64,000 nucleotides of DNA, from positions 2,046,001 through 2,110,000 of the forward strand of contig NC_014962.1 of NCBI RefSeq assembly GCF_000186345.1, in the 5' to 3' direction. Positions 1 to 64,000 of this stretch are shown here, in pieces. The notes under the pieces were generated by a model, which worked only from the letters and a program-made list of their open reading frames with translations, was not told the origin of the DNA and made no database searches. The first letter of the stretch is position 1. Each line of letters begins with the position of its first letter. The translations under genes and the position numbers were made by a program. This DNA comes from Isosphaera pallida ATCC 43644. GTDB lineage: Bacteria > Planctomycetota > Planctomycetia > Isosphaerales > Isosphaeraceae.

Positions 1-1172
1 GCAAGTTGATGCTGCTTGGCGGCGATCTGCAACTCGATTTCCGCCTCGCGGCGGCGTACTTCGGCCTCGACCCGTTCGACCACCAGCTTGTCGGCGTGTT
101 GCTCAACGAGCTTGGCGAAGACCTCGGAATGCTTGGCGAGCTCGCGGGCCACCTCCTCGGAAAGGTCACGAACCCGTTGCGTGTCAGCCGCGATCTGGCG
201 CAAGCGGTCTAGCTTACGGGCGTTGATCTCATCGTTGGAAACCACCGCGTCACCTTCGAGGGTGGCCACTAGGTCCTTGAGCGGCTGGGTTTGGCTGCGG
301 GGAATGCCAGCCAATCGCGCTGCCCAGTTCACGATCTGATTGTCGGTTGAACCATCAAGCACTTGGCCATGCAACCGAAGTTCGTCGAGGTCGAACCAGT
401 TACTCCGGGTCAATTCAATCCGCAGGTGTCCATCAGGCGCGCCTTCGGGGGGATGATCGATTCTGACATCGAAGCGTTCAACCCGAACCAGACGGTGAAA
501 GACTTCCAACGGCAACCGAATAATTTCTGCCGGCGCGCCTGGAGTGGGGGCGATGGCTTCGAATTTGAGCTGCTTTTTGCTTCCGTTCCACATCGCCCGC
601 ACCGGACCGATCACCGTGCGGCGTCCGGCTAGGAACACGCGGGGCGTGGTCGAACGCGACCAGGCCATTGGCAAACTCCGTTGAACCCGCGCCGGGTCGG
701 GATCGTCCTCGGCGAGGTTGAGGATTTCCAAGAGGTCGTTGCCGGGCGGTTGGACATCGTGAATTTTGACCTGAAACTTATCGTTATCGGGACGTTGAGG
801 ATCATACTTGGTGGCGAACTCCAACGGGGCGGTCCAAATCGAGCCGGGCGTGACTTGCTCGGTGAGGATGCTGTCGCGGATCAACCACCAAACTCGCCCT
901 CGATTGGGAAAGGCGGATTCGCCGGTCTCGCAACGTTCGCCGTCTACTGACATCAACGGCAAGAGCACGCTGAAGCGATTGACGTGGGTGGTCCCAGACG
1001 CGGGAATCTCGAACGGGGCTTCATTCACCACAAAAACCAATCGCTTGCGATCGTAATACGCGCGTTCGCCATCCACGGTATGCAATCCTTTCAAAGTCAA
1101 AGATGGGTTGTTCGGACATGCAGGGCGGGACCAGACAAAACAATCTTCGGGTTGGACGCCGCGTGGAATCAT
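1..1172 (-). CDS. Unrecognised protein with coiled-coil C-terminal part, 3' end outside window
   Basis: The minus strand is open from an ATG at 1172 to the window edge, giving at least 390 residues. An in-frame TGA lies directly before the ATG and a G-rich stretch (1177-1184) lies just upstream. The first ~300 residues look globular and beta-rich, with acidic and aromatic patches such as RVWWLIRDS and RSNWFDLDELRLHG. From about residue 310 the chain becomes a charged, heptad-like helix rich in E, K, R and A, typical of a coiled coil. I do not recognise the family. Large proteins with a beta-rich head followed by a coiled coil include NTPase-linked and structural proteins, but no Walker motif is visible here, so no function is assigned. 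The plus-strand ORFs across this stretch are shadows. Confidence 0.75.
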   Translation of the reverse strand, partial: MIPRGVQPEDCFVWSRPACPNNPSLTLKGLHTVDGERAYYDRKRLVFVVNEAPFEIPASGTTHVNRFSVLLPLMSVDGERCETGESAFPNRGRVWWLIRDSILTEQVTPGSIWTAPLEFATKYDPQRPDNDKFQVKIHDVQPPGNDLLEILNLAEDDPDPARVQRSLPMAWSRSTTPRVFLAGRRTVIGPVRAMWNGSKKQLKFEAIAPTPGAPAEIIRLPLEVFHRLVRVERFDVRIDHPPEGAPDGHLRIELTRSNWFDLDELRLHGQVLDGSTDNQIVNWAARLAGIPRSQTQPLKDLVATLEGDAVVSNDEINARKLDRLRQIAADTQRVRDLSEEVARELAKHSEVFAKLVEQHADKLVVERVEAEVRRREAEIELQIAAKQHQL

Positions 1173-1850
1173 TCATCCCACCCCGGCCAAATCGAACCTT
1201 CTTCGAAGCGGCCCCGCCAACCAAGCCAACGTCGCATCGTCCCTGTTGTTTCGCGCCGCGCCCCTGGTTTTGCCCGGCTCACCTCTTCAGCGAGTCCATC
1301 GTCGAAGCGGCGGCGTTGATCGAATGATCCCGAAAAAACGACGACCGGATCGAGTCGATTGCGACCGGTCCTCACCCGGGAAACGACATCCGGGAAGCAG
1401 GGGGGCGCAAACCGAGTCAAGTCGGGAGGGCCAACCGCAACCCGTGGGTGCCGTGTGGCGACTGGAAGCGTCATCCTGATCGAGGCAACCTGAAATGGGG
1501 TGGTTGGGTCGTTGATGCGGAGAAGGGATCGCGACTCGACTCGGGACCACCGCCCGGATCGATCCCATCGGGAGGCCGGACGAACTGGGGTTGGACTCTC
1601 CTCGCGGGGTTGGGAATACGCGCTGGATTGTGTATTCTATCCCGAACCGCAAGTTCCGACCATCCACCCCAACGAATCGGTCACCGACGTTTGACAAGTG
1701 TGCGAGGTCCGAAGCCGGGGGTAGGGTCTTCACGCGGACCAGACTCCCGCCGGGTCGCAACGTCATGTTCTGTTCCAATGCTATGATCCGCCCCCAGGTG
1801 ATGGCCGGACTCGCGCCGTCTTTTTTTTCCCACCTCTGGAGGAGCTTTGG
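1173..1850. other. Intergenic region between divergent genes
   Basis: This 678-base stretch separates the minus-strand coiled-coil gene from the plus-strand NagB-like gene. Short ORFs occur on both strands but look like random arginine/proline-rich translations of G+C-rich DNA. A weak promoter-like pair (1610-1638) and the ribosome-binding site of the next gene (1838-1844) are the only elements I can point to. Confidence 0.6.
1610..1638 (+). promoter_or_regulatory. Possible sigma-70-like promoter upstream of the NagB-like gene
   Basis: TTGGGA at 1610-1615 and TATTCT at 1633-1638 are separated by exactly 17 bases. This matches the sigma-70 layout with four of six consensus bases in each hexamer. 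It would give a leader of about 205 bases before the gene at 1851. Such matches arise by chance, so confidence is low. Confidence 0.22.
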
Positions 1851-2816
1851 GTGATGACGATGACGATGAATTTGCTAACCACGCTTGATGGTTCGCTGAT
1901 GCAGGGATTTTTGCCTCGTGGTTGGGATCTGGCCAAAATTGATCGGCTTTGTGGGTTGTCCACGGCCGAAGCGTTTGCTCGCCGAGACTGGTGGCATCCG
2001 GATTTCCAACCCATTGGCTGCGGCTCACTGGAGGAGTTCGACGTGATGCTCGGCCACGAGATCGCCTGGTCGATCAAGCGTTGCCGAGACCAAGCGCGGC
2101 CGGCCGTGCTCATCCTGCCGGTGGGACCGATGGGAATGTATCGCTGGGCCGTCTACTTCCTCAAGGAGTGGGGGGTGTGCTGCGACCATGTTCACGGCTT
2201 CAACATGGACGAGTGGTCCGACGCCCAAGGAATGACCCTGCCGCCCAGCGATCCGGGGGCGTTTCGCAACGCGATGGAAACGGCGTTTTATGGTCCCCTC
2301 GGCTCGGCCGCCCCGCCAGAGTCGCAACGCTTCTTCGCCACCGCCGATCATTTGCCAGAATATGCTCAACGGATCGGCGATCTTCGCAAGTCCGGGGGTG
2401 AACTGATTGTCATTTTTGGGATTGGGCGGGTTTGCCACATCGCCTTCTGGGAACCCCACTTCATCGAGGATTACCCCGACCTTGCCGCTTGGAAAGCCGA
2501 CACCCACCGGATCGGAGCCAAGCTCCATCCGTTGACCATCGAGCAAAACGCCCTGACCAGCTTCAAGAGCCGCACCACCTTGGTTCCCGCCTTCGCCAAC
2601 ACGATCGGCCCTGGACTGTTCCTCACCGCCGATCGAATCATCGGTGGTGCCGACGGCGCGTTTGGACGGGGCATGCAGTGGCAGGGAATGAGTCTACGCA
2701 TGACTCTGGGATATAGCCCCGACCCTTGGGTACCCTCCTCTTTCATGCCGACCTTGCCCGGACGGTTGTTCCATCTCACCGAACTGACCCAACCTCTCGA
2801 ACCCGAAATGAACTAG
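1851..2816 (+). CDS. Glucosamine-6-phosphate deaminase/isomerase-like protein (NagB/RpiA superfamily)
   Basis: The 321-residue protein resembles NagB, which converts glucosamine 6-phosphate to fructose 6-phosphate and ammonia in the cytoplasm. It has the NagB-type FNMDEW motif near residue 117, which carries the Asp that acts as proton-transfer base in the family. It also has [13 protein letters not shown] near residue 190, aligning with GxGxDGHIAFNEP of true NagB. The Asp and Gly before the conserved His are replaced by Val and Cys, so the ring-opening relay is altered and activity may differ. A strong GGAGGAG (1838-1844) precedes GTG 1851 and ATG 1854, and both spacings are workable. It appears to be a single-gene unit. 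Many planctomycetes carry divergent NagB-like proteins of unknown substrate. Confidence 0.8.
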
Positions 2817-3141
2817 GCGGTGCTGACTCGCACCCGAGTCGTTTCAACCAAGGTCCGAGAGAAGGACGCGACTTGTTCTCCACTGATTCCACCGTCTCCG
2901 ACCCTAACGGCGTTGTTTCCAACACCCTGGGAACGGGGCGCATGAACGACGCGACTTCTCCTCTCACCATGCCGGTTGATGATGTGGGTTTCCCGACCCC
3001 AGAGAGGTTGCTAGGGAATCGGTTGGGAACAAGCCGCTCCCCAGCAATCGTCCTTACTTAGAACGACCCGGTGATGGTCCGAGAGCCTAACCAAGCGGAG
3101 CGACGCCCCCCCATCGAACCCTCGACGCTCCAAAGGACCTC
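2817..3141. other. Intergenic region between convergent genes
   Basis: These 325 bases lie between the end of the NagB-like gene and the end of the minus-strand transporter gene. I see no convincing coding sequence, no strong hairpin with a T tract and no repeat. Confidence 0.55.
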
Positions 3142-6100
3142 CTAACCCTCCTCGCGGAGCAGCTGCTGGCGAAGGGCCATCTCGCGGAACACCCCGGGTT
3201 CCCGAATCAATTCCTCGTAGCGACCCTTCTGGACAATCCGGCCTTCCTTGAGAACGTACACCCGATCGGCCCCCATAATCGTACTCAGGCGGTGAGCGAT
3301 CACCACCCGCGTTACTTTGAGCGAGGCGATGTGGTCGGACACCTTTCTCTGGGTCGGATTGTCGAGCGCACTGGTAGCCTCGTCGAACAACAACAACGCG
3401 GGCTTTTTGACCAAGGCTCGAGCGATGAACAGGCGTTGACGTTGTCCTCCAGATAGGGTGGCCGCTCCCTCGCCGATGACGGTGTGCATCTGCATCGGCA
3501 TGGCCGCGATGTCTTCGGCGATGCCCGCCAGACGGGCCGCCTCCCAGGCGTCCTCCATTGTCAAGGAGGAGGAAAAGCCGACGATGTTGGTGTAAAGGTC
3601 GCCGGGCATCAGCTGGGTATTCTGCAGCACCACTCCCAGTTGCCGCCTCACGTCGTACAGATCGAGGGTCGCCAAGTCTTTGCCGTCGTAGGCCACGACC
3701 CCCTCGGTTGGTCGATCGAACCCTAAGAGCAGCCGAAACAGGGTCGATTTGCCGCTGCCCGAGGGGCCCACCAGCGCCACGAACTCGCCTGGCAACACTT
3801 GAAAGTCCACTTGGTTGAGCACCAAGGGACCGTCATCATGGTAGCGGTACGAAACTCGGGATAGCGACACTGCCCCTCCCAGGCAACCGACTTCGGCTCC
3901 GGGATGTTCCTGCTCGACCGGGGTTTCCAACACGGGACGGATTCGGTCGTAAATCGGAATGACCGAGACCATCGAGGCCAGCAGGTTACCCAACGACAGC
4001 GCTGCGCCGACGAAGCCGAAGAAGGCGAAGTTGAAGGCCAGGAAGTGGCCCACCTCCAGCCCGCTGGCCACCAGCGAAACGGTCGCGGCATAGAGAATGG
4101 CCATAGTCGCTAGGGGAAATGCCGCGTAGAACAACGCCAGACGGTTGGCGATCACCCGCCCCCGCCGGGTTTGCTCCACTTGCTTGACGAACACCTCGCT
4201 CCAACGCGCGAAGGCGCGACGCTCCGCTGCCGCCACTCGAATCCGCGCGATCCCCGCCAACAGTTCCAGCAACAGACTGGAAACCTCCCCCTCCAGGGCG
4301 CGGATGCGTCGTTGAATCTGGACGTACCGACCAATCAGAAAAAAGGTGATGGTGGTCATCGCAACGACCAATCCGAGCGCCACGAGGGCGAGAATTGGTT
4401 GATACCAGAAAAGGAGAATCAACGCGAACGACGAGGAGAGGAAGCTCAGCACGGTGTTGACGGTCGCTCCCGAGAGTAGACCCAGCACCGTCTCGAAACC
4501 AAGGAGGCGATGGGCGAGGTCTCCGGCGCGTTGTTCGGCGAAGAAGCGGGTTGGGAGGCGCAACACCCTGTCCCAGATCGCGGGAAGCAGGTGGGTGGCA
4601 AGCAAGCCTTCAATCCGCAACACGGCCCGTCCTTGGAAGAAGCGGAAAGCCCCGATCATCAGGGCAATCACCGTGATCGCGCCGCAGAGCAACGCCAGGC
4701 GGTCGAGTTCGGCGGCAGGAACCACCTGGTCGATGATCAGCCCCAGGGCGATGGGCGGTATCAGAAGCAGCAGGCCCACCACCACCCCCAGCACGAGAAT
4801 CCAGCGAAGTTGGCCTCGAATCACCGGCCATGAGAAGGTCAGGAGGTCGCGCCAGGTGAGGGTGTGTCCGGGCAGACCGCGGTAAAACCGATAAGCGTAA
4901 GGACTCAAGGCAACGGGTTGTCCGGGGGATTGGGCCGAGGCGGAAATCGGGGCGTTCGACTCGCGGGAGGGTTCGCGGCAGCGGCCAGCAGATCGCCGGG
5001 CGGGACGCTTGCGTCTCCACCAGGTCCGGGGATGGAATTGGATCCTTGGCTGGGACTCGCCGTGGAAACCAGCATGCTGGTTGGTGGTCGTCGAGCCGTT
5101 GGTGGCCAGGTTGCGGTGGGTAACGGCGGCAGGTTGATCGTGGGTCCGAGCCGACGAGGGAGGAGGGTAAGGAATGCGGCCGGGATGGGAGGGATCGAAG
5201 AGGTCGTAGCCATCGCCCGAACGGTTGGGCAGCAAGGCGACCGGGCGTCTCAGTGGTTCGAGAAAGGCGAGAAGCGGACCGTTCTCCGCCGCGCTCCGCC
5301 ACCAGTCCGAACGCAGACGAACCCGGCGGGCGTGAAGACCACTGGCGTGCCCCAGTTCGGTCAAAGGGTCCGACACCCCCTGGCCCTCCCTCAAGCTCCT
5401 CGGCGGCTTGACTTCGATTCCAAAGACGCTGGCCACAGCACGATAGGCCGCCAACAGCGGTTGGCCGCCGCCTACGTCAATCGGCACATGGTTGTTCCGT
5501 TCCTGGAGTGGGGCAATTAAGCGATTCAACGCATTGCCCAACGCCGCCTCGTCTCGCAAGCTCGAAGCTCGCGCGATCCGATTGCGTCGCATGGCAACCC
5601 CGCGGCCGATCTGAGCGGCGTAACGGAGAACGACCTCGTGGAACAGCTTCAAACCAATCCAAGGGTCTTGATCTTCAAGAAGACGCTCGGTTGAGCGGCA
5701 TCTGAGGATCGAAGCGGTCTCGGCTTGAATCCAGGTACCGGGGGCCAGAGGAAATCGGGCCTCGTCTTCGTTGCGGGGAATCGTGACCTCGCCCAGGAAT
5801 CGCAGGCTCCCCTGGCGGGGCCACACCCAAACCACTCCGGAGCGGGGACGGGCGAGGTCGCCTTCGGCCAGGACCAGGTCGTCCTTGAGGTCCTCGACCC
5901 GAAATCGGGGTGGCTCGCCAGCCAACCCCCGCGACATCGCCTCGATCCAGCCGTCGATCCACTGAGCCAACTGCCAACGCAAATCATCTTCGAGACCCAA
6001 ACGAATCAAGTCGCCGCGATGCACCGAGCGCAAACGGGCCTCACCCACCCCCACCGCCAGGAAGGAGGCTCCAGCTGGTCCCCGCGTGGCTCCCACACCG

Positions 6101-8976
6101 AAGATCGCGCCTCCTTCCAGAATTCGGCAAAGGTGACGACGAGTTTTCGCAGCCTGATTCGCTTCAGACTGAAGAAGAAACACATCGACTTTTCCCCCGA
6201 TCACCTGCCAAACGCGGTTGGGGTCGTCGAGAGGCACCGGCGAGCGTCCCGAAACCACGAGTCGGCTTGTCCGATCGGAGCGATCGAGTTCCCGCTCCAG
6301 GTTAAGCGGAGTCAGGGAATCGTCTCGCTCGGGGGACTCTTTCGCACTCCCGGTCCATCCCGAGGCCAGGGCATCCTCGGGCGAGGGATGGATGATGGCG
6401 GCCCGACGCGACGACGTCACCTGAGCATGGTGGGTTCGTCCGGTCTTTCGACGGCGGGGTAATGATTGGCCCTGAGTGGCCTGGCCCTGGGGGTCCCGTC
6501 CAATCGATGACTCGTCCTGTTGGATCAGATTCCAATACTCCCCCCGAAGATCAAGCAATTCCTCATGGGTTCCGCGCTCCACGACCTTCCCTCGACGCAG
6601 GACCACAATTTCGTCGGCGTCGCGGATGGTGCTGAGACGGTGAGCAATGATCAAACAGGCGCATCCCCGTTGACGGATCGCGTCGTCTACCTCTTCTTCG
6701 GTTTTCGGGTCCAATGCGCTGGTCGCCTCATCCAAAATCAGGAGACTGGGGTCACGGGTCAAGGCGCGGGCGATCTCCAGACGCTGACGTTGACCGCCCG
6801 AAAAGTTCAAGGCCGCTTCGCGGATGGGGCTGGCGTAACCTCCGGGGCGCTTGATCAGATCACCGTGAATCCGGGCGTCGATCGCCGCTCGTTGGATCAT
6901 CTCCTCGGGAATCGTCTCGTCCCAGAGGGTCAGGTTCTCACGGATGGTTCCCGCGAACAAAAAGGTGAATTCGTCCACAATGCCCAAGGAGTTGATCATC
7001 GTGGCTCGGGGGAGGGCAGCGCGGGGCCGTTGATCGAACAAAATTTCCCCAGACCAGGGTTGAAGGAGGCCGACAATCAGCTTGCCAATGGTCGATTTGC
7101 CGCTGCCAGAACCACCCACCAACGCGATCCGCCCTCCGGGTTGAATGGTCAGATTGAACCCCTCCAGAAGCGGAGGACCATAGCGCTGGTAGCCGAAGGT
7201 CACCTCGCGGACTTGCACCAGACCCGACAGACGGGGAGGAGGACGACGTGCGGGTCGAACCACCGGCGTCTCGATGTTCACCGGATGCCAAGCGGCTGCG
7301 CATGTCGCAACAACCGTGGCGGATTCGCCGCCGGCGGGCGGGGCTTTGGGAGAAGGAGAAGCCGTCAAATCGGTCCAAGAGGGTGGCAAGGGAGGGCTGG
7401 CGCGAGCGGCAGACCCGACGGAGTGCGAGGGCGGCAAGGTGGTGGGGTCCGGGTCGTGGTGGATCACGTCGTTGAGACGGTTGAGATCGGCTTCGAGTTC
7501 CTGGGTGGTCGTTCCAATCCTCACCAGATCGTTGAATGGCTGCAAAAACGAGGCCAGCAAGGTCTGCATCGCCAGCAGACCGCCAATCGATAACGTCCCC
7601 TCGACCACGTGCGCTCCGCCCAACCCCAACACCGCGGCCGTGGTCGCCACCCCTAAGGTCGCGGGCAAGGCCAAAAGCGCAGCATCCGCCATCCCCAAGC
7701 GTTGACGCGCGTTGATCAGACGGGTCTGAAATCCAGTCCAGCGCACCATCATGTCCGCTTCGGAGGCGGAGGCTTTGATCGTCTCGATCGTCTGCACGGC
7801 AAAGGTGAGGCTGGCGGTGAGCTTACCTTGAAGCTGGGAGATTTTCTGCTTTTCCTCCGATCGCCAACGGGCGACCAGCTGCACCCCCAACAGGTTGAGC
7901 GACCCCAACGCGATTCCCGTCAGGGCCACCTGGGGATCGATCGAAATCATCACCACACCAAAGAAGACCACCATCAACAGCGAGATTGCCAGCGTGGCGA
8001 ACTCGCCGGCGACGACCCGGGCGATCCGGGGGTTAGCCGTGATCCGCGACGCCACATCACCGGCAAACCGTTGATGAAAAAATGACATCGGCAAATGCAA
8101 TACCCGCCAGAGGACTCGACTGGTCTGGCGAGTCGTCAAGCCCAACTCAAGTTGGAGCAGCCGGTTTTGTTGCAACCAGAGCAAGACCACCCGCGCGATC
8201 ATCGTGAAGAGCATGACAATCAGCAGGGGCCGGAACCAATCCCATTGACCGGCGATCAGAATCGCGTCTACAAAAATTTTGCCGAAGACCGCGCTGAGGA
8301 TCGACGGCACCACGCCCATCAACCCCAGAGCGAAAACCAGACTCCACAGACCACCCGCCCCACGGGACCATCGAATCAACTCCTCAGCCAACGAGGGGCG
8401 GCGGCCCCCCGGTTTGAGGGTCCCGCGCTCGAACCGAAAGGTGGGTCCGGTGAAGGAACGGTCGAACTCCTCGTCATCGATGACCCGATGACCGCTTGCC
8501 GGATCGTTGAGGTAAACTCGCCCGCGCCGAAATCCCTCAACCACCAGGAAATGATTGTTTTGCCAGAAGACTACGAACGGCGGAGCCAAACGTCGGACCT
8601 GACTGGCCTCGTAGTGACGGGGCTTGACCTCGAGACCATACTTGCGAGCCGCCTCCACCATCAAACGGGCTTTTGTTCCATCCCGCGACACCCCGCAATC
8701 AATCCGCAGCTGTTCCAACGGCACATATCGACCAAAGTGGAGCAAAATGATCCCCAACGCCGCCGCTCCACATTCAGATGCCTCCATTTGAAGGTAAACG
8801 GGGGTGCGAACCCGTCGGTCGCTTTGGGCTCGTTGTCGTTTACGACGACTGGCCTCCACACCCAACCTTCGCCAGAGGTTCCAGCCCCACCGGCATGATC
8901 GCTTGGAAGGGGTTGTCGCGGTGGAGGTCGAGGAAACGTCGGATTCGGCCGGAACGGAAACAGCGGGTTCGCTCAT
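3142..8976 (-). CDS. Fused NHLM-type bacteriocin peptidase/ABC exporter plus second ABC exporter
   Basis: This 1944-residue protein combines what are normally two NHLM exporter proteins. Residues ~57-185 form a C39 peptidase that would cleave double-glycine leaders: Cys69 in [12 protein letters not shown], His142 in NNHFLVVEG and Asp158 in LNDPASG. A six-helix ABC membrane domain (~205-480) follows, then a proline-rich linker (~505-585), then an ATPase domain with Walker [10 protein letters not shown] (~621), signature [10 protein letters not shown] and [12 protein letters not shown] linker (~830-900) leads to a region resembling the cyclic-nucleotide-binding fold (~915-1050), a long middle region, a second membrane domain from ~1375, and a second ATPase (Walker [10 protein letters not shown] ~1738, [20 protein letters not shown]). 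All catalytic motifs are intact. It follows the HlyD-like gene by 75 bases, which suggests co-transcription. No clear Shine-Dalgarno is seen before ATG 8976. Confidence 0.9.
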
Positions 8977-9051
8977 CGCACGGGCCCGTCAACGTGGCGG
9001 CGGGATGGAACTAGCTGGAAGCGGCTTGAAGGTTGACGCGACTCTGTTTGC

Positions 9052-10761
9052 TCACCAGACAGGGGGTTCCAGCTGAGTCTCACGTTTGAGCCAGGGAAGA
9101 ACCAAACTCAGCAGCGGTTGGGATTTGACCTTGATCGAGGCGTCGCACAGAGTCCAAGGCTCTACGACCTGGGCGTTGCCCGAGCGGGACGACCAAACCA
9201 GACGGTTGACCCAGTTGGAACCGTCCGGCTTGACCCAGAACGGCAACGTCTCGTAGCGCGCCAGTTCAATCGTCACCAACGTGAAGACTCCCGGCGTTCC
9301 CGTGACCTGATGAGCGACTCCCATGGATCCTTGAAGAAACTTGCTCACCAAGGCGGGATGCTTCAAACGGGATAAAACGGCGTCCTCGGTCGCGGGGAGG
9401 TTCGACAGATTGACGACCCGGCCCCGAATATAGCCGTATTCGACCCGCCGAATCGTCGTGGGACTGATCTCCACCTCTTGGTCAGGACGAATCCGTTTCC
9501 CGTCTTCGGTAGGGACGAACACCAACGCCACCTTGAGGTCGTTGCGGCGAGGTTCGGACTGGTCGGGGTCGATTCGCTCCAGCAAGGCGATGGGCTGGCC
9601 TTCCTCCACTTTGGCCCCCACGCTCTTGAGGATCGCGTGGACGTGGTACTCCTCGAATTCCGGTTCCGGTTGGTTCGTTCCGGTTGGAACGTGGAGAGGG
9701 GTTCTCTGCGTGTTTGACAACCCTCGCTCGGTCTCCTCGCCAGAAGGAAGGACCGAGCGGCTTGGGACGGGATTACCCTGAGCGTCGAGTTGCCTCAAAT
9801 CGACAAAGGTCACCAGCGACTTGCGACCATGCCGCGCTTCCAAAATCCGACATTCATCTTCAAGACGCGCGATGGCGAGCTGACGCTTGAGCTGTTCTTC
9901 ACTCCTTTGATCCTTCTCCTTGAGGAATTCGTATTCCAACTGGCTCAATTCGCTGAGGGCCTGGCCCCGTTCGTTCTCGGCCTGATCGAGTTGGATCCGG
10001 GCCGCCAAATATTCCTGACGGTTGACATTGCGGGCGTCGCGGCTCATCAAGAGATCGAGAGCGCGCATCTGCTCGCGTGATAGGGCAATGCGCCGATCGG
10101 CCAGTTCGATCAAAAGCTTGAGCGTCTCTTCACGTTTCCGCTTGGCCTGGGTTTGGCGTTGTTCGCGTTCGTGCTCCTGGCGGGTGAGTTGAGCGTCCTC
10201 CCACCGGGCGCGTTCCAGTTCGCGGCGTTTTTCCTCGACCTGATCCAGCAGATCCTCCTGAGCCAGCACCGCGAAGGCGGGGCGATGCGCCGGACTGGAA
10301 CGGTCCGGGTAGGGTTCCACGACTTCGAATCCGCCAGTGCGTGGAGTCCGACGAATGCGTTGTCCCTCACGCAGGTGAACCTCGATGAGGATGCCACCTG
10401 CGGGGGCGACCACCTGGGCCAGACTGTCCGGATCGACCAACAGCAGACCACGGCCGTGGACCTTGGTGGGCACCTCGTAGAGCAACGAGAACACCAACGT
10501 CAGCACGGTCAGGATGGTCAGAAGCGCCACAATCAGCCAGGGTCGGGTGGTGCTGAGGGTCAGCAACCCATCGAGTTGCTCGAACGCCTCAGGATGGTGC
10601 AATTCGATCTGGCGGGCATTCGTGGCACGGTCTTGGGACGCCGGAATCCCAGGGGTGGTGGGAGCAGCGATTGGAACCAAGGATGGGGAAGACGGCGAGT
10701 CGGCGGACAACACCCCGCTCGCAGGGAGGTCCGATTCGAGGATGCGTCGTCCTCCCGGCAT
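9052..10761 (-). CDS. HlyD-like adaptor of an NHLM-type peptide secretion system
   Basis: The 569-residue protein has a disordered N-terminus, one transmembrane helix (~74-95), and a periplasmic part that starts with a lipoyl-like half domain (APAGGILIEVHLREGQ). A long helical hairpin (~165-290) follows, rich in Glu, Arg and Gln, then the second half of the barrel and a C-terminal beta domain. This is the membrane fusion (HlyD) layout, and the neighbouring exporter places it in the NHLM secretion family. It would link the inner-membrane ABC exporter to the outer envelope. The start at 10761 has GGGGAG about seven bases upstream. The gene lies between the ArgZ-like gene (64-base gap) and the exporter (75-base gap), all on one strand. 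Confidence 0.86.
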   Translation of the reverse strand: MPGGRRILESDLPASGVLSADSPSSPSLVPIAAPTTPGIPASQDRATNARQIELHHPEAFEQLDGLLTLSTTRPWLIVALLTILTVLTLVFSLLYEVPTKVHGRGLLLVDPDSLAQVVAPAGGILIEVHLREGQRIRRTPRTGGFEVVEPYPDRSSPAHRPAFAVLAQEDLLDQVEEKRRELERARWEDAQLTRQEHEREQRQTQAKRKREETLKLLIELADRRIALSREQMRALDLLMSRDARNVNRQEYLAARIQLDQAENERGQALSELSQLEYEFLKEKDQRSEEQLKRQLAIARLEDECRILEARHGRKSLVTFVDLRQLDAQGNPVPSRSVLPSGEETERGLSNTQRTPLHVPTGTNQPEPEFEEYHVHAILKSVGAKVEEGQPIALLERIDPDQSEPRRNDLKVALVFVPTEDGKRIRPDQEVEISPTTIRRVEYGYIRGRVVNLSNLPATEDAVLSRLKHPALVSKFLQGSMGVAHQVTGTPGVFTLVTIELARYETLPFWVKPDGSNWVNRLVWSSRSGNAQVVEPWTLCDASIKVKSQPLLSLVLPWLKRETQLEPPVW

Positions 10762-10825
10762 CGCAAGCTCCCCTCTTGAAACGGCTTGACATTTCGAGAT
10801 AAGAGAATCAACTTACAAGCCATTC

Positions 10826-12142
10826 TCATCCTTGAGCATCGCGACGCGAACTTCCTGAAGATCCTTCCGCGGTCGGGATCAATTCCTCCGCGAGGGTGCG
10901 GAGGAACGGCTCGACGTCGGTCACCAGACCCACGGTCTGAAAGGTACCGCGGTCGCTCAGCTTGGTGACGGTCGCCGGGTTGATGTCCACGCAAACCACT
11001 GTCACCCAGGCTGGCAGCAGGTTACCCACGGCGATGGAGTGCAGCGCCGTGGCGATCATCAGCGCGATGCCGACTCCGCGGGAGGCTTGCCTCATTTTGG
11101 ACTGGGCGACCAGAACATCGGTGATCACGTCGGGCAGCGGCCCATCGTCGCGGATCGAACCGGCCAGGATCGTCTCGACTCCCGCTTTGACGCATTCGTA
11201 CATAATCCCCGATGTGACGATGCCCGCGGCGACCGCCTGGGGGATCCCTCCGACTCGTCGGATGGTGTTGATAGTTCGAAGGTGATGTTCGTGACCGTGT
11301 TCCAGCGCGTCGCCCAATTCGAGCGACACCCCCAGGCTGGTCCCATAGAGCGACTGTTCCAGGTCGTGGGCTGCTAAAGCGTTGCCCGCGAACAGGGTTT
11401 GAACCCAGCCGTGACGTATGAGGCGGGCCAGGTGATGAGCCGACCCGGTATGAACGATCGCTGGGCCGCCCACCACGAGGATTTTCTCGCCCCGCTGCTT
11501 GCAGCGCCTCATTGCCTCGGCGACCGCCCGGAAACTGACCGCTTTGGGTTTCTCGCTGGAGACTTGCGATCCCATGAACCGGAATTGATCGCTCCGAACA
11601 CGTTCGATCGGGAAGACCCGCACACCCTGGTGACCCACCACCACCGGTATTCCAATTTTGACCTCGTTCATTGGTAGACAGCGGGGCCGTTGGGTCGTCG
11701 GATCGATCACGATCCCGCAGTCCATCTCCTGATCTTCCACGTCAATCCAGCGGCCTCCCAGCCTGATTTGGGTCTTCAGATTGGAGGTGCAGTAAAACCC
11801 GTCGGGGAACGCCCCAGAAACGTCGGCTGGGACGAGTTGGGCGTCCACTGGTTCGACGGGCTGGGCACCGTGAACCAGCAAGTCGCCCAAAATCTCATCG
11901 AGGACCGCTTGCGAGCCAGCGGAGACCCGGATCAGAGCATGGCTGGGATCGACCCGGCGACGCCCAATCCGACACTCCTTGATCTCGAAACTTCCACCCA
12001 ACGCAAGAATCCGGTCGAGGATCTTGGGTAGCAACAAGGAATCGACGATATGCCCTTCAACCGTCACTTCCTCGACAAAAGGATGACGGTGGGTGACGTC
12101 TTGATCCACTTCCGGGGTGGGGATTGGGGTGGGTGTGGTCAT
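10826..12142 (-). CDS. LOR/SDH-domain protein, TIGR00300/ArgZ-like (possible ornithine cyclodeaminase or related enzyme)
   Basis: The 438-residue cytoplasmic protein matches the LOR/SDH (TIGR00300) family. Its N-terminal ~110 residues are an alpha/beta region (EGHIVDSLLLPKILDRI, LGGSFEIKECRIG). The C-terminal part contains a nucleotide-binding-like segment (ILVVGGPAIVHTGSAHHLARL), LFAGNALAAHDLEQSLYGTS, GHEHHLRTINTIRRVGGI and SIRDDGPLPDVITD, all typical of this family. Characterised members include an archaeal ornithine cyclodeaminase and the cyanobacterial arginine-degrading enzyme ArgZ/AgrE. Which reaction this one performs cannot be told from sequence. I chose ATG 12142 (MTTPTPIPTP) over an upstream in-frame ATG at 12220, because GAGG lies nearby and the added residues look unlike protein. 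It may be the first gene of a unit with the export genes downstream. Confidence 0.85.
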   Translation of the reverse strand: MTTPTPIPTPEVDQDVTHRHPFVEEVTVEGHIVDSLLLPKILDRILALGGSFEIKECRIGRRRVDPSHALIRVSAGSQAVLDEILGDLLVHGAQPVEPVDAQLVPADVSGAFPDGFYCTSNLKTQIRLGGRWIDVEDQEMDCGIVIDPTTQRPRCLPMNEVKIGIPVVVGHQGVRVFPIERVRSDQFRFMGSQVSSEKPKAVSFRAVAEAMRRCKQRGEKILVVGGPAIVHTGSAHHLARLIRHGWVQTLFAGNALAAHDLEQSLYGTSLGVSLELGDALEHGHEHHLRTINTIRRVGGIPQAVAAGIVTSGIMYECVKAGVETILAGSIRDDGPLPDVITDVLVAQSKMRQASRGVGIALMIATALHSIAVGNLLPAWVTVVCVDINPATVTKLSDRGTFQTVGLVTDVEPFLRTLAEELIPTAEGSSGSSRRDAQG

Positions 12143-12602
12143 CACCGGGGAGCCTCGAGAGGAACGGAACTCCGACGAAATGCGCAACAGAACGTGAAAC
12201 AGCGACTCAACCCATCGCAAAAGGAAGGAAAGAGAAGCCGCTCCACCGACACGCCGCGGATTTCGAGCGGAGGGGATGAATCAGGCTGGCGAAGGTCCGT
12301 CACAAGTGGCCGCCAACGCCGACAGCGACCAGTTTGGGATGACGAGAACACCTTCCTCCCAAAAGATTGTAGCAGTTAAACGCCTTGAAGGAATCACGCA
12401 AAGGGGTTCGTAAGCCAAGGCGGTGCGTCGGGGTGGCGGACCGAGCAACCCCGTAGCTCGGGAAGGTTGCGAACGGGTACACTGCGGGATGATGTTGAAC
12501 GAAGCGGCCCACCCGCCAAGGCTCGGGGCCGGCGGAGCGGCCGGAGAGTGACGACGACTGGGCGTTGGCATTCACGACGCCCAAACAGGGGTGAGGGTTG
12601 CG
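12143..12602. other. Divergent intergenic region upstream of cbiM
   Basis: These 460 bases separate the minus-strand ArgZ-like gene from cbiM. A G+C-rich hairpin can form at 12527-12542 (GGCCG/CGGCC, six-base loop) about 60 bases before cbiM. I looked for the conserved B12 box of cobalamin riboswitches and did not find a convincing one, so metal or vitamin control by RNA is unsupported. Confidence 0.5.
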
Positions 12603-13796
12603 ATGCATCTTCCCGACATGGTGTTACAACCAGTTCCGACCGTGGTGTCCGGCGCATTGGGAGTGGCGGGGTTGGCTTGGGCGGTTCGTCGTTTGAGAGG
12701 TCGGGAAGGGGATCGGGCGACGGTGTTGATGGGTGCGATGGGTGCCTGCGTGTTCGCCGCCCAGATGGTGAATTTCCCACTTTATCCTTGGCCCATCTCA
12801 GGTCATTTGATGGGAGGGGTTCTGGCTGCGGTGGTCCTTGGTCCCGCGGCCGGGATCGCGGTCATGGCCTTGGTGTTGATGGTCCAGGCGTTTCTGTTTG
12901 GCGATGGCGGCATCACCGCGTTGGGGGCTAACTTCGTCAACATGGGTTTGATTGGCTCGGGAGTTGGTTACGCGATTTACGCCACCCTGAGGCGGCGGTG
13001 GGCCGGAGGTTTGGTTGGCCCTAACGCCTCCGAGGAAGCTCGGGCTCAAGATCAGCGCGCTGTGGTCATCGCCGCGATGGCCGCCTCGTGGTTTTCGGTG
13101 TTGCTGGCTTCAGGCTCGCTGTCAATCCAGTTGACCCTGTTTGGTCCCAACCCTGGCGATCTGCCGATAGTTCTGGGCTGGATGACCCTGGTTCACTGCG
13201 GCATTGGCCTGGGCGAGGCAATGATCACTGGTCTGGCTATCCGTTTCCTTCTCTTGACCCGGCCCGACTTGATCCCACCTCTGGAAACCGCAACGGCTCC
13301 TGGATTGACTTCGTCCACCACCAGCTCAGCCTCGGGACGCGCGACCGCAGTCTTCGGGGGGCTGGGTATTGCCTTGGCGATCGCAGCTTTCCTGGCTCCC
13401 CTGGCGTCGGATCATCCGGACGGCTTCGAGTGGACCGCCACCCGTTTGGGCTTTCTCGACCACGAAGATCAACCCGAGGACCAAGGGGATCCGGCCGCCC
13501 TGGTCGCCGCCGAGGGTCCAGCTGGTCTCGGTCAGGAACCAGCCAACGAGCCGGCCCGCCCGCTGTACGAAGCCCCCTTACCGGACTACGCAATTCAGGT
13601 GGAGGGACCGTTAGGCGACTGGTTCCGCGACGCTCCCAGTCTCTCCACCGCGATTGCCGGCATCATTGGCACCCTCACGGTGTTTCTGGCTGGTTGGATC
13701 ATCGCGCGGGGTCTGGAAACCCGACGTCCCCCCACCCAGTTCAATCCCACCCCCACCGATCCTCAAACCGGAGGCGTCGGTCCTCATGTGGCGTGA
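12603..13796 (+). CDS. cbiM: Cobalt/nickel ECF transporter substrate-binding protein CbiM with CbiN-like tail
   Basis: This 397-residue membrane protein begins MHLPDMVLQP, the CbiM/NikM N-terminus whose Met-His ligands enter the metal site. That fixes the start at ATG 12603 rather than GTG 12591, and AGGGGTGAGGG sits just upstream. The first ~220 residues hold about seven membrane helices, with signature segments NFPLYPWPISGHLMGG and LGANFVNMGLIGSG. After a variable segment, a CbiN-like part follows with a membrane helix and the PDGF motif (SDHPDGFEWTA) equivalent to PDGLE, then a C-terminal helix. It would capture Co2+ or Ni2+ for uptake, and the metal cannot be decided from sequence. The Gly normally after PD at position 6 is Met here. 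Its end overlaps the next gene by 11 bases. Confidence 0.9.
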   Translation: MHLPDMVLQPVPTVVSGALGVAGLAWAVRRLRGREGDRATVLMGAMGACVFAAQMVNFPLYPWPISGHLMGGVLAAVVLGPAAGIAVMALVLMVQAFLFGDGGITALGANFVNMGLIGSGVGYAIYATLRRRWAGGLVGPNASEEARAQDQRAVVIAAMAASWFSVLLASGSLSIQLTLFGPNPGDLPIVLGWMTLVHCGIGLGEAMITGLAIRFLLLTRPDLIPPLETATAPGLTSSTTSSASGRATAVFGGLGIALAIAAFLAPLASDHPDGFEWTATRLGFLDHEDQPEDQGDPAALVAAEGPAGLGQEPANEPARPLYEAPLPDYAIQVEGPLGDWFRDAPSLSTAIAGIIGTLTVFLAGWIIARGLETRRPPTQFNPTPTDPQTGGVGPHVA

Positions 13797-15426
13797 TCTC
13801 GGGGCGGCCTCTGCGCCTCCGGGACCGTTGATTGATTTGGAGCCCCGGCTCAAAATCCTGGTCACCTTGGGTTATGTTCTCACTGTCGCTGCGTTGCCGC
13901 CTTCGTTCTCGACTTCGTTGGCGGTGGCGGCAGTGGTTCTGGCCTTCGTCATTGGTTTGGCTGGGATCGAGCCTTCTTGGCTCTTCCGTCGCTGGTTAGC
14001 GATCCTTCCCGTCGTAGGCCTGTTCGCCCTGATGGTGGCCCGCACCCACCCCTTGCGTGCCGAGTGGGGTTACCTCCCTGTCGCGCTGGCCTTTGTCGGC
14101 AAAAACGCCCTCGCGGTGTTGGCAGTCCTCACCTGCGCGGCGGTCACCCCGTGGGTTCAGTGGTTGCGGGGATTGACCCGCCTGGGCGTCCCGTTGATCC
14201 TGCTTTCAGCGCTGGCAATGATGGGACGCTTCGCTGCGATTCTCCGCGACGAAGCCACCCGCATGATTCAAGCCCGACGCGCCCGGACCTTCTGCCGCGC
14301 GGGGTTGGACTGGGCGATGCGGGCTGGTCTCATCGCCGCGTTGCTTGCTCGCGCTTTGGAGCGTGGCGATCGCCTCCACGCCGCCTTGCTCGCCCGCGGT
14401 TATCGCGGCGAACCCGATGCCGGTCTGCCTCTGACCGACGACCCGCCGCCGCTTGGGCTGCCCGATTGTCCCCTTCCGTTTTCCCATCCTCCCGCGCGTC
14501 CCGTCCTGATGAATTCCGTCGAAGTTCCGCCACTCGTCGAGGTTCGCGCCCTGACGTATCGTTATCCCGATGGGCGGCTCGCCCTACGCGACATCTCCTT
14601 TTGCATCCAGCCCGGCGAAACCATCGCCCTCATCGGACCCAACGGCGCGGGCAAAAGCACTTTGCTTTGGCACCTCAACGGACTCCTACCCGAGTCAATC
14701 CGCTCAGCCCGCGACTCGATCGGCGACCACAGCCACAGCCTGGAACTGTTGGGGCGGTTGGTGTGGAACGAGAACGATCCATCAAACCCCGTCACCGACG
14801 ATGCCGAAACCAACGGCAACTCAGGCAGCTCCAGGAATGCGACGATCCACGTCGGGGGACTGCCGATCACGCCCACCAACGCCCGTGAGATTCGCCGCCG
14901 GGTTGGCCTGCTCTTTCAAGATCCCGACGACCAACTCTTTGGCGCGACCGTGTTGGACGATGTCGCCTATGGTCCCCGCCAACTCGGCATGAAACGACGC
15001 GAGGCTCTGGAATACGCTCGTCACTGCCTGGCCCTGGTGGGTTTGAATCCCTCGGAGTATGAGGACCGCCCTCCCCATCACCTCAGCTTCGGCGAAAAAA
15101 AACGCGCCAGCCTGGCCGGCGTCCTGGCCTGTCGTCCCGATCTGCTAGCGCTCGACGAACCCACCGCCAACCTTGACCCCCGCGCCCGTCGCCGTCTGAT
15201 CGAAATCGTCCGCAGCCTCTCCTGCGGCAAGCTGATCGCCACTCACGACTTGGACATGGCCGTGGAGCTATGCGACCGGGTTTTGCTGCTCGACGGCGGA
15301 CGCTTGATCGCCGAGGGTCCTACCCTCGAGATTCTCGCCCGTCACGACCTGCTTGAAGCTCACGGCCTGGAAACTCCACCTCTGTTGGAACTACGAGCGC
15401 TTCGACAACGCCTCAAGAGCGAGTAA
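13786..15426 (+). CDS. Fused ECF transporter CbiQ-CbiO (membrane and ATPase subunits)
   Basis: This 546-residue protein joins the T component CbiQ to the ATPase CbiO. Residues 1-~225 are a membrane protein with several helices and two CbiQ coupling-helix segments around MGRFAAILRDEATRMIQARRAR and RALERGDRLHAALLARGY. From about residue 245 an ABC ATPase follows: Walker A GPNGAGKST, Q-loop LLFQDPDDQLFG, LSFGEKKRASLAG in place of the canonical signature, Walker B LLALDEPTANLD and switch His in IATHDLDMA. A roughly 50-residue insertion rich in Asn, Asp and Ser follows Walker A. The start at ATG 13786 overlaps the end of cbiM, which suggests translational coupling. With CbiM it forms a complete two-gene Co/Ni importer. 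Confidence 0.9.
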   Translation: MWRDLGAASAPPGPLIDLEPRLKILVTLGYVLTVAALPPSFSTSLAVAAVVLAFVIGLAGIEPSWLFRRWLAILPVVGLFALMVARTHPLRAEWGYLPVALAFVGKNALAVLAVLTCAAVTPWVQWLRGLTRLGVPLILLSALAMMGRFAAILRDEATRMIQARRARTFCRAGLDWAMRAGLIAALLARALERGDRLHAALLARGYRGEPDAGLPLTDDPPPLGLPDCPLPFSHPPARPVLMNSVEVPPLVEVRALTYRYPDGRLALRDISFCIQPGETIALIGPNGAGKSTLLWHLNGLLPESIRSARDSIGDHSHSLELLGRLVWNENDPSNPVTDDAETNGNSGSSRNATIHVGGLPITPTNAREIRRRVGLLFQDPDDQLFGATVLDDVAYGPRQLGMKRREALEYARHCLALVGLNPSEYEDRPPHHLSFGEKKRASLAGVLACRPDLLALDEPTANLDPRARRRLIEIVRSLSCGKLIATHDLDMAVELCDRVLLLDGGRLIAEGPTLEILARHDLLEAHGLETPPLLELRALRQRLKSE

Positions 15427-15561
15427 ACTATCCCTACAGAACGCCGCGCCATCTCGATTTGGATGCCTCGCGCCGCCCTCCGGGTCGCTTAGGGCAACGT
15501 CGCTCCGAACTGACCTGGCTGGTCGCAAATCCTTGCTCAACGGTTGAACGGGACCCCGATC

Positions 15562-16476
15562 ATGCCTCGATTCAGGGGATGGTCTTCGCGTCGCGTCCTG
15601 ATCACCGGAGCCAGCTCCGGCATCGGTCGCGCTTTGGCCCTGGAACTCGCCCCCTTGGGATGCCGTCTCATCCTGACTGGACGCTGCGCAACCCGTTTAG
15701 CCGAAACTCGGGACCGTCTCCAAGAGACCCGATCACAACGAGGCGGAGCCACCGCCTGGCCCGAACCCGTTTTGGTTGCCGCTGATCTCACCATCGCTGA
15801 GGATCGCGCCCGCCTGATCGAGATCGTCGCGCAGGAATTTGCACACGGATTGGACCTTTTGATCCACTCCGCGGGCCGCGGCGCGGTGGGCCACTTCGAG
15901 ACCCACGATCCCACCATTCTCCGTATGCTCATGGAGATCAATTTTTTCGCGGTGACGGAACTGGCGCGTCTGGCCCTCCCGTTACTGAAGCGCGGTCAAG
16001 ACCCACGAATGGCCGTGATCGGCTCCATCGCCGCCCGCCGCGGTCTGCCAGCGCGTTCGGAGTATTCCGCCAGCAAGTTCGCCCTGGCCGGTTGGGTCGA
16101 AGCGATCCGCGCGGAGTGGAGCCGTTATTCCATTGGAGTTCATTTGATCAACCCCGGATTCACCGACACCCCCTTCGAACGTAACCACCTGGTTGACACC
16201 GCGGTCTACTCGACCCAGCGTCACCGCACCATGAGCGCTCAAGCCGTCGCGGCCCGAACTCTCAGGGCGATCCAGACCAATCGTCACGAGGTCGCCTTCA
16301 CCGCCCAAGGACGTCTGCTGCTCCTGGTCAACCGCCTTTGGCCACGTTTGGTTGATCTCGGTTTCGCCCGATTCACTCGCTACCTTTACCGGGACCACGA
16401 CAAGGCGTCCGATTCGCCTCCTCCCTCCACCTCCAACCTTCCTCCCACCTCCTTGGCCAACAGGGTCGCGTCTTGA
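15562..16476 (+). CDS. Short-chain dehydrogenase/reductase (classical SDR)
   Basis: The 304-residue protein has the classical SDR signature: dinucleotide-binding TGASSGIG near residue 16, HSAGRG in place of NNAG, catalytic Ser in IGSIAARRG and YSASK with the Tyr and Lys. The C-terminal extension (FTRYLYRDHDKA and beyond) resembles SDRs acting on lipids or sugars, but the substrate is unknown. A TTG at 15544 is in frame, and I prefer ATG 15562 because the conserved Rossmann strand starts soon after. It follows the Cbi transporter by 135 bases on the same strand, with no functional link evident. Confidence 0.87.
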   Translation: MPRFRGWSSRRVLITGASSGIGRALALELAPLGCRLILTGRCATRLAETRDRLQETRSQRGGATAWPEPVLVAADLTIAEDRARLIEIVAQEFAHGLDLLIHSAGRGAVGHFETHDPTILRMLMEINFFAVTELARLALPLLKRGQDPRMAVIGSIAARRGLPARSEYSASKFALAGWVEAIRAEWSRYSIGVHLINPGFTDTPFERNHLVDTAVYSTQRHRTMSAQAVAARTLRAIQTNRHEVAFTAQGRLLLLVNRLWPRLVDLGFARFTRYLYRDHDKASDSPPPSTSNLPPTSLANRVAS

Positions 16477-16523
16477 TTTGATCCCGCCCCCATCTCACAA
16501 TAACCCTGGTTGGATGACCTTCC

Positions 16524-16595
16524 GGGCGATTAGCTCAGGGGTAGAGCGTCCGCCTTACACGCGGATGGTCGGGGGTTCAAATCCCTCATCGCCCA
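16524..16595 (+). tRNA. tRNA-Val, anticodon TAC
   Basis: The sequence folds as a complete cloverleaf: acceptor GGGCGAT/ATCGCCC, D arm GCTC/GAGC, anticodon arm TCCGC/GCGGA with loop CTTACAC (anticodon TAC, reading GUA codons of valine), and T arm GGGGG/CCCTC with loop TTCAAAT. The discriminator base is A. The CCA end is not encoded, as TTTGC follows directly. It lies 47 bases after the SDR gene. Confidence 0.95.
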
Positions 16596-16717
16596 TTTGC
16601 AAAACCGATCTGCACTTCCTTCTCCGAAATCAGGATTCTCGCCCACGCGATTCATCCCGGCGAGATCGCTCGGGACAAACCCCACGCCGTTGACGCTTAT
16701 GGAAAGTAGGGGATCAG

Positions 16718-16737
16718 TCGGAGACGGGGATCTCCGA
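16718..16737. terminator. Hairpin after tRNA-Val
   Basis: TCGGAGA (16718-16724) and TCTCCGA (16731-16737) form a perfect seven-base stem with loop CGGGGA, about 120 bases after the tRNA. There is no T tract directly after it, so a terminator role is tentative. Confidence 0.3.
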
Positions 16738-16801
16738 TTCCTGGTCGCCGTGCAGGGCGACTTGGACCTTCACCGTATTGAGCATCGTGTCGTTTTTTTG
16801 A

Positions 16802-16818
16802 TCCTCGCAGCGCGAGGA
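16802..16818 (+). promoter_or_regulatory. Small hairpin overlapping the ribosome-binding site of the small membrane protein
   Basis: TCCTCG (16802-16807) pairs with CGAGGA (16813-16818) around a five-base loop. The 3' arm contains the GAGGA part of the probable Shine-Dalgarno of the gene starting at 16830. Folding would therefore hide the ribosome site. A short stem like this may be chance. Confidence 0.3.
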
Positions 16819-16829
16819 AGGATTGAAGT

Positions 16830-17033
16830 ATGTTTGCGACGTTCGCTTACTTCGGTCCCGAAACCACGTTGCCACTCACGTCGGCCTTCGCCACCGTGGT
16901 CGGGGTGATCATGGTGGCGAGTCGCGCGATCTTGGTGGCCTTGACAGGTTGGCGACGTCGTATACCATCACCCATCGACACTCCTGAATTGGAAAGCGAT
17001 AAGCCCGTCCAAACCGGTGGATCAACCGTCTGA
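16830..17033 (+). CDS. Small membrane protein with FGPET motif, function unknown
   Basis: The 67-residue protein starts MFATFAYFGPETTLPLTS, continues with a hydrophobic helix (SAFATVVGVIMVASRAILV) and ends in a basic then acidic cytosolic tail. GAGGAAGGA precedes ATG 16830 at a usable distance. The FGPET-LP-S arrangement before one helix is, to my recollection, common in small planctomycete membrane proteins, but I cannot check a database. Its codons and hydrophobic pattern look real. No function can be assigned. Confidence 0.65.
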   Translation: MFATFAYFGPETTLPLTSAFATVVGVIMVASRAILVALTGWRRRIPSPIDTPELESDKPVQTGGSTV

Positions 17034-17280
17034 TCGCTCAATCGAGCAGCTAACGCGCCTTCAGCGGATCATGCAGTCGGAAAACGCGTCAACCTCTGCC
17101 AAGACTCTCCAACGAGAGTTCGAGATGAAGACCAATCCTCCCCCGTCTGCAACGCCGGCTTGATTGGGTTCACCGAACGCCGTTGTATTTCGCTTGTCGC
17201 AGAAACCGAGATTCCTCATCATGCCAACATCCAGATTGGGATGGACGTCTCTTTCTCCACGCTCTCTTGACCACCACGAT

Positions 17281-19266
17281 ATGCGTCGTCCCACTCAGCC
17301 TCGGGCGTTCTCCTGGTGGACTTGGGTGATGGTCGGCTTAGCCGCCGGGTTGGTGGAGTTGGGCGTGGTGATGGCTCGAACCGTTTGGATGCAAGATGGT
17401 TTGTTGAGACGCAGTTTCCATACGATTTGGATGATCCCACTATCAAATCTCTTAGTGTTCGCCATTTTCGGTATTCTTTGCGTTGGTATTTCACGACTTG
17501 CGCCGGGTTGGGGGAGTTGGTGGGCCAATCGAAGCCTGGCGACGCTGGCGGGGCTGGCCCCGTTGATTGCTGTGCCGGGTCTTTCGGCCTCCGCCGCCTT
17601 GGTGCCTTCGTTCGGCGCGGCGCTTTGGGTTTGTCCCTTCTTCGAGCGACCTGAGCGACATCCCCTTGGGGTCCGAATCCGCCAATGGGGATTGCCCCTT
17701 TTGGTGGGAATTGTCGGGCTTCTTGGGGTCATTGCTGTCTTCAACCGTCATGGATTGTCGGTCACGTCACAACCACGCCAGGCAACAGGCGGGACTCTCC
17801 CCTCAAAGGGAATCCCTCACAACGTTCCTCATGTTTTTCTCATTGTACTCGACACGGTCAGGGCCGACGCTCTGAACCCGCGAACGATGCCGCGGCTTCA
17901 AGAGTTTGCCCGACGCGGCGCGACATTTCAGCGGGCGATTGCCACCTCGCCTTGGACGTTGCCTACGCACGCTACGTTGTTCACGGGTCGATGGTCTTGG
18001 GAGCTCGGGGTGGGACCCGATCGCGGGTTGGACACCACCTTTCCCACCCTGGCCGAGGAGTTGAGCGCCGCGGGTTACGCTACCGCCGGGTTCGTGGCCA
18101 ACCTCGTTTTTGGACGGGCCGAGTACGGGCTGGGACGCGGCTTCAGCCACTATGACGACGAAAAGATCGACCTCATTGAAGTCGCGCGGGCTTCCTCAAT
18201 CGGCTGGTGGACAGCCTCAAAACTAAGCCGCTTGTTGGATCGAGCATTGGCATTGGCTGGCAAAGAGATCCGCCATCCTCTGGAACCCGGCACGCCCCGA
18301 CGCTCGGCTCGCGAAATCCTTCAACGCGTGGAAGCCTGGATGGATCGGCAACTCGCCCGTCAACCTGAGCGTCCCGTGATGGTATTCGTCAATCTGTTCG
18401 ACGCCCACGACCCTTATCTCCCTCCTCCCGAGGCACCTCGGCGCTTGCGCAACCGCGATTGGATGCCCGAGGAAATTGCTCTGATCCGCGATTGGATCGG
18501 ACACACCCCCCGACCCCGCCTTCCGGACGAAATCGAGACGGCTCGGTTGGCTTATGACGAATGCCTTCTCGAACTTGATGATCGTCTGGGACGATTCCTT
18601 GATCGTTTGGAGGAGCAAGGTTTCCTCAAAAATGCCGTGGTAATTGTTACCTCCGATCACGGTGAGCATTTCGGCGAACACGCGCGCCAAGGTGTTCCGA
18701 TTTTTGGGCACCGCCAGAGTCTGGATCTGCCCGAAATCCATGTGCCCCTGGTTATCGTCGCTCCCAAACGAATCCCCGCCGGAGTCGTGGTTCGGGATCC
18801 CGTGAGCCTCCGGGACATCCCCGCGACGCTTGGACATCTTACCGGTTTGACCACCCTCGCACGCACTTTCCCTGGCCGCTCTCTCTTCGAAACCGCAACG
18901 GGCGACCCACGCGACTGGAACGGCATTGTGGGACGCCGCGACGTGCTCGCCGAATTCGCCCCTAGGGTCGATCTGCCAGTGGAACGTCGCTACCAGGGCG
19001 GAGCTGAAGGAACCCTCCGCGCCGTGTTGGAAGGCGACGCAATGCTGATTCGCCGCGAAGACGGTGTGGAATGGTTTTACGACCTGGCCAAGGACCCCGA
19101 ACAGAAACACAATCGGCCCGAACCAGATTCTTGGAGCGGCCAACTCGCACGAACACGCCTCCGCCAACAACTGAGCCTTCTTGCGCCGGTCTCGACGATC
19201 CCCAATACCGAACCAATCCGCCCAGCCACCAAACATGCTCCCAATCTCATTCCTCCTCAGTCTTAA
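17281..19266 (+). CDS. Membrane-anchored sulfatase/alkaline phosphatase superfamily protein
   Basis: With ATG 17281 the protein has 661 residues; earlier in-frame starts at 17164 and 17221 are possible. Four hydrophobic helices occupy the first ~170 residues, followed by a sulfatase-superfamily domain with LIVLDTVRADAL (metal Asp), SPWTLPTHATLFTG (nucleophile region), NLFDAHDPY and VIVTSDHGEHFGEH (metal Asp and His). In FGly-type sulfatases the nucleophile sits in C/S-x-P-S/A-R. Here the equivalent is T-L-P-T-H, with Thr where Cys would be, as in phosphotransferases such as LTA synthase. It may therefore act on phosphoesters or polymer precursors rather than sulfate esters. It stands between the FGPET protein and BamA. 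Confidence 0.85.
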   Translation: MRRPTQPRAFSWWTWVMVGLAAGLVELGVVMARTVWMQDGLLRRSFHTIWMIPLSNLLVFAIFGILCVGISRLAPGWGSWWANRSLATLAGLAPLIAVPGLSASAALVPSFGAALWVCPFFERPERHPLGVRIRQWGLPLLVGIVGLLGVIAVFNRHGLSVTSQPRQATGGTLPSKGIPHNVPHVFLIVLDTVRADALNPRTMPRLQEFARRGATFQRAIATSPWTLPTHATLFTGRWSWELGVGPDRGLDTTFPTLAEELSAAGYATAGFVANLVFGRAEYGLGRGFSHYDDEKIDLIEVARASSIGWWTASKLSRLLDRALALAGKEIRHPLEPGTPRRSAREILQRVEAWMDRQLARQPERPVMVFVNLFDAHDPYLPPPEAPRRLRNRDWMPEEIALIRDWIGHTPRPRLPDEIETARLAYDECLLELDDRLGRFLDRLEEQGFLKNAVVIVTSDHGEHFGEHARQGVPIFGHRQSLDLPEIHVPLVIVAPKRIPAGVVVRDPVSLRDIPATLGHLTGLTTLARTFPGRSLFETATGDPRDWNGIVGRRDVLAEFAPRVDLPVERRYQGGAEGTLRAVLEGDAMLIRREDGVEWFYDLAKDPEQKHNRPEPDSWSGQLARTRLRQQLSLLAPVSTIPNTEPIRPATKHAPNLIPPQS

Positions 19267-19934
19267 TTGTCTGAAGCAGTGCTGACAATCCACCGGATCA
19301 TCAATGGCCCGAGGTCGAATCCCATCCCCCGACGGTGGGTTTCCTGATCATCGCCCCTCCCAACAAGGTCGTTCGAACAGCCCGAGGGGCCGCTCTGGAC
19401 AACAGGACCCGCGCCTCATTCCCTAACCCATTCCGGTTCATCAACGCGAGTTGCTCACCCCCGACGGGCTCGCGTCGGGGTGATCAACGGGATGTGAAGC
19501 CGCGCGAGGCCGTTTCGAGAAGATTGAATTGAATTGAATTGATCGGGTCGAACCCGCTTGAACTGGAATCCGGCCTTGTTCGATTCGGGCGGCTGGGCTA
19601 AAACCCGATTCGCAACCGACCCCAACGGGGTTCGGCCGTCCGAATCAACTCGGTTCGGTTCCCCGACACGACATCCTTGATCCAGACGCTCTGCGAACCC
19701 TCTCCGAGACCACGGATGGTCTGGCCGCATCCCGAACCGAGGGTCGTGGAGGATTCCGCCGCGGTGGACACATCCCGCGACGCGATCTTGTCGTGACCTC
19801 TGGATGGATCAAGGGCCGATCGCCACTTCGCTCCACTACCCCGAACGGAACCCAGTTTCACGAATCACCTCGGGTACGTTCCGTGCTTGGTTTGGATCGG
19901 GCGGAGGGGTTCCGGCTCCAGGGATGGAGCGCCC
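19267..19934. other. Long intergenic region upstream of bamA
   Basis: These 668 bases contain no ORF that looks like protein on either strand. The only clear structure is a short TTGAA-type tandem (19522-19542). GGATGGAGC just before 19935 probably serves bamA translation. Confidence 0.55.
19522..19542. repeat. Short tandem repeat of five-base units (ATTGA)
   Basis: The unit ATTGA is repeated four times in direct succession within an otherwise G+C-rich intergenic stretch, about 390 bases before bamA. Its function is unknown; it could be a slippage-prone tract. Confidence 0.6.
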
Positions 19935-22883
19935 ATGCGTCGATGCGATCCTAGACTGGTGGTTCTCCCGGTTGGGTCCAATCGCCCCGCGCGGTCCACG
20001 CCGGGAAAGGCCCGGGCTTGGTCCCGGCCGCGCTTGACCGCGTGGGTGTGGGCGGCGTGCTTAGTCGCCCTCGCCGCGACGCTCTGTTGCTCCGAAGCCG
20101 CCGCGCTTCAGGTTGACGCTCGAGAGACGACAATTCAAGCCGTGGTCCGCGACATTCGCCTGGAAAGCGACGGCACCATCGACGAAAGCCGGGTGCTGGC
20201 CAAACTGTCCACCCGACCCGGTCGCCGATTCGATCCTCAGGTGCTGGATCGCGACGTCAAAACCCTTTATACCACTCATTGGTTCACCCAAGTCGAGACC
20301 CAAGTGATCGAGGCAGGTCCCGGCGCGGTTGATGTGGTGTTCAAGGTGGTCGAAGCTCCGATCCTCAACCAGGTCGAATTTCGGGGCATGACCAAACTCA
20401 AACTCAAGGATGTCGAGCAATCGACTCGTCTTAAAGTCGGCGGTCGTGCCGATCCAGTGCAAACCCGCTTGGCCGTCAACGCGCTGAAGCAACTTTACGC
20501 CGAAAAGGGCTACGAACAGGCTGAGGTGCGGATCGTCGAGGGAGACCAGCTGGGACAAACCCGGGCGATTTTGGAGATCTTTGAGGGTCCGCGCTCGCGC
20601 GTTTCCGAGGTGCAGTTCCGGGGCAATACCGCCTTCTCTTCGGCGTTGTTGAAAACCAAGATTCAAACCCGCGCGGCCATCCTTGGCTTCGGGGGTCGGT
20701 TCTTTCGGGACCAATTGGAGGCGGATGCCCGAGCCTTGAGGGAGTACTACCAAAGTTTGGGGTATCTTGAGGTGCAGGTCTCCGCATCAGCGCTCAGCGG
20801 CGAGACGCCCGGTTCGAAGGTGGTGGCCTTCGACATTGCGGAGGGTCCGCGTTACACGGTGCGTGACGTAACGTTTGAGGGGAACGAGAAGCTCGACGAG
20901 GGGACGTTGCGAGCCAACCTGAAGTTGCACTCGGGCAAAGCCTACCGGGACCTCGATCGGGACGCCGACCGTCAAGCGATTGTCAACACCTACGCCGAGC
21001 GGGGTTATCTCTTCGCGGAGGTGGTTGTCGAGCCGCGATTCACCGAGACCCGGGGCGTGATCGACTTGGTTTACCGTATCCGCGAAGGCGAAGCTTATCG
21101 GTTGGGCGAGCTGGTGGTACGGGGCAACTCGATCACTAAGGACGAGGTGATTCGCCGCGAGGCAGTCATGGCCGGAGTCTTGCCTGGTGAAGTGTTGGAT
21201 CGCAACCGGATTGAAGCGTTTCGGACGCGGTTGGCTAACACTGGCTTCTTCATCACCTCGCCCGAATTGGGCAAACCGATCGAAGTGCGACTGGCCAATC
21301 CACGTCCCGCCAACCAACCCTACGCGGAAATGTCGGTCTCTCCCTCCGGCTTCGGCATTGGCGGAGTTGGCCCGCGAGTTTCCGTCGAAGCCAGCGCAGG
21401 GAGTCCGCCCTCTCAACCGGCTCCTGGTTTAGGTGGACGGGGTCCGGGTCCGTTCCGTTCGGCTCGCATGCAGCAGCCCCCCGAGCTTCCACCATTGGCA
21501 AGCCCACCACCGGCGGACGACCTGGAGGCGGTCCCCTTCGGTCAGGGAGCAGGCGGGTTGTTCGCGCCTCCGCCCGACATCATTCCCGAAACGACCGTGC
21601 CCGTGATCCCGGCTCCCGGCCCCTCCGACCTCACCCTGCCTCCGGGACGCTTGTTGCCCGAACTGGGCGAGCCGCCCATCGGACGTCCCGGCGTGAGCAA
21701 CACCCCGCCAGGCCTGTTCCCCAATCTACCAGGAACCAACTCGACCAGTGTCGGCCCCGACCTCACCGAACCGTTCCCCGAACGATCCTTCGCCGATATC
21801 ATCGCTCAAGTCGAGGAAGGACCAACCGGCCGATTTATGTTCGGTTTTGGCGCAAGTTCATTTGGTGGGCTATATGGACACTTGATTTTTCATGAACGCA
21901 ACTTTGATCTGTTCAATCCACCTCGATCGTTGTCCGACATCACCGATTTCCGCGCCTTCCGGGGCGGTGGTCAGGATTTCCGAGTCGAACTCGCTCCTGG
22001 AACCGTAGCCAACCGGATCGTGGTCTCCTACCGCCACCCTTACTTCTTGGAGTTGCCGGTGGGCATCGGCACCGACTACACGCCCATCGCGCTTGGGGTC
22101 TCGGGCTATACCCTCAACCGTTTCTTCCCGGATTTCAACGAGGGCCGCACTGGGGGCCGGTTCTCGATCGGCGGTCAGTTCACCCCCTCAGCCTACGCCG
22201 ACCTCGCCTTCCGGATCGAAGACGTCAACTTCGATGGCTTCCGCTATCCCGCTCCCGCCGATTACCTAGCCGCGGCCGGTCACACCACCCTGGCGACATT
22301 GCGTCCCAGTCTTCGATTCGACAGTCGGGACAACCCGGTGATCCCCAGTGCGGGCGGCTATCTGGAAATGGCTTTCGAGCAAGGTTGGGGGGACTTCACC
22401 TTCTCCAAGGCCACCGTCGAGGGCCGCAAGTATTTCACCGTGTTCAGCCGGCCTGACGGCACCGGCAAGCATATCATCAGTACACGCGGGTTTTACGGCG
22501 TCTCAACCCGCGACCTGCCGGTGTACGAACGCTTCTTTGCGGGCGACTTCCGCTCGATGCGCGGCTTCGCCTTCCGCGGGGTCGGCCCCTACGCCCTCAA
22601 CGCCAACCTCGGCGGCGTGATGTCCTTGGTCGGCTCGGTCGAGTACCAATTCCCCTGGACCGCCGACGACCGGTTCCAACAAGTGATCTTTTGCGACTTC
22701 GGCACGGTTGAAAACGATTACACGATCAGCACCTTCCGGGCTGCCGTCGGAACCGGCGTGCGGATTATCATCCCCGCGCTCTCTCAACAATTGCCGCTGG
22801 CGTTCGACTTGGCGTTCCCAGTCGTCAAAGGACCAGATGATCGGGAACAAATCTTCACCTTCTTCATCGGTGCCTTCTGGTGA
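19935..22883 (+). CDS. bamA: Outer membrane protein assembly factor BamA (Omp85)
   Basis: The 982-residue protein inserts beta-barrel proteins in the outer membrane. A basic start and hydrophobic stretch (AWVWAACLVALAATLCCSE) form a signal peptide. Several POTRA domains follow, with typical segments such as RVSEVQFRGNTAFS, YTVRDVTFEGNEKLDE and RLGELVVRGNSITKDE. Between the POTRAs and the barrel lies an insert of about 150 residues rich in Pro and Gly (around 21330-21800). The barrel includes FRSMRGFAFRGVGP, the loop-6 VRGF-type motif, and ends FFIGAFW with a terminal aromatic residue as expected. I chose ATG 19935 over 19887 because GGATGGAGC lies just before it and the signal peptide then has normal length. 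A strong hairpin follows the stop. Confidence 0.92.
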   Translation: MRRCDPRLVVLPVGSNRPARSTPGKARAWSRPRLTAWVWAACLVALAATLCCSEAAALQVDARETTIQAVVRDIRLESDGTIDESRVLAKLSTRPGRRFDPQVLDRDVKTLYTTHWFTQVETQVIEAGPGAVDVVFKVVEAPILNQVEFRGMTKLKLKDVEQSTRLKVGGRADPVQTRLAVNALKQLYAEKGYEQAEVRIVEGDQLGQTRAILEIFEGPRSRVSEVQFRGNTAFSSALLKTKIQTRAAILGFGGRFFRDQLEADARALREYYQSLGYLEVQVSASALSGETPGSKVVAFDIAEGPRYTVRDVTFEGNEKLDEGTLRANLKLHSGKAYRDLDRDADRQAIVNTYAERGYLFAEVVVEPRFTETRGVIDLVYRIREGEAYRLGELVVRGNSITKDEVIRREAVMAGVLPGEVLDRNRIEAFRTRLANTGFFITSPELGKPIEVRLANPRPANQPYAEMSVSPSGFGIGGVGPRVSVEASAGSPPSQPAPGLGGRGPGPFRSARMQQPPELPPLASPPPADDLEAVPFGQGAGGLFAPPPDIIPETTVPVIPAPGPSDLTLPPGRLLPELGEPPIGRPGVSNTPPGLFPNLPGTNSTSVGPDLTEPFPERSFADIIAQVEEGPTGRFMFGFGASSFGGLYGHLIFHERNFDLFNPPRSLSDITDFRAFRGGGQDFRVELAPGTVANRIVVSYRHPYFLELPVGIGTDYTPIALGVSGYTLNRFFPDFNEGRTGGRFSIGGQFTPSAYADLAFRIEDVNFDGFRYPAPADYLAAAGHTTLATLRPSLRFDSRDNPVIPSAGGYLEMAFEQGWGDFTFSKATVEGRKYFTVFSRPDGTGKHIISTRGFYGVSTRDLPVYERFFAGDFRSMRGFAFRGVGPYALNANLGGVMSLVGSVEYQFPWTADDRFQQVIFCDFGTVENDYTISTFRAAVGTGVRIIIPALSQQLPLAFDLAFPVVKGPDDREQIFTFFIGAFW

Positions 22884-22896
22884 TCCTCCAAGCTAG

Positions 22897-22948
22897 GACC
22901 GGATCATCCAAGGTTTGAACCACCAGGTTGAACAGGGATGATCCGGTC
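22897..22948. terminator. Large inverted repeat between convergent genes, probable bidirectional terminator
   Basis: GACCGGATCATCC (22897-22909) is the exact reverse complement of GGATGATCCGGTC (22936-22948), giving a perfect 13-base stem with a 26-base spacer that can itself fold. It begins 14 bases after the bamA stop and lies before the stop of the minus-strand gene at 23092. No T tract follows, so this would be a stem-only terminator or an RNA-stabilising hairpin. Confidence 0.55.
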
Positions 22949-23091
22949 TCGTCACCTTGCAAGGTCGGACGACACCAACATCCGTCGATCCTCTTTAACT
23001 TGATCGCATGGCGTCAAGCGAGGATCGTTGAGGAGACTGGATGGATTGAGCTGAACGTCTCTCTCACGAGGAGACGAAGGAAGATTCACCG

Positions 23092-26000
23092 TCACGCCCT
23101 GTCGGGATTGGCCGATGCGGGAGGGTCCGACGGAGTTGATTGACGGGGCGGGTTTTCTTCCGGTTGGGGGACCGGTTGAGTTCGAGGCTCGACCGGTGTG
23201 TCGGTTGCCGGAGGGGGTTGGGTCACGGCGATGGGTGGGCTGGAAACTGATTGGGAATCGGACGAAGGTTGATCATTGGAGGCGTCCGAAGCCGTTCTGT
23301 TGGCCGAACGATCGGGCGCGGGTGGGATTGGGCGTCCCAACTGATTGAGATAGTATTCCATCACTGGACGAACCGCCAGGTCGGGCTGCAGGTCGAGCGC
23401 CTTGGTCAAGGAGTCGCCTGCCTCGACAGGATTGCCCGATTCCAGCTGGACCAGACCCAAGTTGAAGTAGTAACTCGCTAACGCGCGGGTCGATCGCGCT
23501 TCGGCCTGGTTGACGAAACTGGCCAGCAAGAATTCGGGGTTCCCCTTGATGAATCGACTCACGGTGGTGAGTTTACCAATCACCCGTTCAGAACGGGTCC
23601 GGGTGATCGAACCAAACGGTCCCGCCCAGGATTCCCGCGCTCCGTCGTAGTCGCCCAGTAAAACGCGGTAACGCCCTTGACGGAACGCCACCTCAGCTTG
23701 ATCCAGATCGGGGTTGCTAGCCAAATCCTGGTAGACCTTGGACGCGCCATCGGGTTGACCAATCTGACAATAGAGGTCCATCAACATCAGCGGCGTGATC
23801 CTAGGTGCGAAATTGAGATTGTAGGCGGTCTCCAACTGATCCAGGGCAAACTGGGCCGCGCCGAGATCCATCGCCCGATTAGCTAGGTCGATCTGGGTGA
23901 TGTTGGGAGCGAGCTTAGCCTGATCCAACACTTGGTCGATCCGCTCCTTGGTCTGTTCGATCTGTCCAAGTTGCGACTCGAACGCTTCGGTACGGGCGTC
24001 GGGCGGGATCAAGTCGTAGGCGATGCGATCGTGTTGGTAGGCCAAGTCCACGAAGCCCGCGATACGATAGGCTTGTGCGAGATCGAAGTGAAGTCCCGCC
24101 AGGTCTTCCCGACCAGCCTGGTCGCGTGGCGGTGGCGCGGTCTGGATGGCGTAGTTCAACGCGGTGAGGCGTTGCAGAAAACGAAGGTTGAGCAAATCGG
24201 CGCGGGTTCGAACCTGAGTGAGGAGGGCGGCGTTTTCGACGGTTGGCTCGATGCCGGCGATCAAAGCTGATTCGTGGGTGAGCAGATCGCGGTAGGCGTT
24301 GGCCAGGAACTTATAGGCGAAATGATCGTCGGGGTCGGTCGCCAGCGCGAGCCGGGCGTTGCGAATCGCCAGCAGACAATCGGCTGGAGTGGCGATGACA
24401 AGCGTGTTTTCCTTCGCGCCCAGCATGGTTCGTTCCAACCACCGCAGCGCGGCGATCGAGCGGGGTTGGCCGCCGGTGAGGAAGCGACGGGTGAAAAACC
24501 GATCAACCCACGAGGTGCGAGCTGGTGGTCTGGGCGTGGTGGGTACCACGGTGGGACGGCGGAACGCCAGATCGTTGGGGTCGAGGCGGTTGGTGACGAT
24601 CGCCCGCGCGTCGGCTTGAGGAATGGAACCAGCGCGATTGGCGATCAGGGCGATCTGTTGGGAGTCGAACAACGGCACATCGAGCGGACGCCGGGGAACC
24701 CGCCCGAACATCACCACGTTGCCATCGTCGTAAAACGGGGTGAAGTCAGGATTGTTCATCAAACGGGCGTAGGTGTTGAGTGCCTGGGCGTCCAAACCGC
24801 CGACTCGTTTGAAACGGGGCTGCAACCCGACGTATCCGGCCGGAATCATAATCGCACTGATGTTTCGCTCTTTGAAGAAGTCGGCCAGTTGGTTGGGATC
24901 GTCGCGGAGCTTCTCGCGGTAGCCGCGGATCAATTCGCGGTCGGCGGCGGTGGCGAGGTTGGGCCGAGAGTCGATCAGGGTGGGAAACCGTCCTTGACCG
25001 ATCCAGAGCAGGGCATCACCTTGGGAGGTGTTGGTGTTGAGAATCCCGCCTTCGAATCGCGAGTCGCGGAGAAACTCGGCCGCGTCGAAGCTAAAGCGGG
25101 AACGGTCGTATCCCAGGCCGACGATCGGCAAGCCCGAGAGCGCGGTGGAGCCAAAGCCGGAGAGCGACCAGCCCATCAGGGCAATGATCCCCACCAGAGT
25201 CAAGGCACGTCCCCCGGTCGACCATAAGGTCCAGAAGGTGTCGATCCGGGCCTGCTCGCCAAAGGTGCGGTGCCACCACTCCTGGCCGTTGAGGGTCATG
25301 GTGGCAGCCCAGACCAGGGCAAACAAACCAGCCTGGGCAACCGAAAACGCGAAGAGTGCCGAAGCGATCAGGAAGAGATTGAGTCGCGCCAAAGAGAATC
25401 GTTCGCGGTTGAGGCCGAAGGAGGCCAACCCCAGAGCGACCGCGGCGATCCAGAGGATGCGAACACCCAAGATCGCGTCGCCCGCCAGATCGGCGTTGGA
25501 GCGTCCGCCGAAGATCGGCACGTCGTCGAGGAGCGAAGTCAACGCCACCGGCCAGGCCGAAATTGTGGAGGGGTTGAGCAGAGTCGCGGCCAGACAGAGC
25601 GCCAGCAGAGGCAGGCCATACAGTGGTCCTAGACGTCCGTTGCGACCCGCGGGCAGGCAGGCAGCCACCCAAATCGTGCCGATCACAAACGATTCATGAA
25701 GGTTGGCCCACCACGCCAACAATAACGGTAACAGCCAGATGGTGCGGCGGGGGCGATCATCGCCGGCGAGGGTGGCTTTGAGAAGAATCGAGAGGGTCAA
25801 CACGGCTGGAAGCAGCGCCCAGGCGGCCGGTTCCACCCGAGGCTGACCGGCGATTCCCCCTTGAAGGATGGTCCATCCTTCCAACACGGTCCTGCCCTCG
25901 ATGGTGCGTGAGACCGCGAATGGGACGGCTCCGAACGCGATCAAGGTGGTTAAGGCCGCCCACCAAGCGCCTGGTCCGGGCCGACGGATTCGGAGAAGAA

Positions 26001-26526
26001 CCCAGGCGGTGAGCAAGGCGATCAGGCCGGTTGAGAACCCTAGGGTTCCTGCGGCGAATTGTCGTGCCCATTCGATTTGTTGACCGGGTGTCAGTTCGTC
26101 GTAGCGCGGTCCTAGGCCGAAGGTCAACAAGCCGCTGATCGACCCGCCAGTGGGTGCCAAACGCTCGCCCAGCTGATAAAGCTGATACGCAGCGGCCTGA
26201 AACAACCAGGGGATGTTGATCCAACGCTCGCCGCCATGAAGAACCGAGGCGGTCGCGGTCTGGGCCGGTTGACCAGCCTCGGCGATCTGACGCCCAACCG
26301 CCAGATGAGCCCAAATTGGCGAGTCGGAGATCACGTTGCAGGAGAGGATGAGAATCGCCAGCAGGGTGAAGCCGACCACATAGAGGTCGTAGTAGCGATT
26401 CCAGTCGGCGGCTCGCTCGGGGGTCCATGGCTCGGACGAGACGTCCGTTGGGTGGTTGTCCTCAAGGGGGCTGTTCTGCAAGTCGGAGGTCGGTTTCACG
26501 TCGGTGGGGGGCGTGACGGCGCTCAT
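23092..26526 (-). CDS. Large multi-pass membrane protein with TPR-like C-terminal half
   Basis: From ATG 26526 the protein has 1144 residues. The first ~600 residues contain about ten hydrophobic helices in the style of glycosyltransferase or oligosaccharyltransferase-like membrane proteins, beginning DLYVVGFTLLAILIL. After it comes a soluble segment with FEGGILNTNTSQGDALLW and FPTLIDSRPNL, then helical TPR-like repeats (for example ADLAYQH-type stretches around 24000), and a C-terminal tail of ~80 residues rich in Pro, Ser and Asp. I cannot name a catalytic motif with certainty. The upstream in-frame start at 26820 would add ~98 Arg/Pro-rich residues that do not look like protein. Function is unknown; polymer or lipid-linked sugar handling is one possibility. 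Confidence 0.8.
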   Translation of the reverse strand: MSAVTPPTDVKPTSDLQNSPLEDNHPTDVSSEPWTPERAADWNRYYDLYVVGFTLLAILILSCNVISDSPIWAHLAVGRQIAEAGQPAQTATASVLHGGERWINIPWLFQAAAYQLYQLGERLAPTGGSISGLLTFGLGPRYDELTPGQQIEWARQFAAGTLGFSTGLIALLTAWVLLRIRRPGPGAWWAALTTLIAFGAVPFAVSRTIEGRTVLEGWTILQGGIAGQPRVEPAAWALLPAVLTLSILLKATLAGDDRPRRTIWLLPLLLAWWANLHESFVIGTIWVAACLPAGRNGRLGPLYGLPLLALCLAATLLNPSTISAWPVALTSLLDDVPIFGGRSNADLAGDAILGVRILWIAAVALGLASFGLNRERFSLARLNLFLIASALFAFSVAQAGLFALVWAATMTLNGQEWWHRTFGEQARIDTFWTLWSTGGRALTLVGIIALMGWSLSGFGSTALSGLPIVGLGYDRSRFSFDAAEFLRDSRFEGGILNTNTSQGDALLWIGQGRFPTLIDSRPNLATAADRELIRGYREKLRDDPNQLADFFKERNISAIMIPAGYVGLQPRFKRVGGLDAQALNTYARLMNNPDFTPFYDDGNVVMFGRVPRRPLDVPLFDSQQIALIANRAGSIPQADARAIVTNRLDPNDLAFRRPTVVPTTPRPPARTSWVDRFFTRRFLTGGQPRSIAALRWLERTMLGAKENTLVIATPADCLLAIRNARLALATDPDDHFAYKFLANAYRDLLTHESALIAGIEPTVENAALLTQVRTRADLLNLRFLQRLTALNYAIQTAPPPRDQAGREDLAGLHFDLAQAYRIAGFVDLAYQHDRIAYDLIPPDARTEAFESQLGQIEQTKERIDQVLDQAKLAPNITQIDLANRAMDLGAAQFALDQLETAYNLNFAPRITPLMLMDLYCQIGQPDGASKVYQDLASNPDLDQAEVAFRQGRYRVLLGDYDGARESWAGPFGSITRTRSERVIGKLTTVSRFIKGNPEFLLASFVNQAEARSTRALASYYFNLGLVQLESGNPVEAGDSLTKALDLQPDLAVRPVMEYYLNQLGRPIPPAPDRSANRTASDASNDQPSSDSQSVSSPPIAVTQPPPATDTPVEPRTQPVPQPEENPPRQSTPSDPPASANPDRA

Positions 26527-26838
26527 CGTGCGGGGCGATTCCCAAGGGCCGGACGGAACCCGAGCAGAAGGGACGGGACGAGATGCGTTGGGTTTCCAGG
26601 GAAACGGAACCGATCGGCGCGCCGACACCCTGTCTTCAATACGAACCTGGAACGCGGACGTGCAAGGAAAGCGCCAATCGGGACCAACGCGCCGAGGCTG
26701 CGAATCGGCCCGCTTCGTCCGGGGGAGCGGGCGCGACCCGCTCGATCCGCGTCGTCGCGTCACGTTGGGTACGCCGCCGCCGCTCTCTTGGTTCGCTTCC
26801 CTAACCAATTGAACCGCCATCCGACCGTGCCGACCGGC
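26527..26838. other. Spacer between sigma-like gene and membrane/TPR gene
   Basis: These 312 bases lie downstream of the sigma-like gene and upstream of ATG 26526 on the minus strand. The reading frame of the membrane protein stays open through it, but the translation is Arg/Pro/Ser-rich and unlike its neighbours. I see no other feature. Confidence 0.5.
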
Positions 26839-27903
26839 TCAGATCTCCTCGTCCTCCTCATCGCCAAGAATGTCACGGATGTGTTCCACCAGCGCGTTGG
26901 TCAAATAGATGACGTAACGTGGGGTGCAGCCCAGATGTTCGGCGATCTCGTTGTTGGAACATCCTTGGAGCTTGCGTTCCAACACCGTTAGCAATTTCGG
27001 ATGCGAGCGGAGTTTGCGGTTCAAGGCATCCACGATGTCGCGGAATTCCACCATGTCTAGGCCCGATTGACCAATCTCGTCGATCAGCACCGCTTCCACT
27101 TCGCTATCGCTGTGGGCTTGAACGATCTTGTTCCAGCCTTCCGCCTTGTGATTAATCTCCCGCCAAAGTGCGGCGATCCGTCCCCCTAAGGGAGATTGCT
27201 CATCCCAGCTTTCGGTCTTCAACGCTTGGCGCAACCACTGGCGTTGTGGTTCATTACAACGCTTGACCAAGATGCGGAACGACTCGGCATAGGGCCAAAC
27301 CGCCCGTTTGTGGCTGCGGGACATGCGGGAGCGGTGCGACGCCGGCACATCAAACCGGCTCCACAACTCGCGCAGCAACATCGCCGTCGAGGGATTGCGC
27401 ACCAACGTCTCCAGGGATTCGCGGGTGAATCCTCGGGGACGGCCCCGTAGTTTGTAAAACTTGCAGTGGGCGATTCGGCGGAACAGCTTCCAAAAATCCT
27501 CCGAATGATTGAGACGACCTGGAGGAGCCGACCGAATCTGTTGGAGAACGTCAAAGAACGCCTCGGAAATCACGTCCTCGTGGTCGCCCAACGGCAGCGC
27601 GCCTCGGAATTGACTCCGCACGATCCGCACCATCTGATGACGGCACATCAAATACAACACCCCCTCCGCGCCAGGGGCATTGGTTTTGATCAACCGCATC
27701 GCGGTGGTCAAGGTACTCGGCTGACGATGTGGCTCGACTTCGTCGCGCCGGGGCGACATCGCTGGCAACTCCGCACGACGATGACGCGACTTTGGTCCTT
27801 CTGAATCACCCGAAGCGTCAGGGGAACCAAGTGATCGAAACCGGGACAAACCGGCGGAACCGGGTGATCCTCCGCAAGGGGGTGTGGCGTCCGAGTGAGT
27901 CAT
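26839..27903 (-). CDS. ECF-type sigma factor-like regulatory protein
   Basis: The 354-residue protein has a disordered N-terminus (~65 residues), then a sigma region 2-like helix bundle (residues ~68-150, including DHEDVISEAFFDVLQQIR and FWKLFRRIAHCKFYKLRGR) resembling ECF sigma factors. A middle helical domain follows, then a C-terminal helix-turn-helix (NNEIAEHLGCTPRYV) like sigma region 4. The ~150-residue stretch between regions 2 and 4 is much longer than in usual ECF factors. It ends in an acidic tail (DEEDEEI). The start at 27903 is not certain; a later Met near residue 69 would remove the disordered part. A pair of 20-base direct repeats lies upstream (27964-28006) and may be an operator. 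Confidence 0.7.
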   Translation of the reverse strand: MTHSDATPPCGGSPGSAGLSRFRSLGSPDASGDSEGPKSRHRRAELPAMSPRRDEVEPHRQPSTLTTAMRLIKTNAPGAEGVLYLMCRHQMVRIVRSQFRGALPLGDHEDVISEAFFDVLQQIRSAPPGRLNHSEDFWKLFRRIAHCKFYKLRGRPRGFTRESLETLVRNPSTAMLLRELWSRFDVPASHRSRMSRSHKRAVWPYAESFRILVKRCNEPQRQWLRQALKTESWDEQSPLGGRIAALWREINHKAEGWNKIVQAHSDSEVEAVLIDEIGQSGLDMVEFRDIVDALNRKLRSHPKLLTVLERKLQGCSNNEIAEHLGCTPRYVIYLTNALVEHIRDILGDEEDEEI

Positions 27904-28333
27904 CTTAGGGGTCCACCCTCGAGGCGTGGCGGCGAATCGAAGCCATCCATCAACTGATCTCGCGTTGGAAAGGTCGATCTGACTTGGTTGGAAAGGTCGA
28001 TCTGACCTGAATCAAACCCAGCGCGTAACGTGCTTGATCCCACCCATCACGCGAGAGGGTTTGGGTTGGTTGCGTTTCGTTGGGAGCCAGATCGACTCCC
28101 ACGGTCCCCTTCAACGTCGCCTCGGGTTCCGGTTCCGCCGCGACTGGTTTCCTTCGATGGCCTCAACTCTCGTGTGATTCCGTTTCGACTTCTCCTCGTT
28201 GACCCTTCGGTTCCCTGCTCCTTTCTTCGGTTCTGGCGGCGTCACCGAATTTGGTGGAAACGGATGAGAATCGATCATCGCCTTGGTCGTTCTAACCTGA
28301 TTCCAATCTCGCCTGCTCCCCCCTTCAACGACC
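27904..28333. other. Intergenic region upstream of the sigma-like gene
   Basis: These 430 bases lie between the stop of the LRR gene (28334) and the start of the sigma-like gene (27903). A long plus-strand ORF crosses it from 28030 but is Arg/Pro/Ser-rich and runs antisense through the LRR gene, so I reject it. The region holds the direct repeats at 27964-28006. Confidence 0.55.
27964..28006. repeat. Two identical 20-base direct repeats, 23-base period
   Basis: GTTGGAAAGGTCGATCTGAC occurs at 27964-27983 and again, identical, at 27987-28006. Spacing of about two helical turns is typical of tandem operator sites. The repeats lie 61-103 bases before the start of the sigma-like gene, a plausible promoter position. 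A simple local duplication is the alternative. Confidence 0.75.
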
Positions 28334-29875
28334 TCAGAAAGAGGGAGCGCCCAACCACGACGCTTCGACCACACTCCCTTGAATCACATCCAGTTGGCCA
28401 AGACAAGCGGCCATCCAAGCCCTGGCCAGGTCGTCCGGGAGGCGAGCATTCCGCGCGTCCAGGCGACGGAGGCGAGTCCACCGCTGACTTCGAATCCATG
28501 CCTCGGGCAACGACGCCAAATCTAATCCCCTCACCTCGCCAATCACGAGATCCTGCAACGCCGGTGTCTCGAAAATCCTCGGTAACCCTCGCTCGGCATC
28601 CACCGGATTGTAGCAGAGATTCAGTTTTTGGATGCGTGGACCGTCATCGAAACGATCCCATCCGGCCACTCCCTCCAGCTTCAATTCGATCCGATTGCCA
28701 CCGACTTCCAAGACCGAAAGCTCCGCCAGGAACTCGGAACTCAACAAGAATTGTAAGCCCGAATCTCCGAGATGGTTGGAGGAAAGATCGAGTTCTTGAA
28801 GATTCCGTAGGACATGACTCGACCCAATCGAACGCGCCGCGGCGTTCCCTAAGGCATTGCCCGCCAATTTCAAGGTCCGTAACCCTCTCAAATACCCTGA
28901 TGTACTCAACGCTTGAACACCGCGATTACCAATCAGGTTGGCGGAGAGGTCGAGGTGCTGCAACCCTTTCAAGGCGGGGGCAAGCGCCAGTCGCAACGCG
29001 GAACGATCGGTGAGTCTCTGATGGGTCAGCGCGAGCGTTTCGAGGCTCTTCAAGCCCTCCCAGTCGATCAAACGTGCTAGGCCCGCGTCGCCAAGAGGGC
29101 GTGCTTGGTCGTCGAGATGGCTGGCTGTCGAGGTGAGATGCAATCGTTTCAACCTGCGGGGAAGTCGAACGAGGAGAAGGTCGGCGGACTCGTCGGGTCC
29201 GAGCAGGGTCTCCACTGGTAGGCTTAGCTCCACCAGGGAGTCGTGGGCGTTCCAGGCGTCGAGGAGTTGAGTCAGGAGGGTTCCCCGATTCGATTCGAAA
29301 TCGTCCAGGCGAATCCAGAGGCGACGTGGAGGGGTGGGCCACGAGAGACGTTGCAACTCGGAGACGTGGGAGCGATCGCACCAAAACAGATTCAGACCGG
29401 TTAGAGGCGCGAGGTCGATCGCGTCCTGAATTAGGTTTGGCGGGTGGGTCGCGCCTTCCCAAAAGATCATGTCGGGTAGACCGTGCCTCCAACGGGCCAC
29501 CAACCCCCGGGTCGCCAATCGAAACCCCGGCGGCACGTCCTCGGCCCCGCGGGAGGGCCACTCTTCCCCGGTGCGCCACGTCGTGCGCGACATGATGACC
29601 CGCTCTCGACAGTCGGCCTGAACCCGGGCTTCATGGTGGCGGGGGTTGGTGGCAGGAAGCGACTCGCTCTCGACCCGCAACCGTACCAAGGCGGCTTGTT
29701 CCCAATGTCCCTGGTCCTCCCACCAGTCCGCAAGGATCAACGCCGGAACTGGGTCGTCGTCGGCCGCTTGACGAATCGCTTGGTAAAACGGCGCGTGCTC
29801 ACGCCAGTCGGGATCAAGCCAATCCCGTTGATTTGGGACGCGCGACTCGATGAACCGGGTCTCTTCGGGAGGCAT
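28334..29875 (-). CDS. TIGR02996-type leucine-rich repeat protein
   Basis: The 513-residue protein begins with a TIGR02996-like module: APFYQAIRQAADDDP then PALILADWWEDQGHWEQAALVRL, the usual ADW-E-GD pattern. The rest is leucine-rich repeats with units such as LQHLDLSANLIGNRGVQAL, LRTLKLAGNALGN and LQELDLSSNHLGDSG. These repeats usually bind proteins. No signal peptide is seen, so it is probably cytoplasmic. I prefer ATG 29875 over TTG 29881. A paralogue with the same domain order lies upstream on the same strand (30294-31961). Function is unknown. Confidence 0.85.
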   Translation of the reverse strand: MPPEETRFIESRVPNQRDWLDPDWREHAPFYQAIRQAADDDPVPALILADWWEDQGHWEQAALVRLRVESESLPATNPRHHEARVQADCRERVIMSRTTWRTGEEWPSRGAEDVPPGFRLATRGLVARWRHGLPDMIFWEGATHPPNLIQDAIDLAPLTGLNLFWCDRSHVSELQRLSWPTPPRRLWIRLDDFESNRGTLLTQLLDAWNAHDSLVELSLPVETLLGPDESADLLLVRLPRRLKRLHLTSTASHLDDQARPLGDAGLARLIDWEGLKSLETLALTHQRLTDRSALRLALAPALKGLQHLDLSANLIGNRGVQALSTSGYLRGLRTLKLAGNALGNAAARSIGSSHVLRNLQELDLSSNHLGDSGLQFLLSSEFLAELSVLEVGGNRIELKLEGVAGWDRFDDGPRIQKLNLCYNPVDAERGLPRIFETPALQDLVIGEVRGLDLASLPEAWIRSQRWTRLRRLDARNARLPDDLARAWMAACLGQLDVIQGSVVEASWLGAPSF

Positions 29876-30293
29876 GAGCAACCCGCGCTAGGGAAAGGGA
29901 TTGTCAATCAGAATCAGAAGATGGTCCGATCCAAGACAAACAGGCCGCAAAGGGGGACTAACGAACCGTTGAACCGACCGCCGAGGACCGGGATGGGTCC
30001 AAGATCAACGAGATTGTCGCAATTTGATCTGTGTGCCGTTCTCAACAAAGCGGGTCAAAGCCAATCCGCGACGCCGAACGTGGCGGGACTCCTTCCTCAA
30101 CGTCACGCAGAGTCACGAAGACACCTGATTGGGGAGGTGACCCGGTGGGTCGGGGGGAAAGCGTAGGTCTCCCCTTCACAACGGACAACCCCACGTCACC
30201 ATAAAACCAGATTAGGTGGTGAGTCTACCCTACAACGGAGGCGCGCCACCCCTTTCCTTTCGACCGATGAAAGGTCGATCGGAGGACTCCCCC
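29876..30293. other. Spacer between tandem LRR genes
   Basis: These 418 bases separate the two LRR paralogues. I see no coding sequence, RNA gene or strong repeat in it. Confidence 0.55.
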
Positions 30294-31961
30294 CTAAAAG
30301 GTACGAAGATTCAACCCAAAACGCTCCATGAATCCTCTGACGGCCGGCGATCCCCCAAAGGTGACCCAGACAAGGGGAGGGGGGTAGTGAAGGACGAAAT
30401 CGTCGGCGAATTGGTCGGATTCGAGTAACGTTCGAACACCCTCCTCGTTCAGACGATTGCCGCTGAGATCCCACTCCCGCAGGGCGGTCAACCGACCCGA
30501 GTTCACGAACGCGGTCAAGCCCGGGGTTCGAAACTCGTTGTGCGACAGATCCAACTTGACCACGCTCTCCAAACCCTGCCATTGCGCCAGTTCCGCCAAA
30601 CCGCGATCGTTCAGTCCAAGATGAACCAGACTCAACGAGGCGGGACGACAGCGGACCCGCCCCCAGGAGACGCCCGACTCGATCCGCAAGTCCACTAACC
30701 CAAGATGAGTCAAACGATCCAGGTCGGTCGCGGTCAGAAACTCGGAAAGGGTTGCGGCGTTCCAGCTCAACCCTTCAAGAGAGAGATGACAAAGGGCGGG
30801 GAACCGCCCACGACTGAATAACGCGGCCCAAACCGGTCCCATTTCTAACCCCCGCCGGAAAAGGGACGCGCTTCTGATTGACGACGCTCCTCGAATCCAC
30901 AGGGTCTCCAACGCCTCGCCTCGCCAATTGTCCAGAAGCATAAGCACATTTTCTATCTCATGTTCATAGATTTGAAGTGCGATCGAACGCAGACCACTCA
31001 AAGCGCCCAAACGTGCCAGGTCGCCCCAGGCCGTGGGGTTGCCCGAGCGGATTTGGGTGAGGCCCAACCAAAGGTGGTCCAATTGTTGGAGCAATCCGCC
31101 TTCGAGCAACCATCGTGGTTGGAGGGTGGGTCGGTTCTCAACCCGGATTTGACCGGGAGGTTGGTCAAGGATGCGGCCGTCCGGCAGAAGGGAGAGACTC
31201 AAGCGGGCGAGGTTGGGAAACGCTTGGGACGCCATCGCCCACCCCTCGATGCCCCCGTCATGGATTCGGGTGGGAACCGCCAATTCCCGCAAGCCCTTGA
31301 AGCTGCCCGAACGCGCGAGCGCGTCCAACGGACTGAATGGGGTGAGCATCGGGTCGCCTTCAATTCCCGGCAGGTGCAGCAACTGGATACGCTGCGCCAA
31401 GTCAGACGGCAACAAGAGCAACGCCTGGACCACCAACGCCCCGAGCTGATGGGTCGATTCGTCGAGGGTTTCCGAAGCGAAGTCGAACTCCCGAATTTCG
31501 GTCTCCTGCAGCACCCGGGCGAGACGCTCGGCCACCGCCTCGGCGGGTTCCTGGTCAACCCAGATCAACCCGCGGGCCGCCATGCCGCCACGGAAGTCGA
31601 TCAACTCGACGCCGGGAATCTTCGGTCCCTCGGACAACCAAGCCACCCGCAACGAGCGAAGCCGACCTTGCTCGTCGGGATGCGCGAAGGCGGGCCGGTT
31701 GCAAAGCCATTCCAACCGCGTGTCGAGGCGAACCCGACGCGGGTCGCTCAGAGGCAGGCCATCGCGCTCGACCTGAAGACGAATCGTCTCGGCCCGAGCC
31801 ACGTCTCCCTGTTCCTCTAACCAGTCAGCGTAGATCAACGCCGGTTGGTGATCCCCCCGCGCCCACCCCTCCACGTTCGCCCGCCGAAACGGCGCGTGCG
31901 AGGCCCACTCAGCGGGATCGTCCAGGACACGGTAGAGGATTGGATACGAAGACACGTTCAC
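30294..31961 (-). CDS. TIGR02996-type leucine-rich repeat protein, paralogue
   Basis: The 555-residue protein shares the architecture of the 28334-29875 product: an N-terminal TIGR02996-like module (HAPFRRANVEGWARGDHQ, then PALIYADWLEEQGDVARAET) followed by LRRs that are degenerate in the middle and clearest near the end (VVKLDLSHNEFRTPGL, LREWDLSGNRLNEEGV). The start is GTG 31961; AAGAGC upstream is only a weak ribosome site. No secretion signal is seen. The two genes probably arose by duplication, but they have diverged strongly. Function is unknown. Confidence 0.84.
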   Translation of the reverse strand: MNVSSYPILYRVLDDPAEWASHAPFRRANVEGWARGDHQPALIYADWLEEQGDVARAETIRLQVERDGLPLSDPRRVRLDTRLEWLCNRPAFAHPDEQGRLRSLRVAWLSEGPKIPGVELIDFRGGMAARGLIWVDQEPAEAVAERLARVLQETEIREFDFASETLDESTHQLGALVVQALLLLPSDLAQRIQLLHLPGIEGDPMLTPFSPLDALARSGSFKGLRELAVPTRIHDGGIEGWAMASQAFPNLARLSLSLLPDGRILDQPPGQIRVENRPTLQPRWLLEGGLLQQLDHLWLGLTQIRSGNPTAWGDLARLGALSGLRSIALQIYEHEIENVLMLLDNWRGEALETLWIRGASSIRSASLFRRGLEMGPVWAALFSRGRFPALCHLSLEGLSWNAATLSEFLTATDLDRLTHLGLVDLRIESGVSWGRVRCRPASLSLVHLGLNDRGLAELAQWQGLESVVKLDLSHNEFRTPGLTAFVNSGRLTALREWDLSGNRLNEEGVRTLLESDQFADDFVLHYPPPLVWVTFGGSPAVRGFMERFGLNLRTF

Positions 31962-32349
31962 GGATGTCGATAAGCTCTTGCTGTCAACACGGACCCTTCC
32001 TCCTTAACAAATGACCCCAACCCCCCAACATCGACCAGATCCCCCCTAGCTAGGGCATTTTCGATGGCCCGTTACGCGAGTCAAGACCACGACCAGATAC
32101 CGGACGCGACGTTCGAACACACAAGCGATGGCGGCGAAGTCGGTTTGCTATGATGGGTATCGGCGCGGCGGTTGTCCATCGCGGGGAAGATCGTGTCGGA
32201 AAACGATGGCCAAGCAAGATTGTGGCTGCTGCACAAGACGAGAACCATCCTAGGGTCGTCTTAGCTCTTGGCGTCATTTATGATGAAGACAACGCTTGGA
32301 AGGTGGGATTGATCGGACGATCGCGGGGATGACGATGGAGTTGGCAGCC
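31962..32349. other. Divergent intergenic region before SDR gene
   Basis: These 388 bases separate the minus-strand LRR gene from the plus-strand SDR gene and should hold both promoters. I see no confident promoter hexamers or repeats. Confidence 0.5.
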
Positions 32350-33195
32350 ATGACCAAGCGGGTGGCGTTAGTGACTGGAGCTGGTCGCGGAGTGGGTCAG
32401 GCGATCGCCCGCGCGTTGTGCCAGCACGGTTGGGCAGTGGCGGTCACCGACGTCGATATCCGCGCGGCGGTCTCCTCCGCCGCCTCGATCGAAACCGACC
32501 ATGAACCCGGTTGGGGGGAAACCCTGGCCCTGGCTTTGGATGTCCGCATGGCCGATTCTTGGGCCTTCGCCCTCTCGGAAACCCGCGCTCGGTTTGGTAG
32601 GGTGTCTGCTTTGGTCAACAACGCCGGCATCAGTCCCCGAGGCGGCGTCGAAGACACCTCGCTCGCTCTTTGGGAACACGTGTTGGCCGTTAACCTCACC
32701 GGAGCCTTTTTGGGAATCCAGGCCGCTTGGCCCGACCTGGTCCAAACCCGCGGCTCGATCGTCAACATCGGCTCCACCCGGGGTTCCCGTCCCATGAGGA
32801 ATCTGGTGGCCTACGGTGTTAGCAAGGCCGGCCTGGAAGCCCTCACCCGCCAGGTGGCCATTGAGGGCCTGAAGGTCGGCGTCACCTGCAACTGTCTGGC
32901 TGCCGGCTGGATGGACACCCCCGGGGAACGTCTCATTCAAGCCAGCCTAGGACGCCCTGACTTCCCCGCAGGTCTGGTCAACCTCATCCCTCTTGACCAT
33001 CTGGGCCAAACCGTCGCCTTCCTCCTCGCTCCTCACGCCCGTCATCTCAACGGCGTCACCCTCCACCTCGACTCCGGCCTTCACATCGCCGACCATGCCG
33101 ACCTCATCTTCCAACCCGAATCCCGCGCTCCCACTTCATCTGCGTTTCAATCAACCTCGAATCCGAGTTCTCCAAACCCTCCCGAGTCCAATTGA
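32350..33195 (+). CDS. Short-chain dehydrogenase/reductase (FabG-like SDR)
   Basis: The 281-residue protein has a Rossmann motif TGAGRGVG near its start, NNAGISPRG, a Ser in NIGSTRGS, and YGVSK with the catalytic Tyr and Lys. The end of the fold (NGVTLHLDSGLHI) matches the FabG-like pattern (xGxxLxVDGG), although Asp-Gly-Gly is Asp-Ser-Gly. A Ser/Pro-rich tail of ~30 residues follows. GGAG about nine bases before ATG 32350 supports this start over 32296, 32329 or 32335. The substrate is unknown. A hairpin follows the stop directly. Confidence 0.86.
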   Translation: MTKRVALVTGAGRGVGQAIARALCQHGWAVAVTDVDIRAAVSSAASIETDHEPGWGETLALALDVRMADSWAFALSETRARFGRVSALVNNAGISPRGGVEDTSLALWEHVLAVNLTGAFLGIQAAWPDLVQTRGSIVNIGSTRGSRPMRNLVAYGVSKAGLEALTRQVAIEGLKVGVTCNCLAAGWMDTPGERLIQASLGRPDFPAGLVNLIPLDHLGQTVAFLLAPHARHLNGVTLHLDSGLHIADHADLIFQPESRAPTSSAFQSTSNPSSPNPPESN

Positions 33196-33219
33196 TTTTT
33201 GGGACAAAAGCCCCAAAAA
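33196..33219 (+). terminator. Hairpin terminator candidate directly after SDR gene
   Basis: TTTTTGGG (33196-33203) pairs perfectly with CCCAAAAA (33212-33219) around an eight-base loop, starting one base after the stop codon. An A/T-rich stretch follows but not a clean T tract. Position favours a terminator. Confidence 0.5.
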
Positions 33220-33651
33220 GAACCATTTATTTTCAATTTGTGAAACTATGGTCATGTTGATCATGAGGATGAGGGAGATGGGAATCCGGTCCAATGGGAA
33301 ATGGTTGAGAGCGGGAGGTCGCCCGGACGGGAAATGGAAGCTAGGCTATAGGCGGGTTGATTTTCTGAGCACGGCGGAGAGGTTGGAAACTCGCCGTCGT
33401 GGTCGTCCCCTCCGAAGTGGGGAGGGCAGTTCGTTCGCTTCTTGGCGGACGAGCGATCGCGGCTGGCTCGTCACGGCCAACTGGTTGAGCCGTTCCACTG
33501 CCGCGGGGCGGTCAGACGGCGAGAGTGGCGGTACGGGTCGGGAGAACCCCAGTCGCTACGGGGGTTCCAGTTGGGGCGCAAGGGTGTCGAAACGGAATGT
33601 TCGGCGCTTTGCGGGCCTAGGTTGCTTCATCCATCCGCGCGGGGACCACCC
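33220..33651. other. Intergenic region before first kinase gene
   Basis: These 432 bases include an in-frame upstream extension of the kinase ORF (from 33442) whose translation is Arg/Gly-rich and unlike the kinase. I see no RNA gene or strong repeat beyond the hairpin before it. Confidence 0.45.
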
Positions 33652-36228
33652 ATGCCGACACCATCGACATTGTTGAGGTCGATCGGAGCCGCCCTGGTGG
33701 ATCACTTCGGCGGTCGGCCGTTTCCGCGCAACCTCGCCGACTACATCCTCGATTTGGCCCAAACCGCTTGGGACTACTGGTCGCAAGCCAACAACGAGGA
33801 ATCCAGGCGGCTGGCGGAACTTAGCGAACTGACTCAGTCCAACGACGCTGAGGTGCGCGAATTGGCCTGCGACCTAGCGCGAACCCTGATTCGTTCGGCT
33901 CCCGCTCCTAGCGACAGCGGGAATCCAGCCGCGCCGACTGCTCCGGTTTCTCCCCCCCGATCTCGGGCGTCCCGGGCCATGCCGGCTACCGTCGCCTCCC
34001 CCGAGGAGTTCGAAGAAGGATTCGTCACCTACTTGACGTTGATCCCGCACGCCATCCGCCAGGCGATGAAGCGGTTCCGCGACCCGGAGGGTCGAACCGT
34101 GCCGGGCGGTTTCACCGCCCGTTGCAGCGACGACCTCGTCCCGTTTTTGCCACCCCGTCTCCCCATGTTCCGGGTGGGAGATTCGCCCTTGATCGGTTCT
34201 GACTGGCAACTCGTCGAACTGTTGGGAATCGGTGGCTCTGGCGAGGTCTGGAAAGCTGCTAACCCCAACTTCCAGTGCATCCCGCCCGTGGCATTGAAGT
34301 TTTGCCTCGACCCCGCCGAAGAACGCCACTATTTCGTTCACGAAGCCGCCGTCCTCAACCGTGCGTTGCCCAACGGACCCCATCGCGGACTGGTAGCGTT
34401 GCGCAACACCTACTTCAAAAATGATCAAGCCTGTCTGGAATACGAATACATCGAGGGTGGCGATCTGGGTCGTATGATCCTCGACTGGAAGCGGGATCGT
34501 CCCAAAGCGGTCTCGACTCGTTCGATCGTGCGGATCATGTACCGCCTGGCGCGGATTGTGGGGTACTTTCACCGGATCGACCCGCCCATCGTCCACCGTG
34601 ATCTCAAGCCGGCAAACATTTTGATCCAACGTTTGAGCCGACGGCGGTTTGCGCTGAAGGTGGCGGATTTCGGAATTGGCGGTTTGGCAGCGCGTCGGGA
34701 GATTGAACGAACCCGGCGTGGCACGACTCGGGGCCAATTGCTCAGTTCGGCGATTCGTGGCTCGCACACCCCGCTTTACGCCTCGCCCGAGCAGATTCGG
34801 GGCAATCCCCCCGACCCGCGGGACGACGTTCACGCCCTGGGGGTCATCTGGTATCAAATGATCGCCGGCGACTTGACCCAAGGGGCTCCGACGGGCCTGG
34901 ATTGGTTCAACGACCTGATCGAAATGGGCTGGAATGAGGATCAGGTCAAGCTGATCGCCTCGTGCTTTGCCAGTCGGGCGGATCGCCGCCCCAAGGATGC
35001 GTGCGACCTGGCGGATCGCATCGCAACTCTGTTCCCCGACGTGATCCGTTCGTCGCGCCGGCCTCGCCTCCGTCGCCGCGATGACCCCAAGCCCCCCACC
35101 CCCACCGGCTCGTCCAAGGCAAGCCTCCGCCCTTCCTCCCGGCTTGGCCCCCCGATCCCAGGACGGCCACCGGTTTCACAAGCTGGCACCCTGCTGACTC
35201 ATGCCCCGCGGCATTCCACGTCGCTTCCAACGCCTTACACCACGGCCGCGCCTCCGTCGGCACCGGCGGCGGAAAACCGTCCTCCCTCCTCCTGGATCCG
35301 ATCCCGCAAGGAGACGCCGGCTAGCACGCCTTCCCCTTCCAAACCAGACGAAGCAACGTCGACCGAATGCTCTACCCCTTGGATCTGGGATTCCGAAGGG
35401 CGCGTCCTCATCGTCCGCCAAGACCCCTCCACCCTCTCTCAAGCCCTCCCAGATGCCTCGAGCGACTCGCGCACCCACTTCGAGCTTTCCCGCGTCGAGC
35501 CTCCCCGCTCCTCGACCAACCGTTCCGAACCGCTCGACCTCACCCCGCTCCAATCCAACCCGGCTCGACCATGCCCCCCCTCCACGGACGACTCCGGGGA
35601 ATCCCGATGCCTCCCGCAAGGACACTGTTGGAGTTCGCAGGACGACGGCATCCGCTATGTCGGACCCGAGCCACTGCCCTTGAACGAACTGGACATGTTG
35701 ATCGGCCAACTCCGCAAACTCGGTCCACGCTTCTCGCCCCTGGGAGACCTGATCCACCACACCCTGCTGACCGGATTCGTTTCCAAACATACCGTCTGGA
35801 CCCTGTCGAAATGGTGCTACGAACCCTCCGCCGGGCGAGAACTGGCCCAGAAAATCGCTCGTCGCCTCTTCGGAGCCGTCCCGCCCCAATTTCTCAACGA
35901 ACGCAACCAACCCGTCCCTGATCCCGCCGGGGCCGATGTCGAGTTTGAACGCTGGAAACGCGCACTGTGCCGCTCGCTCTACCGCTCCCAAGTGGCCGCC
36001 ACCTGGAACTACGACCCCACCCAGCCCGATGACCCCGTCCCACCCCACCGCAACCCCCCTCCGGCCAAGTGCGATCCCACCGAGTCCATCCCGTTGGGCC
36101 TAGCAGAGAACGGCTCCGATGACACCACCCCAGCGCTCCCCCTCTCAGGAACGCGAAGCCCCGCGGCCGGTCCGGTTCGACGGCCGAACTCGGCTTACGA
36201 ACGAACCGACGAGCCGATCAATCCTTGA
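33652..36228 (+). CDS. Serine/threonine protein kinase with uncharacterised N- and C-terminal domains
   Basis: From ATG 33652 the protein has 858 residues. A helical N-terminal domain (~1-190) precedes a Hanks-type kinase domain: glycine loop LLGIGGSGEVW (~190-200), Lys216 in VALKFC, HRDLKPANI (~315), DFG (~339) and ASPEQIRGN in the activation/P+1 region. A Pro/Ser-rich linker (~400-650) follows, then a C-terminal domain with LFGAVPPQFLNERNQPVPD that is shared with the next kinase. No membrane helix is visible, so the enzyme is probably soluble. The in-frame upstream start at 33442 adds Arg-rich residues and is less likely. The two kinases are 397 bases apart on the same strand. The targets are unknown. 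Confidence 0.86.
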   Translation: MPTPSTLLRSIGAALVDHFGGRPFPRNLADYILDLAQTAWDYWSQANNEESRRLAELSELTQSNDAEVRELACDLARTLIRSAPAPSDSGNPAAPTAPVSPPRSRASRAMPATVASPEEFEEGFVTYLTLIPHAIRQAMKRFRDPEGRTVPGGFTARCSDDLVPFLPPRLPMFRVGDSPLIGSDWQLVELLGIGGSGEVWKAANPNFQCIPPVALKFCLDPAEERHYFVHEAAVLNRALPNGPHRGLVALRNTYFKNDQACLEYEYIEGGDLGRMILDWKRDRPKAVSTRSIVRIMYRLARIVGYFHRIDPPIVHRDLKPANILIQRLSRRRFALKVADFGIGGLAARREIERTRRGTTRGQLLSSAIRGSHTPLYASPEQIRGNPPDPRDDVHALGVIWYQMIAGDLTQGAPTGLDWFNDLIEMGWNEDQVKLIASCFASRADRRPKDACDLADRIATLFPDVIRSSRRPRLRRRDDPKPPTPTGSSKASLRPSSRLGPPIPGRPPVSQAGTLLTHAPRHSTSLPTPYTTAAPPSAPAAENRPPSSWIRSRKETPASTPSPSKPDEATSTECSTPWIWDSEGRVLIVRQDPSTLSQALPDASSDSRTHFELSRVEPPRSSTNRSEPLDLTPLQSNPARPCPPSTDDSGESRCLPQGHCWSSQDDGIRYVGPEPLPLNELDMLIGQLRKLGPRFSPLGDLIHHTLLTGFVSKHTVWTLSKWCYEPSAGRELAQKIARRLFGAVPPQFLNERNQPVPDPAGADVEFERWKRALCRSLYRSQVAATWNYDPTQPDDPVPPHRNPPPAKCDPTESIPLGLAENGSDDTTPALPLSGTRSPAAGPVRRPNSAYERTDEPINP
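34761..34860 (+). repeat. 100-base segment nearly identical to 37843-37942
   Basis: Within the kinase domain this stretch differs from 37843-37942 at only four positions, all in codon third positions. The rest of the two kinase genes is far more diverged. Recent gene conversion or strong local constraint could explain this. Confidence 0.8.
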
Positions 36229-36625
36229 CGCCCCACCTCCCCGACGACCAAGATTCGAACTAGGATGAGAACGAGAGCGGGTGAGTCGCGGCGGCGGCAC
36301 ACCCTTTTATCCATGTTTCGTCGGATCGGATTCCGCATCGGGTGTTTCCAATTTGGAAACATTCGCCTTGGCGACCCATCGACTCTCCCTTGACTCGCCG
36401 AACGCTCACCGCGTGATTCACCGTTTCAGTCTGGTCAGGATCGCCGTTTGTGAAGAAACGCAGCCGCGACTCTAGCGCCGGGATCCCTTGACCCGAGCCG
36501 AGCGTTCCTCGAAGCTGAGGATCGCTCTTCGACGCGCACGAGGCCATCGCCTTTTTCCCTGTTTGGCTGTTTGGCCGCCCGGATGCCGAGGTTGCCCGGT
36601 CGCGCCTCGGCCAGTTTGAGCGAGA
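36229..36625. other. Spacer between the two kinase genes
   Basis: These 397 bases contain no protein-like ORF. The one clear element is the perfect palindrome at 36343-36361. The probable start of the second kinase follows at 36626 or 36644. Confidence 0.5.
36343..36361. promoter_or_regulatory. Perfect 19-base palindrome between kinase genes
   Basis: TGTTTCCAA (36343-36351) and TTGGAAACA (36353-36361) are exact reverse complements around one central base. It lies 115 bases after the first kinase and about 265 bases before the second. The tight spacing suits a dimeric repressor site better than an RNA hairpin. Confidence 0.5.
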
Positions 36626-38770
36626 GTGTCAACGGATCCGCTCATGGAACGCATTCCGCCACCCCGCGATCCCCTGCCGCCTCCGGGTTCCCCAGCCTCT
36701 TCGGAACGTCCCTCCACGTCCCGTTCGCCTGGGCCATTGCTGACGCCGCCGGAGGTGCCCATTGAACTCCCCGGCGGACTTGACACGCTGAGCGTCCCGG
36801 GTCTGGCGACGGGTCGGGGACGCATCTTAAGTCCACCTCCGCCCACCCACTTCCTCCGCGCCGTGGCCCACGCCGTGATGGACCTCGTGGGCGACGAGAT
36901 CGTGCTGCGGGATGTGGTCATCATGGAGGCGCTGACTGCTTTGGCCGAGCATGTCTGGGCCAACTGGGGCGTGCCTCTGGACGAACGGACCCGCCGCCTT
37001 GAACTCAAAACCCTGGCTACTCTGCCCGCCGAGGGGATCCGTCCCACTGTCCAGCAAATCGTCCAGGAATTCGCCGCCGACCGATCCCCCAAGGTTCGCC
37101 AAATCCTCACCACTTACCTTTGCCTGGTCCCATCCCAAATCCGTCAAGCACTCAAACGTCTCGCCGACCCCACCGGCACCACCATTCCTTCCAAACTGAT
37201 GCCCCGTAGCGCTGAAAAGCTGCTGATTTTCCTCCCGATCGACATCCCTATCTTCGAACCCGGCGACCGTCCCTTGCCGGGCGTGGATTGGGTTCTGACC
37301 GAGTTGCTCGGGGTCGGCGGCTTCGGCGAGGTTTGGAAGGCAGTCAATCCCCACTTCAGTTGCATCGAGCCGGTGGTGTTGAAGTTTTATCTGGGACGGG
37401 TAGCCAACGACAACGTCGCCTTCCTGCACGAGGCGGCCATGCTCAATCGCGCCATGCCCAACGGAATCCATCCCGGCTTGGTCGAGTTGCGGACCACCTA
37501 CCTATCGGCCGATCCTCCTTGTTTGGAATATGAATATATCGGCGATGGCGATTTGGCACAAATCATTCAAGAGCGTTCCGGCCGTGGGGGGTTGTCGCCT
37601 CGCTCAGCGACCAAACTGCTCTTGCAACTGACTCGGACGGTGGGCCATTTCCACCGGATGGACCCGCCGATCGTTCACCGCGACCTCAAACCGGCGAACA
37701 TCCTGGTCAAGCGCACTTCCCAAGGCAAAATCCGGCTCAAGATCATCGATTTCGGCATCGGCGGCCTGGCGGCCTCCAAAGAAATCGAGAAGTACAAGAA
37801 ACTTAGTTCCCGCGGCTTCATTTTGAATACCGCAATTCAAGGCTCGCACACCCCGCTTTACGCCTCGCCCGAGCAGATTCGGGGTAATCCCCCCGACCCG
37901 CGGGACGATGTTCACGCCCTGGGGGTCATCTGGTACCAGATGGTCACCGGCGACCTTTCGCAAGGCGCTCCGACCGGATTGGATTGGGTCGGCGAACTGA
38001 TGGAGCGGGGATTGACCGAAGAGCAAGTCAACCTGTTCGCCTCCTGCTTCGCCAGCCGATGCGAACGCCGGCCCCGTGACGCCTTCGAGCTGGGCGAACG
38101 GCTCGAGAAGATCATGCCCGACCTAGAAAAGCCGCGCGGTAAACATTCCCACTCCCGCGGCAAACCGCTGGGCTGGTCCTCCGGAGCGCTGGGGCTGGCG
38201 TCCAAGCTGCTTTGGAGCGGCGGCCGCGGCTCCAGCGAGGACGCGCGTTCCTCAACCCCGCTTCCGCCCCCTCATGCCGCTGGCAAGCTCCTACCCGCTC
38301 ACTCCCGCGGTCCCACACCTCCAACCCCAACCGCAGGCGTCTCCAGTTCGGAACTCTCCGCCCACTCGACGTCGGCCATCCTTGGCGAAATTGCCCCACC
38401 GTTCACCAAACTCAAACGCGACGGCCAAGGCTTGGCGATCGCCGGTCCCGTCGGCGACGACGTGGCCGTGCGTCTGCTCATCGCCGCCCTGAGACAACAG
38501 GTGCCCTCCAAAGCCAAACCCCTGTGTCATCAGCTCGAAGGATCGCTCCGAATTGGATACTTCTCTAAGCAACTCATTTGGAATCTCTCCAAATATTGCC
38601 ACATTGAAAGCCCGATCCGTGAAATCAGCCAGACGATCGCCCGCAAATTGTTCGGCTCGGTCCCTCGTCAGTTTATCAACGAACGCGATCTGCCGATCCC
38701 CGACCTGGAGACCGCTGAGCGGCTCTACGACCTCTGGCGCGACGCGGTTTGCAAAGCGAGCGGCCCCTAA
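36626..38770 (+). CDS. Serine/threonine protein kinase, paralogue of upstream kinase
   Basis: The 714-residue protein has the same layout as the upstream kinase: a Pro-rich start, a helical N-terminal domain (~75-200, with VRQILTTYLCLVPSQIRQAL), and a kinase domain with LLGVGGFGEVWKAV (~228), Lys253 in VVLKFY, HRDLKPANI, DFG and YASPEQIRGN. A shorter linker follows, then the shared C-terminal domain (LFGSVPRQFINERDLPIPD). The start is GTG 36626 or ATG 36644, neither with a strong ribosome site. No transmembrane helix is seen. It probably arose by tandem duplication; substrates are unknown. Confidence 0.86.
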   Translation: MSTDPLMERIPPPRDPLPPPGSPASSERPSTSRSPGPLLTPPEVPIELPGGLDTLSVPGLATGRGRILSPPPPTHFLRAVAHAVMDLVGDEIVLRDVVIMEALTALAEHVWANWGVPLDERTRRLELKTLATLPAEGIRPTVQQIVQEFAADRSPKVRQILTTYLCLVPSQIRQALKRLADPTGTTIPSKLMPRSAEKLLIFLPIDIPIFEPGDRPLPGVDWVLTELLGVGGFGEVWKAVNPHFSCIEPVVLKFYLGRVANDNVAFLHEAAMLNRAMPNGIHPGLVELRTTYLSADPPCLEYEYIGDGDLAQIIQERSGRGGLSPRSATKLLLQLTRTVGHFHRMDPPIVHRDLKPANILVKRTSQGKIRLKIIDFGIGGLAASKEIEKYKKLSSRGFILNTAIQGSHTPLYASPEQIRGNPPDPRDDVHALGVIWYQMVTGDLSQGAPTGLDWVGELMERGLTEEQVNLFASCFASRCERRPRDAFELGERLEKIMPDLEKPRGKHSHSRGKPLGWSSGALGLASKLLWSGGRGSSEDARSSTPLPPPHAAGKLLPAHSRGPTPPTPTAGVSSSELSAHSTSAILGEIAPPFTKLKRDGQGLAIAGPVGDDVAVRLLIAALRQQVPSKAKPLCHQLEGSLRIGYFSKQLIWNLSKYCHIESPIREISQTIARKLFGSVPRQFINERDLPIPDLETAERLYDLWRDAVCKASGP
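37843..37942 (+). repeat. 100-base segment nearly identical to 34761-34860
   Basis: This is the partner of 34761-34860, encoding the SHTPLYASPEQIRGN to WYQM part of the kinase domain with 96 of 100 bases identical. Confidence 0.8.
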
Positions 38771-39104
38771 TCACCCCGTGTACCCGACAAACCGTGAATC
38801 ACCGACACGAGGGGAATCGCCTTTCCTTGTTGAGGGGGCAAGTCGTTCGGCTTGACCAAACCGGGCTCCCATCGCTACGATGCGCAGGGGAAGCCAATTC
38901 ACTCGCGCTCCATTTGTCCGGGGCTGGGGCAAGTTCGTGTTTGCGCGTCGCCCCCACATCGTTGGTCGTCCGGCCCTCCGCTTGGGCGAAACTCGGGCCG
39001 GGTTGGTCCAAGGACCTCCTACGCCGGCATTGGCTTTGTTCCGTTGGGATCGTGGCCCATCGCTCCACTCATCCTTCCTGGTCGGTCGCGCCGAACTCAC
39101 CCCT
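38771..39104. other. Intergenic region before TPR membrane protein
   Basis: These 334 bases carry only an Arg-rich in-frame extension of the next ORF (from 38880). I see no further feature. Confidence 0.45.
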
Positions 39105-40106
39105 ATGAAGAACGAACTCTCCTCGCCTCCTCATCCCGCTCCCACCCACCTTCATGGGATCGGCGATCCGGCGGCCAATACCATTCATCACCCCGAAATC
39201 CACCAGACCACGCTGGAACGTTGGCTGCGCCACGCCAGCCAGCAAGCCTGGTTCACCCCGCTGGTAGTAGCGATTGTGGCCACTCCGCTCTTCTGGGTGA
39301 TTTTCTCCAACCTCTCGGGCGGTTCCCAAGGCCGTGAGGCCCGGGCCTGGCGCGAGTTGACAGCCTCGATGGTCGGAACACCCAAGCTCAGCGAACTGGA
39401 AACAGTGGCCGACCAGACCTCCGGCACCAAAGTCGAACTGTGGAGCCAACTCAGATTGGCCGAAGCGGCCTTCAACGAAGGACTGCAAAACCTTCCTGGC
39501 AACCCCGACGCCGCCCGCGACGGTCTGGACCAAGCGATCTCCGCGTACAAACGCGCGTTGGACTTGGCCGCGCCTGGGTCAGCCGCCGCCCGCGCCGCGC
39601 GGTTTGGCCTGGCCCGCTCCTACGAAGCCCGCAACGACCTCGACTTGGCGAAAACAGAATACGAAACCCTCGCCGCCGACATGCCCGACTCCTTCGAGGG
39701 CCGACAAGCCCGTGACCTGGCGGCTCGTTTGGACCGAGACGACGTCCGCGCCTTCTACAACAACCTCTACACGTTCTCCATCACCCCAGAATTGCCCGAC
39801 GCTCTCAAGGGAGATGCGGTCTCTGTTCCACCTCCCCCCGCCATCGTCCCCCCCCGCGTCAATCCGTTCCCCGACGACCTTCCCGCCAATCCCTTCCAAG
39901 AGCCTTTGGCACCCGATGACGGCCCGGCCGACGCGGCCGCGTCCGACACTCAAGCCGGTTCGCTCTTGGCTCCGCTGACCGCTCCCGCCACCACCACGCC
40001 GCCCGCCACAACTGCTCCCCAAGCCTCCTCCGAGACGACCGAGAACCAATCCCCTTCGTCCAACCCCGTCCCGGAGGCCGCCACCTCGCCTCCTCCTCAG
40101 TCGTGA
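39105..40106 (+). CDS. Single-pass membrane protein with TPR-like region and Pro/Ala-rich tail
   Basis: The 333-residue protein has a cytosolic start, one membrane helix at residues ~45-65 (AWFTPLVVAIVATPLFWVIF), then a helical TPR-like region (DGLDQAISAYKRALDLA, ARFGLARSYEARNDLDLAKTEYETLA), and a C-terminal tail rich in Pro, Ala, Thr and Ser. This is similar in layout to YfgM-like proteins that assist the Sec translocon, but that is an analogy only. ATG 39105 is preferred over 38880 because the added part looks noncoding. It ends at the region where the pseudouridine synthase gene begins, suggesting co-transcription. Confidence 0.8.
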   Translation: MKNELSSPPHPAPTHLHGIGDPAANTIHHPEIHQTTLERWLRHASQQAWFTPLVVAIVATPLFWVIFSNLSGGSQGREARAWRELTASMVGTPKLSELETVADQTSGTKVELWSQLRLAEAAFNEGLQNLPGNPDAARDGLDQAISAYKRALDLAAPGSAAARAARFGLARSYEARNDLDLAKTEYETLAADMPDSFEGRQARDLAARLDRDDVRAFYNNLYTFSITPELPDALKGDAVSVPPPPAIVPPRVNPFPDDLPANPFQEPLAPDDGPADAAASDTQAGSLLAPLTAPATTTPPATTAPQASSETTENQSPSSNPVPEAATSPPPQS

Positions 40107-40258
40107 CCTGTTGGCATGCCCAAACAGGCTGTACCATGCCGCGGGACTGCGTGATTGATCAAGCCCTGACGGTTCCACCGTCTCGACGACCCCGGGCGTC
40201 CGGCGCGGGACGACTCCCCGTCGGTTTCGATGTCTCGTCCGGCTTGGGATCGCCCGCC

Positions 40259-41434
40259 ATGACTCCAATCGAATCCGACCCGCTCCGCTCCCGCCTTCGC
40301 CCCCTCGCCGAATCGGCCCCTGCGCGGACCGACCGCGAGTCCGCAGAGGCAGAGGATGACGCGCCCCTGGTCTCCATCAAGCTGACAGGACGACCGCGTC
40401 CTCGTTTGGCCGAGGAACCCATTGAGTTCGTCGTCAAATCCAAACTCGAAGGACGACGTCTGGATACCTATCTCACCAGCCGCTTCCCCGACTATTCGCG
40501 CAGCGTCATTCAGAAAGTCATCGACGCCAACGCCGTCATGGTCAACGGCAAACCCGCCCGTGCCTCGCAGAAGGTCCGCGAGGGTGACTTCGTCTCGCTC
40601 CGCCTGCCGGAACTCTGGGACGGCACGATCCCCGCCCAGGACATTCCGCTCACCGTGATTTACGAAGATCAGTGGCTCAGCATCATCGACAAGCCCGCCG
40701 GCATGGTGACCCACCCCGGCAAGGGAAACTGGTCCGGCACGGTTGTCAACGCGCTGCAACATCGTTATGACACCCTTTCCCAACTCGCCGGTTCAACCCG
40801 GCCCGGCGTGGTTCACCGACTCGACCGCGACACCACGGGATTGCTCATTGTCGCACGCGACGACACGATCCACGGCAAACTCGCTCAACTATTTGAAACC
40901 CGAACCATCGAAAAGGAGTATTTGGCGATCTGTTCGGGAATCCCCGAACGGGATCGGGACTGGATCGACCAACCGCTTGGTCCGCATCCCACTGTGCGTG
41001 AGAAAATGGCCATCCGCGGCGAAGCCGACGGTGGACGACCTGCCCGCACTTTTTACGAGGTGGTCGAGCGGTTCGATCGCTTCGCCTTGGTGCGCTGCCA
41101 ACCCCTGACGGGGCGCACTCATCAAATCCGCGTCCATCTCACGCATGTCGGCCTTCCGATCCTGGCTGACAAGCTCTACTCGGGCCGGGATCGCATCACC
41201 CGCGGCGATCTGCTGGGTTGGCAAGCGCGGGGCGACGATCACGACCACGTGCTCTTGACCCGCCAGGCATTGCACGCCCATCGGCTCAAGTTCCTCCATC
41301 CCGCAACCGGCGAGCCTCTGGAAATCCGTTCGCCGTTACCGCCCGACATGGCGGAAACTCTGGAGACCTTGAGGCAACGACCAGCGGCCTCGTCAACCAA
41401 CCCGACCCGTTTTTCGATAACCCGGCGGCTGTGA
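40259..41434 (+). CDS. RluA-family pseudouridine synthase
   Basis: With ATG 40259 the protein has 391 residues. In-frame starts at 40103 (GTG overlapping the previous stop) and 40136 are possible. An S4 RNA-binding domain (EGRRLDTYLTSRFPDYSRSV, then NAVMVNGKPARASQKVREGD) is followed by the RluA catalytic domain: IDKPAGMVTHPG, then RPGVVHRLDRDTTG with the catalytic Asp, and GRTHQIRVHLTHVGLP. It converts uridines to pseudouridine in 23S rRNA or tRNA. The layout matches RluD-type enzymes, but which sites are modified cannot be read from sequence. The TPR gene 41570 follows on the same strand. Confidence 0.92.
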   Translation: MTPIESDPLRSRLRPLAESAPARTDRESAEAEDDAPLVSIKLTGRPRPRLAEEPIEFVVKSKLEGRRLDTYLTSRFPDYSRSVIQKVIDANAVMVNGKPARASQKVREGDFVSLRLPELWDGTIPAQDIPLTVIYEDQWLSIIDKPAGMVTHPGKGNWSGTVVNALQHRYDTLSQLAGSTRPGVVHRLDRDTTGLLIVARDDTIHGKLAQLFETRTIEKEYLAICSGIPERDRDWIDQPLGPHPTVREKMAIRGEADGGRPARTFYEVVERFDRFALVRCQPLTGRTHQIRVHLTHVGLPILADKLYSGRDRITRGDLLGWQARGDDHDHVLLTRQALHAHRLKFLHPATGEPLEIRSPLPPDMAETLETLRQRPAASSTNPTRFSITRRL

Positions 41435-41569
41435 GGGCGTTAGGATGGGTCGGGTCGATCCTCGTCTCATCCCAACGTCACAACGGGCCAAACTCCTCAT
41501 CGAGGCCGAGCAAGGAAGCCCAGGACCACCTCCCCCTCACCCGACCAACAGCGCTAGGAGAGTGTCGTC

Positions 41570-44500
41570 ATGGTCCGCCGTTGTTGGATCATTCGCCTCG
41601 GACTCGTTGGCCTTGGGTTACTCTTGAGCTGGCCCCCCGTACCGACGCTCATCGCGCAAGCGCAATCGCCCCCCGCGGAATCCGCTTTGGCGACGGCGAA
41701 CTCGACCCTCACCTTTGCCAATGGCTTGCTCAAATCGCAGCGCTACGATCTGGCCGAAGCGGAATACCTGCGCTGGATCGAAGCCAACCCCAACGCGCCA
41801 GTCGCCGATCAAACCCAGGCTTGGTTCGGCCTAGGAACCGCTCGCCTAATGCAGGGCAACTACGCATTTGCACGCGAGGCCTTCACCAAAGTTCTGGAAC
41901 TGGCTCCGCCCGATCATCCCGCCCGCCCCACCAGCCTCTACCGTCTGGGCGAGATCGCCGCGTTCCTCAACGAGGATCCTCAAGCCCTGGAACTCCTCAG
42001 CGCGTTTACAACCAAACATCCCGACCATCCCATGAGCGACGCCGCCTGGCGCTGGTTGGCTGAGGTCAAGCTCCGTCTTGGCGACCACCGAGGAGCCAAG
42101 GATGGGTTCGAGCGAGTTTTGGCGCGAGAGCAGGGAGACGGACGCTACGCCCCGGCCGCCCGCGTGGGGCTGGCTCGCGCTTGGGCGAAGCTCGACAACG
42201 TCGAAACCGCCGTCGGCTTGTTGCGCGACCAGATCGAACGGGGTGGTGAATGGGCCGATCGCTCGCGGGTGGAACTCGTTCGCCTGTTGCGCGAAGCCGG
42301 ACGCCATGACGAAGCGCTGGCGGTTCATGCCGAATTCGAGCGCGACTTGGACTCCTCTAACCCGACCACGATCGACCCCAAACGGCAACGCTGGCTGGCC
42401 GAAAGCCGGTTTGAACAAGCCGCCACCTTGATCCAAGCCACCCGAGTCGAGGAGGCCGAGGCGGTTCTACAACCACTCGTCGGCTCCTCCGACGCCGATC
42501 TCGCCACCCGCGCCGCCCTGGAACTGGGCGAATTGCTGGCTCAACGCAACCAACTCGAACCAGCCCGCACGGTCTGGAACCAGGCCGCTCAACGTTTTCC
42601 CAACTCCTCCCGCTGGGTCGCTCTCATGGCGCGGGTCGCTGACGCGGCGCGGCGTCTCAACCAACTCGCCGATGCCGAAGCGGCTTATCTTTCAATTGTC
42701 CAAACCCGCCCCGACGACCCCTTCGCCCCCGACGCACAACTTCGCGCCGCCGAACTCGCGTTCCAACGAGGCGACCATCTCGAAGCCCGTCGGCGGGCCG
42801 CAGCGCTGGCCGTGACCTTCCCCACCTCCTCCTGGATCCCCGCTGCCCGCCTGGTCGAAGCCCGCGCGGCGCTGGCATCGGGACAGGCTGAAGAGGCTGT
42901 GACCATCTTGACCACTCTGATCGAGAACGCCCAAACCGATCCCGCGCTCGCCCGCGCAGCCCGCTACCAACTCGCTCGGGCCGCTCTGGCCCACAACGAT
43001 CCCGAAACCGCCTTCGCCATTTGGCGCGAACTGGGATCAACCGAAGGACACCCCTACGTCGCCGCATCCCGTTATGAGCTTGGTGTGAATCTCTATCGCC
43101 TGGGACGATACGACGAGGCCGCCGACGCGCTGGAATCCTACCTCAAGGCCGTTCCCGAGACCAAAATCGCCTCGCAAGCCTTAGCGTATCTCGTCATGGC
43201 CCATAGTCGAGGCGGACGTTTCGAGCAAGCCGCCGCCACGCTGGAACAACTCGCTCGGCTGCACCCCAACTCGAACAATCTCGCCGTAGCGCGGGTCGAT
43301 TTGGCCGAACGACTCTATGAGGCGGAACGTTACGATCAGGCCGAAGCGCTTTTCAGCCCCATCGCCGACGACCAGACCTCGGCCTTGCGACCCCAAGCGT
43401 TATCGGGACGTGGCTGGTGCCGCCTGAAACTCGACCGCCCTGAAGAGGCGGCACGCGACTTTCAAATCCTTGTCGAAACTTATGCCAACGACCCTGCCAC
43501 TCCGTCCAACGCGCTGATTTTGGCGCGGACCCTCCAAGCGATTGACCGCCCCAACGACGCGCTGTCCGTTGTCGATCGACTGATCGAACGTCATCCCGAC
43601 TTCGATCGCCTGGCCGACGCCCGCCTGCTTCAAGCGCGCCTCAATCTCAAGGTGGATCGTCCCGAACAAGCAATCGCGGCCTATCGATCCTTCCTGACCA
43701 CATACCCCGGCCACCCCGAAGCAATCAACGCATTGTTGGAATGCGGCTGGTTGCTGCTGGATTTGAATCGCCCCGCCGAAGTCGAACCTCTGATCGCCTC
43801 CGCGCCGCCCGGCTGGTCTCAACACCCCCGAGGCGCGGAACTGACCTTGATGCTGGCCGAAGCGCTCATCGACCAAAACCGCCACGACGAGGCGCGCATT
43901 CAACTCAAACCCTTGGTTGAGAATCCCTCAGTTCGTTCGCAACTCGATTCGACCGCTCGACACGCGGTCCTGCACCGTTGGGGACAGCTGCAACTCCAGG
44001 CCGGCGACGTGGAAGGAGCCACCCAAACCCTCGACCTTCTCCTCAACGACCAACCGCCCCCACCTCCTGAACTAGCTCGCCAGGCTCGGTTTCGTTTGGG
44101 CGAGGCTCGATTCCGATCCGACAACCCCGCGAGCTGTCGGACGGTCTTCGAAGCCCTCCTTGAAGATCTTCAAAGCCAACCCGACGACCTTAACCAACCC
44201 ACCAACCGACTTTTGTGGGAAGTCGCCTCGCTTCGCCTCATCCAAACCGACATCCTCGAGCAGCGCTGGGAAGCAGCCCTCGCGGCCATCGAACGCCTCG
44301 AACCCTCCCTTACCGATCCCGTCCGACGCGCCGAGGCGACCTACGCCAAAGGTCGCGCGTTGCAGGGTCAGGCACGGTTCGACGACGCCCGCGCCGCCTA
44401 CCAAGCCGTAGTGGCCAACCCCAACGCGGGAGAGCTTGCCGCCCGCGCGCAACTCATGCTGGGCGAAACCTATTTTCACCAAAAGCAATACGAGGTCGCA

Positions 44501-44731
44501 TTGCGGGAATATCTCAAGGTCGAGGTTTTGTACGACGCACCCGTCTGGCAGGCGCTGGCTCTTTATGCCGTGGCGCAAACCTATGAACGTCTCAATCAGC
44601 TCGATCGTGCGCGGCAAACCTATGACGAGCTGCTCAAGCGCTTTCCTCAAAGCGATCGAGCGGTTGAGGCCAGGGTCCGTCTGGAAACCTTGAATGCGAG
44701 CGGTTCCAAACCCACTGGGGGTTCTGAGTGA
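41570..44731 (+). CDS. Large secreted or periplasmic TPR protein
   Basis: The 1053-residue protein starts with a signal peptide (basic MVRRCWIIR, hydrophobic core GLVGLGLLLSWPPV, cleavage near AQAQS). It then consists almost entirely of TPR-like repeats of ~34-38 residues, with units such as DLAEAEYLRWIEANPNAP, YAFAREAFTKVLELAPPDHP, YEVALREYLKVEVLYD and LDRARQTYDELLKRFPQSD. Such proteins scaffold envelope complexes. AGGAGAG lies about ten bases before ATG 41570. It ends 25 bases from the convergent thiL gene. No enzymatic motif is visible. Confidence 0.88.
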   Translation: MVRRCWIIRLGLVGLGLLLSWPPVPTLIAQAQSPPAESALATANSTLTFANGLLKSQRYDLAEAEYLRWIEANPNAPVADQTQAWFGLGTARLMQGNYAFAREAFTKVLELAPPDHPARPTSLYRLGEIAAFLNEDPQALELLSAFTTKHPDHPMSDAAWRWLAEVKLRLGDHRGAKDGFERVLAREQGDGRYAPAARVGLARAWAKLDNVETAVGLLRDQIERGGEWADRSRVELVRLLREAGRHDEALAVHAEFERDLDSSNPTTIDPKRQRWLAESRFEQAATLIQATRVEEAEAVLQPLVGSSDADLATRAALELGELLAQRNQLEPARTVWNQAAQRFPNSSRWVALMARVADAARRLNQLADAEAAYLSIVQTRPDDPFAPDAQLRAAELAFQRGDHLEARRRAAALAVTFPTSSWIPAARLVEARAALASGQAEEAVTILTTLIENAQTDPALARAARYQLARAALAHNDPETAFAIWRELGSTEGHPYVAASRYELGVNLYRLGRYDEAADALESYLKAVPETKIASQALAYLVMAHSRGGRFEQAAATLEQLARLHPNSNNLAVARVDLAERLYEAERYDQAEALFSPIADDQTSALRPQALSGRGWCRLKLDRPEEAARDFQILVETYANDPATPSNALILARTLQAIDRPNDALSVVDRLIERHPDFDRLADARLLQARLNLKVDRPEQAIAAYRSFLTTYPGHPEAINALLECGWLLLDLNRPAEVEPLIASAPPGWSQHPRGAELTLMLAEALIDQNRHDEARIQLKPLVENPSVRSQLDSTARHAVLHRWGQLQLQAGDVEGATQTLDLLLNDQPPPPPELARQARFRLGEARFRSDNPASCRTVFEALLEDLQSQPDDLNQPTNRLLWEVASLRLIQTDILEQRWEAALAAIERLEPSLTDPVRRAEATYAKGRALQGQARFDDARAAYQAVVANPNAGELAARAQLMLGETYFHQKQYEVALREYLKVEVLYDAPVWQALALYAVAQTYERLNQLDRARQTYDELLKRFPQSDRAVEARVRLETLNASGSKPTGGSE

Positions 44732-44756
44732 TGAACACCCAATGGTTCGACAAATC

Positions 44757-45728
44757 CTATGAGTTTGTTGAGTCCCGTAGATGGTCAAAGCCTCCCGGTT
44801 CCAAGGGTCGGATCATTCCATTCGCGGCCCGAAGGAAGAATCCGGGACGGTCCACCACTCGCCCAATGGGAATGAGGTGGGTCGGCAGGTTGGCCAAGCG
44901 GTCAGGATCAAGGGTTTCGGGTGTGGCGAGGCACAACTCGAAGTCCTCGCCATCATTGAGAGCGTGATCGAGCGGAGAGCGTCCCGACATCTGTGCGAGA
45001 CGTTGGGCGTCGTCGTGGATCGGGATCGCCCACTCGTCGAGTTCGATCCCCCAACCGTTCGATGCTTCGGACAAACGCCGAAGATCAGACGCCAAACCGT
45101 CGGAGAGGTCGATAAGGGCGTGCAACTTCAAGTGGGCACGCAGCGCTCTGGCTTCGGCGATCCGGGGCTGGGGTCGGAGATGACGGCCCAGGATGCTGCC
45201 ACCCAGCGGCCCTGTGACCGCGAGGGTGTCGCCCGGCCGCGCTCCCGATCGGAAAACAGCGCCGGGAGGATCGTCCTCGACCAACCCCAAGAGGGTGATC
45301 GACACCACGAGGGGACCATCCCAGGCGTTGGTGTCGCCACCGGCCAGAACCATCTGGTGGTCTTCGGACACACGCCGAATTCCTTGCAGGAGACCGTGGG
45401 CAATCGCGTTGGCGTCGCCAACCTCAGAGGTTCGGGGCAGCGCGACCGAAGCGAAGGCGGCCCAGGGTAGGGCGGCCATTGCCGCTAGGTCAGAGAGGTT
45501 GACCCCCATTGCCTTGATGCCGACGGCTTCGGCTCCATGTTCGGCAAGGATAAAATGGCGTCCATCCATGAGCATGTCGGTGGTGACGACCACCAGATGT
45601 CCTGGTGGGGGTTGGAGCAAGGCCGCGTCGTCGCCGATACCCAAGACGATTCCCGGGCGGGATGCGCCGGGACGCGCGGCGGCTTGGATCCGTCGAATCA
45701 GATCGAATTCCCCTTGGGCTTGGCTCAT
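44757..45728 (-). CDS. thiL: Thiamine-monophosphate kinase
   Basis: The 323-residue cytoplasmic enzyme phosphorylates thiamine monophosphate to thiamine diphosphate with ATP. All ThiL motifs are present: GIGDDAALL near the start, VVTTDMLMDGRHF, LSDLAAMAALPWA, GGDTNAWDGPL, LIDLSDGLASDL and NDGEDFEL. The start at ATG 45728 has GGGGAG about ten bases upstream and overlaps the stop of the glycerate kinase gene by four bases (ATGA). The longer ORF from 45887 adds residues that look like frame noise. No other thiamine gene is in the window. Confidence 0.93.
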   Translation of the reverse strand: MSQAQGEFDLIRRIQAAARPGASRPGIVLGIGDDAALLQPPPGHLVVVTTDMLMDGRHFILAEHGAEAVGIKAMGVNLSDLAAMAALPWAAFASVALPRTSEVGDANAIAHGLLQGIRRVSEDHQMVLAGGDTNAWDGPLVVSITLLGLVEDDPPGAVFRSGARPGDTLAVTGPLGGSILGRHLRPQPRIAEARALRAHLKLHALIDLSDGLASDLRRLSEASNGWGIELDEWAIPIHDDAQRLAQMSGRSPLDHALNDGEDFELCLATPETLDPDRLANLPTHLIPIGRVVDRPGFFLRAANGMIRPLEPGGFDHLRDSTNS

Positions 45729-46960
45729 CTCAGGGTTCTCCCCGCAAGGAGAATCCGGGTGGCTTGTTCGGCAGCGAAGCTCAGGTGACTGCGAGCGTGA
45801 TCGGGATTGAGAGCCTGGTCGAGGTTCAGAGGTTGGGTGAGGATCGGCATGATCGCGGTCAATCCCAGGTTGCCAAGCCGTTCCCATCCTGCGCCGACCG
45901 AACCGACCAAGGCGACGACTGGAACCCGGCGTGCTGCGGCCACTCGCACGACCCCGGCCACGGCTTTGCCGTCAGCAGTCGAGCCGTCGAGTCGGCCTTC
46001 GGCGGTCAAGACCCAATCGGCCTGAGACACACGTCGTTCCAAGTCCACCGCCCGGGCGATCAGTTCGACGCCGGATTGCAACCGCCCGCCGAGGAACGCC
46101 ATTAAACCCGCTCCCAAGCCGCCCGCGGCCCCGGCTCCGGGAACGTCCCGAATCTCCTGGCCAAGGTCGCGGCGGATGATGTCGGCGAAGCGACAAAGAG
46201 CCTGATCGAGACGTTGAACCATCTCGGGATCAGCTCCTTTTTGGGGACCAAAGACTGCCGAAGCACCTCGGGGACCACAAAGAGGGTTAGTCACATCGCA
46301 CGCGACCAAGATTTCCACATCGTTTAAACGCGAATCGCGCTGGGAGGAGTCAATTCGGTCCAACCTTGATAACTCCAGCCCGCCGGGTGGAAGATCCTGG
46401 CCTTGTTCATCGAGCAAACGATATCCTAACGCCTGAGCCATTCCTGCGCCGCCGTCGTTGGTGGCGCTACCGCCAATGCCGATGATCAATCGTCGCGCTC
46501 CCAAATCGAGGGCGTGGCGAATCAGGTCGCCCGTGCCCAAGGTCGTGGCTCGGGCGACGTTGCGACGATCACGCGGCACCAAGGCCAAACCCGAGGCGGC
46601 GGCCATTTCAAGGGCGGCGACCGTCGCGCCGTCGGCGTCGCGCCAGTGGGCCAGCCGCGCCACAATCGGCGTCGCGTCGGGAGTCGGTGGACGAACTTCG
46701 ACCTCGGAAAGGGTACCGTTCATCGCCCGAGCCAACGCCTCGACGGTTCCCTCACCGCCGTCGGCGAAGGGGACGCGATCAAGCCAGGCTTGGGGGCACG
46801 CACGCTGCACTCCTGATGCGATTGCCTCGGCGGCGTCGGTGGCGCTGAGGCATTCCTTGAGCTTGTCGGGAGCGATCACCACGCGCCACGGTCTTGCGGC
46901 GTCGCCATCGGTCTGCGAAGACTGGGGATCGCTCAGACGAGCATCAGAGGGGCGCGTCAT
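45725..46960 (-). CDS. Glycerate kinase (GlxK/GarK family)
   Basis: The 411-residue enzyme phosphorylates D-glycerate, feeding glyoxylate-derived carbon into glycolysis. Family motifs are clear: APDKLKECLSATDAAEAI, PFADGGEGTVEAL, GIGGSATNDGGAGMAQALG, ACDVTNPLCGP, GAAGGLGAGLMAFLGG and LTAEGRLDGSTADGKA. ATG 46960 has CGAGG at ribosome-site distance. Its first 17 bases overlap the end of the sensor kinase gene, and its stop overlaps thiL, so the three genes are probably translated from one message. Earlier in-frame starts back to 47194 lie inside the sensor kinase and are unlikely. Confidence 0.92.
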   Translation of the reverse strand: MTRPSDARLSDPQSSQTDGDAARPWRVVIAPDKLKECLSATDAAEAIASGVQRACPQAWLDRVPFADGGEGTVEALARAMNGTLSEVEVRPPTPDATPIVARLAHWRDADGATVAALEMAAASGLALVPRDRRNVARATTLGTGDLIRHALDLGARRLIIGIGGSATNDGGAGMAQALGYRLLDEQGQDLPPGGLELSRLDRIDSSQRDSRLNDVEILVACDVTNPLCGPRGASAVFGPQKGADPEMVQRLDQALCRFADIIRRDLGQEIRDVPGAGAAGGLGAGLMAFLGGRLQSGVELIARAVDLERRVSQADWVLTAEGRLDGSTADGKAVAGVVRVAAARRVPVVALVGSVGAGWERLGNLGLTAIMPILTQPLNLDQALNPDHARSHLSFAAEQATRILLAGRTLR

Positions 46961-48449
46961 GGTCAACCTCGGCCTCAGCCCGGCTGGGCATCGCTCCATC
47001 TTGAGGATCGGGGATGGCGGGCAGGTCGATTTCTGAACCCGATTCGGTCTCCGCCAGGATTTCAGTGACGGCCGGATCGCGCAACACCAGCGGCAGACCA
47101 ACGATGAACTCGGTAAAGACCTCGGGTTGGGATTCCACCCGGATGTCGCCCCGATGCACATCGACCACGATGCCGTGAGAGATCGACAACCCAAGCCCCG
47201 TCCCCTGGCCGGTCGGTTTGGTGGTGAAAAACGGGTCGAAGATCATCGGGAGATGCTCGGGAGGAATGCCCGGACCATTATCGCGAATCCGGATCTCGAC
47301 CCGATCCGACCCAACCCGGCGACTGGTCACCTGAACGGTCGGCTCGAAGTCGGGCTGTGTCGTCTTGAGCTTGCGGCTTCGGTCGTAAGCAGCGTAACAG
47401 GCGTTGTTGACGATGTTGAGAAACGCCCGGCTCAAATCCTGGGGCACGACGTAACTTGGTTCGATTGTTGAATCAAGGTCCATATCAATTTTGATGCGAA
47501 AATCGGTATCTTGGGCGCGGAGGCCGTGATAGGCCAAATCAACCGCTTGATGTAGGATGGTGTTGATGTGGGCTTTCTGGGGTTTAGGCGATCCTCCCCG
47601 CGAGAGCAGGAGCATGCCCCGCACAATCCCATCGGCGCGTTGGCCGTGTTCGTTAATTTTGGAGGCGTTGAGGTCCAGGTTGTCGAGGATGTCCACCAGA
47701 TTTTCGTAATCGTGCGCCTCGATGATATCCTGATAGCGTTCGAGTTCTTCGCGGAGTTCCACCAGGAGGTCGCGCATCAATTGAGCGAAGTTGGTCACGA
47801 AGTTGAGGGGATTCTTGATTTCATGGGCGATCCCGGCGCTGATGGTTCCCAGGTAGGCGAGCTTTTCTTGAGTCAGCAGTTTGGTTTGAGCCTTCTCCAG
47901 TTCCGCCAAGGCGTGAACCAGTTCTTCGGTGCGTTTGCGTTCGATGTCGCGGAGCCGTTTCTTTTCCAAACAGGCGTTGATCCGGGCGCGAAGCAGCACG
48001 TGATCGATCGGTTTGGTGAGGTAATCCTCTGCGCCCCGTTCAATGCATCGCACCACGGAGTCGATCTCATCGACGCCGGAGACGATGATGACGGGCAGGT
48101 CTCGGAGCTTGGGGTCGCGTTTGAGGGCGTCCAGGGTCTGATAGCCGTCAAGGACCGGCATCATCACGTCCAGCAGCACCAGGTCAAAACTCCGATGGGC
48201 CACCATCTCCAGAGCGATTTGACCATTCTCGGCGGTTTCAGCCTCCAAACCCAGCTGCGCGACATGGCGGGAGAGCATATAGCGATTCACGGCGTTGTCG
48301 TCAACGACCAACACCGCGCGGGGCGACATAGCCTGCGGATCGCCAGCGGCTCGATCCACCTGTTGGTGAGGCGAGGCGTTGGATAGGGACTCCGAAGACC
48401 CCGTGACAAGGTGGGATCGGTCTGGGGAGGGGTCGCCTGCGGCGGTCAT
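46944..48449 (-). CDS. Receiver domain-histidine kinase hybrid
   Basis: The 501-residue protein has a receiver domain at residues ~40-165 ([13 protein letters not shown], phospho-acceptor Asp in [12 protein letters not shown], Lys in LTKPID), a coiled-coil linker, a HisKA domain with His in [12 protein letters not shown], and a HATPase domain with IVNNACYA (N box), IRDNGPGIP and [12 protein letters not shown]. It lacks a membrane helix, so it is likely a soluble two-component protein whose own receiver may control its kinase activity. A C-terminal acidic tail follows. GAGGAG precedes ATG 48449 at good distance. It leads the overlapping three-gene unit with glycerate kinase and thiL. Confidence 0.92.
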
Positions 48450-48878
48450 GGGGACTCCTCGAACGCTCGATGAAAACGCACCGAGCCGGCATCGAAACGA
48501 CGAGACTCAACGCCACCTTCACGCCTTCCCTGCGAACCTGGTCATGCTGATTCGCCGGTCGTTTCGAAGACCACGGGGCAAGGAAAACCAAAACAGAACG
48601 CTCTGCAAATCGTGACTCGGATCGTCAGGCGGGACGCGGGATCAGCGCGGCCGACCGTCGCAGCGAATGATCCCAGGCCAGGGCCGCATGTAGCCTTGGG
48701 CGGATCCTCCCCTATACAATACCCCCGAATCGTCACAACGAACAGAGACTGCCCTCCCGTCCCCGACTCCGAGTTCCCCTTCACCCGCCGGAAGGTCGTT
48801 GTGACGCCGTTGAGTTGCCGCGGTCGCCACGATCTTTCCGAGTGATCCGGGACGATCCCTCAACGAGGATACTCCCTC
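48450..48878. other. Divergent promoter region between sensor kinase and NAD+ synthetase genes
   Basis: These 429 bases should carry promoters for both directions. TACAAT at 48715-48720 is a -10-like hexamer on the plus strand, but no good -35 stands at the right distance. I see no ORF or repeat worth calling. Confidence 0.45.
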
Positions 48879-50957
48879 ATGGCCAGTGCCCAGGCACGGG
48901 TGGCGGTCGCCACCCTCAACCAGACCGTCGGCGACTGGTCGGGCAACGCCCGACGCATCGGCGAGACCTTCGCTGAGGCCAACCACCGCGGCGTGCGGTT
49001 ATTACTGCTTCCCGAAATGTGCATCCCCGGCTACAGCCTGGGGGACCGACTGCTGCGCGGCGGGACGATCGAACGGTCCTGGGACCGAGCCCAAGCCCTC
49101 GCCGAACAAACCGGCGACTTGGTGGCGCTCGTTGGTCTGCCCATCCGCTTCGAGAACGTCTTATTCAACGCGATGGCGGTCCTGGCCGGAGGTCGGATCG
49201 CGGGACTCGTCGCCAAGGAGAACCTTGCAACTGGCGATGTCGAATATGAACATCGCTATTTTCAGCCTTGGCCCTCAGGCCGCCTGGTCCCCTATGAGGG
49301 ACCCGACGGCACCCACGTCCCCTTGGGTACCCAGATGTTCCAGGCTGAGGGAATCGGCCGCTTCGGCATCGAGATTTGCGAAGATGCTTGGAAGGGGATT
49401 CGCCCTGGCTCCCTGTTTGCATTGGCCGGCGCGGAGTTGATCGTCAACCCTTCGGCCTCCTGGTTCGCCATCGGGAAACATCGCGTTCGCCGTCGCATGA
49501 TTCAACAGGCCAGCGAGGAAGACTGCTGCGCCTACCTTTACACCTCGTTGGTCGGCTGCGACGCGACCCGCTTGGTCTTCGACGGCTCCATGTTCATCGC
49601 GGTTAACGGCCGAATCGAAGGCGAGGGGCCGCGGTTCGTCTTCGAGCGTGAGTGGACCCTGATGGATCGGGTCATCGATCTGACGGAATTGCACCAGACC
49701 CGCATGGAGAAAGGGTCCTGGCGCGATCAGCAGCAACGCCTGGCGCGCGGCGACTTCGGCCAGGTTCCCAACGTAACCCGCCTTACGGCTGTCGGCCGCT
49801 GCGCCACCAACGACCCCGCCCCCGCTCCCCGTCCCTACTGGCTCCCCCCGGAACCCGAGCATCCCGACCCTTCGTTACGTCATTTGGAAACCGGAGCGCT
49901 GCGTGGTCGCACAATCACCGAGGCGGATCTCAATCATCTGGAACTGGAACTGGCCCTCGCGCTGGGCCTGCGCGATCATCTACGCAAAAGCGGGATCGAC
50001 ACCTGCTGCCTGGCTCTCTCGGGAGGCCGCGACAGCGCGATGGTGGCCTATCTGGTCCATCGCATGCAGCGCTACGACCACCCCGAACTTGACGACCCAG
50101 CGCTTCGGTCGATCATGGCTCAGCGATTGATCTGCGCCTACCTAGCCACCGACAACTCCAGTCGCGCTACCCGCGAGGCGGCCCGCACGGTTGCCGAAGA
50201 GATTGGAGCAACCTTTCACCTGGGAGACATCCAGCCCGCTCTGGACCAAACCTTGCGAACGGTTGCCCAAATGACCGGCGTCCAACTTTCCTGGGACGAG
50301 CCTCGGCATGATCTGACGCTTCAGAATATTCAAGCACGCATGCGCGGAACGACCATCTGGACCATCGCCAATCTTCATCGGGCGCTGTTGTTGGTGACCA
50401 GCAACAAAAGCGAGGCGGCGGTGGGTTACACCACGATGGATGGCGATTCGTCGGGTGGTCTGGCTCCGCTGGCCGACGTTCCCAAGAGTCTGGTCATGCT
50501 TTGGTTGGACTGGGCCGCGCGGTTTCACGGCTACCGTGGTCCCCAGGCGATCGCCGTCATGGCGGCCTCGGCGGAGCTTCGTCCACCCGATCGCGTCCAG
50601 TCGGACGAAGAGGACTTGATGCCGTTTACCATCCTCGACCAACTGATGTACGCTTTCGTACAACTTGGTCTGGACCCTCTGGAGATTTTCCGTCGCTTTT
50701 GGCCAGTCTTCCGCGACCATCCCCGCTATCGAAACGACCCTCGCCCCTTCGCTGCCGACATTCGCAAATTTGTTCGTCTGATGTGCTTCGCTCAGTGGAA
50801 ACGGGACCGTCAAGCGATCAGCTTCCGAGTGACCGCCTTCGACCTGGACCCCAAAACCGGCTTCCGATTCCCTGCAGTCCAAAGCCCCTTCGTCGAGGAA
50901 CTCGCCGAACTCGACGCCCATGTGGCCGACCTCATCTCCAACGCGAATCCAAGATGA
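48879..50957 (+). CDS. nadE: Glutamine-dependent NAD+ synthetase
   Basis: The 692-residue enzyme makes NAD+ from nicotinic acid adenine dinucleotide using glutamine-derived ammonia. The N-terminal nitrilase-like glutaminase (~1-300) has its Glu in LLLPEMCIPGYSLGD, Lys in LVAKENL and Cys in EICEDAW. The C-terminal synthetase (~340-690) has the ATP P-loop LSGGRDSAMVAYLV, TSNKSEAAVGYTTMDGDSSGG and DLMPFTILDQLMYAF. The start at ATG 48879 follows GAGGATA. This is the final step of NAD+ synthesis. The gene is followed by a coiled-coil remnant. Confidence 0.94.
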   Translation: MASAQARVAVATLNQTVGDWSGNARRIGETFAEANHRGVRLLLLPEMCIPGYSLGDRLLRGGTIERSWDRAQALAEQTGDLVALVGLPIRFENVLFNAMAVLAGGRIAGLVAKENLATGDVEYEHRYFQPWPSGRLVPYEGPDGTHVPLGTQMFQAEGIGRFGIEICEDAWKGIRPGSLFALAGAELIVNPSASWFAIGKHRVRRRMIQQASEEDCCAYLYTSLVGCDATRLVFDGSMFIAVNGRIEGEGPRFVFEREWTLMDRVIDLTELHQTRMEKGSWRDQQQRLARGDFGQVPNVTRLTAVGRCATNDPAPAPRPYWLPPEPEHPDPSLRHLETGALRGRTITEADLNHLELELALALGLRDHLRKSGIDTCCLALSGGRDSAMVAYLVHRMQRYDHPELDDPALRSIMAQRLICAYLATDNSSRATREAARTVAEEIGATFHLGDIQPALDQTLRTVAQMTGVQLSWDEPRHDLTLQNIQARMRGTTIWTIANLHRALLLVTSNKSEAAVGYTTMDGDSSGGLAPLADVPKSLVMLWLDWAARFHGYRGPQAIAVMAASAELRPPDRVQSDEEDLMPFTILDQLMYAFVQLGLDPLEIFRRFWPVFRDHPRYRNDPRPFAADIRKFVRLMCFAQWKRDRQAISFRVTAFDLDPKTGFRFPAVQSPFVEELAELDAHVADLISNANPR

Positions 50958-50966
50958 GACCCCTGA

Positions 50967-51143
50967 TGTGATGTCGGCAACTCGGCGGGGCCGATCCAAT
51001 TGGAACTCGACGACCAAAAACTCCGCGCTGAGCAAGAGCATCAACGCGCTGAGAGCGAACGTGAACAGGCCCGACAAGAACGACTCCGCGCCGCGCGAGC
51101 ACGTCAACGTGCCGAGGCTCTGCAACGGCAACTTAAGTCAAGC
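50967..51143 (+). pseudogene. Remnant encoding a charged coiled-coil tail
   Basis: A reading frame opened after a TGA (50964-50966) translates to about 60 residues of highly charged helix such as ELDDQKLRAEQEHQRAESE and RAARARQRAEALQRQL, then turns into unconvincing sequence. It has no normal start and no globular part. The pattern resembles the C-terminal coiled coils often attached to Uma2-family proteins in planctomycetes, so it may be the end of a lost gene. Chance translation of a repetitive stretch is possible. Confidence 0.4.
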
Positions 51144-51222
51144 AGCTGCGAGCCTTACTCGACCAAGCCGACGGGGAATCTCCCGCGTCTCCCACGGACA
51201 CCCATCAGGAAGGCGTCTCAAA

Positions 51223-52707
51223 ATGGTTATCAACAAAACGATATCCTTTATTTTTTCAATGCAATATGGTTCGCCACGGTTGCCGGCCGTGAGCGCTTGC
51301 CGGGTCGTCAGACGGTTGGGGATGGTTGTGGGGCTGTTGGGTGTGGCGTTGCGGTGGGTCGGCGCGGACGCTTGGGGTCAAGCCGACGTCGAAGCGGCGC
51401 TCGCCGCGGCGGGTTTCTGGCGTCCGGTGGTGAAGGAACCCGGACGTTTCGCTACCGGTCCTGCGTTGGTTCGGTTGGAGGTGGATTGGCCCAACTCGCT
51501 GGGGATGGTTCGACTGCGGGCATTCGTCGCCGAGGACCAACCAAACCTCAATGATCCGCCCTGGCTGACCGCCGATCTCAACCGCCGACTCATCGGTGAA
51601 CCCAAGCATGCTTGGCTGCAGTTCGAGAAAACCGACTCTTCGGGCCGTCAGAGGATGGTGATGCTGCGGGCCGAGCGTTCCGACCGGCTTCGAGCCGTGC
51701 TGCGTGAACGTCCGGGACGGGGACAACCCGAACGGGTAAGCGAGTGGGAGCTGGAACGCTCCCAACCCGCGCCGGAGCGACCCCGTAACTCAGGGCGTCC
51801 TCCCCTGTTTCAAGGGCAACCCGCGACGGACGACTCCCGCTTGTTCCTGGTCACTCCTCAAGGGAGCGACCTCACCATGATCGCCGAGGATCAAGGGTTC
51901 GCTCGAGCCGCTGATCCCCGCTGGGCGCCGGATGGTCGAAAACTGGCCTTCGTGGGCTTCAATAGTCAGGGCAGTGATCCTCTTATCTATCTCATTCGAT
52001 TAATCGAACAAACCGACGATCAAGGCACGATTCGACTTCAACCTGATGGCAAGCCGCGTGTGGTGGCCGCGGGAGTGACTCCCACCTGGTCTTCCGACGG
52101 TCGTTGCTTGGCTTATGTGGCCAGCGGAACCCCCCCCCTTCAAACCGACTGGTCGGCTCCGGGTCGCAACCAGGAGCGGATTGTGATCCTCACCTTGGAG
52201 GGTTCCGACGCGGGGGCGTCCCGAGTGCTTGTGGAGGGAATCGAGCCCAGCTGGAATCCTCGGGATGACCGTCTGGCGTTTGTCAAAGTGCGTGGTGGGA
52301 ACACCGATCTGGCCCTCACCCGTGCGGCGGGGGGAGGGATTACCCAGTTGACGAATCATCCTGCGCGTGATGGTTGGCCAATCTGGACCCACGATGGAAG
52401 TGAGTTGATTTTCCTTTCCAACCGAACTAACCGTTGGGACTTGTTCAAAATTGACCCCAACCAACCTGAACGGATCATGCCGTTTACTCAGCATCGTCTT
52501 CGCGAAGATCGAGCTGACCTCTCCCCCGACGGCCTTCGTCTGTTGTTCACCGAGCGTTGGGGATTGCCCGACAGCCGGATTGTTCTGCTGGACCTCAGCC
52601 GGGACCAAACGGTGATCCTCACCGAAGCTCCCAACGGCGATCGCGAGGCCGTCTGGTCACCCGATGGCCGCTGGATCGCCTTCGTGAGCCGGCGGGCCAC
52701 GCCTTAA
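51223..52707 (+). CDS. TolB-like beta-propeller (PD40/WD40-like) exported protein
   Basis: The 494-residue protein begins MVINKTISFIF and has a signal-like segment (RLGMVVGLLGVALRW) ending near ADAWGQA. An N-terminal ~130-residue domain of unknown fold follows. The C-terminal ~300 residues contain PD40 repeats, each with a pattern such as PRWAPDGRKLAFVGF, PTWSSDGRCLAYVAS, PSWNPRDDRLAFVK, PIWTHDGSELIFLS, DLSPDGLRLLFTE and AVWSPDGRWIAFVS, making a six-bladed propeller like TolB. It is probably periplasmic and binds partner proteins. AGGAAGG before ATG 51223 supports this start over the long ORF from 50920, which overlaps nadE. Confidence 0.87.
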   Translation: MVINKTISFIFSMQYGSPRLPAVSACRVVRRLGMVVGLLGVALRWVGADAWGQADVEAALAAAGFWRPVVKEPGRFATGPALVRLEVDWPNSLGMVRLRAFVAEDQPNLNDPPWLTADLNRRLIGEPKHAWLQFEKTDSSGRQRMVMLRAERSDRLRAVLRERPGRGQPERVSEWELERSQPAPERPRNSGRPPLFQGQPATDDSRLFLVTPQGSDLTMIAEDQGFARAADPRWAPDGRKLAFVGFNSQGSDPLIYLIRLIEQTDDQGTIRLQPDGKPRVVAAGVTPTWSSDGRCLAYVASGTPPLQTDWSAPGRNQERIVILTLEGSDAGASRVLVEGIEPSWNPRDDRLAFVKVRGGNTDLALTRAAGGGITQLTNHPARDGWPIWTHDGSELIFLSNRTNRWDLFKIDPNQPERIMPFTQHRLREDRADLSPDGLRLLFTERWGLPDSRIVLLDLSRDQTVILTEAPNGDREAVWSPDGRWIAFVSRRATP

Positions 52708-52736
52708 ACTCAGGCCGGTCCAGGTTGTGAGTGGGT

Positions 52737-53888
<1,152 letters not shown>

Positions 53889-53942
53889 GACATGACACAC
53901 CAAGACGTGGGACGACACTAGACGGGTCGAGTCCAACCCGCG

Positions 53943-54266
53943 TTAGTCCTCGTCCTCCTCGTCGTCGTCCTCCTCGTCATCTTCGATTTCTTCGGGATCA
54001 ATCCATTCGTACAGTTCCGAATAGACCTCCCAAAGGTTTTTGAGCGCGTTTTTAATCTCGTTGGGCTTGAGGGGGCCCGAGAGGGCCGAGACACCGGTGA
54101 CTTGAGCAGCCACCTTGAGCAATTCGATGTTCTGAGCGCGCATCGACAGGAAAATGTCGCTCGGATTGTTGAAATCAATCGCTTCGGCGGGTTGATCCCC
54201 GAAGGTGTTGCCTTGTTCGATGTTGCCGTTTTGCTCTTCGAATTCGGATTGGTCGCGTTCGATCAT
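53943..54266 (-). CDS. Small acidic protein, function unknown
   Basis: The 107-residue protein from ATG 54266 has a Gln/Glu-rich start, a central helical part (DIFLSMRAQNIELLKVAAQ, NEIKNALKNLWEVYSEL) and a C-terminal run of about 17 acidic residues (DDEEDDDEEDED at the end). GAGAG lies near the start. The longer ORF to 54419 adds Pro/Ser-rich residues and overlaps the alanine dehydrogenase end, so it is unlikely. It sits between mtnA and the alanine dehydrogenase gene on the same strand. No motif tells function; the acidic tail suggests binding of basic partners or metals. Confidence 0.7.
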   Translation of the reverse strand: MIERDQSEFEEQNGNIEQGNTFGDQPAEAIDFNNPSDIFLSMRAQNIELLKVAAQVTGVSALSGPLKPNEIKNALKNLWEVYSELYEWIDPEEIEDDEEDDDEEDED

Positions 54267-54376
54267 GTCGCTCTCTCGTGGGGATGAAGGAAGTTTGCGA
54301 GTTAAGGACCCGGGGGGACACGAAGGTGGGGAGGGGTGAATGAAATGGGGATTGGAATCCAACGAACGTGATCCCG

Positions 54377-55507
54377 TCATACCGGAGTCAAGGAAGGAAG
54401 GGCGTCCCAAGCGTGACATTCTAAGTGGAAGGTGTTAGCGACGGCCTGGTTGGTGACGCGACCGGCGTGGATGTTGACTCCTTCGGCGAAGCCGGGATCG
54501 CGGGTGGCCAGGGCGCGCCAGCCTTCGCGGACCATGCGTGCCACATAAGGAAGGGTGACATTGCAAAGCGCGTAGGTGCTGGTGCGTCCCACTGCGCCGG
54601 GCATGTTGGTGACGCAATAATGAATGATCCCATCAACCGCGAAGGTGGGGTCCTTGTGGGTGGTGGGCCGGGCGGTCTCGACGCAGCCGCCTTGGTCAAT
54701 GGCGACATCAACAATGACCGCTCCGGTGTTCATCAAAGCCAGGTCTTGACGGCGGACCAAACGGGGCGCGCGGGCTCCGGTGATCAGCACTGCTCCGATG
54801 ACCAAGTCGGCCCGCTGCAGCGATTCCCGAATGGTATGACGATCGGAGTAAAGCGTCGTCACATTTGGGGGCATAATGTCGTCGAGGTAACGAAGCCGAT
54901 CGAGGTTGACATCCAGGATGCGGACGTTGGCACCGAGGCCCGCGGCCACTTTGGCGGCGTTGGAGCCGACCACGCCACCGCCCAGGATGACCACTTCGGC
55001 GGGGGCCACCCCGGGCACTCCCGCCAGGAGAATCCCGCGGCCTTGAGTTGGTTTTTCGAGGAACTTCGCGCCTTCCTGAATGCTCATCCGACCGGCCACT
55101 TCGCTCATCGGCGTCAACAGCGGCAAAGCGCCTTTGGCGTCACGAATCGTCTCGTAGGCGATTGCGGTCACGCCCGAGTCGATCACCGCGCGGGTGAGGG
55201 TTTCGTCGGCCGCGAAGTGGAAGTAGGTGAAGAGGGTCTGGCCGGGTCTCATCCAGGGCCACTCGAGGGGCTGAGGTTCTTTGACCTTGACCACCAAATC
55301 GGCCTGGGCCCACACCTCTTGGGCCGTTTCGACAATTTCGGCTCCGGCTTCGGCGTACTGATCGTCGGTTAGGCCGCTACCCAAACCGGCACCGGTCTCG
55401 ACCAGCACCCGCGCGCCGGCGTGGGTCAGTTCTTCAACCCCTACTGGAAGCATGGCCACGCGGTATTCGTCGGCCTTGATTTCCCGAGGCACGCCGATTG
55501 TCGTCAT
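54377..55507 (-). CDS. ald: Alanine dehydrogenase
   Basis: The 376-residue cytoplasmic enzyme interconverts L-alanine and pyruvate plus ammonia with NAD. The start MTTIGVPREIKADEYRVAMLP is diagnostic, with the substrate-binding Arg and a Lys-containing segment (VVKVKEPQPLEW). Other matches are TYFHFAADETLT, YETI, the Rossmann motif VILGGGVVGSNAAKVAAGLG, VIGAVLITGARAPRLV and a conserved DVAIDQGGCVETARPTTH. Length is normal for the family. GGAAAGG lies about 11 bases before ATG 55507. The longer ORF to 55690 is rejected. It may support alanine catabolism or ammonia assimilation. Confidence 0.94.
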   Translation of the reverse strand: MTTIGVPREIKADEYRVAMLPVGVEELTHAGARVLVETGAGLGSGLTDDQYAEAGAEIVETAQEVWAQADLVVKVKEPQPLEWPWMRPGQTLFTYFHFAADETLTRAVIDSGVTAIAYETIRDAKGALPLLTPMSEVAGRMSIQEGAKFLEKPTQGRGILLAGVPGVAPAEVVILGGGVVGSNAAKVAAGLGANVRILDVNLDRLRYLDDIMPPNVTTLYSDRHTIRESLQRADLVIGAVLITGARAPRLVRRQDLALMNTGAVIVDVAIDQGGCVETARPTTHKDPTFAVDGIIHYCVTNMPGAVGRTSTYALCNVTLPYVARMVREGWRALATRDPGFAEGVNIHAGRVTNQAVANTFHLECHAWDALPSLTPV

Positions 55508-55690
55508 CGTCCAGCGACCTTTCCTGGGTTCGACAGGGTCCGCGGGCGGATCGCGTAAAGGAAGAGAGGAAGAGACCAAAAAGAGGGGTGGTTGGTAACG
55601 ACAAACCCCTGGCGTGGCGGAGCGAATCGATCGGTTTGGCGAGTGACTTGGCGGGCAACCCCTCGTGACGAATGAAACCGTTCGTCCCAA

Positions 55691-55990
55691 TCAAACCTTG
55701 GATTTGACCGGTTTGCCCCGCGAGGCCATCCAATCGGCGTGAAGGGCTTGAAGTTCTTCCAAAGTGACCCCGTCGTGGTTGGGGGTGGCGTCCCATTTTT
55801 GCTGGATCACTTTGAGACGATCGCGCAGCGGACCCTTCGGAAGAAACTTGCCGTGAAACTTCTTGTACACCTTGTGGCGAGGATCGGCGGGGGGGCGGAC
55901 TTGGGCGGCCGGGGTGTCCGCGGCGGCTTTTTCCTGGCCTTGATCCTTCTTTTTGGGCTTATCGGTTTCGGCGGGGTTTTTGGCGGCCAT
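55691..55990 (-). CDS. Small Lys-rich protein, function unknown
   Basis: The 99-residue protein from ATG 55990 starts with a Lys/Pro/Glu-rich disordered stretch, then has a compact basic part (HKVYKKFHGKFLPKGPLRDRL) and helical segments (VIQQKWDATPNH, LEELQALHADWM). The sequence has normal composition for a small nucleic-acid-binding or structural protein, but I do not recognise it. The ORF extends back to 56803, opposite the acyl-CoA dehydrogenase gene, and that part is a shadow. It lies 183 bases before the alanine dehydrogenase start on the same strand. Confidence 0.6.
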   Translation of the reverse strand: MAAKNPAETDKPKKKDQGQEKAAADTPAAQVRPPADPRHKVYKKFHGKFLPKGPLRDRLKVIQQKWDATPNHDGVTLEELQALHADWMASRGKPVKSKV

Positions 55991-56356
55991 GAGTGGAAAC
56001 GTCGTCACCAGAGGAATGTGAAAAGGAAAGCCAAACCGCGACCTCAAAGGACGCGCCGAGGGGGACGGATCGCTTAGATCAAAGCCGTATTCTAGGGACC
56101 TCCCGCCTCGTTCGCAAGGGGCGGTTCGACCTGACAGCCCACTTCCGAGTGAGGAATGTGAGGTTAGGACGACCGCGGCCCCCGGCGCGAATTTACGCTT
56201 CACGCTGGGGACGGATCGTGATAGGGTCGCGCGAGGTCGGCGGCGCGGCGTGCCGCGTCGTGCGGCTCGATCCGATCGAGCGGGGTGAGACGACGATCCC
56301 ATCGCGGGATAAGCCTTGATCGATCGTTCTTTCCACCTGGCATGGAGGCCGCCGCG
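55991..56356. other. Divergent intergenic region before acyl-CoA dehydrogenase
   Basis: These 366 bases lie between the minus-strand Lys-rich gene and the plus-strand acyl-CoA dehydrogenase gene. They should hold promoters for both. I see no clear hexamer pair or repeat; the only element is the ribosome site GGAGG near 56344. Confidence 0.45.
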
Positions 56357-57502
56357 ATGGAGTTTGACTTTACGCCTTCGCAACGCCACTGGCACGACTC
56401 GGCGGTTCAATTCGCCCGCGAGCATCTGACCGACGACATCCTCGAACGCGACGAACATCGGACCTTTTGGCGCGAGGGCTGGACCCGTTGCGCCGAGTTT
56501 GGCATCCAGGGTCTGCCGATTCCCCAGACCTACGGCGGCAAGGGAGGCGGACTTTCCGACACCATCGCCGCGATGGAGGGGTTGGGTTACGGCTGCCCGG
56601 ATTCGGGTCTGATCTTCTCGATCAACGCCTCGATGTGGACCAACTCGATTCCGATTTTGCTTTACGGCACCGAAGATCAGAAACGCCGCTACCTCCCGGG
56701 GCTGTGCGACGGCTCGATCATCGGAGCCAACGCCGCCAGCGAGCCGGAGGCTGGTTCCGACGTGTTTGCGATGAAGTCCACCGCAGTGCGCCAGGGGGAT
56801 CATTGGGTTCTCAACGGCCGCAAAACCTGGATCACCTCCGGGCCGGTAGCGGATTTGTTCGTCTCATTCGCGGTGACTCATCCGGGTCAGGGGGTGATGG
56901 GCCTTTCGGCCTTCCTGGTTCCCAAGGACGCGCCGGGCTTCCGCGTGGTCCGCGAAATTCGCAAGCTCGGCGTGCGTACCGTGCCCATGGGCGAAGCGGT
57001 CTTTGAGGATTGCCGCATCCCTGCCGCCAACCTGCTGGGCAAGGAAGGGCGCGGCGCGGAGGTCTTCAACTGTTCGATGGAATGGGAGCGTGGCGCGATT
57101 CTGGCCGCGGCGTTGGGCACGATGCGCCGCCAGTTGGAGCGCTGCGTCCAATTCGCTCGCACCCGCGTCCAGTATGGTCAGCCGATCGGCAAGTTTCAGG
57201 CGGTTTCGCACGCGATTGCCGACATGCATGTGCGTTTGGAGACCTGTCGCCCCCTGGTTTATAAAATCGGATGGCTCAAGGACCGGGGCAAAGACGCGAC
57301 GATCGCCTCGGCCATCGCTAAACTGCATGTCTCCGAGTCGTTCGTTGAAAACAGCATCACGGCCGTGCGGATCTTCGGCGCGCGGGGATTCGTGGCCGAG
57401 TTCGGCATCGAGAAGGATTTGCGCGACTCGATCGGCAGCCTGATCTATTCTGGGACCAACGAGATTCAGAAAAACCTGATCGCTCGTCACCTCCGCTTGT
57501 AG
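56357..57502 (+). CDS. Acyl-CoA dehydrogenase
   Basis: The 381-residue flavoprotein oxidises acyl-CoA to enoyl-CoA. It has the three-domain acyl-CoA dehydrogenase layout with GLPIPQTYGGKGGG, ANAASEPEAGSDVF (FAD/substrate region), LNGRKTWITSG, a middle beta domain, FARTRVQYGQPIGKFQAV and, near the end, DSIGSLIYSGTNEIQKNLIAR. The Gly-Thr-Asn-Glu stretch is in place of the usual Y-x-G-T-x-E and has Glu near it as possible base. GGAGG eight bases before ATG 56357 supports this start over 56285 or 56342. Whether it works in beta-oxidation or amino-acid or lipid synthesis cannot be told. Confidence 0.93.
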   Translation: MEFDFTPSQRHWHDSAVQFAREHLTDDILERDEHRTFWREGWTRCAEFGIQGLPIPQTYGGKGGGLSDTIAAMEGLGYGCPDSGLIFSINASMWTNSIPILLYGTEDQKRRYLPGLCDGSIIGANAASEPEAGSDVFAMKSTAVRQGDHWVLNGRKTWITSGPVADLFVSFAVTHPGQGVMGLSAFLVPKDAPGFRVVREIRKLGVRTVPMGEAVFEDCRIPAANLLGKEGRGAEVFNCSMEWERGAILAAALGTMRRQLERCVQFARTRVQYGQPIGKFQAVSHAIADMHVRLETCRPLVYKIGWLKDRGKDATIASAIAKLHVSESFVENSITAVRIFGARGFVAEFGIEKDLRDSIGSLIYSGTNEIQKNLIARHLRL

Positions 57503-57719
57503 TCACGAGGGTGGGAGGACTCGAACGAGCATCCGCCTGGTCGTGCCGCCAAGCCGTGCCCCATCTTAATGTTCAAGGACGAACCCATCACTCGTCGCGG
57601 GACGACGCGACCGATCCCGCTACACCGCCCGACCAACCATCTTGACGATGGCCCTGGTCGCGGTTCGATTGAATGCCTCGGTCGGATTGCACGATTGCTG
57701 GAGAGCGGGAGACTCAACC

Positions 57720-58865
57720 GTGAAGCTACTCGTCACCGGAGGGGCGGGATTCATCGGCTCGGCGCTGGTGCGCCGACTGATTCGGACCACCTCGCATCAA
57801 GTCGTCAATCTCGACGCCCTGACCTACGCCGGCAACCTGGAATCGCTTGAAGAAGCCTTCGACGATCCCCGGCACGTCTTCGTTCAGGTCGATCTCAACG
57901 ACCGCGAGGCAGTGCGGACAGTCTTCCGCGATCACGACCCCGATGGGGTGCTTCATCTCGCCGCGGAAAGCCATGTCGATCGCTCGATCGACGGCCCAGG
58001 GGCGTTCATTCAGACCAACATTGGAGGCACTTTCCATTTGTTGACCGCCGCGCTGGAGCATTGGCAGGGATTATCGGAGTCTCGTCAACATCGATTTCGA
58101 TTCTTACATGTTTCAACTGACGAGGTTTACGGCTCGCTCGGGCCAACCGGCTATTTCGACGAGACCACGCCCTACGCTCCCAATTCGCCGTATTCGGCCA
58201 GCAAGGCGGCGTCCGACTTCCTGGTGAGGGCTTGGCACCACACTTACGGCCTCCCTACACTCATTACGCATTGTTCCAACAATTACGGTCCCCGACAATA
58301 CCCCGAAAAACTGATTCCTCTCATGATCCGTCACGCTCTGGCGGGCAAGCCGCTGCCCGTCTACGGCCAGGGCGCGAACGTGCGCGACTGGCTTTATGTT
58401 GACGACCACGTCCGCGCCTTGATCGAGGTTTTCGAGCGGGGAAGGGTGGGCGGCGTTTACGACATCGGGGGCAAGAACGAAAAAACCAACCTGGAGGTGG
58501 TGCGGGCCATCTGCGGTTTACTAGACGAACTGCGGCCCGATTCTCCCTTCCGACCGCACGAACGACTCATCGAATTCGTCGCCGATCGGCCCGGCCACGA
58601 TTTGAGATATGCCATCAACCCGGCTCGAATCGAAGCCGAATTGGGTTGGACTCCGCTGGAAACCTTCGAGACTGGCCTACGCAAAACGGTCCAGTGGTAT
58701 CTGGACCACACCGAATGGGTTGAGCGAGTGGCCAAGGGTTTGGAGCGGTCCCAACGTCTGGGTCTGGGCGTGATCCGTCAACTCGACAACCCAGCTGGTC
58801 GGGTCGCATTGACAGTTGGGGCCGCCGCGTGTTGCGACCACGTTGACCGGGGAGAGCGATCATGA
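57720..58865 (+). CDS. rmlB: dTDP-glucose 4,6-dehydratase
   Basis: The 381-residue NAD-dependent enzyme forms dTDP-4-keto-6-deoxyglucose. It has the extended SDR motif [54 protein letters not shown] with Tyr and Lys, [14 protein letters not shown], and [11 protein letters not shown]. The start is GTG 57720 with GGGAG eight bases upstream; ATG 57642 is less likely. The C-terminal ~40 residues after [10 protein letters not shown] are an extension. The stop overlaps the rmlA start (ATGA), showing translational coupling. Confidence 0.94.
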
Positions 58866-59761
58866 CCGCCACACGCCCAGCTCCCATGAAGGGGATCGTG
58901 CTGGCTGGAGGGGCCGGAACCCGGCTCTATCCGGTCACCAAGGTGGTCTCCAAACAACTGCTTCCGGTTTACGATAAACCGATGATTTACTATCCCCTCA
59001 GCGCCTTGATGCTCGCGGGAATTCGAGACATCCTCATCATCTCGACCCCCACCGATCTGCCGCGGTTCCGCGAGCTGTTGGGCGAAGGCGGGCAGTGGGG
59101 AGTTCGGTTCGAGTACGCCGAGCAACCCCGTCCTGAAGGATTGGCCCAGGCGTTCCTGATTGGCCGCTCCTTCGTCGGTGACGACAAGGTGGCGTTAGTG
59201 CTGGGCGACAACATCTTTTATGGGCACGGCTTCACTGATGCGGTTCAACGCGCCGCACGGCTGGAAAAAGGGGCGGTGGTCTTCGGCTATCACGTCCACG
59301 ATCCACATCGTTACGGCGTCGCTGAGTTCGACTCCGCCGGACGGGTCGTCAACATCGAGGAAAAACCCAAGCAACCTCAATCCAATTACGCGATCACCGG
59401 CATTTACTTTTACGACAATGACGTTCTGGAGATCGCCGCGGGCCTCAAACCGTCGTCCCGAGGCGAGTTGGAAATCACCGACGTGAATCGGGCCTATCTC
59501 CAACGCGGGGATCTGCGGGTTGAACTGCTCGGTCGAGGGGTCGCCTGGCTGGATACCGGCACCTTCGAGGCGCTTCAACAGGCCTCGCAGTTCATCCAAG
59601 TGATCGAACAACGTCAGGGCTTACGGGTCGCTTGCTTGGAGGAGATCGCCTATCACATGGGCTTCATCGACGCGGCTCACCTGGAACGGCTGGCCGCCGG
59701 GATGACCAACGATCTGGGCGCGTATCTGCGCGCCGTTTTGGGGAGGCCAAGCCAACAATGA
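58862..59761 (+). CDS. rmlA: Glucose-1-phosphate thymidylyltransferase
   Basis: The 299-residue enzyme joins dTTP and glucose 1-phosphate to give dTDP-glucose, the first step of the pathway. It shows [17 protein letters not shown] (nucleotide-binding loop), [29 protein letters not shown] and [18 protein letters not shown]-like sequence (here [18 protein letters not shown]). Length is normal. It overlaps rmlB by four bases at its start and rmlC by four at its end (59758-59761). Confidence 0.95.
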
Positions 59762-60357
59762 ACGTTGAACCGACTGCCTTGCCCGAAGTGCTGCGAATCA
59801 CGCCCCGGGTCTTTTACGATGATCGCGGCCGGTTCCAAGAACTTTGGAACCACGAACGCTACGCCCAAGCCGGGCTGCCGGTCTGCTTTGTCCAGGACAA
59901 CCTCTCCTGGTCGCGTCCGGGAGTACTCCGCGGCCTTCATTTCCAGAACCCCGCCGCCCAAGGCAAACTGGTCATGGTTTTAAGCGGCGCGATCTTCGAC
60001 GTGGCGGTGGATGTGCGGATCGGTTCCCCCACTTACGGCCAGTGGGTCGGCGAACATCTCAGCTCAGAGAATTCTTTGCAACTCTTCATCCCTCAAGGGT
60101 TCGCGCACGGGTTCGCCGTTCTCGGCGATCAACCAGCGTTGGTGGCGTACAAATGCACCCATCCTTATCGGCCCGACTGTGAGCGAGCCCTGGTTTGGAA
60201 CGACGCTGATCTTGCGATCGCCTGGCCCGACGAGGTGGTTGAACCAATTCTCAACCCCAAGGATCGAGCGGCCTCCACCCTTCGGCAACTGGAACGCTCT
60301 CCAGGAGCGCTCCCCCAGTACGACGCCTCGCCGGTTCGTCAAGTGCGGTCGGCGTGA
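59758..60357 (+). CDS. rmlC: dTDP-4-dehydrorhamnose 3,5-epimerase
   Basis: The 199-residue cupin enzyme epimerises dTDP-4-keto-6-deoxyglucose at C3 and C5. Motifs include [33 protein letters not shown] with the catalytic His, [17 protein letters not shown], and [15 protein letters not shown]. It starts at ATG 59758 inside the rmlA stop. The ORF from 59632 is a frame extension through rmlA. rmlD, which makes dTDP-rhamnose, is not in this window, so the final sugar is uncertain. Confidence 0.93.
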
Positions 60358-60363
60358 GTCTTT

Positions 60364-60393
60364 GTCGCCACGGAGTACCGATGCGTTGGCGAC
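60364..60393. terminator. Hairpin between convergent rmlC and response regulator genes
   Basis: GTCGCCA (60364-60370) pairs with TGGCGAC (60387-60393), with further CG pairing inside the loop side. It starts seven bases after the rmlC stop. No T tract follows, so it is only a candidate. Confidence 0.4.
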
Positions 60394-60516
60394 GTGGAAG
60401 GCTGGCGGCGAGCCAAACGGCATCGATGGTTCGCCCTCTCCTTAGGCGGTTCCCTCCCATTGCATGATGGGATAACCCGCCATTCGCCACGAACCAATCA
60501 CATCATGTGAGACGGC

Positions 60517-60939
60517 TCAGGCTTGCTCCTCTTCGGACGGTTCAAGGATGCGGCGCACCGAGCGAACCAGTTTCTCCATAGCAAAGGGCTTGCGGAGGTA
60601 GTCGCGCACGCCAAGCATCTCCGCATAAGCGCGATGACGGCTGCCTTCATTGGCGGTGATCATAATCGTGGGAATCATCCCGCCGGGACGGGTGCGGAGT
60701 TTTTCCAAGACGAGAAATCCACTCTTCTTGGGCATCATCATGTCCAGGATGATGAGGTCGGGGTTCTCGCGTTCCGCCAGCGCCAAACCGGAGTTGCCGT
60801 CCCGAGCCACCAGCACCCGATAGCCGCGATGCTCGAAGGTCATCCGCATCGCTTCGATGATTTCGGGGTCGTCATCCACCAATAAGATGGTGCGGTCTTC
60901 ATCCAGGTCGTCGTGGTCGTAATCGTGGTCGTGGTTCAT
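60517..60939 (-). CDS. Single-domain response regulator
   Basis: The 140-residue protein is a lone receiver: acidic pair in LLVDDDPEI, phospho-acceptor Asp in LIILDMMMPKKSG, Thr in IMITAN and Lys in YLRKPF. It starts at ATG 60939 with an acidic-histidine-rich leader (NHDHDYDHDDLDED) that could bind metal. The longer ORF from 61020 adds Trp/Arg-rich residues. It has no output domain, so it probably passes phosphate or binds a partner. No histidine kinase is adjacent. Confidence 0.9.
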   Translation of the reverse strand: MNHDHDYDHDDLDEDRTILLVDDDPEIIEAMRMTFEHRGYRVLVARDGNSGLALAERENPDLIILDMMMPKKSGFLVLEKLRTRPGGMIPTIMITANEGSRHRAYAEMLGVRDYLRKPFAMEKLVRSVRRILEPSEEEQA

Positions 60940-61048
60940 GAGTTCAATCCGTGGGCGGGAGCAGGAACGGGACGAGGCCGGCCAAAGGAACGGAGCCCAG
61001 TTGGCTCCCCATCCCGACACTGCATGGTAGGTTCCCGCCGGCGATGGC

Positions 61049-61067
61049 TCAAGTCAAGTCAAGTCGA
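61049..61067. repeat. Short tandem CAAGT repeat
   Basis: CAAGT is repeated three times and then degenerates, about 110 bases before the response regulator start. It is a short simple repeat and its function is unknown. Confidence 0.5.
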
Positions 61068-61219
61068 GCCAAGGCCAAGACCAGAGATCGGCCCCGTTTC
61101 CGAGGGGATTGAACCCTGTTCTCGTTCCGCTCAAGCCCACCAGCCAACCAAGCCGCGACGCGCCACGAGGTCTCAGCGCCGTTGCAGTCCCGCCTTGGCT
61201 CCGTCCCCCCGTTCTTCTC

Positions 61220-61435
61220 CTAGCGTGACGGCTCGACCCGAGCGACCAACGCCAAATCCACCAAGTCGAGGGTGTCGTCGGGCTGGAAGACCGCCATCGA
61301 TCGCAATGGGCGGCGCGACGCTAGGGCCTCGGGATGAGCTACGCGAACCTGGCGGTCATTCTCCAGATGAACCACGAAGGGTTCAAAGGGTTCGGCGCGA
61401 CTCAAACGACGGATTTCTTGAAGGGTGGAGCGCAT
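61220..61435 (-). CDS. Small conserved-type protein, function unknown
   Basis: The 71-residue protein starts at ATG 61435 with MRSTLQEIRRLSRAEPFEPF and continues FVVHLENDRQVRVAHPEAL, MAVFQPDDTLDLVDLALV. This follows the pattern of small planctomycete proteins with PF-PF-HL-DGR-HPE motifs, a likely compact beta-rich domain. The ORF to 61564 extends it with unconvincing residues. Its role is unknown. It lies between the response regulator and the lactate permease on the same strand but with gaps of 280 and 199 bases. Confidence 0.7.
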   Translation of the reverse strand: MRSTLQEIRRLSRAEPFEPFVVHLENDRQVRVAHPEALASRRPLRSMAVFQPDDTLDLVDLALVARVEPSR

Positions 61436-61634
61436 CGTCCTTGAATCTCCAAGGGCCATTCCTGGACCATCACCTCCAACCCAACCCAGCCGAATGGAGG
61501 CCGGAACGTGACGCCATCGGGCCGTCCAAGCTGACGAGAAATCCACGTGGCAATTGTCCGACACAAGGGAGTCGTCAACCTCATTCCGGGTTTGGTTTGG
61601 AGGAAATCAGCCTTGTCTTGAAAGAAAGATCGGC

Positions 61635-63308
61635 CTAAGGCAAAGGGATCGCGTTTGGAGCCACATGGGCGTAGACCCAAACGACCAACGCGACCAACCC
61701 GGCTAACGCCAGACTGTGAGGAAAAACTGCGCGAAGGATGGGGCCTTCCTTGCCGTGAATCCCAGTGGCGGCGGCCGCGACAACAATCGATTGCGCATCG
61801 ACCATCTTACCCATCACTCCTCCGGTCGAGTTGGCCGACGCCATCAGGATCGGGTTGAGTCCAAGCTTGTCGGCAGTCACGACTTGGAGGTTCCCGAACA
61901 AGATGTTGCTCGCGGTGTCCGATCCCGTCAAGGCCACACCCAGCCAACCGAGAAATGTCCCCAGGATCGGATAGATCCAGGGTCCTGATCGGGTCAAGGC
62001 CAGACCAAGCACGGCGTCCATTCCCGAAAACCGGGTCAGGTGACCCAGCGCCAACATGGCGAGGATCGCCGCAGCAGCGGCTCGAAGACTCCAAAGGGTG
62101 CGGCCGAGCAGGAAGACCAACCGGGCTGGGGCAACCCCCAAATAAAGACCGCTGAGAATCGCCGCCAGGAAGACGGCGGTCCCGGTGGCTCCCAGTGTGG
62201 GCAGGACCACCAGACCTTCCAAAGCGTCGCGTTCGGGGTCAACTTGCTCCCGTCCGGTCAACTCCGGCCCTTTGGCGATCGCCAGATGAAGACCGGGCAT
62301 GGGAACCGAAACGGTCGAGACCGCGTTCATCCATCGCTTGGGCTCCTCCAACCCCCAGATCAAAACCAGGGCCGCCAGAATGACGAATGGTGTCCACGCC
62401 CGGCGAACCGAAGCGGCGTGAAGACGCCCCCGAGGCCCCCCCACAAACCCCGTGGCGTGGGTGTCAGAATCGAGATCGTGTTCAAAGCGGTACACGTGTC
62501 GAGGTTGCCAAAACCGTAGGAAAATCGCGCCGACGGCCAACGAACAGGAAGAGGCGGCCAGATCGACCAAATCGACCCCCACGAAGTTGGCCCAAAGCCC
62601 CTGGACGACCGCGAAGGTTCCGCCCAGCACCAGAATCGCCGGCGCGACCTCGCCCAGGCGTCGCCAAGGGGACATCATCGCCACCAACCAAAATGGCACA
62701 ATGAGCGAAATTGGTGGTAGGATCCGGCCCGCCGTGGCGCTGAGCGACTCGACGTTCAGCTTGGTGACTTGACCGAGGGTCTGGATCGGGATGCCGAGAG
62801 ATCCCCACGCCACCGGTGCGGTGTTGGCCACGAGGCAGAGGATCGCCGCCTGCAACGGTGGAAAGCCCAGACCCACCAGGAACGCCGCCGAGATGGCCAC
62901 CGGCGCGCCGAAGCCAGCGATCCCTTCGATGAATGCGCCGAAGGCATAGGCGATCAGAACCGCTTGAATTCGACGATCTTGGGAAAGACCCGCGATCGAA
63001 GCTCGCATCACGGCAAACGAACCGGTCTCGACAACCACGTTGTACAAAAAGACCGCCGCGACGATCAACCAAACGATCCGGCTGAGGGCGAAGACCAAAC
63101 CAACCCCGACTCCTCCCCATGCGGCCTGCCAAGGCATCTTGAAAATGGTTAGGGCCACCAGCAAGGCCAGGGTGAGAGCCGAAACGGCCGCGACCCAGGC
63201 CCGAACCCGTCCCGTGGCTAGGGTCCCCAGCAACACCGCGACCGGCAACGCCGCGGCCAGGGTAGAACCAGGCCACCAACCCAGCGGATCATAGGTCTGG
63301 ACCCACAT
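61635..63308 (-). CDS. L-lactate permease (LctP family)
   Basis: The 557-residue integral membrane protein has about 12-14 helices and the LctP signatures GAFIEGIAGFGAPVAI and PVAWGSLGIPIQTLGQVT early, with LALTRSGPWIYPILGTFLGW, LTGSDTASNILFGNLQ and ANSTGGVMGKMVDAQSIVVA near the end. It transports lactate, and often glycolate, with protons. The first ATG (63314) is only two bases from GGGGAG, so the second, ATG 63308 eight bases away, is the likely start (MWVQTYDPLG). No lactate dehydrogenase is visible nearby. Confidence 0.93.
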   Translation of the reverse strand: MWVQTYDPLGWWPGSTLAAALPVAVLLGTLATGRVRAWVAAVSALTLALLVALTIFKMPWQAAWGGVGVGLVFALSRIVWLIVAAVFLYNVVVETGSFAVMRASIAGLSQDRRIQAVLIAYAFGAFIEGIAGFGAPVAISAAFLVGLGFPPLQAAILCLVANTAPVAWGSLGIPIQTLGQVTKLNVESLSATAGRILPPISLIVPFWLVAMMSPWRRLGEVAPAILVLGGTFAVVQGLWANFVGVDLVDLAASSCSLAVGAIFLRFWQPRHVYRFEHDLDSDTHATGFVGGPRGRLHAASVRRAWTPFVILAALVLIWGLEEPKRWMNAVSTVSVPMPGLHLAIAKGPELTGREQVDPERDALEGLVVLPTLGATGTAVFLAAILSGLYLGVAPARLVFLLGRTLWSLRAAAAAILAMLALGHLTRFSGMDAVLGLALTRSGPWIYPILGTFLGWLGVALTGSDTASNILFGNLQVVTADKLGLNPILMASANSTGGVMGKMVDAQSIVVAAAATGIHGKEGPILRAVFPHSLALAGLVALVVWVYAHVAPNAIPLP

Positions 63309-63450
63309 TGGCATATCTCCCCAACTGTGTCGAATCGCGCCGTTGTTCCCATTCCAGGAGCAATTGGGGATCGCCCTCGCATGGGGTGGCCTGACGTCCT
63401 ACAACAACACTCGTTCGTCGGTCACGTCGAAACCGGCCGGAGGGTCGCCC

Positions 63451-63576
63451 ATGTTCGTTCGATGGATCGAAGCGCAATGTCGGCGAGTTCGGAGGCGCGA
63501 CGCCGCGTCGGCCGAGCCAGCGACGTTGGCCGTCGTTGTTGTCCCCCCCGCTTCCGCATTCGAGGTTTTCGAGTGA
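63451..63576 (+). CDS. Possible short ORF coupled to the EgtD-like gene
   Basis: A 41-residue ORF starts at ATG 63451 with an excellent GGAGGG six bases upstream. Its stop overlaps the GTG start of the methyltransferase gene by four bases (GTGA). The product (MFVRWIEAQCRRVRRRDAAS at the start, ending ASAFEVFE) is basic then hydrophobic and matches no family I know. It might be a real small protein or a translated leader that controls the next gene. A chance ORF is possible. Confidence 0.38.
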   Translation: MFVRWIEAQCRRVRRRDAASAEPATLAVVVVPPASAFEVFE

Positions 63577-64000
63577 CCGTTTCGAACTCCGCCGAATCCT
63601 GCTCGCCTCACCCCTTCGCTACCCCGACGACCCCAGAGAATAGCCCACCCGAAGAGGGCCGCCCGCTCCCCGGCTCACCCGCCTTGGTCGCCTCTGGTCT
63701 TCAGGTTCGGCCCTGGTACGCGGTTCTCGACCTGACCGCCCAGACCCATGCCCGCGACTTCGCAACTTCGCTGCGCGAAGGATTGAGTCACCGTCCCCGA
63801 CGTTTGGAATGCCGCTTCCTCTACGACGCAGTGGGTTCCAAGCTCTTCGAGGCGATCTGTGAATTGCCCGAATATTATCTCACCCGCACGGAGGACGCCA
63901 TCCTGCGGCATCATGCCCACGCGATGCCGCCACCACAGTCCTCCCGCCTGCTCCCCGGGAATCGAGAGACCCTCGAGATCGTCGAACTCGGTGGCGGTAG
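63573..64000 (+). CDS. EgtD-like SAM-dependent methyltransferase, 3' end outside window
   Basis: The first 142 residues are present. After a ~50-residue Pro/Ser-rich start comes the pattern of the EgtD (histidine N-alpha-methyltransferase, ergothioneine) family: FATSLREGLSHRPRRLECRF, LYDAVGSKLFEAICELPEYY, LTRTEDAIL and the SAM motif beginning EIVELGGGS at the edge. GTG 63573 follows GAGG with proper spacing. Ergothioneine-type synthesis is plausible, but the catalytic and substrate residues lie beyond the window and the partner EgtB is not visible. It also resembles other DUF2260-like methyltransferases. Confidence 0.8.
   Translation, partial: MTVSNSAESCSPHPFATPTTPENSPPEEGRPLPGSPALVASGLQVRPWYAVLDLTAQTHARDFATSLREGLSHRPRRLECRFLYDAVGSKLFEAICELPEYYLTRTEDAILRHHAHAMPPPQSSRLLPGNRETLEIVELGGG

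Follow-up and report, generated by a model that had tools for sequence, protein, structure and literature searches.

The closest described systems to the protein analysed here fall into four kinds. The NHLM/NHLP exporter (TIGR03796, TIGR03797 and TIGR03794) (PMC2887384) has its two ABC halves on separate polypeptides. PCAT1 (PDB 4ry2, 6v9z) is built, according to PMC6959990, of two identical PEP-TMD-NBD halves, and one of its two bound substrates is positioned for cleavage. HetC of Nostoc is presented in PMC10986499 as a half transporter in which a cyclic-nucleotide-binding-type domain sits on a C39-type ABC exporter; this domain binds ppGpp in vitro, and both soluble ends of the protein are cytoplasmic. 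Full-length eukaryotic ABCB exporters, such as P-glycoprotein and the yeast a-factor exporter (7qkr), which exports a peptide pheromone, carry two transmembrane (TMD) and nucleotide-binding (NBD) halves on one chain, as does the protein described below. To our knowledge, these exporters contain neither C39 nor cyclic-nucleotide-binding-like domains, and we infer that their fusion is an event unrelated to the one reported here.

In the window, the 64,000-nucleotide stretch of Isosphaera pallida ATCC 43644 DNA that was analysed, a single ATG-to-stop frame on the minus strand (3142..8976) encodes 1944 residues; frame 1 of the plus strand contains many stops over the same coordinates. The domain order is that of NHLM_ABC1 (C39 peptidase-TMD-NBD) followed by NHLM_ABC2 (TMD-NBD), and Pfam finds one Peptidase_C39, two ABC_membrane and two ABC_tran stretches. 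When the protein was cut at the junction and the halves were scored separately, residues 1–830 reached 890.8 bits against TIGR03796, the NHLM exporter peptidase subunit (equivalog cut-off 853.3), and residues 880–1944 reached 783.0 bits against TIGR03797, the NHLM permease/ATPase subunit (cut-off 709.4). This bears out the earlier note, which had proposed two NHLM ABC proteins in one frame with two membrane-plus-ATPase halves per polypeptide. The likeness to the system of PMC2887384 thus extends to both ABC halves and to an adjoining HlyD-type gene, and the solved structures matched by sequence include PCAT1, HlyB (7sgr), 7qkr and P-glycoprotein. The 1944-residue frame is a genuine fusion of two NHLM ABC proteins; the exporter is a known kind of machine, and its one-chain build differs from the usual two genes.

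The first half begins with a C39 peptidase domain (residues 57–180, 8437..8808, minus strand; Pfam Peptidase_C39 at 58–179, 102.6 bits), in which the catalytic Cys, His and Asp are present, as they are in all six open fused proteins; the C39-TMD-NBD half with its catalytic triad resembles that of PCAT1. TMD1 (residues 213–481, 7534..8340, minus strand) is defined by Pfam ABC_membrane and hydropathy. It is separated from NBD1 (about residues 585–819, 6520..7224, minus strand; Pfam, NCBIfam and alignment) by a Pro/Ser/Ala-rich insert (residues 508–582, 7231..7455, minus strand), of which the window protein has the longest copy in an alignment of six fused proteins.

The second half has no working peptidase domain, the sole Pfam Peptidase_C39 stretch being that of the first half, and its N-terminus gave no significant Pfam match in seven proteins. 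AlphaFold models compared with Foldseek and VIA-align predict tandem cyclic-nucleotide-binding-like domains here (about residues 891–1102, 5671..6306, minus strand). Foldseek TM-scores are low (about 0.1–0.3), which leaves the mutual arrangement of the two unsupported and makes the second a less certain prediction than the first. A C39-like domain is predicted to follow (about residues 1169–1270, 5167..5472, minus strand), with no cysteine in residues 1160–1275. Fold comparison supports this assignment (VIA-align Z of 9.5 against PDB 3b79, a tool that warns of best Z values of 7–8 being common without kinship), whereas profile comparison of the C39 and C39-like domains does not (4% probability). 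Fused chain and PCAT1 would differ in that the former has one working arm, as predicted, and one C39-like arm. A low-complexity insert modelled with low confidence (4924..5154, minus strand; alignment and AlphaFold model), missing from all other proteins in the alignment (five fused, 13 unfused), precedes TMD2 (about residues 1385–1680, 3937..4824, minus strand; second Pfam ABC_membrane stretch and hydropathy). NBD2 (about residues 1703–1937, 3166..3870, minus strand) has canonical motifs by Pfam and motif comparison.

Fusion is the rule within the family and rare outside it. Among 45 family genomes, all seven with an ABC1 above the TIGR03796 cut-off (the window's and six others, in five genera) carry the same fusion; five of the other six frames are open, and the ABC2 part of the G015 frame contains a single in-frame TGA ahead of TMD2. 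Outside the family, 83 over-cut-off genomes from four phyla were sampled, including the sample centres G600 and G603, which were picked as carriers of the system. Separate genes were found in 81, as the earlier note had stated for NHLM systems, and a fusion in two, both cyanobacterial; "unfused" here is a call on open-frame length (at most 1330 residues). The rarity that the earlier note supposed therefore holds outside the family (2/83) and fails within it (7/7), and the search it proposed for homologues fused in the same order yields the six family genomes and the two cyanobacterial proteins. In G1160 a 1273-residue ABC1 frame is accompanied by ABC2 in a separate frame, and in G735 and G741 ABC1 is broken across several frames. 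Kovacikia, the best plasmid match, was ruled out as a fusion and is unfused. A contig scan with generic ABC patterns, which is not a census, gave no C39-matching frame above 1076 residues among the 80 loci listed, and literature searches returned no published NHLM ABC1-ABC2 fusion among the matches listed. At 11 planctomycete loci the unfused genes adjoin, their first-start frames lying −136 to +22 bases apart; with separate ABC1 and ABC2 genes so close together, little change is needed to fuse them.

The predominance of separate genes outside the family is what would be expected if a sequencing or assembly error had removed a stop and a start between two ordinary genes, the concern raised with the original observation. 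Shuffled linkers are stop-free in 17–72% of cases, so that the open linker of a single genome means little and the weight for fusion rests on the other genomes. These are decisive: the linkers of the six further family members differ, and their ABC1 parts are about 48% identical to that of the window protein, excluding an error in the window assembly. The window's genome itself is 5.53 Mb in 2 contigs and 99.97% complete. The chance that the fusion is an artefact is negligible.

A real fused gene may still yield two acting proteins, if a protease cuts the linker or an internal start within it gives free ABC2. The linker (about residues 831–903, 6268..6486, minus strand) is long and variable, aligns poorly among fused members, is open in all six proteins examined and contains in-frame GTG, TTG or ATG codons in each. 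These codons share no position or clear ribosome site among the six proteins, and the window linker has one in-frame GTG only and no sign of a cut, which makes such a two-product outcome quite improbable. Alternatively, fused chains may pair into larger assemblies with ATP sites forming between chains: the halves could pair in trans, and the solved HlyB entry 7sgr has six chain copies. The sequence holds nothing that favours trans pairing, however, and a linker of about 70 residues permits pairing in cis, so we regard this arrangement as unlikely. The protein is probably a full-length NHLM-type ABC exporter, with an ABC1 peptidase half and a peptidase-less ABC2 half in one chain, acting as one.

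The number of origins was addressed with quick ABC1 trees, in which support is given by SH-aLRT only. The repeats L206 and L217 were dropped and L211 was left out; L171 is absent from the first two trees and included in the later one. The seven fused family members form one group (SH-aLRT 99), and the unfused rows nearest to it are L079 (G381) and L171 (G436), placed with modest support (81). A single common origin of all fusions is rejected on the quick ABC1 tree (p-AU 2e-5; L103, L098 and L172 dropped from the test as long branches). On this tree evidence, fusion arose more than once, in the planctomycete family and in cyanobacteria. One tree places the two cyanobacterial fusions together (82) and the other places them apart, so that they represent one or two origins.

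Although the earlier note held all catalytic motifs to be intact, the Q-loop glutamine position of NBD1 in the window protein is Glu669 (codon 6970..6972, minus strand; motif comparison), a loss that sets it apart from the NHLM/NHLP exporter, and the Gln is replaced by Glu or Ala in all seven fused family members. All 54 unfused ABC1 rows examined keep it (two or more genomes being entered twice), as do the nearest tree rows L079 and L171 and both cyanobacterial fusions. The loss reads as one event in one clade. The NBD2 signature is canonical in the window protein and LSSGQ in three of the seven family members; SGGQ is found in 36 of 37 unfused ABC2 proteins (L089 has LAGGQ). One cyanobacterial fusion has ISVGQ, and the other, L218, is unchanged at both Q-loop and signature. 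Composite site I comprises the NBD1 Walker motifs and Q-loop together with the NBD2 signature, so every Q-loop and signature change seen in fusions lies on site I rather than site II, and in the fused family site II keeps these motifs unchanged. Both NBDs of the fused proteins have DEAT or DEAS at Walker B, together with the H-loop His; the Walker B Glu, which is replaced in one NBD of degenerate-site exporters of the TM287/288 type and whose lack is given in PMC7544095 as the hallmark of such a site, is thus retained. According to PMC7756269, every degenerate site of human transporters includes a changed NBD2 signature, and the Q-loop Gln-to-Asn changes of MRP1 are judged to be without direct link to hydrolysis or asymmetry.

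Directly upstream of the fused gene, on the same strand and 75 bases away, lies an HlyD-type adaptor gene (9052..10761, minus strand; TIGR03794). At 126.9 bits it falls below the TIGR03794 cut-off of 156.2 and is a diverged HlyD-type neighbour. HlyD homologues lie within about 2.3 kb of five of the six other fused genes, giving six of seven loci; at the seventh the contig ends at the gene. Unlike the described NHLM/NHLP system, the window's genome (G000) gave no NHLP or Nif11-type precursor with TIGR03793 and TIGR03798; one G000 search contained no control match, although its model detected peptides in G019 and G116. In G019 an NHLP leader exceeds the cut-off and in G015 one stays below it; both genomes have a fused exporter. 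A second model, built from three rows of family NHLP leaders, revealed no precursor for this exporter in the window, in the preceding 20 kb or at the fused loci, where its sole match (E 0.3) is a chance match inside the fused gene. Run on the 45 family genomes, it matched in seven, namely G015 and G019, and G009, G010, G012, G043 and G044, which have no over-cut-off ABC1; within the family, the genomes with precursors and those with the exporter overlap poorly. Matches to TIGR03793 in G601 lie below the cut-off and are taken to be a genuine nitrile hydratase subunit.

The single frame, domain order, family conservation, C39 triad residues and NBD1 Q-loop replacement can be read directly from the sequence, and they most probably point to the built-in heterodimer that the earlier note had suggested, in which one peptidase-type arm works, the other is dead and the two ATP sites are slightly unequal. 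The two halves would fold back against each other to form a single inner-membrane transporter of 1:1 composition; such a tandem fusion is topologically easy, because both soluble ends are cytoplasmic in HetC. The N-terminal C39 domain would bind the leader peptide, cut after a Gly-Gly-like site and then feed the remaining peptide into the channel, while the C39-like domain in the second half would act as a non-cutting arm for docking or gating. The predicted cyclic-nucleotide-binding-like domains may sense a ligand. ATP would close the NBDs, and the HlyD-type neighbour and a putative outer-membrane channel would carry the peptide out. Fusion would fix the 1:1 stoichiometry and forbid homodimers, and the fused family would then tolerate one altered ATP site, site I.

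That the fusion occurs in nature indicates that the two NHLM ABC proteins act as a 1:1 pair, a point left unsettled in the available text of the founding paper (PMC2887384). The fused gene also provides a single-gene construct in which 1:1 pairing could be viewed by cryo-EM and each half changed separately. We tentatively suggest that bacteria have arrived repeatedly at a full-length peptide-processing exporter that is obligately asymmetric, with one cutting and one dead arm and one ATP site eroding after fusion. If this reading is true, it would parallel the unequal sites acquired by fused or heterodimeric eukaryotic transporters, and independent fusions with changes confined to one ATP site would be a natural test of whether linking the halves leads to unequal sites.

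The fusion of a known NHLM exporter described here is real, family-wide and recurrent. In the window it occupies a single frame of 1944 residues on the minus strand (3142–8976), in which a C39 peptidase, transmembrane and ATPase domains are followed by further transmembrane and ATPase domains. The claim of the earlier note that both NHLM ABC proteins lie in one frame is borne out, as each half scored alone exceeds its own equivalog cut-off (ABC1, 890.8 bits versus 853.3; ABC2, 783.0 bits versus 709.4) and the fusion extends throughout seven members of the Isosphaeraceae. These are the 7 of 45 family genomes with an over-cut-off ABC1, spread over five genera; six have open fused frames (1793–1948 residues, stop to stop), and in the seventh, G015, the junction is fused and a single in-frame TGA lies further on, before TMD2. 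The window genome assembly comprises 5,529,304 bases in two contigs and is 99.97% complete.

A HlyD-type gene (TIGR03794, 126.9 bits, below the cut-off of 156.2) lies 75 bases upstream of the fused gene on the same strand, and just upstream of it, also on the minus strand, is a nickel-pincer-dependent ornithine cyclodeaminase gene (10826–12220; TIGR00300, 526 bits). A second joined ABC transporter frame, of 590 residues with CbiQ and an ATPase domain (13654–15426, plus strand), is preceded by a CbiM-PDGLE frame (12591–13796) and could be a CbiQ–CbiO fusion. Two low-complexity inserts of the window protein, encoded at 7231–7455 and 4924–5154 (minus strand), are absent or shorter in the other fused members.

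Outside the family, over-cut-off ABC1 was found in 23 of 392 genomes sampled from the planctomycete phylum (24 including the window's own), in one additional genome, G436, of a 248-genome class sample, and in 37/386 Cyanobacteria, 8/398 Pseudomonadota and 14/396 Actinomycetota (the presumed phyla of G605, G600 and G603). Judged by open-frame length (at most 1330 residues), 81 of these 83 genomes are unfused. ABC1 and ABC2 are separate genes in 13 of the 14 planctomycete loci inspected (from 14 of the 23 genomes), with no ABC2 found beside one of the 14, L082; they are likewise apart in G436 and G1160. In planctomycetes the separate genes adjoin end to end, −136 to +22 bases apart when each frame is counted from its first start codon (11 loci, leaving out L074, L087 and L088), so that fusion requires little change. 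The two long frames outside the family (G780, 1623 residues; G928, 1746 residues) are true fusions with each half over its cut-off; these two cyanobacterial fused exporters lie at 4315–9183 on the minus strand (L218) and 8101–13338 on the plus strand (L219). The seven family members cluster together in a quick ABC1 tree (SH-aLRT 99), apart from these two, and a single group of all nine fusions is rejected by a forced-topology test (p-AU 2e-5, 58 rows); the fusion thus arose at least twice.

The earlier note also held all catalytic motifs to be intact. For the window protein this is correct of Walker A, the Walker B glutamate, the signature and the H-loop in each NBD, but not of the NBD1 Q-loop, where the glutamine is replaced. 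This residue is lost in all seven fused family members (Glu in the window, L069, L072 and L073; Ala in L070, L071 and L074) and retained in both cyanobacterial fusions. In a comparison of 63 rows, nine of them fused (the unparsable L211 was left out), it is present in 54/54 unfused ABC1 rows, where at least two genomes occur twice, and also in L171 from G436. Since L079 and L171, the unfused rows nearest the fused family group in the last tree, both have the glutamine, its loss probably falls on about the same branch as the family fusion. As NBD2 signature, L070, L071 and L074 have LSSGQ and L219 has ISVGQ; in unfused ABC2 the motif is SGGQ in 36/37, the exception being L089 (LAGGQ). In L069 the NBD2 D-loop is also altered (SSLE).

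In the usual scheme, as set out in a passage of PMC7756269, one ATP site combines Walker A and B and the A-, Q- and H-loops of one NBD with the signature of the other, so that the Q-loop and NBD2 signature changes are all assigned to site I; the site II motifs (NBD1 signature, NBD2 Q-loop) are canonical in all nine fusions. The possibility that the two sites are unequal is supported by human transporters, in which the same passage reports a changed NBD2 signature in every degenerate site. However, it judges Q-loop changes in MRP1 not to be directly linked to hydrolysis or asymmetry, the Walker B glutamate is retained everywhere, the NBD2 signature of the window protein itself is canonical, and L218 has no Q-loop or signature change at all.

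The N-terminal region of ABC2 was modelled with AlphaFold (mean pLDDT 67 with 14 sequences; 76.6 over the first 251 residues with nine). In VIA-align comparisons, the first predicted domain resembles CRP-type regulators in their cyclic-nucleotide-binding fold (Z up to 10.9; 2.5 Å over 112 residues). Foldseek ranked tandem regulatory subunits of protein kinase A highest, at low TM-scores (best E 1.9e-6 and 6.1e-7). Among C39 exporters there is a precedent for a sensory domain of this kind in HetC of Nostoc, which according to an extract of PMC10986499 binds ppGpp in vitro via that domain. Model residues 290–488 match the C39-like domain 3b79 (Z 9.5, 3.7 Å over 112 residues). Comparing this domain with C39 at the profile level gave no support. 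The matching stretch, residues 1160–1275 of the window protein, contains no cysteine, which rules out a cysteine peptidase here; should the fold match hold, one chain would carry a working peptidase-type arm and a dead one. The same N-terminal region is present in unfused ABC2 and was thus not created by the fusion.

Searches of the window genome for NHLP/Nif11 leaders found none. NHLP-type peptides with Cys/Gly-rich ends occur in G019 and G015, both with a fused exporter; NHLP-leader peptides with such cores are encoded at L190:1270–1857, L196:1420–1824, L189:1417–1857 and L192:1411–1818 in G019, G015 and G043, the last of which has no over-cut-off NHLM ABC1. Besides G019 and G015, five family members, G043 among them, have an NHLP-type match and no over-cut-off exporter.

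In known PCATs, as described in parts of PMC6959990 and PMC8277102, the leader is bound by the C39 domain, the cargo is threaded into the channel and cutting is coupled to its transport; of two substrates bound, just one is positioned. Judged from its anatomy, the fused NHLM exporter most likely acts in this PCAT-like manner as a fixed 1:1 heterodimer.
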